Below are positions 1 through 64,000 of a DNA stretch of 64,000 nt, piece after piece; positions within the stretch are counted from its first letter, which is position 1; the number at the start of each line of letters is the position of its first letter. A model generated the notes under the pieces. The model did no database searches and was not told where the DNA came from. It saw nothing but the letters and a program-made list of their open reading frames with translations. This DNA is from Flaviramulus sp. (lineage in GTDB: Bacteria; Bacteroidota; Bacteroidia; Flavobacteriales; Flavobacteriaceae), in contig JANQTJ010000040.1 in the NCBI GenBank assembly GCA_030731745.1, forward strand, positions 1 through 64,000, read 5' to 3'. The translations under genes were made by a program, and so were the position numbers.

Positions 1-190
1 TACATAATGTTTAAAATTATGTAGCCTTTATTCAGGACGGGTCATGAGTTCGTTTAACGGTTATGTATATGTAAAGTTGCGTGTTTGAGTGAGAGGATTT
101 TCCGAAGGAAAATCAGAAGCTAGTAAACTAGCTACTAACTTTGGTTTAGAATAAATCTAGCAATTTTTAATATACTGTGTTGTAGATAGT
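1..190. repeat. Palindrome-rich intergenic repeat element
   Basis: Non-coding stretch made of nested inverted repeats: TACATAAT (1-8) with ATTATGTA (16-23); GATTTTCC (96-103), loop GAA, GGAAAATC (107-114); AGCTAGT (118-124), AA, ACTAGCT (127-133). It closes with TGTGTTGTAG near 177-186. It lies directly downstream of the minus-strand hypothetical gene. From memory, flavobacterial accessory genes are often followed by elements of this general shape (CTACAAC at one end, AACCGTTAAACG-like at the other, hairpins between). That family assignment is recollection and cannot be confirmed from one copy. It does not match the classical attC core-site pair. Confidence 0.45.
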
Positions 191-195
191 TTTTA

Positions 196-612
196 TTAAA
201 GTTTTCTTAGGCGCATTGTTAGCTCAGTTTCCTCAATATGAAATATAGGTTCTTCATTATTACTTTTTATTTTGATAATCATCCATGAAAAGCCCTCATT
301 CTCATTGCCAATTCTTATCAACTGCTCAGATTCATCAAATTGCCATTTGGCTTCTTCGTTGAAGATTTCCATTTTCATTAAGTTGAATAGTTCTGTTGCA
401 TTTGTTGTAGTAATTTCAATCTGTTTATTTGGTTTAAAATTGAATGTGGATTTTTCAAATGCTTCCAAAATTGGTTTAAATTGAGCCTCTGTCGGTTTGT
501 CTATCATTTCATTAACAGCCCATTTTCCTATTAAATCTGCTTCTGTGTTAATTTGTCCGAAACTAATTAAATTAACAGCGAAGGCTAAAATTAGAAACTT
601 TATTTTATTCAT
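196..612 (-). CDS. Hypothetical secreted protein (138 aa)
   Basis: A short protein with an N-terminal signal peptide of about 20 residues (MNKIKFLILAF..., ending SFGQ), followed by a soluble acidic domain. A GKW motif soon after the signal peptide and the small predicted beta-rich body recall lipocalin-like proteins of Bacteroidota, but the similarity is too weak to assign. The ATG at 612 was chosen; an in-frame TTG directly before it gives only one extra residue. Its stop sits next to the palindromic repeat at 1-190. No functional partner is adjacent, since msrA begins a separate unit 48 bases upstream. Function unknown. Confidence 0.6.
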   Translation of the reverse strand: MNKIKFLILAFAVNLISFGQINTEADLIGKWAVNEMIDKPTEAQFKPILEAFEKSTFNFKPNKQIEITTTNATELFNLMKMEIFNEEAKWQFDESEQLIRIGNENEGFSWMIIKIKSNNEEPIFHIEETELTMRLRKL

Positions 613-659
613 CAAGTTAGTTAAATTTTTCGCGAAGTCAAATTAGATAATTTGGTAAT

Positions 660-1316
660 TTAATGGCTATCTCTTAAAACCTCTGGCATTTTAGCTTTAA
701 ATCTTTTTAATCTTGGTATCGAAACATTTTGTATGTAGGGATGATTTGGGTGTAATTTCTCATAATTTTGATGATAATCTTCAGCAACCCAAAACTTTTG
801 AAAAGGGTAAACTTCTGCAGCAATTTTAACGCCTAATGTTTTAGATAAAGCTTCTTTCTTTTTTAAAATGATTTGTTTTTGATTATCATTTTGATAAAAA
901 ATAATAGAACGGTATTGAGAACCTCTATCATTTCCTTGTCCATTAACTTGTGTAACATCTTGTGATGCAAAATATACATCTACTAACGTTTCAAAACTTA
1001 CTACTTTAGGGTCGTAAATTATTTCTACAGCTTCCGCATGACCTGTTCTACCGGTATTGCTAGCTTCGTAAGTAGGATTGCTAGTATACCCACCAGAATA
1101 TCCAGAAATTGATTCCTCAACGCCTTTTATACTTTCATAAATAGCTTCAACACACCAAAAACAACCACTAGCAAAATAAGCACGTGCTTTTTCATTTTTT
1201 AAGGGCACTTCAATAGGATTTGCGTTTATAACGGCTTCTTGGGCTTTATTGTTTTGAGCAGTATTTTGACAACTAAAAAATATGGCAAGTATTAAAACAG
1301 AGAATAACTTTTTCAT
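660..1316 (-). CDS. msrA: Peptide-methionine (S)-S-oxide reductase MsrA, lipoprotein
   Basis: Reduces methionine-S-sulfoxide in oxidised proteins. The catalytic motif GCFWC is present (Cys52, Cys55), followed by the family features SGYSGGY, GRTGHAE and GSQYRSII. The N-terminus is a lipoprotein signal with lipobox FFSC (Cys16), so the enzyme is predicted to be membrane-anchored in the cell envelope rather than cytoplasmic. No cysteine is visible near the C-terminus, so a C-terminal resolving cysteine seems absent. At 218 aa it is the expected length for a lipidated MsrA without a fused MsrB. It starts at an ATG and appears to be its own transcription unit. Confidence 0.93.
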   Translation of the reverse strand: MKKLFSVLILAIFFSCQNTAQNNKAQEAVINANPIEVPLKNEKARAYFASGCFWCVEAIYESIKGVEESISGYSGGYTSNPTYEASNTGRTGHAEAVEIIYDPKVVSFETLVDVYFASQDVTQVNGQGNDRGSQYRSIIFYQNDNQKQIILKKKEALSKTLGVKIAAEVYPFQKFWVAEDYHQNYEKLHPNHPYIQNVSIPRLKRFKAKMPEVLRDSH

Positions 1317-1395
1317 GATACACTTTTTTTATTTTTTATAGACGCATAAAAATACAAAACCTTAATAGGATATCTATGTGAAAGTTTTATTAAAA

Positions 1396-1426
1396 TAAAA
1401 AGCCTTCATTTTGATGAAGACTTTTT
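1396..1426 (-). terminator. Rho-independent terminator
   Basis: AAAAGCCTTCAT and ATGAAGACTTTT form a stem with one mismatch around a TTTTG-like loop, flanked by A and T runs. It lies just downstream of the stop of the coiled-coil gene at 1450, so it probably ends the NIF3/coiled-coil transcript. Confidence 0.65.
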
Positions 1427-1449
1427 AAATATTTATTTTTAAAAATGAA

Positions 1450-2229
1450 TTAAAGTTTTGCAAACATTTTTTCCATTTTCACTTTTTGTTCTTCAGCTAA
1501 TGCTGCATCAACTAAAATTCTACCACTGTGCTCATCTGTAATTACTTTTTTACGAGATGCAATCTCTACTTGTACTTGTGGTGGAATTGTAAAGAAAGAT
1601 CCTCCAGATGCACCTCTTTCAATAGCAACCACAGCTAAACCATTTTTTACATTGGTTCTTATTCTAGTATAAGCAGAAACTAAACGTTCTTCAATTTGCT
1701 CTTTATATTCAGCAGATTTTGACATTAAAGCATGCTCTTCTTTTTCAGTTTCAGCAAGAATGGCATCTAGCTCACTTTTCTTGTGCTTTAAGTGAGTATC
1801 ACGCTCTTTTAAACGCTCTTTAGTTTCAGCAATAACTTCTTTTTTTTGTTCTATTTGTGCTTTGAATTCTTTGATATGCTTTTCAGCTAATTCAATTTCA
1901 AGCTCTTGAAATTCAACTTCTTTAGTTAAAGAATTAAATTCTCTGTTATTTCTAACATTTTTTTGCTGTTCGCTATATTTTTTAATTAAAGATTTAGATT
2001 CTTCAATTGAGTTTTTCTTATTAGCAATATCATTATCGATAACTTCTAAATTAGAAACTAGTTTTTCTAATCTGATATTTAATCCAGCTACTTCATCTTC
2101 TAAATCGCGAACTTCTAATGGAAGTTCTCCACGTACATTTCTTATTTCGTCGATACGAGAATCGATTAGTTGTAAATCGTATAACGCTCTTAAACGCTCT
2201 TCTACAGTTGCTTCTTTCTTATTAGCCAT
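1450..2229 (-). CDS. Coiled-coil zinc-ribbon-family protein (COG1579 type)
   Basis: 259-aa cytoplasmic protein. Residues about 30-180 are a long charged coiled coil (Glu/Lys/Leu heptads) and the C-terminus carries the conserved GRILVD segment. In the wider COG1579 family this segment is a CxxC-type zinc knuckle (CEHCGRIL-like). Here it reads TDEHSGRILVD, so the two cysteines are replaced and zinc binding at this place is unlikely. The gene starts at ATG and follows the NIF3 gene with 3 bases between stop and start, so the two are almost certainly cotranscribed. The pairing is common in bacteria. The molecular role is not established. Confidence 0.85.
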   Translation of the reverse strand: MANKKEATVEERLRALYDLQLIDSRIDEIRNVRGELPLEVRDLEDEVAGLNIRLEKLVSNLEVIDNDIANKKNSIEESKSLIKKYSEQQKNVRNNREFNSLTKEVEFQELEIELAEKHIKEFKAQIEQKKEVIAETKERLKERDTHLKHKKSELDAILAETEKEEHALMSKSAEYKEQIEERLVSAYTRIRTNVKNGLAVVAIERGASGGSFFTIPPQVQVEIASRKKVITDEHSGRILVDAALAEEQKVKMEKMFAKL

Positions 2230-2232
2230 ACT

Positions 2233-3327
2233 TTAAAAATACTTAACAGGATTGGTGTTTGTGTTTGATAAAATGATTGCAAAATTAGTAATTTTTTTTG
2301 TAAGATATGCTACTAAAAGATTTTTTGTGAATTGCTCACTTTCATAATGTCCAATATCTGCCAAAAGTATGCTATTTTCTGCAGTAAAAAAGTCATGATA
2401 TTTTAAATCTGCCGTTATAAATGCATCAGCACCAGCTGCTTTAGCTGCTTGAATGGCAAAACTACCCGAACCACCTAATACAGCTATTTTTTTTATTTTT
2501 TTTTCTAAAAAATCAGAATGTCGAATACATTCTGTGTTCATTTTAATTTTTAAATAGCTGAGAAAACTAGATTCATTCATAGGTTCTTCTAATTCGCCAA
2601 CCATTCCCATGCCAATATTCTGATTTTTATTCTCTAAAGTTGTTATTTCATAAGCTACTTCTTCATACGAATGGTTTTTAAAAAGTGTATCTAATACTTT
2701 TGATTCTAAATGTTTAGAGTATGTAACCGTTATTTTTATTTCTTCTTCTTTATGAATAGCACCTTTTCTTCCTTTTGTTGCATTTGAATTTTCATTCCCA
2801 TTATAGGTTCCAATGCCTTCAACGTTAAAACTGCAATCAGTGTAATTTCCAATACTGCCAGCTCCAGTTTTAAATAAAACTGTTCTTAAAGCTTCTGCTT
2901 CATTTTTAGGAACATATGTAGTAAGTTTTTTTATAGTTTCGCTTTTCGGAATTAAAATATGTTTATTTTTTAATTTCAATTGATTGCAAATCATATAGTT
3001 AACGCCATTTGGGGCATTGTCCAGAGCTGTATGAATACTGTAAATAGCTATTTCATTTTTTATGGCTTTCATTACAACGCGTTCTACATAATTTTTTCCG
3101 GAAAGTTTTTTTATTCCTTTAAATATAATGGGGTGGAAGCTGACAATTAAGTTGCAATTTTTAGAAATTGCCTCATCTACTACTGCTTCAAGAGTATCTA
3201 AAGTAACGAGAATGCCAGTAATTTTTGTGTTTTTATCTCCAACCAAAAGGCCAACGTTATCAAAATCTTCAGCATAAGCTAAAGGCGCAAGTTCTTCAAG
3301 ATGATTTATAACGTCTTGTACAATCAT
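2233..3327 (-). CDS. NIF3 / YbgI-type dinuclear-metal protein
   Basis: Nif3-like (DUF34) protein of 364 aa, the long form in which a PII-like domain (about residues 125-250) is inserted between the two halves of the metal-binding core. Visible core motifs are FHPIIF (His65), HTALDN, and in the C-terminal half ITADLKYHDF and DIGHYESE, which supply histidine and glutamate ligands of a dinuclear metal site. Members form hexameric rings. They have been linked to GTP cyclohydrolase I type 2 annotation and to metal or nucleotide metabolism, but the true activity is unsettled. First gene of a two-gene operon with the coiled-coil protein downstream. ATG start. Confidence 0.92.
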   Translation of the reverse strand: MIVQDVINHLEELAPLAYAEDFDNVGLLVGDKNTKITGILVTLDTLEAVVDEAISKNCNLIVSFHPIIFKGIKKLSGKNYVERVVMKAIKNEIAIYSIHTALDNAPNGVNYMICNQLKLKNKHILIPKSETIKKLTTYVPKNEAEALRTVLFKTGAGSIGNYTDCSFNVEGIGTYNGNENSNATKGRKGAIHKEEEIKITVTYSKHLESKVLDTLFKNHSYEEVAYEITTLENKNQNIGMGMVGELEEPMNESSFLSYLKIKMNTECIRHSDFLEKKIKKIAVLGGSGSFAIQAAKAAGADAFITADLKYHDFFTAENSILLADIGHYESEQFTKNLLVAYLTKKITNFAIILSNTNTNPVKYF

Positions 3328-3472
3328 AATTAATTTGTTTATTCAAATATAAAATATTATACTTTCACTAGTTTGCTTTTATTCTTTTTTAGCAGTCTTT
3401 TGAAATCTTATATGATTTAAATATTGATTATATTCGAAGCCTGATTAATATTTTGCTATCAATTTAATTTAA

Positions 3473-4477
3473 ATGAAGTTTATTAGAAATATACTTTTGC
3501 CTCTAGTGCCAGTTTATTTTCTGGTAACTTGGGTGCGTAATAAATTATATGATTTAGGCATTAAAAAATCTATTTCATTTGATTTTCCAGTAATTTGTGT
3601 AGGTAATTTAAGTGTTGGTGGTACTGGTAAATCTCCTATGATTGAGTATTTGATTAATCTTTTAAAAGATGATTTTAAATTAGCAACTCTAAGTAGAGGT
3701 TATAAACGAAAAACAAAAGGGTTTCACTTAGCAGATATAAATTCGACCTCTGAAACATTGGGTGATGAGCCATTACAGTTTTATAATAAATTTGGAAGTA
3801 ACGTTATTGTTGCGGTTGATTCCAATAGAGCGAATGGTATTAATAAGTTGAGAAATTTAGATATTATTCCAGAAGTTATTTTACTTGATGATGCTTTTCA
3901 ACACAGAAAAGTAAAACCAGGTTTTAATATTTTACTCACTACTTACAGTAACCCCTATTTTAATGATATGGTTTTACCAACAGGTAATTTAAGAGAACCC
4001 ATAAATGGTGTGAAAAGAGCTAATATTGTTGTGGTAACAAAATCTCCTAAAAACTTGAATCAAGCTCAAAAAGATGCTATTATTGAGAAAATATATTCTG
4101 AAGCTAATCAGCATATATTCTTCAGTTCTATTGAGTATTCTAATGAAATAATTTCTATTAATTCAACAAAAAATATTACTACTTTACCTAGCTTCACTTT
4201 AGTTACAGGCATTGCAAATTCAAATCCTTTAGTAGATTTTTTAAAAGAAAAAGAATTAAAATTTGAGCATTTAAATTTTAAAGACCATCATGATTTTTCT
4301 GACAAAGACATTGAAATACTTAATAGAAAAGAGCTTATAGTTACTACTGAAAAAGACTTTATGCGTTTACAACAGTATGCATCCTTGAGGGAAACATTGT
4401 TTTATTTACCTATTTTTATAAAAATAGATAATACGTCGTTATTCAACTCACTTGTTAAAGCGTATATTAAGCGCTAG
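3473..4477 (+). CDS. lpxK: Tetraacyldisaccharide 4'-kinase LpxK
   Basis: Phosphorylates the 4' position of the lipid A disaccharide at the inner membrane. The protein is 334 aa, as expected. It has an N-terminal hydrophobic membrane-contact helix (about residues 7-20) and the glycine-rich ATP-binding loop GGTGKS (49-54). Further family motifs are LSRGYKR, GDEPLQ and LDDAFQHR. It stands alone on the plus strand. Its last 11 bases overlap the end of the convergent histidine-kinase gene, so the two transcripts must run into each other. Shows that the organism makes lipid A. Confidence 0.95.
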   Translation: MKFIRNILLPLVPVYFLVTWVRNKLYDLGIKKSISFDFPVICVGNLSVGGTGKSPMIEYLINLLKDDFKLATLSRGYKRKTKGFHLADINSTSETLGDEPLQFYNKFGSNVIVAVDSNRANGINKLRNLDIIPEVILLDDAFQHRKVKPGFNILLTTYSNPYFNDMVLPTGNLREPINGVKRANIVVVTKSPKNLNQAQKDAIIEKIYSEANQHIFFSSIEYSNEIISINSTKNITTLPSFTLVTGIANSNPLVDFLKEKELKFEHLNFKDHHDFSDKDIEILNRKELIVTTEKDFMRLQQYASLRETLFYLPIFIKIDNTSLFNSLVKAYIKR

Positions 4478-6704
4478 CTGATGTGTCTTTTTTACTAGCT
4501 AAAGCGTTATAAAGTTTCTTCTCAAACTCTTCCTGTTTAAAGGGCTTTGGAATAATATCGGTAAAACCAGCTTCTTCAAACTCATGCATTTTATCTTCAA
4601 TGGTAACAGCAGTAAGTGCGAAAATAGTAAGTTCTTTATCAAAAGATCTCACAATTTTGGTCGCTTCAATACCGCTAATACCAGGCATGTGAATATCCAT
4701 TAAAATAATATCATATTTATTAGCTTTTATCTTCTCAACAGCATCTTCTCCATTATCAACAATTTCACAATATAGTTCCATTTTGGTTAAAATTTTCTTG
4801 GTAATCATTTGGTTTATTTTGTTGTCTTCAACTACCAAAATTTTAACTTTTGTTAAGTCAATGTCGCTTTTATTACCCTCGAAATAAGATACTTGATCAA
4901 TTTTAGGTTTAGCAGAATCTGTGTATTCTAGTGGTATTTCAAAAAAGAAAGTAGTACCTATTTCTAATTCACTCTTAACATAAATTTTACCTTTTAATAT
5001 ATCAATTAATCCTTTTACAATAGAAAGGCCTAAACCTGTGCCACCATATTTTCTGTTAATTTGAATAGAACCTTGAGAAAAACTTTCAAACATATGATCT
5101 TGCTTTTCTTGGCTAATTCCAATTCCATTATCTTCTATTTCAAAACGAAGCGTGTATTGTTTATCTTTTTCTTCAATTTTATAAACTCTAATCCAAATAT
5201 CACCATCTTTAGTAAATTTTATAGAGTTACCAACAAGGTTAATAAGTATCTGTGAAATTTTTAATTGATCTGCAATATAATTCTCAGGTAAATCTTTATC
5301 GAAATCGAAATGAAGTTTAACATTATTCTCTTGAGCCGAGTTATTTAGCGCCAAAATAATATTGTTTATTTTCTTTTTTAGGTTAAATGGCTCTGGTTCA
5401 ATATCAACTTTATTGGCTTCAATTTTATTAATTTGAAGAATATCATTAATAAATGTTAAGAGATAATCTCCTGAAAATTTTAGTGATTTGAGATGTTGTA
5501 TTTGCTCAGGTTTTGGGTTTTCTTCTAATAGCATATTACTTAAACCAGTAACAGCATAGAGCGGGGTCCGAAGTTCGTGAGTAACTGTGGATAAGAAGTT
5601 AGCTTTAGTTTTTGATGCTAATTCTGCTTTTTCTTTAGCAATGATAAGTTCTCCATTCTTTTTATGAAGCATGTTATTAGTTTTTAGCCTTATGTTGTTA
5701 TTTTTATAGAGAGACAAGGTTAGCAGCGATAAAATAGTAATTAGGGCAACACTCAAAATAGAGATTAAAGTTCCAAGACTTTTATCGTCTTCTGCTTGTT
5801 CTAATTGCTCTACAACTACTTTATTTTTTTCTATTTCTTCATTTAAAAGGTATTGAGTTTCTTCATTTTTTGAAGAGTTAGCTCTTGTTAAATTTTTTAT
5901 TGAATCTGATAGGTTTAAATGAGCAACTAAAAAATCTCTAGAAAATTTATAATTTTCAACATCATTATAAATATTGCTAATAGTAAAATAACCTTGGTTT
6001 AGTATACTTGTGTATTGGTTGTTTTTTGCTATTTGAATACCTTCGTTTGCTAATATTAGTGCTTTTTCATTATTTCCTAATTTACTATAAACAATGGCTA
6101 AATTTATGAGTGCTTCACTTTGAGTTTTTAAATAATCATCTTTTTTGGCAATTGCCAAAGATTGCTCAATGATGTCTCTTGATTTTTTATAATTTTTTAG
6201 AAAATTATAAGTTATCCCTTCGCACAAAAGAGTTTCTGCCAAATCAGAATTTAAATTTTCTTCTTCAAATTTAGATTTTGCTGCTCTGTAAGAATCTAAA
6301 GCTTGATAATAATCTTTTTTAGCAACATATACGTCACCAAAAATTTTATAAGATTTACCTAAGTTTTTATTATCGTTAGTAATTCTTTGAACCTCAATAG
6401 CTTTAGTTAAAGATTTGATCGATCTTTCGTATTCCTCAATTATTAGCTGAAGTCTTCCCTTGTTACTATAAATGATACCTAAACTTTCTTTATTATCAAT
6501 TTTTTCTGCAAGTTTTAATGCTTCATCTAAATTTTGTTGCGCTTTAAAATAATTGTAATTGTCTAACTCAATTTGAGATTGTGCAATACGATAATTAATA
6601 TTGTTTTGCACTATTTCTGGGTCTTCTTCAATATTTTTTTGAGCAGACATACTGATGCTAATTAGCATTAGTAAAACTATTATGTAGTTGCTTTTTAGGT
6701 GCAT
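4467..6704 (-). CDS. TPR-containing hybrid sensor histidine kinase / response regulator
   Basis: 745-aa membrane sensor. Order: signal peptide (ending SMSAQ), a periplasmic array of tetratricopeptide repeats (about residues 35-265), a charged helical linker, one transmembrane segment (LISILSVALITILSLLTL), coiled coil, HisKA with the H-box THELRTPL (phospho-acceptor His about 376), and HATPase_c with NLVGNSIKF, DNGIGI and GGTGLGLSI. A C-terminal receiver follows, with phospho-acceptor Asp about 670 (LMDIHMPG) and conserved Lys in PKPF. There is no PAS domain and no output DNA-binding domain, so it must relay to another regulator. The ATG at 6704 was preferred to an in-frame TTG nine bases upstream; a -7 box lies at 6724-6731. 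Input signal unknown. Confidence 0.93.
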   Translation of the reverse strand: MHLKSNYIIVLLMLISISMSAQKNIEEDPEIVQNNINYRIAQSQIELDNYNYFKAQQNLDEALKLAEKIDNKESLGIIYSNKGRLQLIIEEYERSIKSLTKAIEVQRITNDNKNLGKSYKIFGDVYVAKKDYYQALDSYRAAKSKFEEENLNSDLAETLLCEGITYNFLKNYKKSRDIIEQSLAIAKKDDYLKTQSEALINLAIVYSKLGNNEKALILANEGIQIAKNNQYTSILNQGYFTISNIYNDVENYKFSRDFLVAHLNLSDSIKNLTRANSSKNEETQYLLNEEIEKNKVVVEQLEQAEDDKSLGTLISILSVALITILSLLTLSLYKNNNIRLKTNNMLHKKNGELIIAKEKAELASKTKANFLSTVTHELRTPLYAVTGLSNMLLEENPKPEQIQHLKSLKFSGDYLLTFINDILQINKIEANKVDIEPEPFNLKKKINNIILALNNSAQENNVKLHFDFDKDLPENYIADQLKISQILINLVGNSIKFTKDGDIWIRVYKIEEKDKQYTLRFEIEDNGIGISQEKQDHMFESFSQGSIQINRKYGGTGLGLSIVKGLIDILKGKIYVKSELEIGTTFFFEIPLEYTDSAKPKIDQVSYFEGNKSDIDLTKVKILVVEDNKINQMITKKILTKMELYCEIVDNGEDAVEKIKANKYDIILMDIHMPGISGIEATKIVRSFDKELTIFALTAVTIEDKMHEFEEAGFTDIIPKPFKQEEFEKKLYNALASKKDTSASA

Positions 6705-6723
6705 ATCTTTCAATTAATACTGA

Positions 6724-6731
6724 CAAATATA
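6724..6731 (-). promoter_or_regulatory. Bacteroidota -7 box for the hybrid kinase
   Basis: On the minus strand this reads TATATTTG, a perfect TAnnTTTG. It ends about 20 bases before the kinase ATG at 6704, implying a leader of roughly 15 nt. No clear -33 TTTG was found at the right distance. Confidence 0.5.
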
Positions 6732-6744
6732 ATTATTTTACCGA

Positions 6745-7749
6745 TTAAAAGCTCTTTTTTTCCGATAAATTACATATTAAATCAATAATTCTTTTAGAAT
6801 ACCCAGTTTCATTGTCGTACCAACCTATTATTTTAACCATATTTCCTATTACTGATGTCATTTGAGAATCGAAAATACAAGAATGTGTATTTCCAACAAT
6901 GTCAATAGAAACAATAGGGTCTTCGGTATATTCTATGATCTTTTTGTAATGATTAAGTGATGCTTCTTTAAATGCAGTGTTAATATCTTCGATAGAAACA
7001 GTTTTTTTAACATTAAAAGTAATATCAGTTAACGATCCATTAATTACTGGTACACGAATCCCGCATCCACCAATAACATTTGATAGTTTTGGAAAAATTT
7101 TTGTTAATGCTTTTGCTGCTCCTGTTGTTGTAGGAACTATAGATTGACTGGCAGCTCTAGAGCGTCTTAAATCTCGATGTGGTTGATCATGTAAACTTTG
7201 GTCTGTTGTGTAAGAATGAATGGTAGTGATATATGCTTGATTAATACCACAAAGTTTATTGATGACATCAATCATTGGTGCAGCATTATTGGTAGTACAT
7301 GAGGCGTTAGAAATAATAGTTTCAGAACCATCTAAACTATTTTCATTAACTCCTAAAACTATTGTTTTTATATCATCTTCAATAGGTGGGACACTTAAAA
7401 TAACTTTTTTAGCACCATTTTCGATATGATAATTTAGTTCATGAGTAGTTTTGAATTTTCCTGTAGCCTCAATAACAAAGTCCAACTTAAAAGGTTTCCA
7501 ATTAATGTCTTTAGGATGTTTTTGATTTATTAAAGGTATTTTAATGTTATTAACAATGATGTTCTTTTCGTCAAAAGAAATAATGCCATTAAAAATACCA
7601 TGCACACTATCGTATTTTAATAAATGACTTAAAGTTTTAGAATCTGCTAAATCATTTATAGCAACAATTTTTATGTTTTTATAGTCTTGAAGAAGTCTAA
7701 ATACGCGTCTACCAATTCTTCCAAAACCATTGATAGCGATGTGTATCAT
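6745..7749 (-). CDS. gap: Type I glyceraldehyde-3-phosphate dehydrogenase
   Basis: Oxidises glyceraldehyde-3-phosphate with NAD in glycolysis/gluconeogenesis. The N-terminal Rossmann motif NGFGRIGR and Asp33 (VAINDLAD) favour NAD. The catalytic cysteine lies in SNASCTTN and its partner histidine in TIHSYT. C-terminal WYDNETGYS is intact, and 334 aa is the standard length. The usual second cysteine after CTTN is replaced (NNAAP), a natural variation. It follows lipA with only 2 bases between stop and ATG, so lipA and gap form an operon, with the kinase gene 40 bases further on. It may be a second GAPDH isozyme, or a GapB-like erythrose-4-phosphate enzyme; the sequence alone does not decide. 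Confidence 0.9.
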   Translation of the reverse strand: MIHIAINGFGRIGRRVFRLLQDYKNIKIVAINDLADSKTLSHLLKYDSVHGIFNGIISFDEKNIIVNNIKIPLINQKHPKDINWKPFKLDFVIEATGKFKTTHELNYHIENGAKKVILSVPPIEDDIKTIVLGVNENSLDGSETIISNASCTTNNAAPMIDVINKLCGINQAYITTIHSYTTDQSLHDQPHRDLRRSRAASQSIVPTTTGAAKALTKIFPKLSNVIGGCGIRVPVINGSLTDITFNVKKTVSIEDINTAFKEASLNHYKKIIEYTEDPIVSIDIVGNTHSCIFDSQMTSVIGNMVKIIGWYDNETGYSKRIIDLICNLSEKKSF

Positions 7750-7751
7750 GA

Positions 7752-8630
7752 TTAATTAATATGTTTTTGTGCATGGTAAGATGATCTTACAAGAGCGCTA
7801 CTTTCAACATGGCGAAATCCTAAACTTAACCCAATTTCTTCAAATTCTTTAAATTGATCAGGGTTGATAAATTGTTTGACAGGTAAATGTTTTTTACTTG
7901 GTTGAAGATATTGACCAATAGTTACTACATCTACATCATTAGCTTTTAAATCGTGAAGCGTTTCTATAACTTCTTCTCTTGTTTCACCTAACCCTAGCAT
8001 TATTCCAGATTTAGTTCTGCGTTGCCCTTGTTGTTTCAAATATTTTAAAACACCCATACTACGATCGTACTGTGCCTGAATTCTTACTTCACGAGTTAAA
8101 CGTCTTACTGTTTCTATGTTATGGGACACAACTTCTGGTGCTACACCAATTATTCTGTCAATATGTTGTTCGATACCTTGAAAATCAGGTATTAGAGTTT
8201 CTAAAGTAGTTTCTGGGTTCATCCTTCTAACAGCTTTTACAGTTTCAGACCACATAATACTACCCATATCTTTTAAATCATCTCTATCAACACTGGTTAA
8301 AACGGCATGTTTAATTTTCATAATTTTTATAGAACGAGCAACTTTTTCTGGTTCATCCCAATCTACTGTTTCTGGGCGTCCTGTTTTTACACCACAAAAA
8401 CCACAAGAGCGAGTACAAACATTTCCTAAAATCATAAAAGTAGCTGTGCCTTCTCCCCAACATTCACCCATATTAGGACAGCTACCTGAAGTACATATGG
8501 TATTCAACTTATATTTATCAACCAACCCTCTTAATTCGGTATATTTTTTTCCAGTTGGAAGTTTAACGCGAAGCCATTTTGGTTTAGTTTGGCGTTCTGG
8601 TAATATGTTTGAGGTTATTTCTGTATTCAT
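7752..8630 (-). CDS. lipA: Lipoyl synthase LipA
   Basis: Radical SAM enzyme that inserts two sulfurs into octanoyl groups on lipoyl-dependent proteins. Both iron-sulfur sites are visible: the auxiliary cluster [12 protein letters not shown] (Cys46, Cys51, Cys57) and the radical SAM motif CTRSCGFC (Cys72, Cys76, Cys79). The C-terminal RSSY motif that ligates the auxiliary cluster is also present. Length is 292 aa. The ATG at 8630 was chosen because an upstream TTG at 8651 lies inside the apparent -7 box (8649-8656) and could not be in the message. It leads into gap, 2 bases downstream. Confidence 0.96.
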
Positions 8631-8648
8631 ATTAATCAAATAAGATAG

Positions 8649-8656
8649 CAAAGATA
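8649..8656 (-). promoter_or_regulatory. lipA: -7 promoter box for lipA
   Basis: Minus strand TATCTTTG, a perfect TAnnTTTG match, about 19 bases before the lipA ATG. It fixes the start at 8630 rather than the in-frame TTG at 8651. Confidence 0.55.
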
Positions 8657-8678
8657 CAAAGTATTCATTTAAATATTC

Positions 8679-9893
8679 TTATAATGTGGTAAGATACCAG
8701 ATGCTAAATCCTATTAAAAAAGTAATACCAAACCAACTTAAAAAATGCATTTTTTTAGAAGGTCGCCACTCTTTTGGGGTATGAACACTAGATATGAGTT
8801 TATAATTTATTATTGCATAAAATGGAGCAGTTATAAACGATAATATGGTGGCTATTTTAATTAATAATCCCATTTCAGAATCTAAAAAGAAAAAGATACC
8901 AATAGTACCTATAGTGAGTATAAGAATCCATATTAAATAACCATATTTTGAAGATTTATTAAATAATAGATCAGTTGTTCTATTCATAACTCTAGGAGAA
9001 GCATCTAAAGTGGTTATAGTAGTACTAAACATCGTGGTAAAAGCTGCAATGGCTATAATATAATGTGCCCAATTACCTAGGCTTTTGGTGTATAAATCTA
9101 TTAACTGACCAGAAAACACACCTGCTGAATTACTAAATGTTTCTCCACTATTAAACATTATTAAAGCTCCTAACATAAGAAAGCCAATGCCTATTAAAAT
9201 CGCACTTAAATAACCTATATTAAAATCAAACAATGCTGATTTTGTATTGTATTTTTTAGTGTCCTTATTCTTTTCTATAGCCCATAAAGATTGCCACACA
9301 GAAACATCTAATGGAGCAGGCATCCAACCCATAAAAGCAATTAAAAAAGTAATTTCTAAAGCACCACTTGGAAGTATTTGTTTCAATGAAATTGGACTTG
9401 ATTTATATGAAAGTGCCATAAAAACAGCTAAAATTGTACTAATTGTTAGAGTAACAACAATAACTTTCATAAGATTATCTAATAATTTGTATTTGCCAAA
9501 AACCAATAATGAAAAACAAACAAAAAGTATTATTACTGTCCAAATTTCTATGCTAATAAAATCACCAAATAAAGTTGAAGCTAAACCCGCAGTTACAATG
9601 GTTACTGCAGTTTGAATGGTAAACATAGTAGCTATATTTAGAGTATAATAAGTCATTAAAACACCTTTGCCTAATTTTTTATAACCGTCAAGTAAACTTT
9701 CGCCTGTAGCAGTAGCATATCTTGGTCCAAATTGAAAAAAGGGATATTTGAATAAATTAACTAATAATAGAGCCCAAAGTAAGCCTAATCCAAAATCAGC
9801 TCCAGCTCTGGTAGATTGAACCAAATGCGATACACCTATCGCTGCACCAGCAAACAATAAACCTGGACCTAAGTTTTTAATTTTTTTTATCAT
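8679..9893 (-). CDS. Nramp-family metal transporter with altered metal site
   Basis: 404-aa multi-pass inner-membrane protein with the Nramp fold. It opens with GPG in TM1 and has the AGADFG...LLW continuation typical of the family. The metal-binding motifs differ from canonical MntH. The TM1 DPGN motif aligns with GVSH (residues 20-23), losing the metal-ligand Asp and Asn. The TM6 motif MPH aligns with MPAP (191-194), keeping the methionine but losing the histidine. Canonical Mn/Fe import is therefore not assured; Nramp-related clades with altered motifs carry other ions. The ATG follows directly on the stop of the ECF sigma gene (TAAATG), indicating tight coupling. Confidence 0.85.
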   Translation of the reverse strand: MIKKIKNLGPGLLFAGAAIGVSHLVQSTRAGADFGLGLLWALLLVNLFKYPFFQFGPRYATATGESLLDGYKKLGKGVLMTYYTLNIATMFTIQTAVTIVTAGLASTLFGDFISIEIWTVIILFVCFSLLVFGKYKLLDNLMKVIVVTLTISTILAVFMALSYKSSPISLKQILPSGALEITFLIAFMGWMPAPLDVSVWQSLWAIEKNKDTKKYNTKSALFDFNIGYLSAILIGIGFLMLGALIMFNSGETFSNSAGVFSGQLIDLYTKSLGNWAHYIIAIAAFTTMFSTTITTLDASPRVMNRTTDLLFNKSSKYGYLIWILILTIGTIGIFFFLDSEMGLLIKIATILSFITAPFYAIINYKLISSVHTPKEWRPSKKMHFLSWFGITFLIGFSIWYLTTL

Positions 9894-10439
9894 TTATTCC
9901 TCTCTTATGATTTCTGCAAGTAGTTTTTTTGCACGAAGTAATTTTACCTTAACATTATTAATGGGCTCTTTAAGCTCTTTTGAAATTTCTTTATAACTTA
10001 ATTCTTGAAAATAGCGTAAATTTATAACTTCTTGATAATGAGGCTTTAATTTTTTTATATCGCGTAGTAGTTTTGCTAGATTTTGTTCAGTTATTAGTTC
10101 ATCTTCAGGTGAAGGTGATTCATCTAAAATTTGAAAAATCTCACGTTCATCTTTGGAAATTATTTGAGTTATAGAGTTTTTTTCTTTCCTCAATAAATCT
10201 ATATGTATGTTTTTCGAAATAGTAATTAACCAAGTTTTAAACTTGTAGTTATCATCAAAAGTTTCGATTTTATCAAAAGCTTTTGAGAATGTTTGAATAC
10301 TAATATCTTCAGCATCATTTTCATTTTGAGTGCGTTTTAATTGATAACCATAAATATCCTCCCAAAAAGTATCTAATAAATAGTTAAATGCTTTTTGGTC
10401 ATTTGCTTTGGCACGTTTAATAGCTTCCTCTATTTCCAA
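9894..10439 (-). CDS. ECF-type RNA polymerase sigma-70 factor
   Basis: 181-aa alternative sigma factor. Region 2 (AEDISIQTFSKAFD...FKTWLITISKN) recognises the -10 element and melts DNA. Region 4 (LRYFQELSYKEISKEL...VKVKLLRAKKLL) is the helix-turn-helix for the -35 element. The start is TTG at 10439, since no ATG is available and an in-frame stop lies two codons upstream. It overlaps the end of the glycosyltransferase gene by 10 bases and abuts the Nramp gene with no spacing. No anti-sigma gene is adjacent, unlike the other ECF factor at 13456. Regulon unknown. Confidence 0.92.
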   Translation of the reverse strand: MEIEEAIKRAKANDQKAFNYLLDTFWEDIYGYQLKRTQNENDAEDISIQTFSKAFDKIETFDDNYKFKTWLITISKNIHIDLLRKEKNSITQIISKDEREIFQILDESPSPEDELITEQNLAKLLRDIKKLKPHYQEVINLRYFQELSYKEISKELKEPINNVKVKLLRAKKLLAEIIREE

Positions 10440-11542
10440 TAGTTAGGTTTTGAAACAAGATTATTTATAAAGATAGTTAATTGTGTAAAAAGTAAAAATA
10501 TTTCTAGAAAAGGAAGCAAAATCAATAAATCTATTTCACCCAATTTTTTTGAAGAGTTGCCAAATATGACATATTGTAAAATAATTCTAAATAAAATTAA
10601 ACTAGCAACTATTTGCAATTTAAAAGTGGCCATAATTAGAATTATTGATAAAATCCAAAATAAAAATTGTAAACTGTAAATATGAGCTAAAAGGATTTTG
10701 TGCTTGAGTTTATAATGATTAGCAGTTGAAACATGTCGTCTTTTTTGTCTAAACCAGTCTTTAAAGGCTGGTTTAGGGTTTGATTCTGTAAAACTTTCTT
10801 TTGAAAAACAAATCGCGGTATTTGTTTTATTTGCTATCTGGTTAATAAATAAATCATCATCACCAGACCTAACTTTTATGTGTTTAATAAAACCATTAGC
10901 ATTAAAAAACTCTTTTTTTGTATAAGCTAAATTTCTACCAACACCCATGTATGGCGTGCCTAATTTGGCAAGTGAAAAATAATTTATTGCTGTTACTAAA
11001 GTTTCAAAACGGATGAGTTTATTTAAAAATGATTTTTTAATTTTTGAATATGAGCCATAACCTAAAATAATAGTTTTTTCGTTGTTAAAATGAGAACTCA
11101 TTTCTTTAATCCATTGATTTGATATAGGTTTACAATCAGCATCTGTAAATAAAAGATATTCATTTTTTGAAGCTTTGATACCTAAGGTTAAGGCATATTT
11201 TTTATTTCCCCAAAAAGCCTCAATACTTTTTACATCAACAATTTTTATGTTTTCATGTAGTTTTTCAAAACTTTGCATCACTTTTAAAGTTTTGTCATGA
11301 GAAGCATCATTAATTAAAACAATTTCAAAATCTGGATAATCCTGATTAATGATATAGGGTAAAAAAGTTTTTAAATTATCGGCCTCATTTTTTGCGCAAA
11401 TAATAACTGAAATTGGGATTTTTTTGGAAGGCTCTTTTAGCTGTTTTAAAAAAGCGAACTTTCCGTATAAAAAAATATAAACTACAACTTGAATAAAAAC
11501 TACAACAATAAATGTGTAGAAAATAACGTCAAGCAACACCAT
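10430..11542 (-). CDS. Glycosyltransferase family 2, membrane-bound
   Basis: 370-aa inner-membrane glycosyltransferase. It has an N-terminal transmembrane helix (about 8-28), then a GT-A domain with SVIICAKNEA, LINDASHD, the DxD-type TDAD, GDDDLF and a QKRRH motif comparable to the QxxRW signature of processive family 2 enzymes. The C-terminal third holds two or three membrane helices. Donor and acceptor sugars cannot be read from sequence. The ATG at 11542 was preferred to the preceding TTG. It is coupled to the sigma-factor gene by a 10-base overlap, and the small membrane-protein gene ends or starts only 6 bases away upstream. Confidence 0.88.
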   Translation of the reverse strand: MVLLDVIFYTFIVVVFIQVVVYIFLYGKFAFLKQLKEPSKKIPISVIICAKNEADNLKTFLPYIINQDYPDFEIVLINDASHDKTLKVMQSFEKLHENIKIVDVKSIEAFWGNKKYALTLGIKASKNEYLLFTDADCKPISNQWIKEMSSHFNNEKTIILGYGSYSKIKKSFLNKLIRFETLVTAINYFSLAKLGTPYMGVGRNLAYTKKEFFNANGFIKHIKVRSGDDDLFINQIANKTNTAICFSKESFTESNPKPAFKDWFRQKRRHVSTANHYKLKHKILLAHIYSLQFLFWILSIILIMATFKLQIVASLILFRIILQYVIFGNSSKKLGEIDLLILLPFLEIFLLFTQLTIFINNLVSKPNYWK

Positions 11543-11548
11543 CAAATG

Positions 11549-11752
11549 TTATAAATGTTGAGGTTCGTTACAATCGGTAAACTGATCTGGGGTTTTGCCA
11601 CAAAATCCACAGGCCTCTCCATTTTTATTTAACATTGGGTTTTGGCTTGCACAGGTACCTGCAAATTTACCATCTTTTTTTGCCCAAATTTTAATGGCAA
11701 TTCCAGCAAATCCAAGACCTAATAAAACAATGGTAATTAAAAGAAGTTTCAT
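11549..11752 (-). CDS. Small membrane-anchored Cys-rich protein (67 aa)
   Basis: A short protein with one N-terminal hydrophobic helix (about residues 2-24) and a tail carrying four cysteines in CASQ, CGFC and DC contexts; the CGFCG pair resembles a metal or redox motif. Similar short proteins are annotated only as membrane or secreted protein in flavobacteria. It starts at ATG and is the first gene of the minus-strand run through the glycosyltransferase, sigma factor and Nramp transporter. Function unknown. Confidence 0.75.
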   Translation of the reverse strand: MKLLLITIVLLGLGFAGIAIKIWAKKDGKFAGTCASQNPMLNKNGEACGFCGKTPDQFTDCNEPQHL

Positions 11753-11836
11753 TTTAAATTATTTTGGACAAAGATAATGCTTTTATGCATTAATTTAGAA
11801 CTTACAGTAATTCTAGTTTGTGACTAACTACTATTT

Positions 11837-11866
11837 TTTGTGTCAAAAAAAATAATTGTACATTTA
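11837..11866 (+). promoter_or_regulatory. aqpZ: Two-element Bacteroidota promoter of aqpZ
   Basis: TTTG (11837-11840), 18 bases, then TACATTTA (11859-11866), one base from the TAnnTTTG consensus. Spacing fits the Bacteroidota -33/-7 rule and gives a leader of about 24 nt before the aqpZ ATG. Confidence 0.55.
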
Positions 11867-11894
11867 ATTAACTAACTATTAAAACATTAATCTT

Positions 11895-12581
11895 ATGAAA
11901 AAATTATTTGCAGAGTTTTTTGGAACTTTTTGGCTTGTTTTTGGGGGTTGTGGTAGTGCTGTGTTTGCTGCTGGTTATCCTGATTTAGGAATTGGATTTG
12001 CTGGAGTAGCTCTCGCATTCGGTTTAACTGTATTAACCATGGCTTATACTGTTGGACATATTTCTGGAGGCCATTTTAATCCTGCAGTATCATTAGGCCT
12101 TTGGGCAGGTGGCAAGTTTGAAGCTAAAAATTTACTAGGTTATGTCTTAGCCCAATTAGTTGGAGCTATTGCTGCTGCTGGAGCTTTATACTTAATATTA
12201 TCAAACCAAGCTGAGTTTTCTACTATTGGTGGTTTTGCATCCAATGGATATGGTGATTTGTCACCTGATGGTTATTCAATGACAGCCGCTTTAATTGCTG
12301 AGTTTTTATTGACGATGTTTTTCCTTTTAATCATTTTAGGAAGCACTAATGAAAGAGCTCCCAAAGGATTTGCTCCTATTGCTATTGGTTTAGGTTTAAC
12401 CTTGATACATTTAATAAGTATCCCAATTACAAACACCTCGGTTAATCCTGCACGTTCTACAAGTCAAGCTTTATTTGCTGGTGCTGACTATACGAATCAG
12501 CTTTGGTTGTTTTGGGTTGCTCCAATAGCCGGAGCTATAGTGGCAGGTTTTATTCATAAAGCATTATTTGATAAAGAATAA
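11895..12581 (+). CDS. aqpZ: Aquaporin Z
   Basis: Inner-membrane water channel of 228 aa with six membrane helices. Both NPA boxes are present: HFNPAVS in the first half and VNPARST in the second. The conserved start motif [17 protein letters not shown] and the selectivity-filter Arg after the second NPA support the water-selective AqpZ class rather than a glycerol facilitator. It is monocistronic, with its own promoter upstream and a strong hairpin terminator 20 bases downstream. Confidence 0.95.
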
Positions 12582-12601
12582 TTTTGCAAAATTTTATAAC
12601 T

Positions 12602-12638
12602 AAAAAACCCTCATTTTAAAAAAAAATGAGGGTTTTTA
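12602..12638. terminator. Bidirectional rho-independent terminator
   Basis: AAAACCCTCATTTT and AAAATGAGGGTTTT pair perfectly around an A-rich loop, flanked by A and T tracts on both sides. It serves aqpZ on the plus strand and the anti-sigma gene (stop at 12655) on the minus strand. Confidence 0.85.
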
Positions 12639-12654
12639 ATATGTGTTTTTAGCC

Positions 12655-13443
12655 TTATTGTAAGCTAATTTGTGCCACTGAATTTCTTGTAGATGCTACG
12701 CTATTTCCACCTTTAGGTTCTATAGTTATGCTTAACGCCAAAGCGTCTTCCATGTATGGGATGTTTTGCAACTTTCTGTCAGCTTCATTTAAAATACCTA
12801 GGCTTACCATTTTACCCTGCAATTCTGCCCATATTTGGTAACATTGTTCTTCAGGTAATTTTGGTAAAGAAACAACATCAATCATAGATGTTTTTTCTTT
12901 TGGGTTGATGTAAGCAACAGTTCTAAGATCTTTAGCTCTTTCATTTCCAGTTATAATATACTTTTCAGTATCAGGATTATTTAGCTTTAAAAGTTGACGC
13001 ATTACATTATCAAGCATTCTATTATTTTTCTCTATATCACCTCTTAAGTCAAAAATTTCGTCAACAACCACCTGGTTTTCTTCAGAGAGTTTCTGATTCT
13101 GATTGTAAAATATATAAGAAGTTCCTGCAAAAATTAGTGCAGCAATACTAGCAGCGACACTAAACTTATACCATTTGCTATAATTTATCTGAGGTTTTAA
13201 TTTAACAACAGGTTTTTCATCTAGTTCTTGTAAAATAGAATCTAAGATGCTTTTTGGCGCTTCAATAGCGTTACTTTTTGCAACCACTTCTAAATTAAAT
13301 TGCAATGTGTTATATGTATTCTGTACTTCTGGGTATTTTGAAATGTAAGATTCCACCATTTCTGTTTCTTCAGAATTAGTTTCACCTAATAGATATTTTT
13401 CTAATAGGCCAGAATTTAAAAAAGTATTTATTTTCTCATTCAT
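12655..13443 (-). CDS. RskA-family anti-sigma factor
   Basis: 262-aa membrane regulator that would hold the neighbouring ECF sigma factor inactive. The N-terminal cytoplasmic part (YLLGETNSEE...) resembles the anti-sigma domain, without a clear zinc-binding HxxxCxxC. One transmembrane helix follows (about 93-114, SVAASIAALIFAGTSYIFY), then a short coiled coil. The extracytoplasmic RskA C-terminal domain carries the recognisable YQIWAELQGKMVSLG and ITIEPKGG. The gene lies 12 bases downstream of the sigma gene in one operon. The release signal is unknown. Confidence 0.9.
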   Translation of the reverse strand: MNEKINTFLNSGLLEKYLLGETNSEETEMVESYISKYPEVQNTYNTLQFNLEVVAKSNAIEAPKSILDSILQELDEKPVVKLKPQINYSKWYKFSVAASIAALIFAGTSYIFYNQNQKLSEENQVVVDEIFDLRGDIEKNNRMLDNVMRQLLKLNNPDTEKYIITGNERAKDLRTVAYINPKEKTSMIDVVSLPKLPEEQCYQIWAELQGKMVSLGILNEADRKLQNIPYMEDALALSITIEPKGGNSVASTRNSVAQISLQ

Positions 13444-13455
13444 GACTTTGTTATA

Positions 13456-13986
13456 TTAAGGATTATAGATTTTTTTTAATTCTCTCAATCCAATTTTTAA
13501 TCTCGATTTTATTGTTCCAAGTGGAATATCAAGTTCTTCACTAGCTTCTTGTTGTGTCATACCTTCAAAAAAAAGTGCATTTAAAACAATTTGATACTTC
13601 TCATCTAAGCTTTTAAGATGTTTTTGTATATCTAGCACATCTTCATTTAATGCGTTTGATGTTATTTTATATACGGAAGAAGTTTCAATTTGGATTTCGT
13701 TACTGTTTTTGTTTTTTAAAGATCTTATTTTATCAATAGCCGTATTATATGAAATTCGATATAGCCAAGTAAATAATTTAGCTTTACTCGCATCGTATTT
13801 TTTTGAGTAACGCCATATTTTTACAAAACTTTCTTGAAGGACATCTTGAGCAGTATCATCATCAGTGATTATTTTTTTAATAACACCATATAGCGTGTCT
13901 GCATAGTTTTCATATAATAAACTAATGGCTTTCTTATCGCCTTTTTGCAACAATGAAACTATTTCTTTTTCTATGGATGAAATCAA
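13456..13986 (-). CDS. ECF sigma factor (SigK/RpoE-like) paired with anti-sigma
   Basis: 176-aa sigma-70 family factor. Region 2 is visible in YADTLYGVIKKI...AQDVLQESFVKIWRYSKKYD and FTWLYRISYNTAIDKIR. Region 4 is in ALFFEGMTQQEASEELDIPLGTIKSRLKIGLRELK. It starts at TTG (13986): in-frame sequence upstream reaches a stop with no ATG. With the RskA-type membrane anti-sigma gene directly downstream it forms a standard trans-envelope signalling pair. Many such pairs regulate their own operon; no matching operator could be identified by eye. Confidence 0.92.
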   Translation of the reverse strand: MISSIEKEIVSLLQKGDKKAISLLYENYADTLYGVIKKIITDDDTAQDVLQESFVKIWRYSKKYDASKAKLFTWLYRISYNTAIDKIRSLKNKNSNEIQIETSSVYKITSNALNEDVLDIQKHLKSLDEKYQIVLNALFFEGMTQQEASEELDIPLGTIKSRLKIGLRELKKIYNP

Positions 13987-14054
13987 GTTAAGTTGGTTTA
14001 GTTTACTGATTTACTGATTAAATAATAAAATCAAAGTTAGAAATTTCTTTTAAA

Positions 14055-15068
14055 TTATAAGATATTTACTTCAGCTTCGATTGAAATGTCAAAAAGGCGT
14101 TTGATGGTTATTTGAATTAATTTTGAAAGTTTCAAGATGTCTTTTCCTTTAGCATTACCATAATTAACTAATACCAAGGCTTGATTTTTGTGTATTCCAT
14201 AATCACCAAAACGTTTTCCTTTAAAACCAGCTTTTTCAATTAGCCAACCAGCAGGAACTTTTACTTCTTCATCATTAACTGGGTAACTTGGTATGTCATT
14301 AAAATTTTCAAGTAGTTGGTTAAATTGATTTTTTGAAATAATAGGATTCTTAAAAAAACTGCCACTGTTTCCAATAATTTTAGGATTGGGTAATTTACTT
14401 TCTCTGATCGAAATAACGGCTTTTGAAATATCTTGTATACTCGGTTTTTCAATATGCATTGATTTAAGTTCAGAAGTAATGGTTCCGTAGTTAATATGTA
14501 ATTGATGATTTTGTTTAGTAAGTTTAAAAATTACACTTGTAATAATGTATTTTCCTTTTGCTTCTTGTTTAAAAATGGAGTTTCGATATCCAAAATTACA
14601 AGCTGATTTACTAAATGTTTTTATTTCATGATTTTCTAAAGAAATAGCTTCACAAGATTCAAAAACGTCTTTGAGTTCAATACCATAAGCTCCAATATTT
14701 TGAATTGGTGCGGTACCTACATTTCCGGGAATTAAAGATAAATTTTCAATACCACCAAAATCATTGTTAATACACCAAATTACAAATTCATGCCAGTTTT
14801 CTCCAGCATTGGCTTTAACATAAACAAAGTCTTCATTTTCAAAAATAATTTCTATCCCTTTAAAGTTTATGTGAATTACAATGCCATCAAAAGGTTTGGT
14901 TAAAAGTATATTACTGCCGCCGCCTAAAATAAGCTTGGTTTTTTTTTTACTTGATAATAAAACATATTTTAATTCATCAATATTATTTACAGAAACAAAT
15001 TGCTTAGCTTTAACATCAATTCCAAATGTATTGTATGGTTTTAAGGATATGTTTTTAAATATTTTCAC
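14055..15068 (-). CDS. murB: UDP-N-acetylenolpyruvoylglucosamine reductase MurB
   Basis: FAD enzyme that reduces enolpyruvyl-UDP-GlcNAc to UDP-MurNAc in peptidoglycan synthesis. Visible features: LGGGSNIL and IPGNVGTAPIQNIGAYG in the FAD-binding domain, the substrate-binding Tyr in GYRNSIFK, the proton-donating serine in GNSGSFFKNP, and the C-terminal glutamate in EAEVNIL. This is the type I form, 337 aa. The start is GTG at 15068, overlapping the aminotransferase stop by one base (TAGTG), so translation is coupled to the upstream gene. Confidence 0.94.
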   Translation of the reverse strand: MKIFKNISLKPYNTFGIDVKAKQFVSVNNIDELKYVLLSSKKKTKLILGGGSNILLTKPFDGIVIHINFKGIEIIFENEDFVYVKANAGENWHEFVIWCINNDFGGIENLSLIPGNVGTAPIQNIGAYGIELKDVFESCEAISLENHEIKTFSKSACNFGYRNSIFKQEAKGKYIITSVIFKLTKQNHQLHINYGTITSELKSMHIEKPSIQDISKAVISIRESKLPNPKIIGNSGSFFKNPIISKNQFNQLLENFNDIPSYPVNDEEVKVPAGWLIEKAGFKGKRFGDYGIHKNQALVLVNYGNAKGKDILKLSKLIQITIKRLFDISIEAEVNIL

Positions 15069-16258
15069 TAGTCTTTATATGCTTTTAGAGCTTCTTTTAA
15101 AATATTAGCTGATTTTTTTAAGCTTTCTTTATTAAGTACGTAAGCAATTCTAATTTGGTTTAAACCTACTCCAGGAGTAGAATAAAATCCGCCAGCAGGA
15201 GCAACCATAATAGTTTCACCATCTATATCAAAATGCTCAAGTAGCCATTGAGCGAAATCATCCGAGTTTTTCACTGGTAATTCTGCAATACAGTAAAATG
15301 CGCCTTTAGGTTTTGCTACTTTTACGCCTTCAATTTTACTTAATTCTTCTATTAAAACATTTCGTCGCTCAACATATTCTTCAATAACAGCATCAAAATA
15401 ACTTTGTGGTGTATCCAATGCCGCTTCACTAGCAATTTGAGCTAATGTTGGTGGACTTAATCTTGCTTGAGCAAATTTTAATACGGTTTCTATAACACTT
15501 TTATTTTTTGATACTAAACAGCCTATACGAGCACCACACATGCTATATCGTTTTGAAACAGAATCAATCATGATAGCATAGTCTTCCAATCCAGGTTCTT
15601 GCATAATAGAATAATGCGTATTTCCATCATAAGCAAATTCGCGGTAAACTTCATCTGCAATTAAAAATAAATCATACTTTTTAACTATAGTAGCTAGTTT
15701 TTGAATTTCCTCTTTTGAATATAAATAACCTGTAGGATTTCCTGGATTACATATTAATATTGCTTTTGTTTTTGGCGTTATTAATTTTTCAAATTCTTCA
15801 ATAGGAGGTAATGCAAAATTATCTTCAATTTTTGAAATTACAGGAACGATTTTAACACCAGATGCTGTTGAGAAACCATTGTAATTTGCGTAAAAAGGTT
15901 CAGGAATTATAACTTCGTCATCAATATCCATAATACTTCCAAATGCAAATAAAAGTGCTTCACTACCACCTGTAGTAACAATAATATCATCGTGTTTTGC
16001 TTGGATATCATTTTTTTTGTAGTAATGTGCAATTTTTTTTCTGTAATCTTCAGAGCCTTCAGATCTTGTATATGCTAAAATTTCTAAGGAATTCATTTTA
16101 ACTGCATCTAATGCAATTTCAGGTGTTTTTATATCTGGTTGTCCAATATTTAAGTAGTAAATAGTTTTTCCTTTTTTTGCAGCAGCTTCAGCATAAGGAA
16201 CTAGTTTACGTATAGGTGATTGAGGCATTAACTGCCCTTTTTTTGATATTGTTGGCAT
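15068..16258 (-). CDS. Class I/II pyridoxal-phosphate aminotransferase
   Basis: 396-aa cytoplasmic fold-type I aminotransferase of the aspartate-aminotransferase-like group. Visible motifs are YLNIGQPD near the N-terminus, NPGNPTGYLYS, the PLP-ring contact IADEVYREF, and the Schiff-base lysine in SVSKRYSMCGARIG. The C-terminal PAGGFY and IRIAY support a prephenate/aspartate/aromatic-type substrate, but the exact amino acid cannot be read. ATG start. It overlaps murB by one base; no functional link between the two is evident beyond cotranscription. Confidence 0.9.
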   Translation of the reverse strand: MPTISKKGQLMPQSPIRKLVPYAEAAAKKGKTIYYLNIGQPDIKTPEIALDAVKMNSLEILAYTRSEGSEDYRKKIAHYYKKNDIQAKHDDIIVTTGGSEALLFAFGSIMDIDDEVIIPEPFYANYNGFSTASGVKIVPVISKIEDNFALPPIEEFEKLITPKTKAILICNPGNPTGYLYSKEEIQKLATIVKKYDLFLIADEVYREFAYDGNTHYSIMQEPGLEDYAIMIDSVSKRYSMCGARIGCLVSKNKSVIETVLKFAQARLSPPTLAQIASEAALDTPQSYFDAVIEEYVERRNVLIEELSKIEGVKVAKPKGAFYCIAELPVKNSDDFAQWLLEHFDIDGETIMVAPAGGFYSTPGVGLNQIRIAYVLNKESLKKSANILKEALKAYKD

Positions 16259-16395
16259 CCAATTCAGTTTAATTTACAAAGTTGAGAAAATTATCTTAAA
16301 GTTTTTTTAAAAAACGGGTATAAATAGATAGCCTGTTTTAAAGGTTCTTCTGCAGGAAAAGTAGTTTATTAAAAGCGATAAAATAATTAGGATAA

Positions 16396-16539
16396 ATGAA
16401 AAATCCTCACATCATTACAACTTGCTTAATCTATCAGAAATTTTATGAAAAGCCAGCAAAAAAAAATACGATTGAAGGTAGAGTAGACAGAAAAGGGGAA
16501 ATTTTATATAGTTTTTTTAACCTTAGAAAGTCTAATTAA
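16396..16539 (+). CDS. Candidate small protein, 47 aa
   Basis: An ATG at 16396 opens a 47-codon frame beginning MKNPHIITTCLIYQ and ending FFNLRKSN, closed by TAA at 16537-16539. The stop overlaps the first base of a 19-bp perfect terminator hairpin (16538-16577), as a genuine short gene would. The product is basic and soluble with no recognised motif. No TAnnTTTG box was found upstream, and the terminator may belong only to the opposite-strand DUF1573 gene. Real-gene status is uncertain. Confidence 0.3.
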   Translation: MKNPHIITTCLIYQKFYEKPAKKNTIEGRVDRKGEILYSFFNLRKSN

Positions 16540-16577
16540 AACAAAACACCCAAGCAACTGCTTGGGTGTTTTGTTTT
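16538..16577. terminator. Strong bidirectional terminator
   Basis: A 19-bp perfect inverted repeat with a 2-base AC loop: arms AAAACAAAACACCCAAGCA at 16538-16556 and its complement at 16559-16577. A/T ends make it function in both directions. It ends the DUF1573 transcript (stop at 16592, minus strand) and any plus-strand transcript through the 47-aa frame. Confidence 0.9.
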
Positions 16578-16591
16578 AAAATATCATTATT

Positions 16592-17008
16592 TTATTGCTC
16601 AATAATGCTTTTTTCTTTTTTATCAAGTAAGCTTAATTTTGTTGAGTCAATTACTTCTCCTTTAATTTTTAAAGCTACAGTTGGAGTATCAGCATTAGAT
16701 ATAACAGTTATTGTTTTTCTAATTGGCATAACTCTATTGGTATCATATTTAACCTCAATTTGGCCAGTTTTACCAGGTAAAATTGGGTCTTCAGGTTTTT
16801 TAGGAATGGTACAACCACAACTTGAAGAAACTTTAGAAATTATAAGAGGCTCATTTCCAGTATTAGTAAATTCAAATACTCTTAGGCCATTAGAACCTTT
16901 TTCTATAGTCCCATAGTCAATAGTTTCAGTTTTAAATTCAATTTTTGCTTGTGCGTTTAAAGCAAAACTGAATAATCCGATAAATAAAATAGTAATTAAT
17001 TGTTTCAT
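16592..17008 (-). CDS. DUF1573 secreted protein
   Basis: 138-aa protein with an N-terminal signal peptide (MKQLITILFIGLFSFALNAQ) followed by a single immunoglobulin-like DUF1573 domain. The domain signature is visible: FEFTNTGNEPLIISKVSSSCGCTIP with its CGC pair, then PGKTGQIEVKYDT. The fold is ASH/MSP-like and these proteins are abundant in Bacteroidota envelopes, but their role is not established. ATG start; single-gene unit ended by the strong hairpin at 16538-16577. Confidence 0.9.
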   Translation of the reverse strand: MKQLITILFIGLFSFALNAQAKIEFKTETIDYGTIEKGSNGLRVFEFTNTGNEPLIISKVSSSCGCTIPKKPEDPILPGKTGQIEVKYDTNRVMPIRKTITVISNADTPTVALKIKGEVIDSTKLSLLDKKEKSIIEQ

Positions 17009-17274
17009 GGTTTTATCTTTTTATTTTTATTGTAACACCTTAATAATCAAAAATATTAAAAAGTGTTGAGTTAAATCACACTCAGTTTCCTGTCAAACAT
17101 ACTTACTTTTTCTACAATCTGCAAAAATAATAGATGTAATGCACGTTTATTAACATGATTAACTAAGTTAAAAGTACAAACAACTTTTTCAAATTTAGTT
17201 TAAAAACTGTTAAATTTAGTCTTGTTCATTTTTATCATTAACTAATAAATCTTTCATAGAAAAAGAAATATAAG
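17009..17274. other. Intergenic region between divergent DUF1573 and valS
   Basis: About 300 bases between the two divergent starts. Apart from the valS -7 box at its right end I see no gene, RNA or clear operator. A weak imperfect inverted repeat (AGTG...CACT) around 17063-17082 is too short to call. Confidence 0.4.
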
Positions 17275-17282
17275 TACTTTTG
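17275..17282 (+). promoter_or_regulatory. valS: -7 promoter box of valS
   Basis: TACTTTTG, a perfect TAnnTTTG, with TTTC (17252-17255) 19 bases upstream as a near -33 element. The predicted transcript starts after an in-frame TTG at 17280, so the valS ATG at 17313 is the start. Confidence 0.55.
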
Positions 17283-17312
17283 CCAATCATTATTCAAAAA
17301 CTATTCCAAAGT

Positions 17313-19946
17313 ATGCAAATGCCTTTAAAATATGATGCAAGTCAGGTAGAAAATAAGTGGTATGACTACTGGATGAAACACAACTATTTTCATTCAGAAC
17401 CAGATGAAAGAGAGCCATATACCATTGTAATTCCACCACCCAATGTAACTGGTGTATTGCACATGGGACATATGCTTAATAATACTATACAAGATGTATT
17501 AATAAGACGTGCTAGGCTATTGGGTAAAAATGCTTGTTGGGTTCCTGGAACAGATCATGCATCTATAGCAACTGAAGCTAAAGTTGTTGCGAAATTAAAA
17601 GAACAGGGAATTGATAAAAATGATTTATCTCGTGATGAATTTTTAAAACATGCTTGGGATTGGACGAATGAGTATGGTGGAGTGATACTTCAACAGTTAA
17701 AAAAATTAGGGTGTTCATGTGATTGGGACAGAACCAAATTTACCATGGATGATGATATGAGTGAAGCCGTAATTAAGGTTTTTGTTGATTTGTTCAATAA
17801 AGGGTTAATTTATCGTGGTTATAGAATGGTTAATTGGGATCCTGAGGCTAAAACAACGCTTTCTGATGAAGAAGTGATTTATGAAGAGCGCCAAGGAAAC
17901 TTATATTATTTACAATATAAAATTGAAGAAAGTACTGACACACTAACCATAGCTACAACACGTCCTGAAACTATATTTGGAGATACAGCTATTTGTATCA
18001 ATCCTAATGATGAACGCTTTGTTAACTTACGTGGAAAAAAAGCTATTGTGCCTATTAGCAATCGTGTTATCCCAATAATTCAGGATGATTATGTAGATAT
18101 GGAATTTGGTACAGGATGTCTTAAAGTGACGCCAGCACATGATGAAAACGATAAAAATCTTGGAGATAAACATAACTTAGAAGTTATTGATATTTTTAAT
18201 GAAGATGCCTCTTTGAATAGTTTTGGTTTACATTATGAAGGTAAAGATCGTTTTGTTGCAAGAAAAGAGATTGTAAAAGAACTTGAGGAGCACGGTTTTT
18301 TAGTAAAAACTGAAATGCATACCAACAAAGTTGGAACATCTGAAAGAACTAAGGCTGTTATTGAGCCTAGGTTGAGTGATCAGTGGTTTTTAAAAATGGA
18401 AGATTTGGTTAAACCTGCAATAAAGGCGGTATTGGTTGATGAAGACATTAAACTATTTCCAAAGAAATTTGAAAATACTTATCGCCATTGGATGGAAAAT
18501 ATTCGCGATTGGAATATTTCTCGACAATTAATTTGGGGTCAGCAAATACCAGCATATTATTATGGCGATGGTAAAGACGATTTTGTAGTAGCAGAAACAA
18601 TAGAAGAAGCATTAGAATTAGCTAAACAAAAAACAAAGAACCAACAATTAACAATAGCCAACATGCTTCAAGATAATGATGCTTTAGATACTTGGTTTTC
18701 TTCTTGGTTGTGGCCAATGAGTGTTTTTGATGGTATTAGAAATCCTGAAAATAACGATATAAAATATTATTACCCAACCAATGATTTAGTTACAGGACCA
18801 GATATTTTGTTTTTCTGGGTAGCCAGAATGATTATTGCAGGTTATGAATACAAAGGAGAAAAACCTTTTAATAATGTGTATTTAACAGGTTTAGTTCGTG
18901 ATAAGCAACGCCGAAAAATGAGTAAATCATTGGGTAATTCACCTGATGCTCTTAAATTAATAGATAATTATAGTGCCGATGGAGTCCGTGTTGGTTTGTT
19001 GTTAAGCTCTGCCGCAGGAAACGATTTAATGTTTGATGAAACTTTATGCCAACAAGGTAAAGGTTTTGGTAATAAAATTTGGAATGCTTACAGATTGGTA
19101 GATGGCTGGGAAGTTAACCATACAATTCCACAGCCAGAATCTAGTAAAATTGCGATAGCTTGGTACGAATCTAAATTCCAAAAGGCATTAATAGAAATTG
19201 AAGACCACTTTAGTAAATACAGATTAAGCGATGCTTTAATGGCTATTTATAAACTTATTTTCGATGATTTTTGTGGATGGTTTTTAGAAATGATAAAACC
19301 AGCTTATCAACAGCCTATTGATGCTGAAACTTTAAAAAGTGTGATGGCTATTTTTGAGGATAATCTAAAAATAGTGCATCCTTTTATGCCTTTTTTAACT
19401 GAAGATATTTGGCATTACATTAAAGAAAGAACGCCACAAGAAGCATTGATTGTTTCTAAATGGCCAGAATCTAAACCAGTAAACGAAACTATTATTTCAG
19501 AATTTGAATTTGCATCGGAAGTCATTTCTGGAATTAGAAACATTAGAAAAGAAAAAAACATAGTTTTTAAAGATGCTATTGGTTTTTCAGTAATCAATAA
19601 TGAAAAATCACATACAACTTTTGATACGATTATTTCTAAAATGGGAAATTTAGAAGCTATAGATTATGTTAAAGAAGCTATAGAAGGCGCTTTATCCTTT
19701 AGAGTAAAATCTAACGAGTATTTTGTTCCGATGGCAGGTTCCATTGATTTACAAGTTGAAATTAAAAAACTTACTGAAGAATTAAATTACACAGAAGGCT
19801 TTTTAAAATCGGTGCAAAAGAAACTTTCAAACGAACGTTTTGTAGCAGGAGCACCAGAGCAAGTTATAGTAAACGAGCGTAAAAAAGAAGCAGATGCTTT
19901 AGCTAAAATAGAAACGCTTAAAACTAGTTTGGCAAGTTTAGGGTAA
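17313..19946 (+). CDS. valS: Valyl-tRNA synthetase
   Basis: Charges tRNA-Val. 877-aa class I synthetase with the HIGH-type signature HMGH (residues 50-53, after PPPNVTGVL), KMSKS (535-539), the valine-specific editing (CP1) domain including [12 protein letters not shown], the anticodon-binding domain, and the C-terminal coiled-coil arm (about 810-877) typical of ValS. The ATG at 17313 ([10 protein letters not shown]) matches the usual family N-terminus; an upstream in-frame TTG lies within the promoter box. Monocistronic, followed by a hairpin terminator. Confidence 0.97.
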
Positions 19947-19977
19947 AATAATTTTTATTATAATTTATATTTTGATT

Positions 19978-20021
19978 TAAAAAGAAAACCACCAAATTTA
20001 AAACGGTGGTTTTCTTTTCTT
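19978..20021. terminator. Convergent terminator between valS and FKBP gene
   Basis: AAAAGAAAACCACC pairs with GGTGGTTTTCTTTT across an 11-base AT-rich loop. It is placed between two convergent stops and flanked by A/T tracts, so it should act in both directions. Confidence 0.85.
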
Positions 20022-20037
20022 ATAACTAATAAAATTA

Positions 20038-20490
20038 TTAATTGACTGTAATAAGATTGATATCAAAAATTAAAACAGAGCCACCTGGTATTCCTCTAAA
20101 GTTATTATTACCATATCCTAAATGAGCAGGTACTAAAAGTATACCACTTCCGCCTTCTCTAAAGTAAGTAATACCTTCCGTCCAGCCTGCAATAACTTGT
20201 TGTAGGTTAAACGAAATTCCAGCGTCACTACTTTGATCAAAAACTGAACTATCTAAAAAATAGCCCTTGTAAGCAACTGTCACATTATCAATAGCTGTAG
20301 GTTGGGCACCATCACCAAGTTCATCAATTATATAATACAATCCAGAACTACTTTTTTGAGCAGTTAAATTATTATCTGCTAAGTAAGTTTGTATGTCTGC
20401 ATCATTCTTGGACACGTAATCTATAGAGTTCTCATCATTACCACAAGAAGTGATAAAAATTAAAATACATGCTAATAAAGTTAATCTCAT
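20038..20490 (-). CDS. FKBP-type peptidyl-prolyl isomerase lipoprotein
   Basis: 150-aa envelope lipoprotein with a signal sequence ending in lipobox ITSC (Cys16), a short linker and one FKBP domain. Domain landmarks are VTVAYKGYFLDSSVFDQS, QVIAGWTEGI, the hydrophobic LLVPAHLGYG and a terminal VLIFDINLI. It should catalyse proline isomerisation or act as a chaperone in the periplasm. Some gliding-motility proteins of flavobacteria (GldI-like) belong to this group, but the short length and lack of gld neighbours do not support that name here. A -7 box lies at 20507-20514. Confidence 0.9.
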   Translation of the reverse strand: MRLTLLACILIFITSCGNDENSIDYVSKNDADIQTYLADNNLTAQKSSSGLYYIIDELGDGAQPTAIDNVTVAYKGYFLDSSVFDQSSDAGISFNLQQVIAGWTEGITYFREGGSGILLVPAHLGYGNNNFRGIPGGSVLIFDINLITVN

Positions 20491-20506
20491 TTGGTCTTTT
20501 TTTAAG

Positions 20507-20514
20507 CAAATATA
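20507..20514 (-). promoter_or_regulatory. -7 promoter box of FKBP lipoprotein
   Basis: Minus-strand TATATTTG, a perfect TAnnTTTG match, 17 bases before the ATG. Confidence 0.5.
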
Positions 20515-21219
20515 GAATAAATGCTATTGGTTGAAAATCTTTTTAAAATTTAGATAAACAATATTATTTATAATCTACTTTATAACTTTTAAAAATAAAA
20601 TCCTGTAAATTATTTGTTTTCAATGCTTTATATCTATCTGGAGAGCATGTTTTAATATTAAGGCTTAACCATATATAATTGAATTATTTACAATGATTAA
20701 CTAAACCAGTATATCTTTCAGTTAATAAGGTCATGCTTTATATTTTAATAATAATTTTTGGTTTTTTTAAATTATTAATTTTTTTAGAAGAAGATAATTT
20801 TTTTTACTCTGCTTGAAATAGAATCTTCCATCTTACGAGAGTTCTCAGGTTCAATTCAACTTCTTTTTAGAGAGAACTTTCAGCCTTTTTGGTTTTAAGG
20901 TTTATATGTCTACTTTAAAGTAATTAATTACATTTGAACAAAAATTAATATTTAAATACCATAAGTAAAAATTCAAATTTAATTTAAAAATTTTTAAATT
21001 CAGAAAACTACACAAAAAATAAGAAATGAAAAAGATTCGTATATTCTATATTTTAATGTTATTTTTTTTAATAAACTTTCTTTTTGGATGAAAACACTAA
21101 AGAGTCTTGAAGTTATAAAATAGTAAAAAAATAAATATTTGAGTTAGTGTTTAGTTGAGTTGAATTTTCCAGAGGAAGTTAGATTTAACTTTTTCTGGAA
21201 TTTTTTTAAAAGAAATATT
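20515..21219. other. AT-rich intergenic region, no convincing gene
   Basis: About 700 bases dense in stop codons on both strands. One 21-codon frame at 21026-21091 looks like an isolated signal peptide (MKKIRIFYILMLFF..., ending LFG then TGA) with nothing behind it. An inverted pair AGTTCTC/GAGAACT near 20850-20880 may be a weak hairpin. It may be debris of a lost gene, but no coding trace long enough to name was found. Confidence 0.35.
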
Positions 21220-22125
21220 ATGTCTAGAATAGTATGTTTTGGAGAAGTGTTATGGGACGTATTCCCTACACATAAAAAAATTGGTGGTGCGCCTTTAAAT
21301 GTTGCTAATAGATTACAAGCATTAGGTAATGAAGTTACCATGATTAGCGCTATTGGAGAAGGTGAAAATGGTGAAAAATTACTTAATTACATTAAGGAGG
21401 TAGGTATTAACCCTAGTTGTATTCAAGTTCATAACGAATATAAAACAGGCAAGGTAAAAGTCATGCTGAATGAAAAAGGGTCTGCATCTTACGATATTAA
21501 ATACCCGAGGGCTTGGGATAAAATAAGGTTAACAGAAATAAATAAGAGTGCTGTTAAAGATTCCGACGCCTTTGTTTTTGGTAGTCTTGCAGCAAGAGAT
21601 GAAAGTTCAAGAAATACCTTATTCAAACTCATAGAACTTGCCAAATACAAAATTTTCGATTTAAACCTAAGACCTCCATATTATACAAAGGAGCTTTTAA
21701 TAAAATTGATGAATGAAGCCGATTTTATTAAGTTTAATGATGATGAGCTATACGAAGTAAGTCAGTATTTAGGTTCTAAATACCGTTCTATGGAACAGAA
21801 TATTAGATTAATTTCTGAGAAAACAAATACGAAACATATTTGCGTGACTAAAGGACATCATGGAGCTGTTTTATTATATGATGACAAGTTTTATTACAAC
21901 AGCGGCTATCTTATAAAAGTGATTGATACTGTTGGAGCAGGTGATTCATTTTTAGGATCATTAATAAGTAAATTATTATACAAAGTGAACCCACTACTAA
22001 ATAAAGTGAACCCACAAGAAGCGATAGATTTTGCATGTGCAGTTGGCGCTATGGTTGCACAAAGTGAAGGGGCTAATCCTAAAATAACTGAATCAGAAAT
22101 AAGAAAATTTATATATCCTTATTAA
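21220..22125 (+). CDS. PfkB-family carbohydrate kinase (fructokinase-like)
   Basis: 301-aa cytoplasmic sugar kinase of the ribokinase/PfkB family. The N-terminal GGAPLNVANRLQALG substrate motif and the C-terminal anion-hole/catalytic motif DTVGAGDSFLGSL (catalytic Asp) are both intact. The GGAPLNVA pattern is typical of fructokinases. The ATG at 21220 (MSRIVCFGEV) is the expected family start. Odd feature: an in-frame 21-base tandem near-duplication at 21982-22015 gives KVNPLLN followed by KVNPQEA. Single gene between two long non-coding stretches; the sugar substrate is not certain. Confidence 0.88.
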   Translation: MSRIVCFGEVLWDVFPTHKKIGGAPLNVANRLQALGNEVTMISAIGEGENGEKLLNYIKEVGINPSCIQVHNEYKTGKVKVMLNEKGSASYDIKYPRAWDKIRLTEINKSAVKDSDAFVFGSLAARDESSRNTLFKLIELAKYKIFDLNLRPPYYTKELLIKLMNEADFIKFNDDELYEVSQYLGSKYRSMEQNIRLISEKTNTKHICVTKGHHGAVLLYDDKFYYNSGYLIKVIDTVGAGDSFLGSLISKLLYKVNPLLNKVNPQEAIDFACAVGAMVAQSEGANPKITESEIRKFIYPY

Positions 22126-22595
22126 AATAATATTAATAATAATAGGCAATGTTAATTGAAGTTTTTTTGAAGCTAGCACCTTGATCTTTTAAATACTTTG
22201 TTTTAGATATCTGAACTAATTATTTGGATTTTTAAAACGGATGAAAACTTTTTCAATTAAAACAATAAAAGGTTCAACATTTATTTTTTAATTTCAATTA
22301 AACGAGATTTAGAAACATTTTGTGTTTGAGATTTTTATTTAACTTCAATTGGGCTAAGAATAGATTAACTATTAATCAAAAATCTATAAATATTTGATTA
22401 ATTATTTTAAAGCGTTTATCATACTTATAATTAATATTCTATCATTATGTATAATATTTAGATTATTGGTAATGAAAAGCAAAAATATATAAATAACCCA
22501 ACTAATTGAAATTCATTTAGTTGTGTTTTTTTTTGGAGTCAAAGGGAGTGATATCAAACTATTTTTATTACGATTTGAATATTATGTATAAAAAC
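22126..22595. other. AT-rich intergenic region downstream of pfkB
   Basis: About 470 bases with no supported gene. The only structure I can see is a small hairpin followed by a T run at 22497-22534. Confidence 0.35.
22497..22534 (+). terminator. Possible rho-independent terminator
   Basis: CAACTAA (22499-22505) pairs with TTAGTTG (22517-22523), followed by a run of nine T residues (22526-22534). It is oriented for plus-strand transcripts, but lies 370 bases beyond pfkB, so which transcript it ends is unclear. Confidence 0.4.
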
Positions 22596-22629
22596 AAAAC
22601 CCTCTAAATTTCTTTAAAGGGTTTAAGTT
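22596..22629 (-). terminator. ssrA: Terminator of ssrA
   Basis: On the minus strand AAACCCTTTAAA and TTTAGAGGGTTT form a stem with one mismatch, followed by TGTTTTT. It begins directly after the tmRNA 3' end. Confidence 0.75.
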
Positions 22630-22633
22630 TCTA

Positions 22634-23028
22634 TTGTGGAGTCGGAGAGAATCGAACTCTCGTCCAAACAAGTAACAAAAAGGCTTTCTACACGTTTATT
22701 CTTTTCTTGGGTTTTCGATTAAAAGCTGGTTAAAGACAACCTACTTTTAACTTAGCTTCTTTAGTTTCAAAAGTAAATCAAAGCATTCTACTCTCTATGT
22801 TAACATTTACGATGCCTCAAAAAGGAACGCCGTTAACCAAGGCTTTCCGGAGACATAAAGCTTGTACACCTTGTGTACCTAGGCTAATCTTACTAAAATT
22901 CAGATTAAGCAGCTAAAGCGTAGTTATTCTCGCCGTTTAAAGTTCGATTTGGTCTTTTAGGTGTTTCAAAATCATTGCACCACGTGCTTACCATCCCATT
23001 AATCTCGCTGTCAAAACCAGTCGACCCC
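22634..23028 (-). ncRNA. ssrA: Transfer-messenger RNA (tmRNA)
   Basis: Rescues stalled ribosomes and tags the nascent peptide. The 5' end GGGGTCGACTGGTTTTGACA and the 3' T-arm/acceptor GGTTCGA-type segment (GAGAGTTCGATTCTCTC) followed by CGACTCCA form the tRNA-like domain. The acceptor stem GGGGTCG pairs with CGACTCC including one G-U. The tag frame at 22905-22934 reads GENNYALAA followed by TAA, the typical flavobacterial tag. The genomic bases after the discriminator A are CAA, not CCA, so the CCA end must be added enzymatically. Length is about 395 nt, one-piece tmRNA. Confidence 0.96.
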
Positions 23029-23047
23029 ATTAATAAAATGTATTTTG

Positions 23048-23121
23048 GCGTTACCCTAAAGGGTCAGGCTTTTCGCTATATCTTTTTTGCTTTTATGTCA
23101 AAAAAGGATGTTGCTACAATC
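23048..23121 (-). repeat. Intergenic hairpin repeat, copy 1 (upstream of ssrA)
   Basis: On the minus strand: GATTGTAGCAACATCC (23106-23121), a T-rich spacer, then AAAAAGATATAGCGAAAAGC and a small hairpin ACCCTTTAGGGT, ending AACGCC. The two blocks match copy 2 at 26040-26181 in the same order (11 of 16 and 17 of 20 positions by eye). It lies between the ssrA gene and the apparent ssrA promoter at 23136-23169, so it may be part of the pre-tmRNA leader. Confidence 0.6.
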
Positions 23122-23135
23122 CTTAACTCAGCCTG

Positions 23136-23169
23136 CAAAGGTACCAAAAAGTTTGTACAACCATGCAAA
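23136..23169 (-). promoter_or_regulatory. ssrA: Probable ssrA promoter
   Basis: On the minus strand TTTG (23166-23169), 22 bases, then TACCTTTG (23136-23143), a perfect -33/-7 pair within the known spacing range. It predicts a transcript start near 23131, about 100 nt upstream of mature tmRNA, so RNase P-type 5' processing would be needed. The only other gene nearby on this strand is ssrA. Confidence 0.5.
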
Positions 23170-23241
23170 TCCATGTATTTTAGTGCAAAATTTATACCAG
23201 CTTATTTTTAACTAAACAAATACCTCAATAATCTTATTATT

Positions 23242-24447
23242 ATGAAATTCGCAATCATAAAAGAACGTAAAAATCCACCAGATCGCCGTGTAGTATTTTC
23301 ACCATTAAAATTAGAAGCAGCTAAAAAACAATACCCAGAAGCTTATTTTAAGGTAGAAACCTCAGATATTCGCGTATTTTCAGATGCTGAATATTCAAAA
23401 CTGGGGTTTGAAGTTTCAGATAATGTTTCAGATTGTGATGTGATGATTGGCGTAAAAGAAGTCCCAATTGAAGCACTTATTCCGAACAAAAAATATTTTT
23501 TCTTTTCACACACCATAAAAAAACAGCCCTATAACAGAAAACTTTTAAAAGCTATTTTAGATAAAAATATCGAATTATACGATCACGAAACTATAGTTAA
23601 CGCAAAAGGTTATCGTTTAATAGGTTTTGGGCGTTATGCAGGCATTGTTGGTACTTACAATGGATTTAGAGCATGGGGTTTAAAACACAATACATGGTAT
23701 TTACCTAAAGCCGGGCCATTACCAAATCAAGAAGCTTTAATTAATGAGCTAAATAAAATACAACTACCAAAAATTAAAATATTACTAACAGGTAGTGGTA
23801 AAGTAGCTAACGGAGTACAAGAAATGCTAGATGCGATGGTTATTAAAAGAGTTTTACCTGATGCTTATTTAAATATAACTTTTAATGAGCCAGTTTACTG
23901 TAAAATTGATGTTTTAGATTACAATAAACGTAAAGATGGAGTTGTAAAAGATATTTATGATTTTTATAATAATCCTCAAGATTATGTATCTGATTTTATG
24001 CGTTTTGCGAAAGTGACCGATTATTACGTTGCGGGACATTTTTATGGTGATGGCTCACCATTTTTGTATACTCGAACTGATGTAAAATCGAAAGATTTTA
24101 ATATTAAAGTGGTTGCAGATATTAGTTGTGATGTAGACGGACCAGTAGCCACAACATTACGGGCATCAACTATAGCAGATCCCATTTATGGTTACAACCC
24201 TCAAACTGAAACTGAAATAGATTATAAAGATGAAAATGCCATTGTTGTTATGGCTGTTGATAATTTACCATGTGAATTACCACAAGATGCTAGCAAAGGT
24301 TTTGGTGAGCAGTTTTTACAACATGTTATTCCTGCTTTTTTTAACAATGATGCCAATGGTATTTTACAACGTGCTAAAATTACCGAAAACGGAAAGTTGA
24401 CAGAGCGTTTTAGTTATTTGCAAAATTATGTGGATGGTTTGGAGTGA
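23242..24447 (+). CDS. NAD(P)-dependent oxidoreductase, alanine/saccharopine dehydrogenase-like
   Basis: 401-aa cytoplasmic enzyme of the AlaDH/PNT and lysine-forming saccharopine dehydrogenase superfamily. The N-terminal substrate domain has KERKNPPDRRVVFSP and FFFSHTIKKQPYN. The C-terminal Rossmann half has ILLTGSGKVANGVQEML as its nucleotide-binding glycine loop and DISCDVDGPVATT. The family is common and single-copy in flavobacteria; whether the substrate is alanine, saccharopine or another amino acid is not established. ATG start. The DUF1801 gene follows after 15 bases on the same strand. Confidence 0.82.
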   Translation: MKFAIIKERKNPPDRRVVFSPLKLEAAKKQYPEAYFKVETSDIRVFSDAEYSKLGFEVSDNVSDCDVMIGVKEVPIEALIPNKKYFFFSHTIKKQPYNRKLLKAILDKNIELYDHETIVNAKGYRLIGFGRYAGIVGTYNGFRAWGLKHNTWYLPKAGPLPNQEALINELNKIQLPKIKILLTGSGKVANGVQEMLDAMVIKRVLPDAYLNITFNEPVYCKIDVLDYNKRKDGVVKDIYDFYNNPQDYVSDFMRFAKVTDYYVAGHFYGDGSPFLYTRTDVKSKDFNIKVVADISCDVDGPVATTLRASTIADPIYGYNPQTETEIDYKDENAIVVMAVDNLPCELPQDASKGFGEQFLQHVIPAFFNNDANGILQRAKITENGKLTERFSYLQNYVDGLE

Positions 24448-24462
24448 ACCTTAAATTTTTAT

Positions 24463-24843
24463 ATGAGCGAAATGAATCCTGCTGAAACATACATATTAAA
24501 ACAAATAGAACCATATAGAACGATATTATTGCAACTACAAAGTGTTATTGAAGCTACTGTTCCAAATGCTGAGTTGTTATATAAATGGAAAATACCTTTT
24601 TATTATTGTAATGGCGTTCCTTTATGTTTTTTAAATCAATCTAAAGATTATGTAGATTTAGCCTTTTGGCATTTTGAGGCCATGGAAAATCATACAGAAT
24701 ATTTTATTGATGATAATAGAAAATCCATACGATCGTTACGTTATAAAGCGGTTGATGATATAAACGATGATGTTATTTTTTATATTTTAAAAAAACAACT
24801 TCAAATTAATACCAATCCGTTTAAATTAATTAGAAAGAAATAA
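24463..24843 (+). CDS. DUF1801 domain protein (YdhG-like)
   Basis: 126-aa cytoplasmic protein filling one DUF1801 domain. Recognisable features are the start AETYILKQIEPYRTILLQL, the central YKWKIPFYY and the AFWHFE block, then SIRSLRYKA. The domain has a SufE/YdhG-like small alpha/beta fold and no proven function. ATG start, probably cotranscribed with the dehydrogenase 15 bases upstream. Convergent with the CDGSH gene, whose stop is 8 bases away. Confidence 0.85.
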   Translation: MSEMNPAETYILKQIEPYRTILLQLQSVIEATVPNAELLYKWKIPFYYCNGVPLCFLNQSKDYVDLAFWHFEAMENHTEYFIDDNRKSIRSLRYKAVDDINDDVIFYILKKQLQINTNPFKLIRKK

Positions 24844-24851
24844 TTTACATA

Positions 24852-25091
24852 TTATTGGTTGTGAGAACCATCACAATAAGGTGGGTTTTTGGTTTCTTTA
24901 CAAGTACACAAATAGGCGGTTTTGTCTTCCTCAACAGAAAAAGCTAATGATGGTGTTGCTTTAACAGCTCTGTGAGATCCATTACAAAATGGTTGATTTT
25001 CACTGTGTCCACAAGTGCACCATGCATATTTTTTATTTGCTTCTAATTCACATTTTATAGGTGTATCTCCACCACGCGTATTATTTTCCAT
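24852..25091 (-). CDS. Tandem CDGSH iron-sulfur protein
   Basis: 79-aa protein carrying two CDGSH-type 2Fe-2S sites in one chain: CTCGHSENQPFCNGSH (Cys25, Cys27, Cys36, His40) and CTCKETKNPPYCDGSH (Cys62, Cys64, Cys73, His77). Both have the 3Cys-1His ligand set of mitoNEET relatives; the first has Asn in place of Asp. No membrane segment is present, so it is a soluble, electron- or cluster-transfer-type protein resembling the tandem Miner2 class. ATG start. KdsA lies 32 bases upstream on the same strand, so the two may be cotranscribed. Confidence 0.9.
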   Translation of the reverse strand: MENNTRGGDTPIKCELEANKKYAWCTCGHSENQPFCNGSHRAVKATPSLAFSVEEDKTAYLCTCKETKNPPYCDGSHNQ

Positions 25092-25123
25092 AGGGTAATT
25101 ATTTTTTACTAATATACACTTTA

Positions 25124-25942
25124 TTACAAACTATTGATGGTTTTTCTTATGGCTACTAAGTTTGTGAGTAATTTTTCTAAATTATCTAAATGTAGCATAT
25201 TAGCGCCATCACTTTTTGCATTAGCAGGATCAAAATGAGTTTCAATAAATAAGCCATCTACATTATTTACTATACCTGCTCTGGCAATGGTTTCTATCAT
25301 ATCTGGTCGTCCGCCTGTAATACCTTCAGATTGATTAGGTTGTTGTAAAGAGTGTGTAACATCTAAAACAGTTGGGGCAAACTTCCTCATTGTTGGAATG
25401 CCTCTAAAATCTACAATCATATCTTGGTAGCCAAACATGGTACCTCTATCTGTAATCCATACGTTATTATTGCCAGAGTCTTTTACTTTTTGAACAGCGT
25501 GTTTCATGGATTCTGGACTCATGAATTGTCCTTTTTTTAAATTCACTACCTTACCGGTCTCTGCTGCTGCAACAACTAAATCGGTTTGCCGGACTAAAAA
25601 CGCAGGAATTTGTAAAACATCAACATATTGAGCAGCCAAATCTGCATCTGAAATCTCATGAATATCAGTTACCGTTGGTATATCAAAAGTTTCTGAAACT
25701 TTTTTTAGAATTTTTAAAGCTTTTTCGTCCCCAATACCCGTAAAACTATCAACGCGGCTACGATTTGCTTTTTTAAAACTGCCTTTAAATACATAAGGGA
25801 TCTCTAGTTTATTAGTAATTTTAACTACCTTTTCTGCAATGCGTAAAGCCATTTCTTCACCTTCAATGGCACAAGGACCACATAATAGAAAGAAATTTTT
25901 GGCATCGGTATGTTTTATTTTTGGGATGTTTTGCAGATTCAT
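25124..25942 (-). CDS. kdsA: 3-deoxy-8-phosphooctulonate synthase KdsA
   Basis: Condenses arabinose-5-phosphate with phosphoenolpyruvate to Kdo-8-phosphate for the LPS inner core. 272-aa TIM barrel. Visible motifs are LCGPCAIE, KGSFKKANRSR, PTVTDIHE, LQIPAFLVRQTDL, the PEP/metal-site NLKKGQFMSP, and VTHSLQQPN. The LCGPCAIE start has a cysteine, typical of either metal-dependent or -independent enzymes, so the metal class is not decided. ATG start; a -7 box TATCTTTG lies at 25961-25968. With lpxK it shows a Kdo-lipid A pathway. Confidence 0.95.
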   Translation of the reverse strand: MNLQNIPKIKHTDAKNFFLLCGPCAIEGEEMALRIAEKVVKITNKLEIPYVFKGSFKKANRSRVDSFTGIGDEKALKILKKVSETFDIPTVTDIHEISDADLAAQYVDVLQIPAFLVRQTDLVVAAAETGKVVNLKKGQFMSPESMKHAVQKVKDSGNNNVWITDRGTMFGYQDMIVDFRGIPTMRKFAPTVLDVTHSLQQPNQSEGITGGRPDMIETIARAGIVNNVDGLFIETHFDPANAKSDGANMLHLDNLEKLLTNLVAIRKTINSL

Positions 25943-25960
25943 AACTTAAATTTAATGCAG

Positions 25961-25968
25961 CAAAGATA
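25961..25968 (-). promoter_or_regulatory. kdsA: -7 promoter box of kdsA
   Basis: Minus-strand TATCTTTG, a perfect TAnnTTTG match, 18 bases before the kdsA ATG. Confidence 0.5.
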
Positions 25969-26039
25969 AGATTAATGATTTATAAATATATTCACTTTTT
26001 AAACGGAATATTTTAATAAGAATTGTTAGGTGCATAAGC

Positions 26040-26181
26040 GATAGAAACGGCATCCTTTTTACCTTATTGTTAAAAATATTTTTAGTTTTTAACCTATTGA
26101 TTATTAAGATTAAAGGTGTTTTAGGTAAAAAGATATAGTGGATAGCGCGCCTTTTTTTTACAACAAAAAAAAAGGGATGCC
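26040..26181 (+). repeat. Intergenic hairpin repeat, copy 2 (upstream of typA)
   Basis: Starts GATAGAAACGGCATCC (26040-26055). CTTTTTACC (26055-26063) pairs with GGTAAAAAG (26124-26132), and the outer GGCATCC (26049-26055) pairs with GGATGCC (26175-26181). A 14-base perfect palindrome TAAAAATATTTTTA sits in the middle (26071-26084). AAAAAGATATAGTGGATAGC (26127-26146) matches copy 1 at 23048-23121. The element fills most of the gap between divergent kdsA and typA. Confidence 0.6.
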
Positions 26182-26221
26182 CAAAAAAATATTATTACAT
26201 TAATTATCCATTATTTATAAC

Positions 26222-26229
26222 TACCTTTG
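26222..26229 (+). promoter_or_regulatory. typA: -7 promoter box of typA
   Basis: TACCTTTG, a perfect TAnnTTTG match, 23 bases before the typA ATG. The same octamer is used at ssrA. Confidence 0.55.
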
Positions 26230-26252
26230 CACGCTTAAAATAAGGCACTATT

Positions 26253-28052
26253 ATGGCTAATATTAAAAACATTGCAATTATTGCACACGTTGACCACGGA
26301 AAAACAACCCTGGTTGATAAAATTATGTATCACTGTCAGTTATTCAGAGAAAACGAAAACACAGGAGATTTAATACTTGATAACAATGATTTAGAACGTG
26401 AAAGAGGTATCACAATTACTTCAAAAAACGTATCTGTAATATATAAGAATACAAAGATTAATATTATTGACACACCAGGTCACGCCGATTTTGGTGGAGA
26501 AGTAGAACGTGTTTTAAACATGGCAGATGGTGTTTTACTATTAGTTGATGCTTTTGAAGGGCCTATGCCTCAAACGCGTTTTGTATTACAAAAAGCTATT
26601 GATTTAGGGTTGAAGCCTTGTGTTGTAATTAATAAAGTTGACAAAGAAAACTGTACACCTGAAGAGGTGCATGAGAAAGTTTTTGATTTAATGTTTGAAT
26701 TGGGTGCAGAAGAGTGGCAACTAGATTTCCCAACCGTTTATGGTTCTGCAAAAAATAATTGGATGAGTGATGATTGGAAAAATCAAACGGAAAATATAGA
26801 ACCCTTATTAGATATGGTTATTGAGCACATACCAGCGCCAAAAATTGAAGCTGGTACCACTCAAATGTTAATCACTTCTTTGGATTTCTCTTCCTTTACT
26901 GGTAGAATTGCTATTGGTCGTTTAACACGTGGCGAACTAAAAGTGGGTCAAAACATTTCATTAGTAAAAAGAAATGGTGTGATTCAAAAAGCTAAAATTA
27001 AAGAACTGCACATATTTGAAGGTTTAGGTCGTAAAAAAGTTGAAGAAGTTCAAACTGGAGATATTTGTGCACTTGTTGGTTTAGAAGGATTTGAAATTGG
27101 AGATACGGTTGCAGATTGGGAAGCTCCTGAAGGTTTAAAAACCATTGCGATTGATGAGCCGACAATGAGTATGTTATTTACAATTAACGATTCGCCATTT
27201 TTTGGAAAAGATGGAAAATTTGTAACCTCTCGACATATTAAAGACCGTTTAAATAAAGAACTAGAAAAGAATTTAGCATTACGAGTAAATGAAACGGATA
27301 GTGCTGATAAATTCTTAGTTTTTGGACGTGGTGTATTGCATTTATCAGTTTTAATTGAAACGATGCGTCGTGAAGGTTATGAGATGCAAATTGGACAACC
27401 ACAAGTAATTATCAAAGAAATTGATGGTGTTAAATGTGAACCAGTTGAAGAAATGACTATTGATTTACCAGAAACAGTTTCTGGTAAAGCTATCGAAATG
27501 GTAACTTTACGTAAAGGAGAAATGTTAAGTATGGAGGCAAAAGGTGAGCGTATGGTTTGCCAGTTTTTAATTCCATCAAGAGGTATTATTGGTTTAAGAA
27601 ATCAATTACTAACCGCTACAGCTGGTGAGGCTATTATGGCACACCGATTTAAAGAATACCAACCATTAAAAGGAGGTATTCCAGAGCGTCAAAATGGTTC
27701 GTTAGTTTCTATGGAAAAAGGTCAAGCAATTCCTTATTCTATAGATAAATTACAAGATAGAGGTAAGTTTTTTGTTGATCCAGGAGAAGATATTTATGAA
27801 GGACAGGTAATTGGAGAAAATTCTCGTGGTGATGATATGACTGTAAACGTAACTAAAACTAAAAAATTAAGTAATGTACGTAGTTCTGGTGCAGATGATA
27901 AAGCGAAAATTATTCCAGCAATTAAATTTTCTCTAGAAGAAGCATTAGAATATATTCAAAAAGATGAATACGTTGAGGTAACGCCTAATTTTTTAAGGTT
28001 ACGTAAAATTTATTTAACAGAAGTAGATAGAAAGAGAAACAAATCAATATAG
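26253..28052 (+). CDS. typA: Ribosome-associated translational GTPase TypA/BipA
   Basis: 599-aa translation-factor GTPase that binds the ribosome and helps 50S assembly, mainly under stress or cold. G-domain motifs: AHVDHGKTTL (G1), RGITI (G2), DTPGHADFGG (G3), NKVD (G4). EF-Tu-like domain 2, an EF-G-like domain (EPVEEMTIDLPE), and the BipA-specific C-terminal domain with SRGIIGLR and RQNGSLVS follow. Length is normal. ATG start. A small membrane-protein gene begins 2 bases after its stop. Confidence 0.96.
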   Translation: MANIKNIAIIAHVDHGKTTLVDKIMYHCQLFRENENTGDLILDNNDLERERGITITSKNVSVIYKNTKINIIDTPGHADFGGEVERVLNMADGVLLLVDAFEGPMPQTRFVLQKAIDLGLKPCVVINKVDKENCTPEEVHEKVFDLMFELGAEEWQLDFPTVYGSAKNNWMSDDWKNQTENIEPLLDMVIEHIPAPKIEAGTTQMLITSLDFSSFTGRIAIGRLTRGELKVGQNISLVKRNGVIQKAKIKELHIFEGLGRKKVEEVQTGDICALVGLEGFEIGDTVADWEAPEGLKTIAIDEPTMSMLFTINDSPFFGKDGKFVTSRHIKDRLNKELEKNLALRVNETDSADKFLVFGRGVLHLSVLIETMRREGYEMQIGQPQVIIKEIDGVKCEPVEEMTIDLPETVSGKAIEMVTLRKGEMLSMEAKGERMVCQFLIPSRGIIGLRNQLLTATAGEAIMAHRFKEYQPLKGGIPERQNGSLVSMEKGQAIPYSIDKLQDRGKFFVDPGEDIYEGQVIGENSRGDDMTVNVTKTKKLSNVRSSGADDKAKIIPAIKFSLEEALEYIQKDEYVEVTPNFLRLRKIYLTEVDRKRNKSI

Positions 28053-28053
28053 C

Positions 28054-28281
28054 ATGCAATTCCTAGGAATTTCGTGGGTAGAATGGTTTGGATATTTAGC
28101 AATGGCTGCCGTTTTACTTTCGTTCATAATGAAATCTGTTACGAAACTTAGAATAGTAAACTCCTTTGGATGTTTACTATTCGTGTTTTATGGCTTTGTG
28201 CTTCAACCAATTTCAAAGCCAATTATTATTACTAATACAGCTATTCTTCTTATCAATTTTTATTATCTATTTAAAAAATAA
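28054..28281 (+). CDS. Small YgjV-like inner-membrane protein
   Basis: 75-aa protein made almost wholly of hydrophobic helices: about residues 10-28, 34-52 and 55-72. It has an SVTKLRIVNSFGCLLFVFYG segment typical of the YgjV-like membrane family, which in many genomes is wrongly labelled uroporphyrinogen decarboxylase. Function unknown. ATG start one base after the typA stop, so it is cotranscribed with typA. Confidence 0.75.
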   Translation: MQFLGISWVEWFGYLAMAAVLLSFIMKSVTKLRIVNSFGCLLFVFYGFVLQPISKPIIITNTAILLINFYYLFKK

Positions 28282-28298
28282 TTAGTAATTATTTTTTT
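28273..28298 (+). terminator. Weak AT-only terminator
   Basis: AAAAATAATTA and TAATTATTTTT pair around the last codon region of the small membrane-protein gene, followed by T residues. It has no G-C pairs, so strength is doubtful. Confidence 0.35.
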
Positions 28299-28337
28299 AG
28301 TTAGTTTAAAAGTATTGATGCATAAAATCATTTTATA

Positions 28338-28345
28338 TATATTTG
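28338..28345 (+). promoter_or_regulatory. Possible -7 box of the polysaccharide cluster
   Basis: TATATTTG, perfect TAnnTTTG, about 105 bases before the first flippase start. A short inverted repeat AATTGT/ACAATT (28415-28437) lies between it and the TTG start and could be an operator or leader hairpin. Confidence 0.3.
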
Positions 28346-28451
28346 GTTTCATTTAAAAATGGGTTTATAATAAATACCCTAAATTCATGTTATATTAAGT
28401 ATTTTGTATGTTTAAATTGTTATACATTAACACAATTAAACCTCTTATTAA

Positions 28452-29753
28452 TTGAAAAAATTATTAGATTATATAAATAATAAGGTTTTAGTAAAAATTG
28501 CTTCGTTACAAACCACTTCAGTTATCACTAGAATAATAGCAGGAATACTTACCTCTAAAGCAATTGCAGTTTTTATTGGTCCGGTTGGTTTAGCGCTCAT
28601 AGGCAATCTTAGAGATTTTGTTGCTGCGTTTCATACTTTGGCTACGGTTGGTTTTTATAAAGGTATTGTTAGGTATGTTTCCGAATTTAAAGACAATACT
28701 ATTGAATTAAGTAAAACATTATCAACTGTTTATTATACAGGGTTTTTCTCCACAGTTTTAGTTTCGATCTTTTGTTATTTTAATGCAGAGTGGATAAATG
28801 ATGCTATTTTCCCTGAGTACAATAATTATACATTTGTAATTCAAATATTTGCCATAGTACTTCCATTTTATGCTTTAAACATGTTTTCGTTCTCAATAAT
28901 GAATGGGTTTTCAAAGTACAAAATATTAATTGTTATTAATATAATTGGTCAAATTTTAAGTGTTTCAATAGCTTTATTATTAATTTATCAAGAGAAATTA
29001 AAAGGTGCTTTAATATCAGTTGTTATAGCGGAGTCTATTATATTTTTAATAACGTTAGTAGGTATTATTAATAGGCGTAGCTTAATTTCTTATGTGCGTG
29101 TTGAAAATGTAAGTTTAATTGTTCTCAAAAAAATGGGTTTTTATTCCTTAATGGCTCTTTTTACTGCGTTTTTATTACCTCTAGTTACTATTGCTATCAG
29201 GTCTTATATTATTGATAATATTAGTTATAAAGATGCTGGTTTTTGGGAAGCTATAACAAGAATATCCAAATATTATTTAATGTTAGTTAGTTCTTTTATT
29301 GCGCTTTATCTGCTGCCTCGTTTTTCAGAAATAGAGGATAGTAAAGAGTTTAAAAAAGAAGTATTTAGTTTTTACAAAACAATTATACCGTTTTTAGCGG
29401 TAGGTATGTTACTTATTTTCTTATTTAAAAAATATATAGTTTTAACTATATTTACTGAAGAGTTTGAACCAGTAGAAGATTTATTTTTATGGCAATTGAT
29501 AGGGGATTTTGTTAAAATACTATCCATTGTAATTGCTTATCAGTTTTTAGCTAAAAAAATGTTTTGGCATTATATTTTAACAGAAGCTTTTTTAATTATA
29601 ACTTTATATACCACAAGCGTTTATTTTATTGATTTATTTGATAGTGTAAAAGGCGCTGTTATTGCCCATTGTGTCAGTTATGTTATGTATTACGGTATTA
29701 TTTTACTCATTTTTGGTAGCTCACTTTTTGGTTTGGATGTAGAGAAAAAATAA
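28452..29753 (+). CDS. O-antigen translocase (Wzx-like flippase) 1
   Basis: 433-aa polytopic inner-membrane protein of the MOP/polysaccharide-flippase superfamily, with about a dozen hydrophobic helices. Near the N-terminus TSKAIAVFIGPVGLALIGNL and later NGFSKYKIL and GFWEAITRISKYYLM are typical of the WzxE-like O-antigen translocases that flip lipid-linked sugars. The start is TTG at 28452: the codon directly upstream is a TAA stop and no ATG is near. It begins the surface-polysaccharide cluster and is followed by a paralogue. Confidence 0.88.
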   Translation: MKKLLDYINNKVLVKIASLQTTSVITRIIAGILTSKAIAVFIGPVGLALIGNLRDFVAAFHTLATVGFYKGIVRYVSEFKDNTIELSKTLSTVYYTGFFSTVLVSIFCYFNAEWINDAIFPEYNNYTFVIQIFAIVLPFYALNMFSFSIMNGFSKYKILIVINIIGQILSVSIALLLIYQEKLKGALISVVIAESIIFLITLVGIINRRSLISYVRVENVSLIVLKKMGFYSLMALFTAFLLPLVTIAIRSYIIDNISYKDAGFWEAITRISKYYLMLVSSFIALYLLPRFSEIEDSKEFKKEVFSFYKTIIPFLAVGMLLIFLFKKYIVLTIFTEEFEPVEDLFLWQLIGDFVKILSIVIAYQFLAKKMFWHYILTEAFLIITLYTTSVYFIDLFDSVKGAVIAHCVSYVMYYGIILLIFGSSLFGLDVEKK

Positions 29754-29795
29754 AATACTAATCTTTTATATTAGTGATTAATGGTATTATTTTAA

Positions 29796-31082
29796 ATGAA
29801 ATTTAAGCTTAGTAATTCAACTCCACTTTTAAAAGCGTCCTATTTTAATGCAATTTTAGTTTTTGTTAAAGTTGCTACTGCCATTATAACTTCTAAAGTT
29901 ATAGCAATTTTTCTAGGTCCAAGTGGATTAGCGTTATTAGGAAACCTCAAAAATTTTATTCAAACAGCATCAAGTTTTACTGCAGAAGGTTATCAAAATG
30001 GAACAATTCGTTATGTTTCTGAGATGGATAATAACGAAAAGCAAAAGGATAAAATATCAGCAACTATTTTTCAATTAAGTTTAGGTTTTTCTTTAATTAT
30101 TGGTGTTTTCTTGTTTTTGTTTGCTTCTTTTTTTAGTCGGTTTGTTTTTCAAACAATAGATTATGATTACATAATAAAACTTATAGGTATTTGTTTGCCT
30201 TTCTTATCTATTAATTTAGTAATAATTTACATACTAAATGGTCTAGAGGATTATAAAAGAATGGTAATTGTAAGCTCTGTTTTAAGTATTGTTAATATGC
30301 TAACTTCAGTTATTTTAGTTATTAATTATGGGATTTCTGGAGGTTTAGTTGCAGTAATTTTAGGTCAAGTTTTAGTTTTTATTTTGAATTTATTTTTTCT
30401 TGGTTCGCATAGAAAAATTCTTAAGAATATTTTTAGATTTCATCTGTTTTCAATTGAAGTTTTAAGAAATATGAACAAGTATTTTTTAATGGCTATATAT
30501 TCTGCAGCTATAGTTTCAATTAATTTATTATTAATTAGAAACCTCATAATTGATCATTTAAATTTAAGAGAAGCAGGATATTGGGAGGCTATGCAAAGAA
30601 TATCAGGTTTTTATATAATGTTTTTTACTAGCTTAACCTCATTTTACTTATTGCCTAGATTGTCTAAAGTTGATAGTTATCAATTATTTAAGAAAGAGAT
30701 TAAGAGCTTTTATTTATTATCTATACCTCTATTAATTATTATTTTTTTTACAATATATTTTTTACGATTTATTTTAATAAAAGTTTTTTTAAATGATGAT
30801 TTTCTGCCAACATCAAGTTTGTTTTTTTGGCAACTTATTGCTGATTTTATAAGTGTACTAGCCATAGCATTAGTAAAACAGTTTCATGCTAAACTTATGA
30901 TAAAGGCATATGTTTTTTGTAATGGGCTTTTAAATATTTTATATTTTGTATTAAGTTATATATTTATAGAGAGGTATGGTTTAGTTGGTGTTGTAAAAGC
31001 TTATGCTTTAAGTTATTTTATTTATTTAGTTTTTGTATTCCTTTTTGTCTATAATTATTTCAAAAACAAGCAAAATGTTTAA
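29796..31082 (+). CDS. O-antigen translocase (Wzx-like flippase) 2
   Basis: 428-aa paralogue of the preceding flippase: the blocks TSKVIAIFLGPSGLALLGNLKNF, NGLEDYKRM and GYWEAMQRISGFYIM align with the first copy at the same positions. ATG start 42 bases after the first copy. Its last 8 bases overlap the phosphoethanolamine-transferase gene. Either the two handle different lipid-linked repeat units, or they act as a heterodimer; sequence cannot tell. Very AT-rich, like the rest of this cluster. Confidence 0.88.
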   Translation: MKFKLSNSTPLLKASYFNAILVFVKVATAIITSKVIAIFLGPSGLALLGNLKNFIQTASSFTAEGYQNGTIRYVSEMDNNEKQKDKISATIFQLSLGFSLIIGVFLFLFASFFSRFVFQTIDYDYIIKLIGICLPFLSINLVIIYILNGLEDYKRMVIVSSVLSIVNMLTSVILVINYGISGGLVAVILGQVLVFILNLFFLGSHRKILKNIFRFHLFSIEVLRNMNKYFLMAIYSAAIVSINLLLIRNLIIDHLNLREAGYWEAMQRISGFYIMFFTSLTSFYLLPRLSKVDSYQLFKKEIKSFYLLSIPLLIIIFFTIYFLRFILIKVFLNDDFLPTSSLFFWQLIADFISVLAIALVKQFHAKLMIKAYVFCNGLLNILYFVLSYIFIERYGLVGVVKAYALSYFIYLVFVFLFVYNYFKNKQNV

Positions 31083-32649
31083 ATTAAGAGCATTTTTTAA
31101 TTTACATAAATTTCCAGCATTTTTGCTGTTAATCTATCCTATTGTATTAGCTTTTCTTTTAGAATTTTTTTTACAAGACTTAAGTTTTTCCTCTCATTTA
31201 AATTTATTAGAAAATATATTATTTTTTGTAATTGTTACCTTATTAGTCAATCAACTATCTTTTTTTAAAAATGGAAAAAAAATAGCTAACATTATAATAG
31301 TTATATATTATGCCTCTTTGTGTATTGAAACAGGCTTATATTTATTATTTCAAACTAGATTAAACGCGGCATACATTCATGTAATTTTAAATACAAATTT
31401 TATTGAGGTTAAAGAGTTTAGTACCATTTATTTTAAGAATAATTTGGTTTTCTTGTTATTCTTTTTTGTTCCACTATTAAAATTTTTTCCAAAAAAAATT
31501 TACAAGAATATTAACCATAATAACAAAAATTTCTTCTTTTCATTTGCCTCAATTCTATTAGTTTTTATCATAATGAAATTTACTGCTTTACTATATTGGA
31601 ACTTTCCCTATGTTGTTTTAAAATCGGGTATTCAATATCAAAATCAATTAAAAGTATTTGATGATTTTGGTAAAAGAAATATAAATTTAAATGCAAACTT
31701 AGTAACAGACAATGATTTAATAGTTATAATTATTGGTGAATCGACAACAAGAAATCATATGGGTATTTATGGTTATAGAAGAAATACAACCCCAAAATTA
31801 GAAGAGTTATCTGATTCATTATTTATTTACAACAATGTTATTAGTTCTCATGTATTTACCACCGCTTCTTTATATGATGCTTTTACAATAACTAAAAGTA
31901 ATCAAACTACTTTCTTGATTGATTATATTAAAAAAGCTGGTTATAAAGTTTATTGGTTATCTAATCAAAGGCCTATCGGATTTCATGATAATTTGGTTTC
32001 AAGAATTGCCTCTGCGGCTAATGAAAGTATATTTTTAAGTTACAATGATTTTAGACATAAAACTTTTTATGATGAAGTTCTTTTTCCAATGATAGATGAA
32101 AAACTATTGATAAAAGAGAAAAAAGTTGTTTTTGTTCATTTAATAGGTACTCACTATGATTATAGTAAAAGATATCCTGAAAAGTTTAATGTTTTTAAAT
32201 CTAAAAAACAAGATAAAAAAAATAAAATAATAGACACTTATGATAATTCTATTTTATACAATGATTTAATAGTTTCTGAAATTATTAAAAAAGTTAAACT
32301 AAAAAATGAAAAAAGTGCTGTTTTGTATTTTTCTGATCATGGTGAAGAGGTTTATGATGTAGTTGATTATTTTGGTCATTTTGCAGATAAACCAACTTCA
32401 ACAATGTACGAAATTCCTTTTTTATTATATAAGGCAAGCTCTTTTGAAGAGCCAAATAATTTTATAATAGACGAGAATAGATCTTTTATGTTGGATGATT
32501 TACCAGAGAGTTTAATTCATTTAATGGGAATTGAAAGTGAATCTATTGATAATAGTAAAAGCATTTTTAGTTTAGATTTTAAAAATGAAATGCGATTAAT
32601 AGATAATGGATTAGATTTTGAATCATTTAAATTTAAAGAAAACAAATGA
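31075..32649 (+). CDS. Phosphoethanolamine transferase / sulfatase-fold membrane enzyme
   Basis: 524-aa inner-membrane enzyme of the EptA/CptA type. Several N-terminal transmembrane helices (to about residue 175) are followed by a periplasmic alkaline-phosphatase-superfamily domain. The nucleophile motif IIIGESTTRNHMGIYGY contains the Thr that accepts phosphoethanolamine, VFVHLIGTHYDY is the family HxxGxH-like segment, and YFSDHGEEVYD supplies metal ligands. The family decorates lipid A or LPS core, often raising polymyxin resistance; which site here is unknown. The ATG at 31075 was chosen, overlapping the flippase gene by 8 bases, over an upstream in-frame TTG. Confidence 0.85.
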   Translation: MFKLRAFFNLHKFPAFLLLIYPIVLAFLLEFFLQDLSFSSHLNLLENILFFVIVTLLVNQLSFFKNGKKIANIIIVIYYASLCIETGLYLLFQTRLNAAYIHVILNTNFIEVKEFSTIYFKNNLVFLLFFFVPLLKFFPKKIYKNINHNNKNFFFSFASILLVFIIMKFTALLYWNFPYVVLKSGIQYQNQLKVFDDFGKRNINLNANLVTDNDLIVIIIGESTTRNHMGIYGYRRNTTPKLEELSDSLFIYNNVISSHVFTTASLYDAFTITKSNQTTFLIDYIKKAGYKVYWLSNQRPIGFHDNLVSRIASAANESIFLSYNDFRHKTFYDEVLFPMIDEKLLIKEKKVVFVHLIGTHYDYSKRYPEKFNVFKSKKQDKKNKIIDTYDNSILYNDLIVSEIIKKVKLKNEKSAVLYFSDHGEEVYDVVDYFGHFADKPTSTMYEIPFLLYKASSFEEPNNFIIDENRSFMLDDLPESLIHLMGIESESIDNSKSIFSLDFKNEMRLIDNGLDFESFKFKENK

Positions 32650-33749
32650 GTTTTAAAATTTGTTTATTAATTGAATCATTAAATAAAGGAGGAGCAGAAC
32701 GTTCAGCGGGATTATTGTCTGTTATTTTATCTAAACTAGGATATCAGGTTTTTATAATAACATTATTTGATGATATTGTTTACCCATACAACGCAGAGTT
32801 AATCAATATTGGTAAAATTAAAAACACCTCTGGTTCGATAAAAAATAAGTTAAACAGATACTTACAATTGAAAAATCAGATTAAAAAAAATAATTTTGAT
32901 TTAATTCTGGATTACAGAATAAAAGAATCATTAATTAGAGAGATTGTACTAAATACATTAGTTTTTAAAAAGCAAAATACGATTAGTATGATTAGAAGTT
33001 TTAATCTTAAATTGTATCTTCCAGAACCTAAAATACTATCTAAGTTTCTTTATAAAAATTATTTAGGTTTAAATTCAGTATCATTTAAAATTGAAAATAA
33101 CTTAATAATAAATTACAGTTTTAAAAACACTCTTACCATTCATAATCCTATTGATATAGAGGATATTCAAAAAAAGTCTGACGAAGATTTATGCATAGAT
33201 GAAAAATATATTTTGGCAGTTGGAAGACTAGAGCCAATTAAGCAATTTGATAAACTTTTAGAATGTTATAAAAATTCAGAATTACCCGGAAAAAATATCA
33301 ATTTATACATCATGGGTGACGGAGAGGAAAAGGATTTATTAGAATCATTAATTGTTAAGTTTAATTTGCGAAATACAGTAGAGATATTACCTTTTCAAGT
33401 GAATCCTTTTAAATATATGAAAAGAGCTCTTTTCTTGGTTTTGTCAAGTAAAAATGAGGGTTTTCCTAGAGTTATAATGGAATCTTTAGCTTGTGATACT
33501 CCAGTTGTTTCCTTTAATTGTGAATCTGGTCCAGACGAAATAATTCATAATAAATATAACGGATTGCTAGTTGAAAATCAAAACTTTTTAGCCCTCACTA
33601 TGGCTATGAATAGTATGATAAAAGATGAAAAATTATATAAAATTTGCAAACAAAATTCATTAACTAGTATCAAAGAGTTTTCAATGGAAAGCATAAGTGT
33701 AAAATGGGACAACTACATCAAAGGAGTATTAAATAATAAGTATATTTAG
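32646..33749 (+). CDS. Glycosyltransferase family 4
   Basis: 367-aa GT-B-fold enzyme. The N-terminal half begins with LLIESLNKGGAERSAGLL, the usual acceptor-side glycine motif. The C-terminal donor half has LAVGRLEPIKQFD, MGDGEEKDLLESL and the EX7E-like segment SKNEGFPRVIMESLACDTPVVS, which positions the nucleotide sugar. ATG start with an ATGA overlap onto the phosphoethanolamine-transferase stop, showing coupled translation. Its 3' end runs 21 bases into the convergent family 2 glycosyltransferase. Sugar specificity cannot be read. Confidence 0.9.
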   Translation: MSFKICLLIESLNKGGAERSAGLLSVILSKLGYQVFIITLFDDIVYPYNAELINIGKIKNTSGSIKNKLNRYLQLKNQIKKNNFDLILDYRIKESLIREIVLNTLVFKKQNTISMIRSFNLKLYLPEPKILSKFLYKNYLGLNSVSFKIENNLIINYSFKNTLTIHNPIDIEDIQKKSDEDLCIDEKYILAVGRLEPIKQFDKLLECYKNSELPGKNINLYIMGDGEEKDLLESLIVKFNLRNTVEILPFQVNPFKYMKRALFLVLSSKNEGFPRVIMESLACDTPVVSFNCESGPDEIIHNKYNGLLVENQNFLALTMAMNSMIKDEKLYKICKQNSLTSIKEFSMESISVKWDNYIKGVLNNKYI

Positions 33750-34664
33750 GTAACTTAATTTATATTTTAAAAACCAAGTGTAGGTACTTTTAAGTATGTA
33801 AAATAAATTAGTAGGTAAGTAGTATTTCATTTTTTTAAATAAGTTTAAGTTTGAAACACTAATTTTTTCTTTATAAAATCTCACAAGTTTATAATTTCTT
33901 TCCATTTTATACAATACTAATAGTTCAAAATAAATAAAATCAAGATATTTATTTAAAAAAGGGTCTTTTATGGTTCTTAAATACTTTCCGTAATCTGGTA
34001 TTTTTCGTAAGAAATTTTTATTTCGAGCCGTGAGTTGATCAGGCAATCCTGTTCGATAATATACTTTAAAATCACTATAATAAACTAAATTGTAAATGCT
34101 AAAGCATCTAATATAAAAATCATATTCTTCACCATAATTTATAGATTCATCAAAATATCCAACTTCTTCAAAAACAGATTTATTTATGACTAAACTACTG
34201 GGACAAAAAATGTTTTTATCAAGTTTGAAATATTCTTTTATGATTTTAATATAATTATTGTCTATGGGTTTACTAATTATAATAGGAATCTTATTAGGCT
34301 GTAAAACTTTAACATTTGTGGCAAAAACAGAATTTTTGTTATTAGTTTTAATTAGGTGTTTTATCGTTTCTAAAAAATCTTCTACCCATAAATCATCAGC
34401 ATCAAGAAAAGCAATATATTCTGCTTTGGCTTTTTTAATACCGTAGTTTCGAGAATAAGATAAACCATGATTTTTGTTTGTGTATAAGCGTATTCTTGAA
34501 TCCTCTATATTTTCAACAATTTTAAAGCTATCATCTGTGGAGCCATCGTTTACAACAATAATTTCAAAATCTAAAAAATTCTGATTTAAAACACTGTCTA
34601 TAGTAGCTTTAATATATTTTTCTTTATTGTATAATGGAATAACAACTGAAATAAATGGTACCAT
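33729..34664 (-). CDS. Glycosyltransferase family 2 (minus strand)
   Basis: 311-aa GT-A enzyme. Motifs: SVVIPLYNKEKYIKATIDSVL at the start, VVNDGSTDDS, AFLDADDLW (DxD) and GEEYDFYIR. It lacks membrane helices in the catalytic part, but the C-terminal region is hydrophobic. ATG start at 34664. It is oriented against its cluster neighbours, with the upstream glycosyltransferase overlapping its 3' end. Probably adds one sugar in the same surface polysaccharide. Confidence 0.9.
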   Translation of the reverse strand: MVPFISVVIPLYNKEKYIKATIDSVLNQNFLDFEIIVVNDGSTDDSFKIVENIEDSRIRLYTNKNHGLSYSRNYGIKKAKAEYIAFLDADDLWVEDFLETIKHLIKTNNKNSVFATNVKVLQPNKIPIIISKPIDNNYIKIIKEYFKLDKNIFCPSSLVINKSVFEEVGYFDESINYGEEYDFYIRCFSIYNLVYYSDFKVYYRTGLPDQLTARNKNFLRKIPDYGKYLRTIKDPFLNKYLDFIYFELLVLYKMERNYKLVRFYKEKISVSNLNLFKKMKYYLPTNLFYILKSTYTWFLKYKLSYLNILII

Positions 34665-34754
34665 TAAATGATTTTGTAAATTTGGAAACTTAATACATTA
34701 CTATCTTCTACTATCAAATATATGAAGAATTGTATCTAAACTAGATTTATTTTT

Positions 34755-35492
34755 TTGAAGTTATCTATAATTATACCGTGCTTGAATCAAACAAAAGAAC
34801 TTTTTGACTGTTTGGAGTCAATTTCAAAACAGAGTTTTTTAGATTTTGAAATTATTGTACTTGATGGAGGTTTAGGAGTTAATTTGAACAGTATTTCTAA
34901 ATCTAAATCATTGCAAATTAAACTTGTTTCAGAGAAAGATTTAGGTGTTTACGACGCTATGAATAAAGGTATTGATATTGCAAATGGAGATTGGCTTTAC
35001 TTTATGGGAGTTGATGACGCTTTCTATGATTTTGAGGTTTTGGAATATTTATCTACTTCATTTGAAATAAAAGATGTTAAATTAATATTGGGAAAAATTG
35101 TTTATAATTATAAAAAACAAGACTCTATTTTTTTAAAAAGGAACGAAGGTTTAATATTACCAATTTGGTCAAAAAAAATATGGATAAGAAACACAATACA
35201 TCATCAAGGAGTATTTTATCACAAATCTAATTTTCTTAAAAATAAATTTGATATTCGCTATAAAATTTTATCTGACTATGATTTTAATTTGAAGTTATGG
35301 AAACAACAAGTACCAATTTTAATTTTAGATAGAATTATTGCTAAATGTGGAACGGGAGGTTTGTCAAAAAAATATAATTTAAATTTATATAAAGAAGAAA
35401 TATTACTTAAAACTCTATCGTCCTCAATTATTTTTACTCCTATATTTATTTGTTTAACATTAATTAAATATGTTTTTAAAAAAATGCTTTAG
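34755..35492 (+). CDS. Glycosyltransferase family 2 (plus strand)
   Basis: 245-aa GT-A enzyme: SIIIPCLNQTKELFDCLESI, VLDGGLGVN, DLGVYDAMNKGIDIANGDWLYFMGVDD (the DxD-equivalent) and HHQGVFYHK. This pattern resembles the family that includes PglI/WcaA-like transferases. The start is TTG at 34755, since no ATG precedes MNKG. The C-terminus ends in a hydrophobic helix that could touch the membrane. It lies at the right edge of the polysaccharide cluster; its stop overlaps that of ftsE by 4 bases. Confidence 0.88.
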   Translation: MKLSIIIPCLNQTKELFDCLESISKQSFLDFEIIVLDGGLGVNLNSISKSKSLQIKLVSEKDLGVYDAMNKGIDIANGDWLYFMGVDDAFYDFEVLEYLSTSFEIKDVKLILGKIVYNYKKQDSIFLKRNEGLILPIWSKKIWIRNTIHHQGVFYHKSNFLKNKFDIRYKILSDYDFNLKLWKQQVPILILDRIIAKCGTGGLSKKYNLNLYKEEILLKTLSSSIIFTPIFICLTLIKYVFKKML

Positions 35493-36172
35493 CCTTTTCT
35501 TTGCACCACTTCATAAACCTGATTTTCATCACACTTTAATGTTTTACTAGGATATTTTAGTAATAGTGCGTAATCGTGTGTTGCCATTAAAATAGTGTTA
35601 CCGTTTTTATTAATGTCTTGTAATACTTCCATAACTTCAATACTGGTTTGTGGGTCTAGATTTCCAGTCGGTTCATCGGCAAGTATAAGTTTTGGGTTAT
35701 TAAGTAAAGCTCTAGCTATTGCAATGCGTTGTTGTTCACCACCAGAAAGTTCATGAGGGTATTTAAACCCTTTAGTTTTCATATCAACCTTAGTTAAAAC
35801 TTCTTCAATACGGGTATTCATATCGTTTTTGTCTTTCCAGCCTGTTGCCTTTAATACAAAAAGTAAATTATCGTTTATAGTTCGATCGGTAAGCAATTTA
35901 AAATCTTGAAAAACAACTCCTAATTTTCTTCTTAAAAAAGGAATTTCTTTTTCTTTTAAAGTTTTTAAATTAAAATCTACTATGTGTCCTTCACCTTCAG
36001 TTAAAGGTAAATCGCCATACAGAGTTTTCATAAAACTACTTTTTCCTGTTCCAGTTTTTCCAATTAAATAAACAAAATCACCTTTATTAATTTCTACATT
36101 AACGTTTGAAAGTACCAAGCTATCACCCTGATAAATGGCCGCATCTTTTAATTGTAAAATTGGGTTAGACAT
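35489..36172 (-). CDS. ftsE: FtsE-like ABC transporter ATP-binding protein
   Basis: 227-aa ABC ATPase. Walker A GKTGTGKSS, Q-loop VVFQDFKLL, signature LSGGEQQRIAIARAL, Walker B LILADEPTGNLD and the switch histidine in MATHD are intact. The LTDRTINDN segment after the Q-loop is FtsE-like. FtsE with FtsX couples to cell-wall hydrolases at division. No FtsX gene is adjacent; the permease at 48014 is far away and of LolE type. ATG start. Convergent with the last glycosyltransferase. Confidence 0.8.
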   Translation of the reverse strand: MSNPILQLKDAAIYQGDSLVLSNVNVEINKGDFVYLIGKTGTGKSSFMKTLYGDLPLTEGEGHIVDFNLKTLKEKEIPFLRRKLGVVFQDFKLLTDRTINDNLLFVLKATGWKDKNDMNTRIEEVLTKVDMKTKGFKYPHELSGGEQQRIAIARALLNNPKLILADEPTGNLDPQTSIEVMEVLQDINKNGNTILMATHDYALLLKYPSKTLKCDENQVYEVVQRKG

Positions 36173-36334
36173 AAAAATAGATTAATTTTTTAAGTATCGT
36201 AAATGTATTACTAAAAAGTTAAATCTTAAAAGGTAAAGATTAAAACTTTCCTTTGTTTTCTAAACAAAATTAACATTTAATAACTCGGTTTATAATTATA
36301 GCACAATTGTTGCGTTATAGGTTTTAGATTGAAT

Positions 36335-36342
36335 TATCTTTG
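36335..36342 (+). promoter_or_regulatory. -7 promoter box of the TPR protein gene
   Basis: TATCTTTG, perfect TAnnTTTG, 28 bases before the ATG at 36370. An in-frame TTG at 36340 overlaps it and so is not the start. Confidence 0.5.
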
Positions 36343-36369
36343 AATCATCAAATAAAAAACGAATCGTTA

Positions 36370-39300
36370 ATGAGTAATAAAAATTGTTTTTCACTTTTGG
36401 TGGCTTTAATTTTTACATTTCAAATTACAGCCCAACAATCTGCGACTTACACTAGTAATTTAGTAGATTATCAAAAAGCATTATCACTTTATAATAATCA
36501 ACAATATCTTGCAGCTCAGTCCTTATTTGGTAGTATTAAAAAAACTTCTAAAGAAAATATTTTACAATCAGATTGTACTTATTTTATTGCTAATTGTGCT
36601 GTGAGATTAAACCAACAAAATGCTGATCAATTAGTTGAAGATTTTGTAAAAGAATATCCAACAAGCACAAAACGAAATTCTGCTTTTGTAGATGTGGGCG
36701 ATTATTATTTCGAAAACTCAAAGTATGCTTATGCCAGAAAATGGTATGATAAAGTTGATGAGAATGCACTTTCTAAAAGCGAGAAAGATAAATTTTATTT
36801 TAACAATGGTTATTCAGCATTTTCCAGCAAGCAATTTAATGATGCCAAAAAGTATTTAAGTAAAGTTGAAAACTCTCAAGAATTTGGTTCTCAAGCCAAA
36901 TATTTCATGGGCTTTATGGCTTACGAAGGTGATGATTACAATGCAGCTAATGAATATTTTGAACAAGTAAGTGATCAAGAGCGATACAAAGAGAAACTAT
37001 CGTACTACCAAGCAGATTTAAATTTTAAGTTAGGGAATTTTGAAAAAGCTATAGAATTAGCTAAAGCGAGATTAGACACAAGTGATCAAGAAGAAATATC
37101 TGAACTTTCAAAAATTATAGGTGAAAGTTATTTTAATCTTGAAAAATATGCAGAGGCTATTCCTTATCTAAAAGCTTATCAGGGTAAAAAGGAAAAAAGA
37201 GATAAAACTGGCAAATGGAATAATACAGATTATTATCAATTAGGATATGCTTATTATAAGCAGAAAGACTATGAAAAAGCTATTTCTGAGTTTAACAAAA
37301 TAGTGGGTGGAAATAATTCGATAGCTCAAAATGCCTATTATCATTTAGGTGAAAGCTATATTAATTTAGATAAAAAACAAGAAGCTTTAAATGCTTTTAG
37401 AAATGCTTCGGAAATGGATTTTGATTTAAAAATTCAAGAAGATTCATGGTTAAATTACGCGAAAATCAGTTACGAGATAGGAAATCCTTACCAATCTGCA
37501 CCACAGGTTTTAGCTGCTTATTTAGATAAATATCCAAATATAACTTATAAAGAAGAAATTGAAACTCTTTTAATTGATTCTTACATTACTTCTAAAAATT
37601 ATAAAGAAGCACTTAAATTATTAGATAATAAAAAGAGTTTTGAAAACAAAGTTGCTTACCAAAAAGTAGCTTTTTATAGAGGTTTAGAGCTCTATAATGA
37701 AAATAATTATCAAGAAGCCAGATTACTTTTTGAAGCGTCATTAAAAGAACCCAGAGATTCAAATTATACGGCTCGGGCTACTTTTTGGAAAGCTGAAACT
37801 GATTATAATTTAACAAATTATGACGATGCTTTAATTGGTTTAAAACAGTTTCAACAAGAGTCTTCAGTTATTTCAACTCCCGAAATAGAAAATTTAGATT
37901 ATAACTTAGGATACACGTATTTTAAGTTGAAAAATTACGAGCAAGCCATAAATTATTTTAATCAATTTACTTCAAAAAAACGAGAAGATAAGGTTAGATT
38001 GAATGATGCCTATTTACGTTTAGGAGATGGGTATTTTGTTTCAAGTAATTATAAAAATGCTGTAGATGCTTACGATAATGCTTTAAAATTAAACATATTA
38101 GATTCAGATTATCCAGCTTTTCAAAAAGCAATAAGTATTGGTTATAGTGGGCAATCTTCAAAAAAAATAAAAGCTTTAGAACAGTTTATTTCAGACTATC
38201 CTAATTCTAAATTACGAGATGATGCGATGTACGAGCTTGGTAATTCATTTGTTAAAACTAACGAGATTAACAAGGCAGTGGCTATTTATAATCGTTTGAA
38301 TGATGAATATAGAACGAGTCCATTTGTTTCTAAAGCCTTATTAAGACAAGGTTTAGTGTATTATAATAATAATGAAAATGAAAGTGCGTTAAATAAATTT
38401 AAAAAAGTAGCAAGTGACTTTCCTGGATCGACAGAAGCAGTGCAAGCAGTATCAACAGCCAAATTAATTTACATTGATATGGGAAGGGTTGATGATTATG
38501 CTAAATGGGTAAAAACCCTTGATTACGTTGAGGTTACCGATTCTGAATTAGATAATGCTACATATCAAGCTGCTGAAAAACAATATTTAGATAATAATAC
38601 AGATAAAGCAATTAAACAATTTAATGGTTATTTAAATGAGTTTCCAAATGGGTTACATGTTTTACAAGCTCATTTTTATGTTGCTCAATTATATTATAAG
38701 AAAGATTTATTAGAGAATGCAGTGCCTCATTACAAATTTATTGTTGGGGCATCACAAAGTGAATATTCAGAAGAAGCACTTACACGATTATCTCAGTTTT
38801 ACTTAGAAAACAAAAACTGGAATCAGGCTATAGTGTTATTATTAAGATTAGAGACCGAAGCTAATTTTCCTCAAAATGTGGTGTTTGCGCAATCTAATTT
38901 GATGAAAGCTTATTATCAATTAGAAAATTATGATAAAGCGTTTAATTATTCAGATAAGGTTTTGGCGAGCTCAAAAATTGATAATAAAATTAAAAGTGAT
39001 GCGCATGTGATTATTGCACGATCTGCCATAAAAACAGGTGATGAAGCTAAGGCGAAAACAGCTTATAATCAGGTTGAGAAATTTTCAACAGGAGAAACAG
39101 CTGCTGAATCCTTATACTATAATGCTTATTTTAAAAATAAAGAGGGTAAGTTTGAGATTTCTAATCAAACGGTACAAAAATTGGCTAAAGATTATTCTGG
39201 TTACAAGTATTATAGCGCTAAGGGACTAGTACTTATGGCTAAAAATTATGATGCTCTAAAGGATGCATTTCAAGCTACTTATATTTTAGAAAGTGTGATT

Positions 39301-39408
39301 CAAAATTTCTCAGAATTTGATGATTTAGTGCTAGAAGCTACTAATGAATTACGCAGAATTAAAAATGAAGAGGCTAAAACTAATTCATCAATTCAATCAG
39401 AAGATTAA
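36370..39408 (+). CDS. Large secreted tetratricopeptide-repeat protein
   Basis: 1012-aa protein with a signal peptide (MSNKNCFSLLVALIF..., ending TAQ) and then almost nothing but TPR helices. Typical repeat fragments such as YNAANEYFEQV, YEKAISEFNKI, YEQAINYFNQF and YKNAVDAYDNAL recur from about residue 30 to 990. It therefore forms a long superhelical scaffold in the periplasm or at the outer membrane. It is followed after 31 bases by an outer-membrane barrel gene on the same strand, a pairing seen in other flavobacteria, so the two may form one envelope complex. Precise role unknown. ATG start fixed by the upstream -7 box. Confidence 0.88.
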   Translation: MSNKNCFSLLVALIFTFQITAQQSATYTSNLVDYQKALSLYNNQQYLAAQSLFGSIKKTSKENILQSDCTYFIANCAVRLNQQNADQLVEDFVKEYPTSTKRNSAFVDVGDYYFENSKYAYARKWYDKVDENALSKSEKDKFYFNNGYSAFSSKQFNDAKKYLSKVENSQEFGSQAKYFMGFMAYEGDDYNAANEYFEQVSDQERYKEKLSYYQADLNFKLGNFEKAIELAKARLDTSDQEEISELSKIIGESYFNLEKYAEAIPYLKAYQGKKEKRDKTGKWNNTDYYQLGYAYYKQKDYEKAISEFNKIVGGNNSIAQNAYYHLGESYINLDKKQEALNAFRNASEMDFDLKIQEDSWLNYAKISYEIGNPYQSAPQVLAAYLDKYPNITYKEEIETLLIDSYITSKNYKEALKLLDNKKSFENKVAYQKVAFYRGLELYNENNYQEARLLFEASLKEPRDSNYTARATFWKAETDYNLTNYDDALIGLKQFQQESSVISTPEIENLDYNLGYTYFKLKNYEQAINYFNQFTSKKREDKVRLNDAYLRLGDGYFVSSNYKNAVDAYDNALKLNILDSDYPAFQKAISIGYSGQSSKKIKALEQFISDYPNSKLRDDAMYELGNSFVKTNEINKAVAIYNRLNDEYRTSPFVSKALLRQGLVYYNNNENESALNKFKKVASDFPGSTEAVQAVSTAKLIYIDMGRVDDYAKWVKTLDYVEVTDSELDNATYQAAEKQYLDNNTDKAIKQFNGYLNEFPNGLHVLQAHFYVAQLYYKKDLLENAVPHYKFIVGASQSEYSEEALTRLSQFYLENKNWNQAIVLLLRLETEANFPQNVVFAQSNLMKAYYQLENYDKAFNYSDKVLASSKIDNKIKSDAHVIIARSAIKTGDEAKAKTAYNQVEKFSTGETAAESLYYNAYFKNKEGKFEISNQTVQKLAKDYSGYKYYSAKGLVLMAKNYDALKDAFQATYILESVIQNFSEFDDLVLEATNELRRIKNEEAKTNSSIQSED

Positions 39409-39439
39409 AAGTCATCAATTATAAAATAAATCAAAAGAT

Positions 39440-41176
39440 ATGCGAAAGGACATAAAACATATAATACTAGCGATTATCACCTTAAATGTAGCGCTTTCTT
39501 TCTCTCAAGAAAGAAAAAGTGATACTATTAATACAGGGATTATTGATGTAGTAAAACCTTATACGCCAACAATATCAGACGCCTTTAAGGTAAAGGAAAT
39601 TCCATCTTTAAATGATGAAACAACTCAAACTAAAAAATCAATTAAGTATAATATTTTCTCCTTTCCTGTGGCATCTACTTTTACACCTGCAAAAGGAAAG
39701 GCTGCATTGGTAGAAAAGCGAGAACCGGTAAAATTATTTGATAATTATGCTACTTTAGGTGTTGGAACATATACCACAATATTAGGGGAAGTGTATTTAA
39801 ACCATGCAATTAGTAGAAGTGAAAGTGTAGGTGGCTATGTGAGTCATCATTCATCTGCGGGAGGTATTGATGGCATGCAATTTGACGATAGTTTTTCTAA
39901 TTCTAAAATTAATATAAATTATTCATCTCGGTTACGTGATTTGTCATGGAATATAGAAGGTGGTTTTCAACAACAAATGTATAATTGGTATGGGGTTCCA
40001 GAATCTCAAGTATCGGTAGCACAAACTAATAATATAGATGTGAACCATTCATTTTTTGATGCAAATTTTGGAGGTGATATTTCTTTTAAAGACACCTATA
40101 TAAACTCAGGAAGCTTCTTTTTTAGGCGTTTTGGAGATAATCAAGGCTCTGGCGAAAATAGATTTATAGTAAAAGCAAAAGTTGATGTTCCTATTAATGA
40201 TATAGAAATTTCAACAGATTTCAAATTTGATTATTTAGGTGGTACTTTTGATAGAAGTTATTTCTTAAATCAAGAATTAAATTACAGTAATTTTCAAATA
40301 GGCGTATCTCCCACATACGAGTTAAAACAAGACGATTTAACTGTTAACTTAGGGGTATCTGCTTATTTTTTAAATGATAAACAATCAGGCGATAGTAAAT
40401 TTTATATCTATCCAAACATCACAGCTACTTACCGCTTGGTTAATGATGTATTAATTGCTTACGGAGGTATTCAAGGTGATTTAATACAAAATTCATATTA
40501 CGATTTTGCAAACGAAAATCCATTTGTTTCACCAACATTATTTATTTCACCAACAGATCAATTATATAATGCTTTTGTAGGTTTAAAAGGAAAATTGTCT
40601 AGTAACATGAGTTATAACATAAGCGGAAGTTATTTGGCTGATAGAAATAAAGCACTTTTTAAAACAAATATTATTAGAAATTTAGCACCTCAAAACAATT
40701 ATGATTATGGAAATTCCTTCGGAATTGTTTTTGATGATATTGAAACATTTGGTGTAGCGGGAGAAATTAATGTTGATGTAAACAGGAATTTTAAATTAGG
40801 ATTAAAAGCTGAGTATTTTACTTATAATACAGATGATGAGGCTGAAGCTTGGAATTTGCCCGATGTAAAGGGGTCTTTGTTTCTAGATTATCAAATAAAC
40901 GAACAATGGTTTGCTGGTGCTAACTTGTTTTACATTGGAGAACGTAAAGATCAATTAGAGTTAGAAGGAACACTTTTACCAATAGATTTGATAACCAACG
41001 TTACTTTAGATAGTTTTTTTGATGCCAATGCGCATCTAGGATATCATATAAACAATCAACTTTCAATATTTGCAAAAGCAAATAACATAGCTAATAATGC
41101 CTATCAAAAATGGCAAAATTTTCCAGTACAAAGTATTCAGTTTTTGGCAGGAGCTACTTATAAGTTTGATTTTTGA
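39440..41176 (+). CDS. Outer-membrane beta-barrel protein (TonB-receptor-like, plugless)
   Basis: 578-aa protein with a signal peptide (ending LSFSQ), a short Asp/Lys-rich periplasmic segment, and a barrel of alternating-polarity strands. It ends in GATYKFDF, the aromatic C-terminus recognised by the BAM complex. The C-terminal AKANNIANNAYQKW motif is that of TonB-dependent receptor barrels, but no plug domain or TonB box is visible and the length is short for a full receptor. It lies 31 bases after the TPR gene and is ended by a clean hairpin terminator, so the two form one operon. Confidence 0.8.
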   Translation: MRKDIKHIILAIITLNVALSFSQERKSDTINTGIIDVVKPYTPTISDAFKVKEIPSLNDETTQTKKSIKYNIFSFPVASTFTPAKGKAALVEKREPVKLFDNYATLGVGTYTTILGEVYLNHAISRSESVGGYVSHHSSAGGIDGMQFDDSFSNSKININYSSRLRDLSWNIEGGFQQQMYNWYGVPESQVSVAQTNNIDVNHSFFDANFGGDISFKDTYINSGSFFFRRFGDNQGSGENRFIVKAKVDVPINDIEISTDFKFDYLGGTFDRSYFLNQELNYSNFQIGVSPTYELKQDDLTVNLGVSAYFLNDKQSGDSKFYIYPNITATYRLVNDVLIAYGGIQGDLIQNSYYDFANENPFVSPTLFISPTDQLYNAFVGLKGKLSSNMSYNISGSYLADRNKALFKTNIIRNLAPQNNYDYGNSFGIVFDDIETFGVAGEINVDVNRNFKLGLKAEYFTYNTDDEAEAWNLPDVKGSLFLDYQINEQWFAGANLFYIGERKDQLELEGTLLPIDLITNVTLDSFFDANAHLGYHINNQLSIFAKANNIANNAYQKWQNFPVQSIQFLAGATYKFDF

Positions 41177-41225
41177 TTAATCAGTTATTATTAACTTGTT
41201 TCAGAAACTTATCAATTAAATCATC

Positions 41226-41255
41226 AAAAGCGTTCTATTAAGAACGCTTTTTTTA
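41226..41255 (+). terminator. Rho-independent terminator
   Basis: AAAAGCGTTCT and AGAACGCTTTT pair perfectly around an ATTA loop and run into a T tract. It ends the TPR/barrel operon. Confidence 0.88.
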
Positions 41256-41282
41256 TTTTTACAAGAATGAATTAAACAACTC

Positions 41283-42896
41283 ATGAAAAATATCTTAACC
41301 TTTTTTATATTATTAAGTTTTTTGTCTTGTAAAACAAAAGAACGTGTTGATTCTATAGTAATTAATGGAAATGTTTATACTGTTAATAAAGAATTTGAAA
41401 ATGCTGAAGCTTTCGCTATCAAAGATGGCAAGTTTTTAGAAGTTGGAAGTTCTAAAGCTCTTCAAGATAAATATGTGGCCGATACTATTATTGATGCTAA
41501 AGGAAAGACTATTTTACCAGGATTTATAGATGCGCACTGCCATTTTTACAGAATGGGTTTAGGTGAACAAAAGGTGAAATTAGAAGGTACAAAAAGCTTT
41601 GATGAAGTTATCCAAAAGTTAGTTGATTTTCAAAAAGAAAAAAACAGCAGCTTTATCACAGGCAGAGGTTGGGACCAAAATGATTGGGAAGTTAAAGAGT
41701 TCCCAACAAAAGATAAATTAGATTCCATTTTCCCTAATACACCCGTTGCTATTGGCAGAGTAGATGGTCATGCACTTTTAGTAAATCAAGCAGCTATTAA
41801 TTTAACAACTCTTGATGAGAATACACATGTTAATGGCGGTGAAATTTTAAAAGTGAATGGTAAACTTACAGGTGTACTTATAGATGCAGCTATGGGAATT
41901 GTTAGAAATATCATTCCAGAACCAAGTATCCAAGAATCCGTTGCTGCTTTAAAAGATGCTCAAAAAATCTGTTTTGATTTAGGTTTAACAACTGTTGACG
42001 ATGCAGGGTTAAATAGGGAAACTATTGAAATGATTGATAGTTTACAAAAAACAGGTGATTTAACTATGCGTGTTTATGCCATGGTTTCGGCTTCAAAAGA
42101 AAATATCGATTATTATTTAAATAAAGGCATCATTAAAACTGAAAAACTAAATGTACGTTCCTTCAAGTTTTATGGTGATGGCGCTTTAGGGTCTCGAGGT
42201 GCTATGTTACGAGAACCATACTCTGATCAACCTGGGCATTTAGGACTTTTGGTTAATAGTATTGAGACTTTAAATGAAACTGCAGAACGTATTTCAAATT
42301 CTGAATATCAAATGAATACTCACGCTATTGGCGATTCAGCAAATCATGCCGTTTTAAACACATATAAGAGAGTATTGAAAGGTAAACCCAATAGACGATG
42401 GCGTTTAGAACATGCTCAAATTATATCTCCAGAAGATTTTGAACATTTTTCCGACATTATTCCATCCATTCAACCAACACATGCTACCAGCGATATGTAT
42501 TGGGCAGAAAATAGAGTAGGAGCCGAACGTATAAAAGGGGGGTATGCTTTTAAAGATTTATTAAAGGCGTATGGCAAAGTTGCTTTAGGTACCGATTTTC
42601 CAGTAGAAAATGTGAGTCCGTTTTTAACCTTTTATGCCGCAGTAGCGAGACAAGATTTAGACCAATATCCAGAAGGTGGATTTCAAATGGAAAATGCCTT
42701 AAGTAGAGAAGAAACCCTAAAAGGCATGACGATTTGGGCAGCATATTCTAATTTTGAAGAAGATGAAAAAGGCAGTATAGAAGCTGGTAAATTTGCAGAT
42801 TTCATTATTTTGGATAAAGATATTATGGCAGTTGAAGCCTCTGAAATACCCAAAATAAAAGTAATTAATACGTTTGTTGATGGAAAGATAAAATGA
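41283..42896 (+). CDS. Amidohydrolase lipoprotein (YtcJ-like)
   Basis: 537-aa metal-dependent hydrolase, TIM-barrel amidohydrolase superfamily. It carries a lipoprotein signal (lipobox LSC, Cys16) and the composite beta domain with ADTIIDAKGKTILPGFIDAHCHF, where the HxH supplies metal ligands. HALLVNQAA, TTVDDAG, FYGDGALGSRGA and the C-terminal Asp in ALGTDFPVENVSP follow. This pattern is that of YtcJ-like enzymes, whose substrates are mostly unknown amides or imides. The next gene overlaps by ATGA, so the pair is cotranscribed. ATG start. Confidence 0.88.
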   Translation: MKNILTFFILLSFLSCKTKERVDSIVINGNVYTVNKEFENAEAFAIKDGKFLEVGSSKALQDKYVADTIIDAKGKTILPGFIDAHCHFYRMGLGEQKVKLEGTKSFDEVIQKLVDFQKEKNSSFITGRGWDQNDWEVKEFPTKDKLDSIFPNTPVAIGRVDGHALLVNQAAINLTTLDENTHVNGGEILKVNGKLTGVLIDAAMGIVRNIIPEPSIQESVAALKDAQKICFDLGLTTVDDAGLNRETIEMIDSLQKTGDLTMRVYAMVSASKENIDYYLNKGIIKTEKLNVRSFKFYGDGALGSRGAMLREPYSDQPGHLGLLVNSIETLNETAERISNSEYQMNTHAIGDSANHAVLNTYKRVLKGKPNRRWRLEHAQIISPEDFEHFSDIIPSIQPTHATSDMYWAENRVGAERIKGGYAFKDLLKAYGKVALGTDFPVENVSPFLTFYAAVARQDLDQYPEGGFQMENALSREETLKGMTIWAAYSNFEEDEKGSIEAGKFADFIILDKDIMAVEASEIPKIKVINTFVDGKIK

Positions 42897-43321
42897 ATGA
42901 AATTATTAGTATTAAAAACTTATTGTGCATGCTCATTTTTGGGATATCTATAATGTGTTTTTCACAAAATCTATCAATTTTTAAAGATGTTGAAGCTGTT
43001 AAAAAAGCTATTGGAGGTGATTGGAAACTAAAAGGAGAAGCTAAAAATGTTATTTACAGGTTTGGTTTTAATGAAGAGAAAGGATTTGTAGAAGTTCTTG
43101 AAGAGTTAAACTTACCTCCAAAAGCAGAAAAAACCATAGGTAATGAGATTATTATTAATCAACACGCAAATGTTAAAATTAAATATAATGAAGGTGTTTA
43201 TTTTATTGAATTAATATATGATTATGGCAGTATCTCTGAGCAAATATTGGTGTTAAATGATTATAATTTTATTTACGGAAAAGGAGATTCTCAGCATGTG
43301 TTTATAAAAGATAAAAACTAA
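42893..43321 (+). CDS. Hypothetical secreted protein (142 aa)
   Basis: Unrecognised protein with a signal peptide-like N-terminus (NLLCMLIFGISIMCFSQ, residues 9-25) and a small charged mature domain beginning with a DWKLKG-type motif, suggesting a lipocalin-like or similar small beta fold. It overlaps the amidohydrolase stop by the ATGA quartet, so it is translated from the same message. I cannot assign a function; it may assist the amidohydrolase in the envelope. Confidence 0.65.
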   Translation: MNEIISIKNLLCMLIFGISIMCFSQNLSIFKDVEAVKKAIGGDWKLKGEAKNVIYRFGFNEEKGFVEVLEELNLPPKAEKTIGNEIIINQHANVKIKYNEGVYFIELIYDYGSISEQILVLNDYNFIYGKGDSQHVFIKDKN

Positions 43322-43407
43322 ATACTTTGTGATATTCCTACAAAAGCACGAGTCCAATTTCTAATTTCTATTTTTAATAGATTCCTCTTCAGTTACGGAA
43401 TCATAAC

Positions 43408-44103
43408 TTATATTAACCTCGCTAAATAGTCAAAATGCTCACCTTCTAAAACTAATTCACAAGTAAGTCCAACAGTTTCGCAGGCTAATTTTAAAGTTTC
43501 AAAATCCAAATAAAGCCATTTCATTGGGTTTTCTTTTTGGCCTTTGTAACTTAAATAATAATCGAGCTCTCCATAATATTGCGAGTTCATATCCATCCAA
43601 TAACCGCCATCATCATCTTCATACATATATTTAATATCAGATGAATCTATTAAAATTTGTCCGCTGGGTTTTAAAAGATTTTTTAAATGTGTTAAATATT
43701 TAGATACTTGAATAATTTCTTGAAAAACACCAGTACCATTCATCAAAAGTAAAATAGTATCAAAGGTTTCGGTTTCATCTAAAATATTTAAAATTTCGGT
43801 ATGTAATACACCACGTTGCTTAGAAACTTCGATAGAGCCTTTAGAGATGTCAATTGCTTTAACTTCAAAACCTTTTTTCTGCAAAAAGAGACTATGGCTT
43901 CCGGCGCCACAACCCACATCTAAAACCTTGCCTTTACATAGTTTTAAAGCTTTTTGTTCAATTTTAGGCATGTCTTTGAAACTGCGAAATAAATAAGAAA
44001 TTGGTAAATCATCCTCTTCAGAGATATTAGTAGAAGTGATAATATCTTCAGAATAGTTTCCGTTTTGATAATCTAATAAAGCTTTTCCGAATAAATCTTT
44101 CAT
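43408..44103 (-). CDS. Class I SAM-dependent methyltransferase
   Basis: 231-aa cytoplasmic methyltransferase. Motif I is VLDVGCGAGSHSLFL, the acidic end of strand beta2 is VKAIDIS, motif IV lies in TILLLMNGTG and the core ends near the ILIDSSD strand. The N-terminal 45 residues and the C-terminal cap are variable and give no substrate hint. ATG start. Divergent from the YkgJ gene, with a conserved-looking hairpin repeat in between. Confidence 0.85.
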   Translation of the reverse strand: MKDLFGKALLDYQNGNYSEDIITSTNISEEDDLPISYLFRSFKDMPKIEQKALKLCKGKVLDVGCGAGSHSLFLQKKGFEVKAIDISKGSIEVSKQRGVLHTEILNILDETETFDTILLLMNGTGVFQEIIQVSKYLTHLKNLLKPSGQILIDSSDIKYMYEDDDGGYWMDMNSQYYGELDYYLSYKGQKENPMKWLYLDFETLKLACETVGLTCELVLEGEHFDYLARLI

Positions 44104-44111
44104 AAATTGTT

Positions 44112-44132
44112 ATGCTGAACTTGTTTCAGCAT
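44112..44132. repeat. Short hairpin repeat (TGCTGAA...TTCAGCA type)
   Basis: ATGCTGAA (44112-44119), loop CTTGT, TTCAGCAT (44125-44132): an 8-bp perfect hairpin in the divergent space between the methyltransferase and YkgJ genes. From memory, the string TTATGCTGAACTTGTTTCAG is a frequent intergenic repeat in flavobacterial genomes; only one copy is seen in this window. Confidence 0.5.
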
Positions 44133-44158
44133 CTTATATAAAGTACTATTTTTACGCC

Positions 44159-44653
44159 ATGCAAGACATCATAAATAATCTTCCAAAGCTCACCAAAGAT
44201 AAGCATAACGAGAATAAAAAATTCTTCGTTAAGTTAAAAAGCAAACCACCAAAAAATTTGGATTATATAATGCAAGGTTTACACGATGAAGAATTTAGAA
44301 AAACGGATTGTTTAAAATGTGCTAACTGTTGTAAGACTACAGGACCACTTTTTACCGACAAAGATGTTGATAGAATTTCGAAACATTTTAGGATGAAAAC
44401 TAAGCAGTTTGTTAATCAATATTTACGAATTGATGAAGATAATGATTACGTATTACAGAGTGTGCCTTGCACATTTTTAGGCGCTGACAATTACTGTTCA
44501 ATTTACGAGGTTAGGCCAAAAGCGTGTAGAGAATTTCCGCATACAGATAGAAATAAGTTTCAGCAAATTTCAAATTTAACATTGAAAAATGTGGCTATTT
44601 GTCCGGCAGCTTTTAATATTGTCGAAGAAATGAAAAAGAAAATAAAGTTTTAA
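44159..44653 (+). CDS. YkgJ-family cysteine-cluster protein
   Basis: 164-aa cytoplasmic protein with the conserved cysteine cluster CLKCANCCKTTGP, then PCTFLGADNYCSIYEVRPKACREFP and AICPAAF. The cysteines probably bind a metal or iron-sulfur cluster. The family (UPF0153/YkgJ, also zinc/iron-chelating domain) has no firmly proven role. ATG at 44159; short single-gene unit. Confidence 0.9.
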   Translation: MQDIINNLPKLTKDKHNENKKFFVKLKSKPPKNLDYIMQGLHDEEFRKTDCLKCANCCKTTGPLFTDKDVDRISKHFRMKTKQFVNQYLRIDEDNDYVLQSVPCTFLGADNYCSIYEVRPKACREFPHTDRNKFQQISNLTLKNVAICPAAFNIVEEMKKKIKF

Positions 44654-44742
44654 TAGATTCATGATTCCTGACTCTTAGTTCTTTATTCTTACATTATATT
44701 TATCATTAACTTTTTTATTATATTTAAATAAAATTTTATTTA

Positions 44743-45573
44743 ATGGAAACGATATTAAACTATTTTGAAACCATTCCATCTTCCCATCGAAGTATTATTT
44801 TAGTAGGTGGTTTAACTTTTTTTTGGCTTTTAGAAGGCGCTATCCCTTTATTTAAATTTAATTACAAAAAATGGCAACATGCTCTTCCTAATATATTTTT
44901 TACTCTTACAACGGTTGTTATCAATTTTGCTTTAGCTTTTTTATTATTAAAAACAGCAGATTGGGTTGTGGAGAATAATTTTGGTGTTTTAAATTGGTTA
45001 CCCGAGATGAACATTTGGTTATATGGTATTTTAGGTGTTTTTTTAATGGACTTTTTCGGAGCATATTTACCTCATTTTGTTGAGCATAAAATAAAACCAC
45101 TTTGGATGATACATTTGGTGCATCATTCAGATCATAAAGTAGATACCACTACTGCTAATAGGCATCATCCCATAGAGAGTCTTATCCGTTTTACATTTAC
45201 ACTTCTAGGAGTTTTAGTTATTGGTACTCCTATAGCTATTGTTATGTTGTATCAATCCATGTCTTTAGTAGCCACACAATTTACCCATGCTAATATAAAA
45301 ATGTCTAAAAAAATAGATAAAGCTTTAAGCTATGTTTTAGTTTCTCCAGATATGCATAAAGTACATCACCATTATGTTTTACCATACACCGATTCAAACT
45401 ACGGGAATATTTTTTCAGTTTGGGATAGGCTTTTAGGGACTTATATGGAACTTGATAGGGAGCAAATTGTTTATGGGGTAGATGTTTTTCCAGATGAAAA
45501 GGAAAATAGTAACATCAAGGATTTGTTAAAACAGCCTTTTCAAAAATATAAAAAGCCAACAACTTTGGTTTAA
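44743..45573 (+). CDS. Sterol desaturase / fatty acid hydroxylase family protein
   Basis: 276-aa inner-membrane di-iron enzyme with four hydrophobic helices. The histidine boxes are present: PHFVEHK, HLVHHSDH, RHHPIE and KVHHHYV, spaced as in the fatty acid hydroxylase superfamily. It would use oxygen to hydroxylate or desaturate a lipid. Possible substrates include carotenoids, sterol-like lipids, hydroxy fatty acids or alkylglycerols; not decidable. ATG start. Its stop overlaps that of the convergent serine hydrolase by 4 bases. Confidence 0.88.
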   Translation: METILNYFETIPSSHRSIILVGGLTFFWLLEGAIPLFKFNYKKWQHALPNIFFTLTTVVINFALAFLLLKTADWVVENNFGVLNWLPEMNIWLYGILGVFLMDFFGAYLPHFVEHKIKPLWMIHLVHHSDHKVDTTTANRHHPIESLIRFTFTLLGVLVIGTPIAIVMLYQSMSLVATQFTHANIKMSKKIDKALSYVLVSPDMHKVHHHYVLPYTDSNYGNIFSVWDRLLGTYMELDREQIVYGVDVFPDEKENSNIKDLLKQPFQKYKKPTTLV

Positions 45574-46649
45574 TCAACAAATACAGATTCTAGCTGTTTT
45601 CCAAATTCTTCCATATTTACTCCGGTTAAATTGGTTAAAACTGTAATTACAACTTTTTCTTCTGGATATACCAAAAGAATGCTTGATGCACCAACGCCAC
45701 CACCTGTGTGATAATATTTAGGTGTTCCTTTTTTGGTAGTTACAGATGAAAAACCTATCCCATAACCTGTATTTTCTCCAGTAATTAAGCGTTGGGGTTT
45801 TGTAATATTTTCCAATGCTTTCTGAGATATAATTTTAGGAAAAATAAGTTCGTTTCCAAATTTTACAATATCTTCTGAGGTTGATAAAAAACCACCACCA
45901 GCAACTTTATACTCATTCGCAACCGGAGACGAAAGTACTGGTTTTTTTAATAAAGATTTTCTGTAAAATTGTGTTTTATTAGATATAAATTCATCGGATA
46001 TCTCTGCTCTAGAATTTTCCATTTGTAGCGGTTTAAATATCGAATCGTTTACAAGACTAATAAATGGTTTGTCAGCAGCTTTCTGTATCACTTCACTTAA
46101 TAAAACAAAACCAAAAGTGCTGTAATTAAATTGAGAACCAGGTTTAAATAATAAAGAGTCATTTTTAAAAAGGGACAAGCCTTCTGTGATGCTCATTTTT
46201 TTATTTAAAGCATATTCATTATCATTCTTATAGTGCCTAATACCTGCTAAATTACCACCTAATTGCCTGATGTTAAAATCATGATTGTTTTTAGGGTAGT
46301 CTGGCAAATAATTATAAATACTTTCATCTAAATTAATAACACCATCGTCAAGTAATTTTGCAAGTGCCATAGCAGTAATAGATTTTGATATACTAGCAAT
46401 TCTAAAAACTGTAATATCTGGTTCTACTACTTTTTTTGGTTTTTTACTAGAATATCCAAAACCTTTAGACCAGATAAGTTCACCGTTTTGTGAAACAGAT
46501 ATAGCCATACCGGGAATGCGTTGTTTCCTTAAAAATTTTTTCGCTAACTTTTTTGCAGTTCTTGTTTTAATTTGATTTTGATTGATTTCTGTTTGACTGT
46601 AGCTAAGTCCGCCAAGAAACAACATAATGGTTGCAAGAATCCTTTTCAT
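45570..46649 (-). CDS. Beta-lactamase-family serine hydrolase, secreted
   Basis: 359-aa class C beta-lactamase/DD-peptidase-fold enzyme with a signal peptide (ending SYSQ). The catalytic SxxK is SISK (Ser86, Lys89). The second element is YST (in FNYSTFGF) in place of the usual YxN, and the third is HTGG, the KTG equivalent. ATG start. The NamZ-like gene lies 33 bases upstream on the same strand. In Bacillus the YbbE/AmiE amidase of this fold is encoded with NamZ (YbbC), so a role as muropeptide amidase is a reasonable inference, though peptidase or esterase activity is also possible. Confidence 0.85.
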   Translation of the reverse strand: MKRILATIMLFLGGLSYSQTEINQNQIKTRTAKKLAKKFLRKQRIPGMAISVSQNGELIWSKGFGYSSKKPKKVVEPDITVFRIASISKSITAMALAKLLDDGVINLDESIYNYLPDYPKNNHDFNIRQLGGNLAGIRHYKNDNEYALNKKMSITEGLSLFKNDSLLFKPGSQFNYSTFGFVLLSEVIQKAADKPFISLVNDSIFKPLQMENSRAEISDEFISNKTQFYRKSLLKKPVLSSPVANEYKVAGGGFLSTSEDIVKFGNELIFPKIISQKALENITKPQRLITGENTGYGIGFSSVTTKKGTPKYYHTGGGVGASSILLVYPEEKVVITVLTNLTGVNMEEFGKQLESVFVD

Positions 46650-46682
46650 TTATGTGATATTTGAAAATTCAAGTCTGAATAA

Positions 46683-48008
46683 TTAATCATAAATTACATA
46701 TTTGATTCTTGTTTTTTTAAAATTTTTCAAATCTTCCTGCCAACTAAGTTTTATTTTTTCTTCACTCAAGCCTGATTCAATTTGTTGTTGGAGTTTTTTT
46801 GTGCCTGCATGCTTTGTAAAGTTTTCATTATTAAAAAACAAGGATTTATCTGTAGAATTTTCATAGGCCTTAATTACCCATTTTAGTGTTATCATACCAT
46901 TAAGCTCTTCATTTTTTAAATCTTCACCATAACAAACAACATTTTTATGTTTTGGATTTTTAGCTCCAAAATTAGAAATCGGGGTATAAATAAAAGGCAG
47001 CATTTTTTTATCTAAAAATGGTGCGCCATACCTCTGAAATTGAAACTCTGTACCACGACCTGCATTTATATTTGTACCCTCAAAAAGTCCTAAACTAGGG
47101 TATAATTTTATAGATTGATTGTTAGGTAAATTTGGAGAAGGTCTAATCGGGAGACTATAAAACGTATCATGGGTATAATTTTTTACTGGAATTATTGTAA
47201 CCGAGCATTGCAATTCATTTTCTAACCATTTTTCACCATTTATCATGTTTGCATACTCTCCAATGGTCATTCCATGCACTAGAGGAATTGGATGCATTCC
47301 TAAAAAACTTTGGTTTTCAATTTCTAAAGTAGGACCATCAATATAATTACCATTTGGATTTGGTCTATCTAAAACAATAACAGGAATATTGACTTCGGCG
47401 CAAGATTCCATAATGTAATGTAAGGTAGAGATATAAGTGTAAAATCTAACGCCAACATCCTGAATATCAAATATCATAATATCTACACCTTCAAGATTTT
47501 CTTTTGTTGGTTTACGGTTTTTTCCATGTAGCGAAATAATTGGCAAACCTGATTTAGTGTCAATACCATTATCTACATGTTCACCAGCATCAGCAGTACC
47601 TCTAAAACCATGTTCTGGAGAAAACACTTTTTTTACATTAACTTTTAATGATAGTAATGAGTCCACTAGGTGCGTGTAAAGAATATCATTTTTTTGAATA
47701 TGACTAAACTCAACTTCTCCTTTAGGATATACTTCAAATATAGAATCTTGTGCATTTTTAAAAATAACAGAGGTTAAATTCGCAACAATACCAACACGTT
47801 TATTTTGTAAAAGCGGTAAATAGTTAATTATTTGATTAGCACCAACAATAATTTTTGGTTTTTGGCTTTTTATAGTTGTAATTTCAGACTTTGGTTTTTT
47901 TTCTAAGAGCTTTTGTTTTTCGGCTTCAGACTTCGATAAGTTTGCACAAGATATTAGTACCAAAACAAATAATAAAACTGTATTTTTGAAAACATTAAAA
48001 GGCATCAT
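46683..48008 (-). CDS. NamZ-like (DUF1343) lipoprotein, putative exo-N-acetylmuramidase
   Basis: 441-aa lipoprotein (lipobox ISC, Cys21) with the DUF1343 domain. Family landmarks: RVGIVANLTSVI, FSPEHGFRGTADAGEH, LPIISLHGKNRKPT, MIFDIQDVGVRFYTYISTL, VLDRPNPNG, HGMTIGEY and GRGTEFQFQRYGAP. The characterised member NamZ of Bacillus removes terminal MurNAc residues from peptidoglycan chains for recycling. Cys-anchored here, so acting at the envelope. The start may be either of two adjacent ATGs. It is divergent from the permease gene with only 5 bases between the start codons, and is followed by the serine hydrolase. Confidence 0.9.
   Translation of the reverse strand: MMPFNVFKNTVLLFVLVLISCANLSKSEAEKQKLLEKKPKSEITTIKSQKPKIIVGANQIINYLPLLQNKRVGIVANLTSVIFKNAQDSIFEVYPKGEVEFSHIQKNDILYTHLVDSLLSLKVNVKKVFSPEHGFRGTADAGEHVDNGIDTKSGLPIISLHGKNRKPTKENLEGVDIMIFDIQDVGVRFYTYISTLHYIMESCAEVNIPVIVLDRPNPNGNYIDGPTLEIENQSFLGMHPIPLVHGMTIGEYANMINGEKWLENELQCSVTIIPVKNYTHDTFYSLPIRPSPNLPNNQSIKLYPSLGLFEGTNINAGRGTEFQFQRYGAPFLDKKMLPFIYTPISNFGAKNPKHKNVVCYGEDLKNEELNGMITLKWVIKAYENSTDKSLFFNNENFTKHAGTKKLQQQIESGLSEEKIKLSWQEDLKNFKKTRIKYVIYD
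47981..47988 (+). promoter_or_regulatory. Possible -7 box of the permease inside namZ
   Basis: TATTTTTG, perfect TAnnTTTG, 25 bases before the permease TTG start and inside the first codons of the divergent NamZ-like gene. Confidence 0.4.
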
Positions 48009-48013
48009 ATAAT

Positions 48014-49249
48014 TTGAATTACGAGTATTTTATAGCTAAACGCATTATTGGTAGTAAAGCGTATAAAAGTAGTATATCGGCACCAATAATAAAAATTGGT
48101 ATTTCAGCTATTACTATAGGATTGATAGTGATGATGATAGCCATAGCTACGGGTATTGGTTTACAACAAAAAATACGCGATAAAGTCGTGGCTTTTAATG
48201 GCCATATTACCATTACAAACTACGATAGTAATAACTCACAAGAAAGTGTCTTTCCAATATCAAAAAACCAAGATTTTTATCCTGAATTTAAATCTGTTGA
48301 AGGTGTAAACCATGTACAAGTAGTTGCAACAAAATTTGGTGTAATAAGAACAGAAACTGATTTTGAGGGTGCTATTTATAAAGGCGTTGATAATGATTAT
48401 AATTGGCAATATTTTAATGAGTTTTTAATAGAAGGTAGATTACCATCTTTTAAAGATAAATGGAATGAAGAGGTTTTGATATCAGAATATTTGGCAAATC
48501 GGTTGGGCTTTAAATTAGTCGACGAATTTCAAATGGTTTTTGCAAAAGATGATCCTGAAAAATTGCCCAATTACTTGAAATGCAAAATAGTTGGGATTTA
48601 TAACTCAGGTTTTCAAGATTTAGACAAACAGTTTTTAATTGGTAACATAAAGCACATACAACGCATTAATAAATGGGATGAAGATCAAGTTGGTAACTTT
48701 GAGGTTTTTTTAAATGATTACTCTCAAATTCAACAAAAAGGCATAGAAATTTACCAAAATACACCATCAACTTTTAACACGCAAACCGTTATAGAAAAGT
48801 ACGACTCCATATTTGAGTGGATAAAAATATTCGATAAAAATATTTATGGCATTATTGGTATCATGATTCTCATAGCAGGGATAAATATGATTACAGCACT
48901 TTTAGTTTTAATTCTTGAACGCACACAAATGATTGGTATTTTAAAAGCATTGGGAAGCAATAATTGGAGTATCCGTAAGTTGTTTTTGTACAACGCCTCA
49001 TACCTGATCTTATTAGGCTTATTTTGGGGTAATTTGTTAGGTTTAGCACTTTTGTTTGCCCAAAAATATCTAAAACTTTTTCCTTTAGACCCAAGTGTCT
49101 ATTACGTTGCCGAAGCACCTGTTTATATTAGTTTTGGTTACATATTAGTGTTAAATATAGGGACCCTTATTTTGTGTTTTCTCATGCTTTTAGTGCCATC
49201 TTACATAATTACCAAAATATCCCCAATTAAGGCTATTCGTTTCAATTAA
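48014..49249 (+). CDS. FtsX/LolE-type ABC transporter permease
   Basis: 411-aa inner-membrane permease with the MacB/FtsX architecture: one N-terminal helix (ISAITIGLIVMMIAIATGIG), a long periplasmic domain (about 60-270) and three C-terminal helices. ILERTQMIGILKALGSNNWSIRKLFLYNAS is the cytoplasmic coupling-helix region. It resembles the lipoprotein-releasing LolC/E group in length and topology. The start is TTG at 48014 (NYEYFIAKRIIGSKAYKSS follows, typical of the family). No ATPase gene is adjacent. Unusually close to the divergent gene. Confidence 0.87.
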   Translation: MNYEYFIAKRIIGSKAYKSSISAPIIKIGISAITIGLIVMMIAIATGIGLQQKIRDKVVAFNGHITITNYDSNNSQESVFPISKNQDFYPEFKSVEGVNHVQVVATKFGVIRTETDFEGAIYKGVDNDYNWQYFNEFLIEGRLPSFKDKWNEEVLISEYLANRLGFKLVDEFQMVFAKDDPEKLPNYLKCKIVGIYNSGFQDLDKQFLIGNIKHIQRINKWDEDQVGNFEVFLNDYSQIQQKGIEIYQNTPSTFNTQTVIEKYDSIFEWIKIFDKNIYGIIGIMILIAGINMITALLVLILERTQMIGILKALGSNNWSIRKLFLYNASYLILLGLFWGNLLGLALLFAQKYLKLFPLDPSVYYVAEAPVYISFGYILVLNIGTLILCFLMLLVPSYIITKISPIKAIRFN

Positions 49250-49329
49250 ATATACTTGGGTGTTTTGATTCATTTTATTCATTCATTAATATTTTTGAAT
49301 TTATGGATGTAAATATTTTACTATTTAAT

Positions 49330-49353
49330 CTTTTTGCGTAAAGAAGCAAAAAG
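49330..49353. repeat. Hairpin in the permease/cysteine-synthase gap
   Basis: CTTTTTGC (49330-49337), 8-base loop, GCAAAAAG (49346-49353). It sits 80 bases beyond the permease stop without a T run on the plus strand directly behind it, so it may be a terminator remnant or part of an intergenic repeat. Confidence 0.35.
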
Positions 49354-49440
49354 GATTTCAAACAAGCCGTTCAATCGTTAACGCAATTTGAGATTTTTCT
49401 TATAACAATTTAAAATATTCGAGTATTCGTAGCAATATCT

Positions 49441-49448
49441 TAAATTTG
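49441..49448 (+). promoter_or_regulatory. -7 box almost touching a start codon
   Basis: TAAATTTG, perfect TAnnTTTG, with only 4 bases between its end and the ATG at 49453. The message would start at or about the ATG. Confidence 0.5.
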
Positions 49449-49452
49449 CAGT

Positions 49453-50433
49453 ATGGATTACGCAAAAAATATATTAGAAACAATAGGAAATACACCACTG
49501 GTTAAGCTTAACAAACTTACCCAAGAGTTACCTTGTTTAGTTTTATCAAAATACGAAACCTTCAATCCAGGAAATTCTACCAAAGATAGAATGGCTCTAA
49601 AAATGATTGAAGATGCTGAAGCCGACGGACGCTTAAAACTAGGTGGAACTATCATTGAGGGAACCTCTGGTAATACTGGAATGGGTTTAGCATTAGCAGC
49701 TATTGTTAAAGGCTATAAATGTATTTTTGTAATTAGCGATAAGCAATCCAAAGAAAAAATGGATATACTTAGAGCTGTTGGCGCAGAGGTAGTTGTTTGC
49801 CCAACAGATGTGGAACCTACAGACCCTAGATCTTATTACTCAGTATCTAAGCGTTTAGCAAAAGAAATCCCTAATTCATGGTATGTAAATCAATATGATA
49901 ACCCAAGTAATGCAATAGCTCATTACGAAAGTACTGGACCAGAAATTTGGAGACAAACAGATGGTAGAGTCACCCATTTTGTGGTTGGCGTAGGTACAGG
50001 TGGAACTATTTCTGGTGTTGGAAAATACTTAAAAGAACAAAATCCTAGCATTAAAATTTGGGGTATAGATACTTACGGTTCTGTATTTAAAAAATATCAC
50101 GAAACAGGAGTTTTTGATGAAAAAGAAATTTATCCTTATGTAACTGAAGGTATTGGTGAAGATATTCTACCAGAAAATGTAGATTTTTCAATTATTGATG
50201 GTTTTACAAAAGTAACCGATAAAGACGCTGCAATTTACACCCAAAAACTGGCTAAAGAAGAAGGTATGTTTTTAGGGAATTCTGCAGGTGCAGCTATAAA
50301 AGGCGTTTTACAATTAAAAGAACAATTTACAAAAGATGATGTTGTTGTTGTTTTATTTCACGATCATGGAAGCAGATATGTTGCTAAAATGTTTAATGAT
50401 GATTGGATGCGAAAAATGGGTTATTTAGATTAG
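49453..50433 (+). CDS. PLP-dependent cysteine synthase / cystathionine beta-synthase-like
   Basis: 326-aa fold-type II PLP enzyme. The Schiff-base lysine is Lys44 in NPGNSTKDRMA. The substrate-carboxylate loop is EGTSGNTGMG and the phosphate-binding loop is GVGTGGTISG. DHGSRYVAKMFND at the C-terminus lacks a CBS regulatory domain. It resembles the CBS-like short enzymes more than O-acetylserine sulfhydrylase CysK, so the substrate may be serine with homocysteine or sulfide. ATG start very close to a -7 box. Monocistronic; yaaA begins 118 bases later with its own box. Confidence 0.88.
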   Translation: MDYAKNILETIGNTPLVKLNKLTQELPCLVLSKYETFNPGNSTKDRMALKMIEDAEADGRLKLGGTIIEGTSGNTGMGLALAAIVKGYKCIFVISDKQSKEKMDILRAVGAEVVVCPTDVEPTDPRSYYSVSKRLAKEIPNSWYVNQYDNPSNAIAHYESTGPEIWRQTDGRVTHFVVGVGTGGTISGVGKYLKEQNPSIKIWGIDTYGSVFKKYHETGVFDEKEIYPYVTEGIGEDILPENVDFSIIDGFTKVTDKDAAIYTQKLAKEEGMFLGNSAGAAIKGVLQLKEQFTKDDVVVVLFHDHGSRYVAKMFNDDWMRKMGYLD

Positions 50434-50522
50434 ATTTTTTTTTTAACATTTTTAATAAATTCAATTTATAGTAGCATTATTAATAATTCTAGTTTATAGT
50501 TTTTTAAGAATGATAGTAATTG

Positions 50523-50530
50523 TAAATTTG
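50523..50530 (+). promoter_or_regulatory. yaaA: -7 promoter box of yaaA
   Basis: TAAATTTG, perfect TAnnTTTG, 20 bases before the yaaA ATG. Confidence 0.55.
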
Positions 50531-50550
50531 AAACATAAAATTAATTAAGC

Positions 50551-51309
50551 ATGAAACTCGTTTTATCACCTGCAAAGTCCTTAGATTTTGATTCCCAATT
50601 ACCTATAAAACAATATTCAGAAGCTCAGTTTTTAAAACATTCAGAGCGTTTAAATAAATTGCTTAAAAAAAAATCAGCTAAAAACTTATCTGAGCTAATG
50701 AGTATTTCAGATGCTTTAGGACAGTTAAATTACGATCGAAATCAATCTTGGGAGTTGCCTTTTTCAACAGAAAATTCAAGACCCGCAGTTTATGCTTTTA
50801 ATGGCGATGTTTACAGAGGTTTAGATGCTTACACCATTCCTCAAGAAAAAATACAAACACTTCAAAATACTATTAGAATTTTATCTGGTTTGTACGGTTT
50901 ACTTAAACCCACTGATTTGATTCAGCCTTATCGTTTAGAAATGGGAACAAAGTTACCAGTAGGAACTAGCAAAAACTTATATGAGTTTTGGAAAAAAGAC
51001 ATTACCAAAGCTTTAAATGCAGAGCTTGAAAATGATGAGTTATTTGTAAACTTAGCAAGTAACGAATACTTTAAAGCCATAGATACCAAAGCCTTAAAAG
51101 TGCCAGTTATTAATATAGATTTTAAAGAATTTAAAAATGGCCAGTATAAAATAATCTCTTTTTTCGCAAAAGAAGCACGTGGTTTAATGGCTCGATATAT
51201 TATAGATAAAGAAGCTAAAACAATCGAAGATTTAAAAGGATTTAATTACGAAAGATATAGTTTTAGTGAGCCTATGTCTAAACCAAACCATTTGGTTTTT
51301 ATAAGGTGA
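50551..51309 (+). CDS. yaaA: Peroxide-stress protein YaaA (DUF328/UPF0246)
   Basis: 252-aa cytoplasmic protein with the family hallmarks LVLSPAKSLDF at the N-terminus, PAVYAFNGDVYRGL, ILSGLYGLLKPTDLIQPYRLEMGTK, NLASNEYFKAI and the C-terminal FFAKEARGLMARYI. In E. coli YaaA limits hydrogen-peroxide damage by lowering free iron and binds DNA. ATG start. Single gene with own -7 box; convergent with the bTHX gene, sharing a hairpin terminator. Confidence 0.95.
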   Translation: MKLVLSPAKSLDFDSQLPIKQYSEAQFLKHSERLNKLLKKKSAKNLSELMSISDALGQLNYDRNQSWELPFSTENSRPAVYAFNGDVYRGLDAYTIPQEKIQTLQNTIRILSGLYGLLKPTDLIQPYRLEMGTKLPVGTSKNLYEFWKKDITKALNAELENDELFVNLASNEYFKAIDTKALKVPVINIDFKEFKNGQYKIISFFAKEARGLMARYIIDKEAKTIEDLKGFNYERYSFSEPMSKPNHLVFIR

Positions 51310-51325
51310 TTAAACTGTTTAAGAT

Positions 51326-51355
51326 AGGTTTAAAACTTTTAAAAAGTTTAAACCT
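51326..51355. terminator. Convergent terminator between yaaA and bTHX
   Basis: AGGTTTAAAACTTTT pairs with AAAAAGTTTAAACCT with a single bulged base. It overlaps the last base of the bTHX stop codon and lies 16 bases beyond the yaaA stop. Confidence 0.65.
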
Positions 51356-51489
51356 TATTTGGCTATAACTTTATTATCAATATTTATTTTACTTTCTAAA
51401 GATGGTCTCTTTTTAATACGAGGTTTTCTTGCTCCAAAAGTTCCTCTGTTTATTTTTCCGCGTTTTGTTTTTTTGTCACCTTTTCCCAT
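51355..51489 (-). CDS. 30S ribosomal protein bTHX
   Basis: 44-aa basic protein beginning MGKGDKKTKRGKINRGTFG, the recognisable start of the bacterial THX small-subunit protein, which fills a pocket in the head of the 30S subunit. It then continues ARKPRIKKRPSLESKINIDNK, so the C-terminal tail is longer than the roughly 26-residue Thermus form. The ATG at 51489 was chosen because it gives exactly the family N-terminus; an upstream in-frame codon would add an implausible Cys-rich leader. Easily missed by gene finders due to size. Confidence 0.9.
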   Translation of the reverse strand: MGKGDKKTKRGKINRGTFGARKPRIKKRPSLESKINIDNKVIAK

Positions 51490-51878
51490 AGATTTTTTTA
51501 TTTTTAGTATCCATAAGTTACAAAAATTAACACAAAATTCCAAGTAAAAACGTGTTTAAACAAAAACACCCTTATAAACCTTTTATTAAAAACATTTTAT
51601 TAACCTCAGGTTCTGACACTGCTAATATTTCTATTGCTAGAATACAATTGTACTAACCCCATAAGCTAAAAAACCAAAATTTAATACATTTGATTTTAGA
51701 CTTTTGCAGCATAGCGTTTTTTTGAAAAAGTAAAAGTTTAATTTAAAAAACTACTTTAAATCTACCCATTTTATTAATTATTATTTATCAAACTCATTAG
51801 TTATTTAACTTTTATAATGTTTTTTAACAATATTTTAATTTATTTGTAAATATTATATTTTATGTAAAAATTTTATTT
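51490..51878. other. Intergenic region before the haloperoxidase fusion
   Basis: Almost 390 bases without a supported gene. It contains a perfect TAnnTTTG (TACATTTG, 51685-51692) that could be a plus-strand promoter with a long leader of about 185 nt to the GTG start at 51879, but the remaining sequence is low-complexity AT. No riboswitch or RNA gene recognised. Confidence 0.35.
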
Positions 51879-54800
51879 GTGAGGATAATTCAACTCTTTA
51901 GTACATTTATTTATGGATGTTTAATATTAGTTTTTCTTTTAAACAATAAAATATATGCTCAAAGTTTTGAACGAATTGAATTAGCTTCTGGTTTAAATGT
52001 TTTGGTTGATAATAATGGTGCTGCAGTCGCAGATTATGATGGTGACCTTGATCTAGACTTATTTGTAGTTGCCAAAGCTATAGACCAGGATGGGGTAGAG
52101 AAATCTTTTAGTAAGTTATTTCGTAATAATAACGACGGCTCATTTACAGATGTTACAGAAGTTTCTAATTTGATTAATTTATATTCCTCGGCTGAAGCTG
52201 GAGATCTTTTTCCAGGATTGGATGGCTTTAAATATGGTGCTTCATGGGGAGATTATGATAATGATGGATATCCAGATATTTTTTTTACACATTCCTTTAA
52301 GGTGCAGCTTTTTCATAACCAAGGAGATGGTACTTTTAGAGAAGTAACTTCTGAGGCTGGGATTCAATCTATTAACAACTGCAGACATACTGGTGCTACC
52401 TGGGTAGATTATAATAATGACAGCTTTTTAGATATTTTCATCGGAGATTGGGGAAGTTGTGATGGTAATGTTCTTTATGAAAACAAAGGCAATGGCACTT
52501 TTGTAAACGTTAGTTTAAGTTCTAACGTTGGAACTGGATCAAGTAATTTTAGTTACACAATGATTCCCTTTGATTTTAATAAAGATGGTTGGTTAGATTT
52601 TTATATTTCAAATGATAAAAATCAACCAAATAGTTTACTAATTAATCAAAACGGTTTAAGCTTTATTGATCAAGCAGAAGCCTATGGATTAGATAGTAGA
52701 TTGGACGATATGGGAATAGCTGTTGGAGATTTTAATAATGATGGTAGTTTCGATTTTTATGTAACAGGTATTAATATTAATGCTATGTTTGAAAACAATG
52801 GTAATAATATTTTTTCAGAAGTTTCTGAATCTAATAATACATCATTTACAGGTACAGGATTTGGTTGGGGCTGCAAGTTTTCAGATTTTGATTTAGATGG
52901 TGATGAAGATTTGTTTGTTGTTAATGGTTTTAAAAATACTATTCCTGTTAAAAATGTATATTTTGAAAATCTTTATGAAGAAAATCAAAACACATTTCTT
53001 GATATATCAGAAACTACTAACCTCAATCCATTTTCGGTAAGTACAGATGCTCAAGATTTTGATTTTGATAATGATGGTGACATTGATTTGTTCGTTTCAA
53101 ATTCAGTGGGCAATTCTTTTATGTATGAAAATAAAATAATCAACGGAAATACTAATTTAAGTTGGTTTAAAATCATTCTTCAAGGAACAATTTCAAATAG
53201 AGATGCCATTGGATCAAAACTTTCTGTAACAACTTCAAATAGAACCATAGTGCGTTATCATCATGGTATAGGTATGTTGTCTCAGAGCTTAAAGCCTATT
53301 CATTTTGGATTAAAAGATGATAATGTAATTGATCAATTAGAAATTTTATGGCCTTCGGGATTAACTGAAACTTATAATAATCTGAATTCAAATACAACTT
53401 TAAGAGTTATTGAGGGACAAGGTTATGAGGTTTTAAATATCGAACCAAGTATTAAGATTTATGGATGTACAGATCCAAATTCTTGCACGTATAACCCATT
53501 AGCTACTTCAGATGATGGTAGTTGTATCTTAGGATCAGATCAAGAGATAATTGGCGAAACAGAATCAGGTTTTAATAACATAGAAATATATAATTACCAA
53601 ATTAAAGAAAACTCAGAAATTAGTTGGTTAGTTGAAGGTGGCGAGCTTTTAAGTGGCCAAGGTTCTAATTCAATTACTGTTAAGTGGGGTTTAGAATCAA
53701 TTGGTAAAATAATTGTAACTGAGAGTTTAGATGGTTGCTCAAATGTAACAACTGTATTGGAAATTAATTTAAGTCTAGATATTATTCCAGATAATATTTC
53801 AATTGCTAGAATATGGAATGAGGCATTATTAGAAGCTATTAGAAGAGATTTTGCAAGACCAACAGTACATGCCAGAAACTTATTTCATACCTCTGTAGCG
53901 CTTTATGATAGTTGGGCAATTTATAGTCAAAATGCCAAACCTTATTTAATTGGTAATATAGTAAATGAATTTCAGAGTAAGCTTAATATTTTTGTACCTA
54001 ATGAATCAAATGATATTTCAATATCTAAAACCATGAGTTATGCAGCATATAGATTGTTAACTCACCGATTTGTTAATTCACCAGGAGGGATTGAAAGCCT
54101 TAAGAGGTTTGATTATATTATGAATCAATTGGGTTATGATATAAATAATACTACATTAGATTATGAATCTGGTGATGCCGCAGCATTAGGTAATTATATA
54201 GGTTCAACACTTATTAATTATGGTTTAATTGATGGTTCTAATGAAATTAATGATTACAGTAATAGTTATTACCAATCGGTTAATCCGCCACTTAGTTTAA
54301 ACTTACCTAACCAAACAACAGGAATTATAAATCCAAATAGATGGCAACCATTAAGTTTTGATACATTTATTGATCAGAGTAATAATATTATTCCGGGTTC
54401 AACTCCCAGTTTTTTAGGACCTGAATGGGGTAAAGTACTTCCATTTGCTCTGAACAACAAAAGTTTATTAGAAAGAGAGGGTAATATTTTTCATGTATAT
54501 CACTTACCAGAAATGCCTCCACAATTAGATGTTATTACACAAAATGTTTCAAGTGATCAATATAAATGGAATTTTACACTCGTAGCTAAATGGAGTTCAC
54601 ATTTAGATGCAACTGATGGTGTTATGTGGGATATATCACCAAATTCTATTGGTAATATAGATTTTGATTTATTTCCAAATTCATATTCAGTTTATTCTGA
54701 TTTTTATGATTACGATAATGGTGGTGATATTAGTAATGGGCATAATGAGAATCCTTCAACAGGAGCATCTTATGAAGTCCAATTAGTACCTAGAGGTGAT

Positions 54801-55898
54801 TATACAAGGGTTTTAGCTGAGTTTTGGGCTGATGGACCAGATTCTGAAACACCACCTGGACATTGGTTTACAATACTTAATTATGTCAATGATCACCCTA
54901 AATTTGAAAGAAAATTTAATGGTATAGGAGATGTTTTACCTCCATTAGAATGGGATGTAAAGGCTTATTTTATTTTAGCTGGTGCTATGCATGATTCCGC
55001 TATAACAGCTTGGGGTATTAAGGGCTGGTTTGATTATATTAGGCCAATTTCGGCCATACGCTATATGAGTGAATTAGGCCAAAGTACAGATCCAAATTTG
55101 ATAAATTATAATCCAGGTGGAATTCCTTTAGTATCTGGTTTTATTGAAGTTATTCAACAAAATGATCCGCTTATTGGCGATAATAACGAAAACCTTGGTA
55201 AAATGAAAATACATGCATGGTTAGGGCATGATGCAATAAATGATGCCAATACAGATGTGGCTGGTGTGGGTTGGATTTTAGCAGAAAATTGGTGGCCATA
55301 TCAGCGGCCTTCATTTGTAACACCTCCATTTGCAGGTTTTGTTTCAGGACATTCTACATTTTCAAGAGCAGCAGCTGAAGTTATGACACTAATAACAGGA
55401 GATGCTTTTTTTCCCGGTGGTATGGGAGAATTTGTAGCCAAGAAAGATGAATTTTTGGTTTTTGAGAAAGGACCATCAGTTGATGTGAAATTACAATGGG
55501 CTACATATAGAGATGCTTCTGATCAAACAAGTCTCTCTCGTATCTGGGGAGGTATACATCCTCCAGTTGATGATATTTCTGGTAGGATTATTGGTAAAGA
55601 AGTTGGAATAAATGCTTTTAATTTCGCATTACCTTATTTTGATTCTGAATTGAATTTAGAATCAACTCAAAGTATATTGGTATATCCTAATCCGGTTTTG
55701 TTAAATGAAGTTTATATATCAAATACTACAAAATTTGATGCTATTAGTTTGTTTGATCTACATGGTAGGCAGATTAATTTTGATATAATATTTGATGACA
55801 AAGATAAAACGACTCAAATTTTATTACCAAAAAAAACTATTTCAGGAGTTTATATTTTAAAAGTAAATACTATTTCCAAAATGTTAATAGTTAAATAA
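51879..55898 (+). CDS. Secreted FG-GAP/ASPIC-UnbV + vanadium haloperoxidase fusion with T9SS signal
   Basis: 1339-aa exoprotein. Order: signal peptide (1-28), an FG-GAP/VCBS propeller with seven calcium-type loops such as DYDGDLDLDLF, DYDNDGYPDIF and DFDNDGDIDLF (to about 430), and the ASPIC/UnbV domain (GSKLSVT...YHHGIG...LEILWPSG, about 440-520). A GCTDPNSC...DDGSC linker (from 528) and a PKD-like segment follow, then a vanadium-haloperoxidase/PAP2 domain (about 640-1250). All seven vanadate-site residues are present with the spacing of the Curvularia enzyme: Lys1048, Arg1055, Ser1156, Gly1157, His1158, Arg1221, His1227. Phe1151 matches Phe397 of chloroperoxidase. A type A T9SS sorting domain ends the protein (YPNP...GVYILKV, from about 1268). 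Start is GTG. It should oxidise halides outside the cell. Confidence 0.9.
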   Translation: MRIIQLFSTFIYGCLILVFLLNNKIYAQSFERIELASGLNVLVDNNGAAVADYDGDLDLDLFVVAKAIDQDGVEKSFSKLFRNNNDGSFTDVTEVSNLINLYSSAEAGDLFPGLDGFKYGASWGDYDNDGYPDIFFTHSFKVQLFHNQGDGTFREVTSEAGIQSINNCRHTGATWVDYNNDSFLDIFIGDWGSCDGNVLYENKGNGTFVNVSLSSNVGTGSSNFSYTMIPFDFNKDGWLDFYISNDKNQPNSLLINQNGLSFIDQAEAYGLDSRLDDMGIAVGDFNNDGSFDFYVTGININAMFENNGNNIFSEVSESNNTSFTGTGFGWGCKFSDFDLDGDEDLFVVNGFKNTIPVKNVYFENLYEENQNTFLDISETTNLNPFSVSTDAQDFDFDNDGDIDLFVSNSVGNSFMYENKIINGNTNLSWFKIILQGTISNRDAIGSKLSVTTSNRTIVRYHHGIGMLSQSLKPIHFGLKDDNVIDQLEILWPSGLTETYNNLNSNTTLRVIEGQGYEVLNIEPSIKIYGCTDPNSCTYNPLATSDDGSCILGSDQEIIGETESGFNNIEIYNYQIKENSEISWLVEGGELLSGQGSNSITVKWGLESIGKIIVTESLDGCSNVTTVLEINLSLDIIPDNISIARIWNEALLEAIRRDFARPTVHARNLFHTSVALYDSWAIYSQNAKPYLIGNIVNEFQSKLNIFVPNESNDISISKTMSYAAYRLLTHRFVNSPGGIESLKRFDYIMNQLGYDINNTTLDYESGDAAALGNYIGSTLINYGLIDGSNEINDYSNSYYQSVNPPLSLNLPNQTTGIINPNRWQPLSFDTFIDQSNNIIPGSTPSFLGPEWGKVLPFALNNKSLLEREGNIFHVYHLPEMPPQLDVITQNVSSDQYKWNFTLVAKWSSHLDATDGVMWDISPNSIGNIDFDLFPNSYSVYSDFYDYDNGGDISNGHNENPSTGASYEVQLVPRGDYTRVLAEFWADGPDSETPPGHWFTILNYVNDHPKFERKFNGIGDVLPPLEWDVKAYFILAGAMHDSAITAWGIKGWFDYIRPISAIRYMSELGQSTDPNLINYNPGGIPLVSGFIEVIQQNDPLIGDNNENLGKMKIHAWLGHDAINDANTDVAGVGWILAENWWPYQRPSFVTPPFAGFVSGHSTFSRAAAEVMTLITGDAFFPGGMGEFVAKKDEFLVFEKGPSVDVKLQWATYRDASDQTSLSRIWGGIHPPVDDISGRIIGKEVGINAFNFALPYFDSELNLESTQSILVYPNPVLLNEVYISNTTKFDAISLFDLHGRQINFDIIFDDKDKTTQILLPKKTISGVYILKVNTISKMLIVK

Positions 55899-56205
55899 TA
55901 TCAAAAGAGGTGAAAATTTTTATTTAATAGTTTATTATCAAAATTATTAGGCGTTTACTTTGAATGAAATTAAAGAAGCCTATTTAACGTTTTTTATATA
56001 AGAATAGTTAAATTTTGCTAACGAGGACTTTAGTAAGGTAAATTAGGAATGCTATACAACGTAAACTTTGTTTCAAAATTAGCTTAAAATAGCTTATTTT
56101 TTAGCTTGGTTCTTTTGTACTGTTTGTTTTTTATTCTATTCACACTCAATAGGAAGGAACTCTTTTTCAGCGATTTTTTAAAAATCAAAAGGATTTTCTG
56201 TAAAT
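55899..56205. other. Intergenic region with one ATACAACG motif
   Basis: No gene supported. The stretch contains an ATACAACG (56054-56061) repeated exactly 600 bases further on, on the other side of the pseudogene. A short TAGGC/GCCTA inverted pair near 55948-55982 is too weak to call a terminator. Confidence 0.35.
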
Positions 56206-56661
56206 CTAAAATCCTCTTATAAGTCTTTTCTGGTCATCATCATTTTTTTTCATAACGTTGTCAGTATTGTTTTTAGGTGTTAATTGCCATTTTAAAAGGT
56301 ACAATTTCTTATCAAAATCAATAACTTTCGTAATTGACTTAATTGAATAAAATTCGTGATTTCCTGAAAATTCTATTTGATTTAGTGTGTTTAGTATTTT
56401 TATGGAATCAATCTTTAGAGTATCATTAGTTTCTTGACTTAGATCATAAATGTCTATTTCATTATTTACGGTAATTGATTTATTAATGCCGTTCCAGGGT
56501 TCTTAAATCAGATATCCGTTGAAATCTCTTTCTAATTTAACCCAAGTTCTATTAAGTTCCGAATTTTAATTCCAATTATTATCTATTTTTCTAGAACAAG
56601 ACAATATTAAAATTAGAAATATTATTATCGAAGGAATTTATTCATAAAATTGGATACAACG
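56054..56661. repeat. ATACAACG direct repeats bracketing a pseudogene
   Basis: Two identical octamers, ATACAACG at 56054-56061 and 56654-56661, in the same orientation, one on each side of the decayed lipoprotein gene. They may be the ends of a mobile cassette or chance; an 8-base match in AT-rich DNA is only suggestive. Confidence 0.3.
56206..56645 (-). pseudogene. Decayed lipoprotein gene (two stops, frameshift)
   Basis: Read on the minus strand from an ATG at 56643-56645, the frame MNKFLR runs into a stop. After a one-frame shift it continues as IIIFLILILSCSRKIDNN, a clear lipoprotein signal with lipobox LSC (Cys codon from 56598). From there one frame stays coding-like to a TAG at 56206-56208, interrupted only by TAA at 56566-56568 and TAA at 56503-56505. 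Recognisable stretches are RTWVKLERDFNGYLI and EIDIYDLSQETNDTLKIDSI. Total about 146 codons. The parent family is unknown; a small immunity- or lipocalin-like lipoprotein would fit. The stops show it is broken. Confidence 0.7.
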
Positions 56662-56722
56662 ACTTAAAATGAAATCGTTTTAATGTTTAATGTTAAACCT
56701 TTTTCATTTTTTTTTGATAAAA

Positions 56723-57127
56723 TCAATTTGCTTCATCATTTTCAATATCACTAATATGATGCTCTAAAGCTTTCACAGATATTTGAATTTCCCAAATTAA
56801 AAAAGCTAATGATAATATGAGTAAAACAAGAGCAAAACCAAATACCCAAACAGCTACAATATGCAGTTCTACATAAATTAGAAACATAGTAAGAACACAA
56901 AGTAATAAGCTAGAAATTCCAAAAATTTGCATAGATCGTGTTAAATACAAACGCTGTTTAATATTTTTAATTTGCGCAAATAGAATAGTATCTTTCTCCT
57001 TTTTATACTTATCATGCAAGTTTCGTATGATTGCTGCATAGGCTAAAAACCGATTGGTATAAGCTAACATAATTAAAGAAATTGCCGAAAATAAAAGTGC
57101 TGGTGTTGTAAGGGTTAATTGCTCCAT
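56723..57127 (-). CDS. DUF2721 membrane protein
   Basis: 134-aa inner-membrane protein with three hydrophobic helices: LTTPALLFSAISLIMLAYTNR at the start, IFGISSLLLCVLTMFLIYV and VAVWVFGFALVLLILSLAFLI. A basic cytoplasmic loop (RNLHDKYKKEK...KNIKQRLYLTR) sits between the first two. This is the DUF2721 pattern; no function is established. The ATG at 57127 was chosen over a TTG two codons upstream. A -7 box lies 17 bases upstream. Divergent from the DUF2851 gene. Confidence 0.88.
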   Translation of the reverse strand: MEQLTLTTPALLFSAISLIMLAYTNRFLAYAAIIRNLHDKYKKEKDTILFAQIKNIKQRLYLTRSMQIFGISSLLLCVLTMFLIYVELHIVAVWVFGFALVLLILSLAFLIWEIQISVKALEHHISDIENDEAN

Positions 57128-57143
57128 TAACAAGTTGTTTGTT

Positions 57144-57151
57144 CAAATTTA
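57144..57151 (-). promoter_or_regulatory. -7 promoter box of DUF2721 gene
   Basis: Minus-strand TAAATTTG, perfect TAnnTTTG, 16 bases before the ATG. Confidence 0.5.
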
Positions 57152-57203
57152 ACAACTTAAAAGTTTATAGTATTATTTTTATAGAATATTTTAAATTAGT
57201 AGC

Positions 57204-58481
57204 ATGAAAGAAGATTTTCTCCACTATTTATGGAAATTTAAAAAATTTCAAACCAATACCTTAAAAACTCAAATTGGAGAACCTATTGAAATAGTATCGG
57301 TTGGAGAACATAATTTTAATAGTGGTCCAGATTTTTTTAATGCGAAACTTAAAATAGGAATCCAACTTTGGGCAGGTAACGTAGAAATTCATGTAAAATC
57401 ATCTGATTGGTTTCTGCACAATCACGAACAGGATAAAGCCTATGATAATGTTATTTTACATGTAGTTTGGGAACATGATACTGAAATTTTTAGAAAAGAT
57501 AATACGGTTATACCTACTTTACAACTAAAGGATTTTATTGCTGATAATGTTTTGAATAATTACCAAAAGCTTTTTAATAAAAAGCATACTTGGATTAATT
57601 GTGAAACTGAATTTGCTTCAGTTGATGATTTTCTAATAAAAAACTGGTTAGAACGCTTATATTTTGAGCGTTTAGAGCAAAAATCTGAAACTATACAAGC
57701 GCTTTTACAAGCTTCACAAAACGATTGGGAGGCAGTGTTATTTAAAATGTTAACTAAAAATTTTGGACTTAAAGTAAACGGAGATTCCTTTTTTAGTTTA
57801 GCAAATTCTATTGATTTTTCTGTCATCAGAAAAACCCAAAACAACCTTGAAACACTAGAAGCTTTATTATTTGGACAAGCAGGTTTTTTAAATGATGACT
57901 TTCAAGATTTGTATTATTTAGGGTTAGTAAAAGAATATGCTTTTTTAAAACAGAAATTTAAGCTAGAAAACAATCATGTTTTACCCATGCAGTTTTTCAG
58001 ATTACGACCTCCAAATTTTCCAACCATTCGGATATCTCAATTATCAAGTTTATACTATAAGCATCAAAATTTGTTTTCAAAAATTATAGAAATTAATACT
58101 TTACAAGGGTTTTATGATCTTTTTAAAGTTTCTACAACTGCCCATTGGGAAACACATTACACATTTCAAAAAGTATCAAAAGCGTCAACTAAATTACTTA
58201 CAAAATCTTTTGTAGATTTGTTATTAATAAATACTATTATTCCTTTAAAATTTTGTTATGCAAAACAAAAAGGAGAAAATATAGATGAATTAATTTTGAG
58301 TTTAGGAACTACAATTCAATCAGAAAAAAATAGCATCATCAATGCTTTTAATGATCTGATTAAAGTTTCAAATTCTGCACTAGACTCTCAAGCACTCATT
58401 CAACTTAAAACACATTATTGCGATAAAAATAGATGTTTAAAATGTGCTGTAGGGAATTCGATAATTTCACAAAATTTTTAA
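57204..58481 (+). CDS. DUF2851 family protein
   Basis: 425-aa cytoplasmic protein of a family found almost only in Bacteroidota. It begins with FLHYLWKFKKFQT, then GEHNFNSGPDFFNAKLKIGIQLWAGNVEIHVKSSDW. This resembles a nuclease-like beta hairpin with an acidic pair (GPDF...GNVEIH), and the DUF has been proposed to be PD-(D/E)XK-like, although proof is lacking. The C-terminus has CDKNRCLKCAVG with three cysteines, possibly a metal site. ATG start. Followed after about 100 bases by PspC and a K+ channel. Confidence 0.88.
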   Translation: MKEDFLHYLWKFKKFQTNTLKTQIGEPIEIVSVGEHNFNSGPDFFNAKLKIGIQLWAGNVEIHVKSSDWFLHNHEQDKAYDNVILHVVWEHDTEIFRKDNTVIPTLQLKDFIADNVLNNYQKLFNKKHTWINCETEFASVDDFLIKNWLERLYFERLEQKSETIQALLQASQNDWEAVLFKMLTKNFGLKVNGDSFFSLANSIDFSVIRKTQNNLETLEALLFGQAGFLNDDFQDLYYLGLVKEYAFLKQKFKLENNHVLPMQFFRLRPPNFPTIRISQLSSLYYKHQNLFSKIIEINTLQGFYDLFKVSTTAHWETHYTFQKVSKASTKLLTKSFVDLLLINTIIPLKFCYAKQKGENIDELILSLGTTIQSEKNSIINAFNDLIKVSNSALDSQALIQLKTHYCDKNRCLKCAVGNSIISQNF

Positions 58482-58584
58482 AAAGTTTATTAAAAAATTA
58501 TCAAAAACATATTAATTATCAAAGTCGATATTTAGTTAGTTTAAAAGCTAGAGTAAAATCAAATTTTTATAGTTAAATTGCGGG

Positions 58585-58812
58585 ATGAATAGTATTTATA
58601 AACTTTTACTTTTTTTTCAAAAACGTGGTTATTACGTTTGTCAGCGTATTGCAGATAGGTTGGGTATTAGAGCTAAGGTTGTTCGAACCTCGTTCATGTA
58701 TTTAACTTTTGTAACGGTTGGTTTTGGGTTTGCCTTATATTTGTTTTTAGCATTTTGGATGCGAATAAAAGATTTATTGTACACAAAACGCTCATCGGTT
58801 TTTGATTTATGA
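58585..58812 (+). CDS. PspC-domain membrane protein
   Basis: 75-aa protein filling one PspC domain: an amphipathic start (YYVCQRIADRLGIRAKVVRTSFM) followed by one strong transmembrane helix (YLTFVTVGFGFALYLFLAFWM). In enterobacteria PspC senses envelope stress with PspB; in Bacteroidota such stand-alone short forms are common and their role is unclear. ATG start, and its stop overlaps the channel ATG (ATGA), so the two are translated together. Confidence 0.9.
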   Translation: MNSIYKLLLFFQKRGYYVCQRIADRLGIRAKVVRTSFMYLTFVTVGFGFALYLFLAFWMRIKDLLYTKRSSVFDL

Positions 58813-59828
58813 ATCCAGTTATAAAATTTTTTAGAAACAAAATCTATACAGCATTAATTTTGCTAGTAATTATTTTATTTATAGGCGTTACTGGTTATAA
58901 AATAATTTCGGGCTATTCTTGGGTTGATGCTTTGTATATGACTGTAATTACGATGACTACTGTTGGCTATGGAGAAGTCATTCCGTTAGATGATAAATCA
59001 AAGGTTTTCACCATATTTTTAATATTAGCTAGTGTTGTTATAGTTGGTTATGCACTTTCGATTATTACAGAATACATCATAAGTAAAAACAATATTGAAG
59101 AATTAAAATATAAAAAAATGCAAAAAAAGATTGATAGCTTAAAAAACCATGTAGTTATTTGTGGTTATGGCAGAAATGGTAAACAGGCTGCAAGCAAGCT
59201 TATGGCTTATAAAAAGCATTTTGTAGTAGTAGAAAAAAATAAAGAAATGGAAGAACGCCTTCAAGTTGATGGTGTTTTGTATGTAATAGGAAATGCTAAT
59301 GAAGATGAAACTCTAGAGCAAGCAGGAGTAAGTCGTGCAGGATGTTTTATTTCAGCATTGCCAAATGATGCTGATAATTTATTTGTGGTGTTATCTGCCA
59401 GACAATTAAATAAAAATATGAATATTATTAGTCGTGCATCACAAGAATCTTCATACGATAAATTAAAATTTGCAGGTGCAAACAATGTTATTTTGCCAGA
59501 TAAAATTGGAGGAGACCATATGGCGTCTTTAGTAGTGGTTCCTGGATTAATGGAGTTTATAGATAATCTTTCAATAGTAGGTAAATCCAATATTAATATT
59601 GAAGAAATAGCTGTTGAGAAATTATACAACACTAAGTCGGTAAGAACCATAAAAGATTTAGATTTACGACGTAAAACAGGGTGTACGGTTATTGGTTACA
59701 AAAATGAAAATGGAGAATATATTGTAAATCCTGAGGCAGAATTAGAGCTCAAACCAAACTCAAAAATAATTGTTTTAGGACGACCAGAACAAATAGATGC
59801 TTTAAATTCTGAATATGATATAGATTGA
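58809..59828 (+). CDS. Potassium channel with RCK domains
   Basis: 339-aa two-helix potassium channel. The first helix is ALILLVIILFIGVTGYKI. A pore loop with selectivity filter TVGYG (51-55, in TMTTVGYGEVIP) and a second helix (VFTIFLILASVVIVGYAL) follow. A cytoplasmic TrkA-N/RCK domain (HVVICGYGRNGKQAA, VVVEKN, GNANED) and a TrkA-C domain (LKPNSKIIVLG) come last. RCK domains gate in response to NAD(H), ATP, Ca or nucleotides. ATG start; 4-base overlap with PspC points to a shared envelope role. Confidence 0.92.
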   Translation: MNPVIKFFRNKIYTALILLVIILFIGVTGYKIISGYSWVDALYMTVITMTTVGYGEVIPLDDKSKVFTIFLILASVVIVGYALSIITEYIISKNNIEELKYKKMQKKIDSLKNHVVICGYGRNGKQAASKLMAYKKHFVVVEKNKEMEERLQVDGVLYVIGNANEDETLEQAGVSRAGCFISALPNDADNLFVVLSARQLNKNMNIISRASQESSYDKLKFAGANNVILPDKIGGDHMASLVVVPGLMEFIDNLSIVGKSNINIEEIAVEKLYNTKSVRTIKDLDLRRKTGCTVIGYKNENGEYIVNPEAELELKPNSKIIVLGRPEQIDALNSEYDID

Positions 59829-59934
59829 TTTAAACGCCTATTTTAACAAGCATTTTTTTAAAAAACCAATTTTTTTTAGCATCTTGCCGTTCATTATAAA
59901 AAAATTAATAAAAAACTAACTAATTTCAATACTT

Positions 59935-61632
59935 ATGAAGAAATATCTTCTTTCAATTTTATCAATAATATGCCCTATAATAACCTTTGCACAAGAAGAA
60001 ATTGGTCTTGATCAAAAAATAGATCAGGCATTTACACCAGTTGCAGATTTTTTTGAAGCGATGATTTTCTTTCCTGTTTACCAAAGTGATTCTATTACAA
60101 TTCCTTTTGTGCTTTTATTATTAGTTGGTAGTGCTTTATTTTTCACTATTTACTTTGGCTTTCCAAACATTCGATACTTCTGGACTGCTATAAACACAGT
60201 AAGAGGTAAATACGAAGATATAGAAAAACATGGTGCTAAAGAGCTTTATGGGGAAGATGGTATAGCACAAGGTCAAGATTTATCAAATGTTGATATTGAA
60301 GAGCATTTAGTTAGTATTAAAAATGATTTAGCTATAGATGGTGATATTGTTGATACCATAAGGGATGAAAGTTCTGATGGTGAAGTTTCTCACTTTCAAG
60401 CATTAGCAACGGCCGTTTCAGGTACTGTTGGTAATGGTAATATTGCTGGTGTTGCATTAGCTATTGCGCTTGGTGGTCCAGGAGCAACATTCTGGATGAT
60501 TATTTGTGGTTTATTAGGGATGTCCACTAAATTTGTTGAGTGTACTTTAGGAGTTCAATATAGAGATGTAGGTCCTGACGGAACTGTATACGGTGGTCCA
60601 ATGTATTATATTAGTAAAGGTTTAAAAGCTAAAGGTTTTAAAACATTTGGTAAAGTAGCTGCTGCTATATTTGCAGCTTTTTGTATTGGTGGTTCTTTTG
60701 GAGGTGGTAATGCAGCTCAATCTAACCAGGCTACTATTGTAATAAAGGAGTTATTTAATTGGGAAAGTACTGCTGCAGGAGCTATTGTAGGTCTTGTATT
60801 AGCTGCTTTAGTTGGAATCATTATTATTGGAGGTATCAAACGTATTGCTCAAGTAACTGAGAAAGTAGTGCCTTTTATGGCATTAATGTATATTATCGCT
60901 TGTTTGTACATCATATTAATTAATTTCTCATTAATTGATGACGCTATAGCTTTAATTATTGAAGAAGCATTTAATCCAACGGCCTTTGGCGTAGGTTCAT
61001 TAATAGGTGTTTTATTGGTAGGTTTTAAACGTGCTGCATTTTCTAACGAAGCAGGTGCTGGATCAGCATCCATTGCACATTCTGCAGTAAGAACAAAATA
61101 CTCCGCTTCTGAAGGTTTAGTTGCCTTGTTAGAGCCATTTATTGATACAGTTATCATCTGTACAATGACCGCTTTAGTTATTGTAATATTTAATTTCGGT
61201 GGGTTTTTTGAGTATGGAGGAGATGGTTCAGGAGTAGTTTTTATTGATGGTTTACCATTTGAAGGTGCTGGAATTACATCTAAAGCGTTTGCCGAATATA
61301 TACCTTATTCAAACGTATTCTTAACTGTAGCAGTTGTGTTATTTGCAGTATCAACCATGATTTCTTGGTCTTATTATGGTTTACAATCCTGGAAATTTTT
61401 ATTCGGAAGAGGAAAGACTGCAGATATGGTTTACAAGATATTATTTTTAACTTTTGTTGTAATTGGAGCTGCAGCAAGTATGGGTTCAATTTGGAAATTC
61501 TCTGATGCAATGATTTTTGCAATGATCTTCCCGAACATGGTTGGATTATTCTTGTTATTCCCAGTTGTTAAAAAACAATTAAGACGTTATTTAGATGCTA
61601 TCAATCTTAAAAAGGAAGCAATACAAGACTAG
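59935..61632 (+). CDS. Alanine/glycine:cation (sodium) symporter
   Basis: 565-aa AGCS-family transporter. It has a signal-peptide-like N-terminus (MKKYLLSILSIICPIITFAQ), an extracytoplasmic segment, then ten or more membrane helices. Family motifs: SGTVGNGNIAGVALAIALGGPGATFWM, TKFVECTLGVQYR, GGPMYYI, and FSNEAGAGSASIAHSAVRT. An insertion of about 55 acidic residues (KYEDIEKHG...DGEVSHFQAL) separates the first core helices, longer than in the classical Alteromonas DagA-type proteins. Should import alanine or glycine with sodium, consistent with a marine life style. ATG start. Confidence 0.92.
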   Translation: MKKYLLSILSIICPIITFAQEEIGLDQKIDQAFTPVADFFEAMIFFPVYQSDSITIPFVLLLLVGSALFFTIYFGFPNIRYFWTAINTVRGKYEDIEKHGAKELYGEDGIAQGQDLSNVDIEEHLVSIKNDLAIDGDIVDTIRDESSDGEVSHFQALATAVSGTVGNGNIAGVALAIALGGPGATFWMIICGLLGMSTKFVECTLGVQYRDVGPDGTVYGGPMYYISKGLKAKGFKTFGKVAAAIFAAFCIGGSFGGGNAAQSNQATIVIKELFNWESTAAGAIVGLVLAALVGIIIIGGIKRIAQVTEKVVPFMALMYIIACLYIILINFSLIDDAIALIIEEAFNPTAFGVGSLIGVLLVGFKRAAFSNEAGAGSASIAHSAVRTKYSASEGLVALLEPFIDTVIICTMTALVIVIFNFGGFFEYGGDGSGVVFIDGLPFEGAGITSKAFAEYIPYSNVFLTVAVVLFAVSTMISWSYYGLQSWKFLFGRGKTADMVYKILFLTFVVIGAAASMGSIWKFSDAMIFAMIFPNMVGLFLLFPVVKKQLRRYLDAINLKKEAIQD

Positions 61633-61655
61633 TTGATTAAAATATTTTAATTTAT

Positions 61656-62540
61656 ATGAAATCCTATTTCACGTTTACTAAACAGCAACGAAATGGGATT
61701 TTATTATTGGTTTGCATCATTATTATTTTACAAACTCTTTATTTTTTTGTTGATTTCAGTTCAGATAATATTCAGCTAAATAGCGAGCAATTATCAAAAT
61801 TTCAAAAAGAAATTGATTCACTAAAACAAGTTGAATTAAATGAAAGTAAGCCTAAAATATTCCCTTTCAATCCAAATTATATAACTGATTATAGAGGTTC
61901 TGTTTTAGGGATGTCAAATGAAGAAATAGACAGATTGTTATCTTATCGAAAGCAAAATAAATGGATTAACTCAACAAAACAATTTCAAGAAGTCACAAAA
62001 GTATCCGATTCTTTATTAAATGCTATGTCGCCTTATTTTAAATTTCCAGAATGGGTTAATGAGAATCAAACTTCAAAAACAATATATAGCTTTAATAATA
62101 AGCCAAAAGCTTATGCTCAAAAGCAAGATTTAAATACTGCTACAGCATTAGATCTTCAGACAGTAAATGGTGTAGGAGCGTATTATTCAAAACAAATTAT
62201 AGCATACCGTAATAAGTTTAAAGGCGGCTTTATATCTGATATTCAACTGCTAGATATTAATGGTTTAACACCAGAAGTCATCGAAAGTATTACTGAACTA
62301 TTTACAGTAAAATCACCTAGAAAAATAAATACAATAGATTTAAATAAAGCTAACGTAAATGATTTGGTCACAATTCAACACATAGATTATAATCTTGCGA
62401 ATGAAATAATTGAGCAACGCGTATTGAGAGAAGGCTATAAAGCTCTTGATGAATTAATAAAAGTAAAAGGCTTTCCTGTAAATAAAATAGAGATAATTAA
62501 ATTATATTTGCATCTTGAAAAAGAAAAAATAAATGAATAG
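61656..62540 (+). CDS. ComEA-like helix-hairpin-helix protein
   Basis: 294-aa protein with one N-terminal transmembrane helix (GILLLVCIIIILQTLYFFV) and three helix-hairpin-helix segments. These include LNTATALDLQTVNGVGAYYSKQII, ISDIQLLDINGLTPEVIESI and IDLNKANVNDLVTIQHIDYNLANEII. The domains face the periplasm and bind DNA non-specifically in ComEA-like uptake proteins. Whether this one works in competence is not shown: no other com gene is adjacent. ATG start 24 bases after the symporter. Its stop overlaps the acyl-CoA dehydrogenase start by 8 bases. Confidence 0.86.
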   Translation: MKSYFTFTKQQRNGILLLVCIIIILQTLYFFVDFSSDNIQLNSEQLSKFQKEIDSLKQVELNESKPKIFPFNPNYITDYRGSVLGMSNEEIDRLLSYRKQNKWINSTKQFQEVTKVSDSLLNAMSPYFKFPEWVNENQTSKTIYSFNNKPKAYAQKQDLNTATALDLQTVNGVGAYYSKQIIAYRNKFKGGFISDIQLLDINGLTPEVIESITELFTVKSPRKINTIDLNKANVNDLVTIQHIDYNLANEIIEQRVLREGYKALDELIKVKGFPVNKIEIIKLYLHLEKEKINE

Positions 62541-63699
62541 CATGTACTTCACAGAAGAGCATAATCTTTTTAGAAAAAGCCTTCAAGATTTCTTACAAAA
62601 GGAAGTGGTTCCACATATCGAAACGTGGGAAAAAACGGGAAAAATAGATAGATTTATTTGGAAAAAATTTGGAGATATGGGATTCTTCGGAATCAACTAT
62701 CCAGAGGTTTATGGAGGTATGAATTTGGATTTGTTTTACACTGTAATTTTACTTGAAGAGCTTCAAAAAGTAAATTCAGGAGGTTTTGCAGCAGCTATTT
62801 GGGCACACGTTTATCTTGCAATGACACATTTAAATGCAGAAGGTGATGAAGCTATCAAACAAGAATATTTATTACCTAGTATTTTAGGAGATAAAATAGG
62901 CTGTCTTTGTATTACTGAGCCTTTTGGAGGAAGTGATGTTGCTGGTATGAGAACTACCGCTGTTAAAGAGGGTGAGCATTACATTATAAATGGTTCAAAA
63001 ACTTTTATAACAAATGGTGTTTATAGTGATTATTTAATAATAGCCGCTAAAACAAACCCAGAGCTAGGTAACAAAGGAATAAGCATATTCGTTTTAGATA
63101 GGGGGATTAAAGGAATTACTGCTACCAAATTAGATAAACTAGGTTGGAAGGCTTCAGATACAGGTGAAATTGCTTTTGATAATGTTAAAGTCCCTATTGA
63201 AAATTTATTGGGAGAAGAAGGTCAAGGTTTCCCATATATCATGCAGCATTTTGCTTCAGAGCGATTAATAATGGGCATTAATGCACATGCTCGTGCTGAA
63301 TTTGCTTTAGAATATGCCCTTAAATATATGAGTGAGCGTCAAGCTTTTGGAAAAACTATTGATACGTTTCAAGCGTTAAGACATACTATTGCAGATTTAT
63401 ATACCGATATGGAAATTTGTAAAGAGTTTAATTATTCAGTAGCTTACAGATTAAATAAAGGGGAATATGTTGTAAAAGAAGCCACTATGTCTAAATTGAA
63501 ATCAACTAAAATGGCAGATGAGGTTATTTATCAATGTTTGCAATTTTTAGGTGGTTATGGTTACATGGAAGAATACCCAATGGCAAGATTACTTCGCGAT
63601 AGTAGATTAGGTCCAATTGGTGGTGGAACGTCAGAAATATTAAGAGAAATATTGGCTAAAATAATTATAGACAAAAAAGAGTACAAGCCAGCAACCTAG
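62533..63699 (+). CDS. Acyl-CoA dehydrogenase
   Basis: 388-aa FAD flavoenzyme of fatty acid or branched-chain amino acid oxidation. The N-terminal helical domain contains FFGINYPEVYGG, the middle beta domain CLCITEPFGGSDVAGMRT and YIINGSKTFITNG, and the C-terminal helical domain ERQAFGKTIDTFQALRH and QFLGGYGYMEEYPMARLLRD with IGGGTSEI at the end. Length is normal. The chain-length class is not evident. The ATG at 62533 was chosen; an ATG three codons later is possible. It overlaps the HhH gene by 8 bases, so it is in the same operon. Confidence 0.93.
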   Translation: MNSMYFTEEHNLFRKSLQDFLQKEVVPHIETWEKTGKIDRFIWKKFGDMGFFGINYPEVYGGMNLDLFYTVILLEELQKVNSGGFAAAIWAHVYLAMTHLNAEGDEAIKQEYLLPSILGDKIGCLCITEPFGGSDVAGMRTTAVKEGEHYIINGSKTFITNGVYSDYLIIAAKTNPELGNKGISIFVLDRGIKGITATKLDKLGWKASDTGEIAFDNVKVPIENLLGEEGQGFPYIMQHFASERLIMGINAHARAEFALEYALKYMSERQAFGKTIDTFQALRHTIADLYTDMEICKEFNYSVAYRLNKGEYVVKEATMSKLKSTKMADEVIYQCLQFLGGYGYMEEYPMARLLRDSRLGPIGGGTSEILREILAKIIIDKKEYKPAT

Positions 63700-63883
63700 G
63701 TCTATATTTAAATAGGTTTAATCATTATTTTCATTCTATTCATTTTTAGATTTTTCTGAAACATTAAATTCATTTTATAAATTGAAGTTTTAGGGCTACT
63801 TCATGTGGTTTTAATTTAGAAAAATCATTATCTTTTATCCGTAATTTTAGAGATATTCTCTACTCGCAAGATTTTAAGTAAAT

Positions 63884-64000
63884 ATGATGAAGCATTATAC
63901 GTTTTCTTTTTTAAACTTTCTTTTAGCAGTTTTTTTTATAGCCCAAAATTCTAATTGTTATGCTCAAAATAACAACACATATCCCGGATTAGTTACTTTT
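63884..64000 (+). CDS. Secreted protein, 5' end only (partial)
   Basis: An ATGATG at 63884 opens a frame that stays open to the window edge (39 codons). It has a typical signal peptide (MMKHYTFSFLNFLLAVFF..., ending CYAQ) and then NNNTYPGLVTF. The mature protein begins just as the window ends, so nothing can be said about function. The second ATG (63887) is an equally good start. Confidence 0.6.
   Translation, partial: MMKHYTFSFLNFLLAVFFIAQNSNCYAQNNNTYPGLVTF

Follow-up and report, generated by a model that had tools for sequence, protein, structure and literature searches.

The question raised by this locus is whether a protein that general profiles place among the Nramp metal transporters, and that lacks most of the residues with which Nramps bind metal, should be called a manganese importer at all, and what it might carry otherwise. 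The gene lies within the window, i.e. the whole stretch of 64,000 nucleotides that was analysed (Flaviramulus sp., contig JANQTJ010000040.1), and the coordinates of the features are given in Table 1. In the span 8679-9893, forward frame 1 is full of stops and the intact reading frame is that of the minus strand; an ORF of 122 aa in another frame (plus strand, 9247-9615) overlaps the transporter gene. The encoded protein scores 68.4 bits with the Nramp profile PF01566 (gathering cut-off 29.8) and 65 bits with NF037982 (cut-off 50), a generic model which labels such proteins 'Nramp family divalent metal transporter' and whose best stretch here covers residues 9-165 only, whereas it stays below the cut-off of the MntH model PRK00701 (25.3 bits vs 430).

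Table 1. Location of the transporter gene, its motifs and its neighbours in the window, and of the gonococcal relative (last line).
Feature	Position	Strand	Remarks
GxSH-clade Nramp-related transporter gene	8679..9893	-	one intact ORF, 404 aa, stop codon within coordinates
GVSH of TM1, codons 20-23	9825..9836	-	at the place of DPGN; G20, S22 and H23 invariant (69/69)
Lys49 in TM2, codon 49	9747..9749	-	invariant (69/69)
GWMPAPLD at the TM6 break, codons 189-196	9306..9329	-	G189, W190, M191 and P192 invariant (69/69); position 196 is Asp in 66 and Glu in 3
Asp297 and Arg301 in TM8, codons 297-301	8991..9005	-	both invariant (69/69)
lipA (lipoyl synthase)	7752..8651	-	TIGR00510, 353.6 bits (cut-off 310); listed start TTG; 27 bp downstream by that start
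ECF-type sigma factor	9894..10439	-	stop codon abuts the transporter ATG
Family 2 glycosyltransferase	10430..11545	-	upstream; overlaps the sigma gene
Neisseria gonorrhoeae GGSH gene	L287:7980-9190		417 aa from first Met

An earlier note, made from the sequence, had proposed an Nramp-fold transporter at this place and suggested a structure prediction; the PF01566 score and the predicted structure both agree with it. Indeed, the AlphaFold2 model obtained from a 69-sequence alignment (pLDDT 91.5, pTM 0.90; 81.6 and 0.81 for an earlier model from 24 sequences) is predicted to have an Nramp/LeuT-like fold. When structure lists were compared, the closest solved structure was the outward-open DraNramp 6d91 (Z 41.2, rmsd 3.0, 381 residues), which was likewise ranked first with the 24-sequence model (Foldseek; Z 41.1). 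Other solved Nramps follow at Z 36.1 and lower, and further fold matches include EleNRMT (Z 34.1), the arginine carrier AdiC (33.5), BfraNramp (32.3) and ScaDMT (32.0). Another match of the fold search, PDB 9a52, is a deposited cross-linking model pairing YcsG with FabL, an enoyl-ACP reductase. TM6 is interrupted at residues 191-196 in the 69-sequence model, and TM1 is assigned by DSSP as a single unbroken helix (residues 10-34) in both models. In canonical Nramps TM1 is unwound at DPGN; as TM1 is drawn unbroken here, unlike in these proteins, the TM1 site may be quite different.

The motifs named in the earlier note, namely GVSH (residues 20-23), MPAP (191-194) and GPG (9-11), read as stated; the note gave no strand for the gene. 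The MAFFT alignment with Escherichia coli MntH places GVSH on DPGN without gaps, Asp being replaced by Gly and Asn by His, and a mixed PF01566 profile runs ungapped here too, so that the ungapped replacement read by eye was confirmed; hhalign against canonical sequences alone opened local gaps and still paired H23 with the canonical Asn. Since G20, S22 and H23 are identical in all 69 aligned clade sequences, the GVSH pattern is not a matter of chance. The TM6 His is lost in either possible register (column 193 is A/T/I/S/G and column 195 is L/I/V/M/F in 69/69), and alignment and clade columns together bear out the claimed loss of the coordinating Asp, Asn and His. Two features had gone unmentioned: the TM3 Glu is also replaced (its column, T98 in the window protein, holds Thr in 55 of the 69 sequences and Glu or Asp in none), and H23 is an invariant polar residue at the Asn position.

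The register of TM6 is less simple. MAFFT leaves this segment ungapped, the canonical M-P-H-N falling on A193-P194-L195-D196 with Met replaced by Ala193, whereas hhalign and hmmsearch pair the canonical MP with M191-P192, which requires indels; scored directly against the profile, the ungapped register gives 5.4 and the gapped one 16.2 before and -7.8 after two gap costs, so that the former wins only once gap costs are charged. The invariance of M191 and P192 (69/69), P194 not being invariant, favours the register that keeps Met; a distant Azospirillum member has Phe at the M191 position. Retention of the TM6 Met thus depends on the alignment register. The statement that Met and the GPG start remain therefore holds for GPG, while its Met part varies with the method (MAFFT vs hhalign and hmmsearch); that MPAP stands for MPHN is right as regards the lost His, the pairing of MP needing indels and differing in MAFFT. 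As to the description of the protein as being without the metal site, the canonical ligands are indeed gone, but in their stead the clade keeps an invariant His, an acidic residue (Asp or Glu) and further charged positions. The window protein can accordingly be described, from its residues, as an Nramp-like membrane transporter without most Nramp metal-binding residues.

These residues recur in a family. Positions invariant in the 69 aligned sequences include G20, S22, H23, K49, W190, M191, P192, S202, W204, T291, D297 and R301. By its sequence, the window protein is the flavobacterial representative of a conserved clade, designated GxSH, of LeuT-fold transporters that are related to Nramps and so far uncharacterised. 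A profile search detected the clade in 51 of the 296 Bacteroidota genomes sampled, the own genome included, and each of the 30 loci obtained has G[VT]SH in TM1; the 18 listed same-family genomes without a match belong, all but one, to genus g57. The best 80 of the 524 confirmed stretches of a contig scan are all close relatives, among them that of the marine flavobacterium Yeosuana aromativorans at 85% identity. Of 72,556 plasmid records searched by tblastn, 8 contain relatives, and in 6 of these at least 80% of the query is covered. Members from Pseudomonadota were reached through this plasmid collection only, and 4 of the 8 matches were read: the Photobacterium, Pseudoalteromonas and Neisseria proteins have GGSH in TM1 and GWMPAPIE in TM6, and the distant Azospirillum protein has GASH and GYFPTTLE, all four keeping H23, K49, D/E196, D297 and R301.

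A phylogeny with MntH and NRMT sequences, as suggested in the earlier note, places the protein outside canonical MntH at 100/100 and EleNRMT elsewhere. In the 73-row tree, a branch with 100/100 support splits the 48 GxSH rows from all others, and the 13 canonical rows are set apart likewise; in the 43-row tree, to which Pseudomonadota were added, 25 GxSH rows are separated, again at 100/100. EleNRMT joins rows of the L223-L226 type and not GxSH in both trees (on a long branch in the 73-row tree). The sequences L001, L227 and L231 group apart from GxSH (99/93 and 99/97), their likeness to YcsG consisting of the pxpA neighbour and the motif only. In both trees L233 (GASD, with the same Lys), a long branch, is inserted between the GxSH rows and all others; it may be the nearest kin of the clade.

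A decaying or single odd gene was set aside as an explanation, since 144 of the 146 clade loci scanned carry the two motifs within one reading frame of over 380 residues. The two loci failing this filter are L025, the split copy, and L054; a single TGA interrupts the matched stretch in genome G199. At L133 (G030, contig C4, 78627-88509) the GxSH gene is split into parts encoding residues 5-246 and 239-404, about 8.7 kb apart with ORFs between them. Two contigs titled Chlorobiota and Rhodobacteraceae (L061 and L073) carry the flavobacterial sigma-transporter-lipA order at 77% and 69% identity, for which reason these MAG labels are probably wrong.

The own genome encodes one further PF01566 protein (L001:1405-2637, contig C15), with GPGS in TM1 and directly beside pxpA, a 5-oxoprolinase subunit gene named by NF003814 (243.7 bits vs 226). 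Because of this motif and this neighbour, it is a candidate PxpT/YcsG rather than an MntH. Canonical MntH was not found in the own assembly (75% complete, 46 contigs). Among 60 relatives a canonical-scoring PF01566 gene occurs in only 3 (G040, G045, G053), none of which has a GxSH gene, and many have neither; the GxSH gene thus does not mirror MntH loss among these relatives, and the counts do not establish it as a stand-in for canonical MntH. In a 60-genome sample of the class, a canonical-scoring gene is present in 2 of the 9 genomes with GxSH (own included) and in 26 of the 51 others, counts that ignore kinship. PF01566 misses some GxSH genes, e.g. in G050, G052 and G055.

Gene order around the transporter was compared in 112 loci (80 plus 32 further ones from relatives). 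In 90 of them the transporter directly follows an ECF sigma gene, and in 89 it is directly followed by lipA; 82 loci have both, and 68 of these 82 show abutting or overlapping frames of sigma factor and transporter. A DUF218 gene neighbours the transporter in some same-family loci. The order sigma, transporter, lipA is conserved in Flavobacteriaceae; members from other families have different neighbours (nitronate monooxygenase among others), and four distant GxSH genes (L132, L135, L136 and L140) adjoin one gene cluster, the L140 member of which is a nitronate-monooxygenase-family protein. Among 16 genomes lacking the transporter, a close sigma orthologue (>120 bits) is found in 14 and lipA in all 16, and the sigma gene adjoins lipA, with no ORF of at least 60 aa between them, in 4 (G014, G253, G027 and G003). 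In genome G142 a 414-aa MFS transporter (L277:711-1955) fills the slot between sigma and lipA; it is closest to organic-acid/H+ symporter families, far below their cut-offs, and this is 1 of 9 regions read. Since sigma-lipA pairs exist without the transporter and other families have other neighbours, the gene order does not reveal the substrate; it looks ancestral rather than like a functional pair that would identify the substrate, and deduction of the substrate from gene neighbours was set aside. The neighbours read include no recognisable metal gene, and comparison of the neighbourhoods showed no catabolic gene that is kept beside the transporter from family to family.

Control by a riboswitch was likewise dropped: an Rfam search at gathering score gave no match in 20 clade loci, nor near the gene in the window. 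The M-box riboswitch is not present on all NRMT genes. A link to magnesium transporters specifically, one of the options of the earlier note, was not borne out, as EleNRMT groups elsewhere and no Rfam match was obtained in the 20 loci. Elsewhere in the window, a second ECF sigma gene is followed by a putative anti-sigma gene (67.9 bits, short of its cut-off of 100) at 12655-13986 (minus strand), near aquaporin Z (11895-12581). Flavo-1 RNAs occur twice, once adjoining a tmRNA gene; the three features lie at 22634-23028 (minus), 23058-23132 (minus) and 26030-26156 (plus).

Nramp-related proteins lacking DPGN and MPH are described in passages of several papers as paraphyletic and mostly uncharacterised (PMC12873925, PMC9606685, PMC10606218, PMC4072509). 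One of them, EleNRMT, carries Mg2+ (PMC12873925, text passages), in line with the view of the earlier note that such loss changes ion choice in Nramp-related clades. The window protein resembles canonical Nramp/MntH (SLC11) in overall fold (Z 41), in the GPG start and in the AGA motif after TM1, and differs in that Asp, Asn, His and TM3 Glu are all replaced and in belonging to a separate clade. With EleNRMT (NRMT, Mg2+/Mn2+) it shares the fold (Z 34) and the lack of DPGN and MPH, whereas EleNRMT has DAGG in TM1, keeps the TM3 Glu and groups with other sequences. The YcsG/MntG/PxpT group, represented by L001 only, is also Nramp-related with Gly for Asp in TM1, but L001 has GPGS in TM1 and GTTVVPYN in TM6, forms part of a separate clade and lies beside a 5-oxoprolinase gene; the window transporter is not beside pxpABC, its neighbours being the ECF sigma gene and lipA. 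The PF01566 outgroups called 'G-motif' groups in passages of PMC12873925 have the fold, no DPGN/MPH and Gly at the first TM1 ligand position, to which, at a guess, the name 'G-motif' refers. They may well include the GxSH clade, which is distinguished by His at the Asn position, by TM6 GWMPxx[LIVM][DE] and by invariant K49, D297 and R301. Titles and abstracts of the literature searched contain no description of a GxSH group, PMC12873925 being known by text passages, and the word GVSH occurs in none of the 20 papers searched for it.

One member of the clade appears to have a name already. A 417-aa protein of Neisseria gonorrhoeae was named MntH and called the first mntH orthologue of this species, and 12 mntH SNPs were tied to the Gonococcal Genetic Island through manganese (PMC10272882, in the passages available); passages of PMC9280163 give the function of the neisserial MntH homologue as untested. 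In the one chromosome-sized gonococcal record searched (NZ_CP119142.1; 2.17 Mb, yet filed as a plasmid), the sole PF01566 match is the GGSH gene, at 29.2 bits and thus under the cut-off of 29.8, its protein narrowly passing NF037982 (51.3 vs 50). As the length of 417 aa and this uniqueness match, the published mntH would be the GGSH gene of Table 1, and so appears to belong to the GxSH clade. Both proteins have GxSH in TM1 and the Asp and Arg of TM8, the gonococcal GWMPAPIE corresponds to the TM6 motif of the window protein, and they fall in one clade (100/100); the gonococcal protein differs in its Pseudomonadota branch, in being about 35% identical and in adjoining lysS, not lipA. By its residues, this neisserial member is probably misnamed as mntH.

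As regards function, the explanation that we prefer, tentatively and at slightly under an even chance, is that the protein is an alternating-access carrier of LeuT fold whose central site has been rebuilt and whose substrate is probably a cation. Transport would proceed by alternating access, as in other LeuT-fold carriers, with the substrate held between TM1 and the TM6 break; the candidate site would be made of His23 (at the Nramp Asn position), Asp/Glu196 (end of the TM6 break) and a TM8 Ser/Thr, and H23 and D196 would face one cavity. An imidazole and a carboxylate at the centre suggest a cation, which would most likely be divalent and bound by a non-canonical ligand set; this different set, without the canonical TM3 Glu, makes the protein probably not a canonical H+-coupled Mn2+/Fe2+ importer. 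A plain importer of this kind (MntH), with a site built from other residues, is what the annotation and the gonococcal name imply, and the PF01566 and NF037982 scores, the narrow pass of the gonococcal relative, its published name (PMC10272882, in part) and the invariant M191-P192 speak for it. It is nevertheless unlikely, given the PRK00701 score far under the cut-off, the loss of Asp, Asn, His and TM3 Glu, the split from canonical sequences at 100/100, and the canonical gene being found in only 3 of 60 relatives, none of them with GxSH and many relatives having neither.

Against a metal stand the lack of a recognised metal gene nearby, the lack of a riboswitch match, and the invariant Lys and Arg, which fit an anionic or zwitterionic solute too. 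Proteins of PF01566 with a reported substrate are mostly metal-ion carriers (PMC12873925, PMC4072509, PMC10448178, in the passages available), which speaks for a cation. The rival reading is transport of a small solute other than a metal (amino-acid-like or otherwise polar and organic, or a monovalent ion), in the way suggested for PxpT with 5-oxoproline; it is possible without being the expected outcome, and in that case H23 and D196 would serve to hold a polar group or to relay protons. Indeed, Corynebacterium glutamicum needs pxpT to grow on 5-oxoproline, and the nearest TCDB relatives of pxpT are of the NRAMP family (PMC13274462, in part), the model matches AdiC about as well as EleNRMT and better than BfraNramp and ScaDMT, Met191 is not kept in Azospirillum, no riboswitch was matched in the 20 clade loci, and the sigma-lipA slot of G142 holds an MFS gene near organic-acid/H+ symporter families, below their cut-offs. 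However, that slot is a single anecdote (1 of 9 regions read), the GxSH clade is separate from the group holding the paralogue beside pxpA, YcsG, a PxpT homologue, is also reported as a Mn2+ importer (PMC10448178, in part), and no catabolic neighbour is conserved across families in the neighbourhoods compared. That the protein mainly serves the ECF sigma factor encoded next to it, sensing for it or acting as its partner (e.g. as membrane anti-sigma or transceptor), more than as bulk transporter, would suit the sigma gene immediately preceding the transporter in 90 of 112 loci, with frames abutting or overlapping in 68 of 82; it is very unlikely, as the sigma orthologue adjoins lipA without the transporter in 4 of 16 genomes, no sigma gene is beside the transporter in the neighbourhoods read from other families, nor could one be made out by eye in three Pseudomonadota loci.

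In summary, that Nramp-related proteins without DPGN and MPH exist is already known (PMC12873925, text passages), and the present analysis adds the signature GxSH, the finding that it extends over two phyla, the invariant charges and a probably misnamed neisserial member. As most metal-binding residues are missing, the sequence in the window does not support the name of manganese importer, a name on which the published manganese hypothesis for N. gonorrhoeae rests (PMC10272882, in the passages available). With some reserve, it may be that the GxSH clade carries, in Bacteroidota and Pseudomonadota, something that no studied Nramp carries, by means of a site made of the TM1 His and the TM6 Asp/Glu; if so, manganese import would not be the function of the gonococcal mntH, variants of which go with the Gonococcal Genetic Island. 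With a clade that has no canonical ligands but an invariant set of its own, substrate change within the Nramp fold becomes a question that can be tested on a gene which is probably mislabelled; once identified, the substrate would help to tell whether metals or organic solutes were transported by the early relatives of Nramp.

Follow-up and report, generated by a model that had tools for sequence, protein, structure and literature searches.

A predicted exported fusion of a CRTAC1-type propeller with a vanadium haloperoxidase in Flaviramulus sp., and the linkage of the two modules in related genomes

We describe a gene in a 64,000-nucleotide stretch of DNA from Flaviramulus sp. (GCA_030731745.1, JANQTJ010000040.1:1-64000; the whole stretch is called the window) whose 1339-aa product we consider rather likely, from sequence and structure models, to be a T9SS-exported vanadium haloperoxidase (VHPO), held at the cell surface or released, with an N-terminal CRTAC1-type propeller acting as a positioning module. 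By analogy with known VHPOs, the enzyme probably makes reactive halogen from halides and hydrogen peroxide. By sequence comparison, the tie between propeller and haloperoxidase is found in three arrangements: fused in one chain, as separate neighbours in SusD/GH20 loci, and as tandem propeller genes upstream of iodoperoxidase orthologues. Haloperoxidases of marine bacteria have mostly been known as enzymes of one domain whose roles are unclear, and to our knowledge no ligand has been established for CRTAC1-type propellers in bacteria. The common fusion, together with the CRTAC1-iodoperoxidase gene link in glycan-uptake loci, offers a handle on the purpose of these enzymes, be it iodine/bromine cycling, algal degradation or defence, and the linkage poses a testable ligand question for the propellers.

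The open reading frame (51879-55898, + strand) is intact and begins with GTG; the 17 codons separating the upstream stop from this start contain no in-frame ATG. Its product is ordered as signal peptide, FG-GAP propeller, ASPIC domain, GCTDPNSC linker, PKD-like domain, vanadium haloperoxidase and T9SS type-A tail, with the following features.

51879..51962, +, signal peptide, residues 1-28 (...LLNNKIYAQ), recognized by eye from a short basic start, a hydrophobic core and an A-Q end
51963..53186, +, seven-repeat FG-GAP beta-propeller, residues 29-436 (Pfam FG-GAP_3, model, conserved loop Asp)
53187..53438, +, ASPIC/UnbV domain, residues 437-520 (Pfam UnbV_ASPIC at 443-508, E 3.6e-14)
53463..53525, +, cysteine linker GCTDPNSC...DDGSC, residues 529-549 (from the sequence)
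53589..53750, +, PKD/Ig-like domain, residues about 571-624 (PKD_6 E 0.003, below cut-off; beta-sandwich in the model)
53784..55646, +, predicted vanadium-haloperoxidase domain, residues 636-1256 (Pfam DUF6851 and VCPO_2nd, PDB matches, model)
55011..55043, +, W1045, K1048 and R1055, invariant and aligned with W, K and R of 9l8x and 4cit
55329..55352, +, F1151...S1156-G1157-H1158, invariant and aligned with TPPFPEYTSGH of 4cit
55539..55559, +, R1221 and H1227, invariant and aligned with SRVWGGVH of 9l8x
55680..55895, +, T9SS type-A sorting domain, residues 1268-1339 (NCBIfam TIGR04183, E 4.3e-8)

A sequence-only reading had proposed that this frame joins a propeller with an ASPIC block, a vanadium haloperoxidase and a T9SS signal. 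HMM scans, residue positions and fold matches for both domains confirm that observation, and the domain assignment itself proves right by HMM, PDB-sequence and structure-model comparisons. The domain search it had proposed matched FG-GAP_3, UnbV_ASPIC and Por_Secre_tail, with PAP2 weak and below cut-off; Pfam also matched DUF6851 and VCPO_2nd, and PKD_6 weakly. To its list of domains we add the PKD/Ig-like domain (~571-624) between linker and enzyme. With regard to export, the Por_Secre_tail match (1268-1336, E 4.3e-8) lies above the curated cut-off of TIGR04183 and, together with the signal peptide seen by eye, places the protein among T9SS type-A cargo, of which the genome assembly encodes 33 tails. 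SprA_N was detected in five of five relatives and was not found in the source assembly, which is 75% complete. From sequence, we predict that the 1339-aa protein is exported to the cell surface.

The N-terminal half contains seven FG-GAP_3 stretches (Pfam, E 1.1e-32), whose D-x-[DN]-x-D loops begin near residues 52, 125, 177, 232, 284, 336 and 395. With seven FG-GAP repeats followed by an ASPIC/UnbV domain, this part of the protein belongs to the CRTAC1 / ASPIC-UnbV propeller family, and the model of residues 29-632 (pLDDT 92.8) finds mouse CRTAC1 (9etn) as its best fold match (Z 41.2 over 452 residues; next match Z 31.1). The loop Asp residues are conserved across 34 fusions, a pattern compatible with Ca2+ sites and with the calcium binding that the sequence-only reading had proposed. 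Downstream of the propeller, linker cysteines 530, 536 and 549 are invariant in a 34-row alignment, and the GC-T/M-D linker motif occurs in 16 of 18 fusions compared (missing from L057 and L074). The PKD-like region forms a separate Ig-like sandwich in the model and resembles the ColG PKD domain (2y72, Z 9.3).

The case for a haloperoxidase rests on pocket residues, fold and sequence neighbours. The signature K-x6-RP...SGH...SR-x5-H-x3-D is present once in the protein and in none of 20,000 shuffles, and the pocket residues named by the sequence-only reading lie exactly where it had placed them, with the spacing it gave. Nine pocket residues (W1045, K1048, R1055, F1151, S1156, G1157, H1158, R1221 and H1227) show no variation among 31/31 family homologues or in two additional alignments of 35 and 18 rows, with the query counted. 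We take the first seven to be the counterparts of W350, K353, R360, F397, S402, G403 and H404 of Curvularia chloroperoxidase (CPO), and R1221 and H1227 presumably correspond to R490 and the vanadate-ligating H496. By position, invariance and alignment to 4cit and 9l8x, the protein thus carries the complete K/R/S-G-H/R/H vanadate-pocket set of vanadium haloperoxidases. A PDB sequence search with the C-terminal half matched VHPOs only (9l8x, 8cxl, 9ptr, 4cit and 3w35). The enzyme-domain model (residues 524-1262; pLDDT 86.7, pTM 0.89) has the two-bundle helical VHPO fold on comparison, with NapH1 (Z 28.8), XhnO11 (28.4), NapH3 (28.1) and Zobellia iodoperoxidase (27.6) as closest matches. The structural comparison with 1VNC that the sequence-only reading had suggested gives a global fold match to Curvularia CPO at Z 22.0, and algal bromoperoxidases (Z about 9-11) and unrelated Ig-like folds (about 9-10) follow at lower scores. 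That reading had also drawn a parallel to chloroperoxidase from the Phe at the position of CPO Phe397; this proved uninformative, and we rejected F1151 as a sign of chloride oxidation, because the Zobellia iodoperoxidase carries the same Phe. The halide range can therefore not be inferred from sequence.

The pocket residues double as the general PAP2 phosphatase/haloperoxidase signature and so do not by themselves exclude a phosphatase. In addition, NapH3 shares the VHPO fold and catalyses an alpha-hydroxyketone rearrangement, a non-halogenating reaction, so the fold is no guarantee of halide oxidation. The C-terminal domain might accordingly be a secreted acid phosphatase of PAP2 type, or else a different enzyme with a vanadate pocket, such as a NapH3-like isomerase; tethered by the propeller, it would scavenge phosphate or convert a small molecule, and the extra region relative to the 460-aa bacterial VHPOs could form a different substrate site. 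We regard this as unlikely: every top match by sequence or fold is a VHPO, and halide oxidisers are among them; the spacing from R to SGH, about 101 residues, exceeds the 12-54 residues of the phosphatase signature; W and F, which belong to the halide site of CPO, do not vary; and the propeller linkage parallels that of a true iodoperoxidase family. The SGH motif is kept, as in the Zobellia and Curvularia enzymes, whereas XhnO11 has SGS. Taken together, the modelled two-bundle fold and the closest relatives in sequence favour a vanadium haloperoxidase.

If the protein is such an enzyme, H1227 would ligate vanadate, which K1048, R1055, S1156, G1157 and R1221 would hold, and hydrogen peroxide, for example from algae, would react with halide to give oxidised halogen (HOX); H1158 would serve as the acid-base residue. 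Both this role of the histidine and HOX formation are established VHPO chemistry. Ca2+ in the D-x-[DN]-x-D loops would stabilise the propeller, which in turn would keep the enzyme on a glycan (surface or algal) or on a partner surface, so that short-lived HOX would arise beside its target. More likely than small-molecule biosynthesis, the benefit would lie in handling hydrogen peroxide and halide or in treating glycan material, algal or other, oxidatively.

The propeller is also associated with haloperoxidases outside the fusion. In two small-genome relatives (L055 and L058), CRTAC1 genes are separate neighbours of a 640-aa enzyme homologue, in loci that contain SusD, GH20 and GH2, as well as SusC and an FGE-sulfatase-type protein in L058 and GH109 in L055. 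The source genome has its second haloperoxidase on C46. This orthologue of the Zobellia iodoperoxidase (E 5e-206) lies at C46:44000-62000 (L059) in a one-strand row of SusD, CRTAC1, a small protein, two further CRTAC1 genes, the iodoperoxidase, GH13 (SusG-like) and GH97; judged by its gene content, this row is a locus of the alpha-glucan type that includes a haloperoxidase. Upstream of Zobellia iodoperoxidase orthologues there are one to three CRTAC1 genes in tandem: in 16 of 20 other genomes, chosen by their iodoperoxidase match and not by CRTAC1, they are directly upstream on the same strand, in two more (L165 and L177) a CRTAC1 gene lies farther upstream, and in the stretches around the orthologues of L175 and L176 none was found. 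These genomes are related and so cannot count as 20 separate events. Each genome has few ASPIC genes (2-17), and 52 of 121 such genes are fused to a haloperoxidase or lie within 16 kb of one in 18 genomes chosen for either enzyme; in the source genome, four of the five are fused to a haloperoxidase or share one row with it. The same propeller type is linked, through fusion or adjacency, with each of two VHPO groups that are distant relatives, which supports a functional pairing. Two neighbouring observations concern other gene arrangements. In Winogradskyella marincola (L090:3535-6996), two separate CRTAC1 genes lie immediately upstream of the fusion gene. A third VHPO-type gene of the source genome, on C10 (L060:7005-8474, 490 aa), is closest to 9ptr, NapH3 and XhnO11 but has SGH, and no propeller neighbour was seen beside it.

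The fusion is modular. Between L062 and L080, identity is 81% in the enzyme and 33% in the propeller, and between the window's protein and L080 it is 73% and 32%, respectively; L080 and L064 are 60% identical in a second propeller type. L056 and L128 are without a propeller and are nested among fusions on the tree. These sequence comparisons indicate that the enzyme was retained while the propeller was replaced, in one subclade, or lost. A mobile-element origin was considered and dropped, as a plasmid collection gave only CRTAC1 matches 28-31% identical over the propeller and no fusion. The propeller could instead be a structural or chaperone-like partner that protects the enzyme or aids its export or oligomerisation and binds no external target, which would agree with CRTAC1-type genes adjoining ZgVIPO-type enzymes unfused and with the enzyme being kept while the propeller is swapped or lost. 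An obligate partner, however, would be expected to co-vary with the enzyme and not to be replaceable, and the fifth ASPIC gene of the source genome (C15; L061:5507-8800) adjoins GH17/GH30 glucanase-like genes (by eye) and an MFS sugar transporter without any haloperoxidase. We give the structural explanation about one chance in four; that the propeller can be exchanged speaks more for a targeting role than for a fixed structural one.

What the propeller might target is suggested by gene context. Delivery of the enzyme to a surface or glycan has indirect support from the co-occurrence of propeller and enzyme in SusD/glycoside-hydrolase loci and from the replaceable propeller, and their neighbouring genes in sugar-polymer uptake clusters provide hints of a shared job. 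Other observations count against the positioning reading. For the fusion gene in the window, no SusCD or glycoside-hydrolase neighbours were found, and most fusions lack them too: such neighbours lie within 8 kb of 20 of 80 fusions, and SusD lies within 12 kb of 6 of 22 (about 1.8 expected). Propeller-less relatives manage without the module and are seldom near SusCD (3 of 41); the SusCD link of the fusion itself was set aside as a main argument, the enrichment being weak. A candidate PUL in the window at 36340-42896 was rejected, since the row encodes a TPR protein, a further protein and an amidohydrolase, not SusC/SusD. Elsewhere, a row at 28452-32649 of the window consists of two genes resembling polysaccharide flippases and one for a Sulfatase-domain protein (Pfam); it lies within the window's lowest-GC part (28-36 kb, 25% GC). 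Chemical defence, in which HOX would act against competitors or interfere with signalling independently of glycans, would suit the mostly marine taxa and the generally biocidal products of VHPOs; with the paralogous and split systems linked to glycan loci, we judge it improbable but not negligible. The wider proposal that CRTAC1-type propellers and vanadium haloperoxidases are a recurrent functional pair in Bacteroidota, one that directs oxidised halogen at glycans locally while these are being acquired, as a halogen-based oxidative PUL step, is speculative and in our estimate doubtful.

The propeller-haloperoxidase architecture is not unique to this genome and is common in Flavobacteriaceae, beside a propeller-less form of 640-770 aa. 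With weak matches to distant paralogues counted too, 120 of 299 same-family genomes have an enzyme-domain match at E <= 1e-10; strong matches fall mainly in frames of roughly 1250-1420 aa and 640-770 aa. In a phylum-wide sample, 22 of 395 genomes have a match at E <= 1e-60, and the frames outside the window's family span 733-1302 aa, judged by lengths alone. Carriers of the fusion are mostly marine taxa and include Winogradskyella, Wenyingzhuangia, Bizionia, Psychroserpens, Maribacter, Polaribacter, Aestuariibaculum, Marinoscillum and a Prolixibacteraceae MAG. On the tree, the window's enzyme domain lies closest to one from Flavobacterium luteum. Explaining the fusion label takes 8 changes across this tree, of which 6 or more fall on well-supported branches, and the fusion was therefore gained and/or lost several times, although the count is approximate because some propeller-less rows are contig-end fragments (e.g. 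L116). Full-length fusion genes are paired in tandem at L069:4933-12993 and L120:3021-11103, and at L078:5900-8565 an enzyme homologue lies in two overlapping frames (398 and 509 aa), probably through a frameshift. Our literature search did not find vanadium haloperoxidase and FG-GAP together, nor any pair among VHPO, SusD and VCBS; the main Zobellia enzyme paper lay outside its scope. The linkage pattern may have been described before, and we make no claim to a first description.

Among known systems, the Zobellia galactanivorans vanadium iodoperoxidase (4cit/4usz) shares the VHPO fold (Z 27.6) and the same pocket residues, including the Phe at CPO-397, and in most genomes examined its orthologues immediately follow CRTAC1-type propeller genes. 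It differs in being a separate gene product of about 450 aa that is distant in sequence (profile E about 6e-8); its orthologue in the source genome has a lipoprotein-like N-terminus. NapH1, NapH3 and XhnO11 (3w35, 8cxl and 9l8x) are the best fold matches (Z 28-29) and conserve the K...R and R...H pairs, but they are shorter and single-domain, XhnO11 has SGS where the 1339-aa protein has SGH, and NapH3 is an alpha-hydroxyketone rearrangement catalyst according to the title of 8cxl. Similarly, the Curvularia inaequalis chloroperoxidase (1vnc) agrees in fold (Z 22), pocket residue set and spacings, yet is fungal, 16-17% identical and without propeller or T9SS tail. Mouse CRTAC1 (9etn) matches the entire propeller-plus-ASPIC fold (Z 41.2), whereas it is an animal matrix protein without an enzyme domain. 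Finally, the propeller-less Bacteroidota homologues of 640-770 aa are mostly 55-68% identical in the enzyme domain (two outliers 44%) and many end in a T9SS-kind C-terminal tail, HMM-confirmed in the one tested, but they are without propeller, linker and PKD domain.
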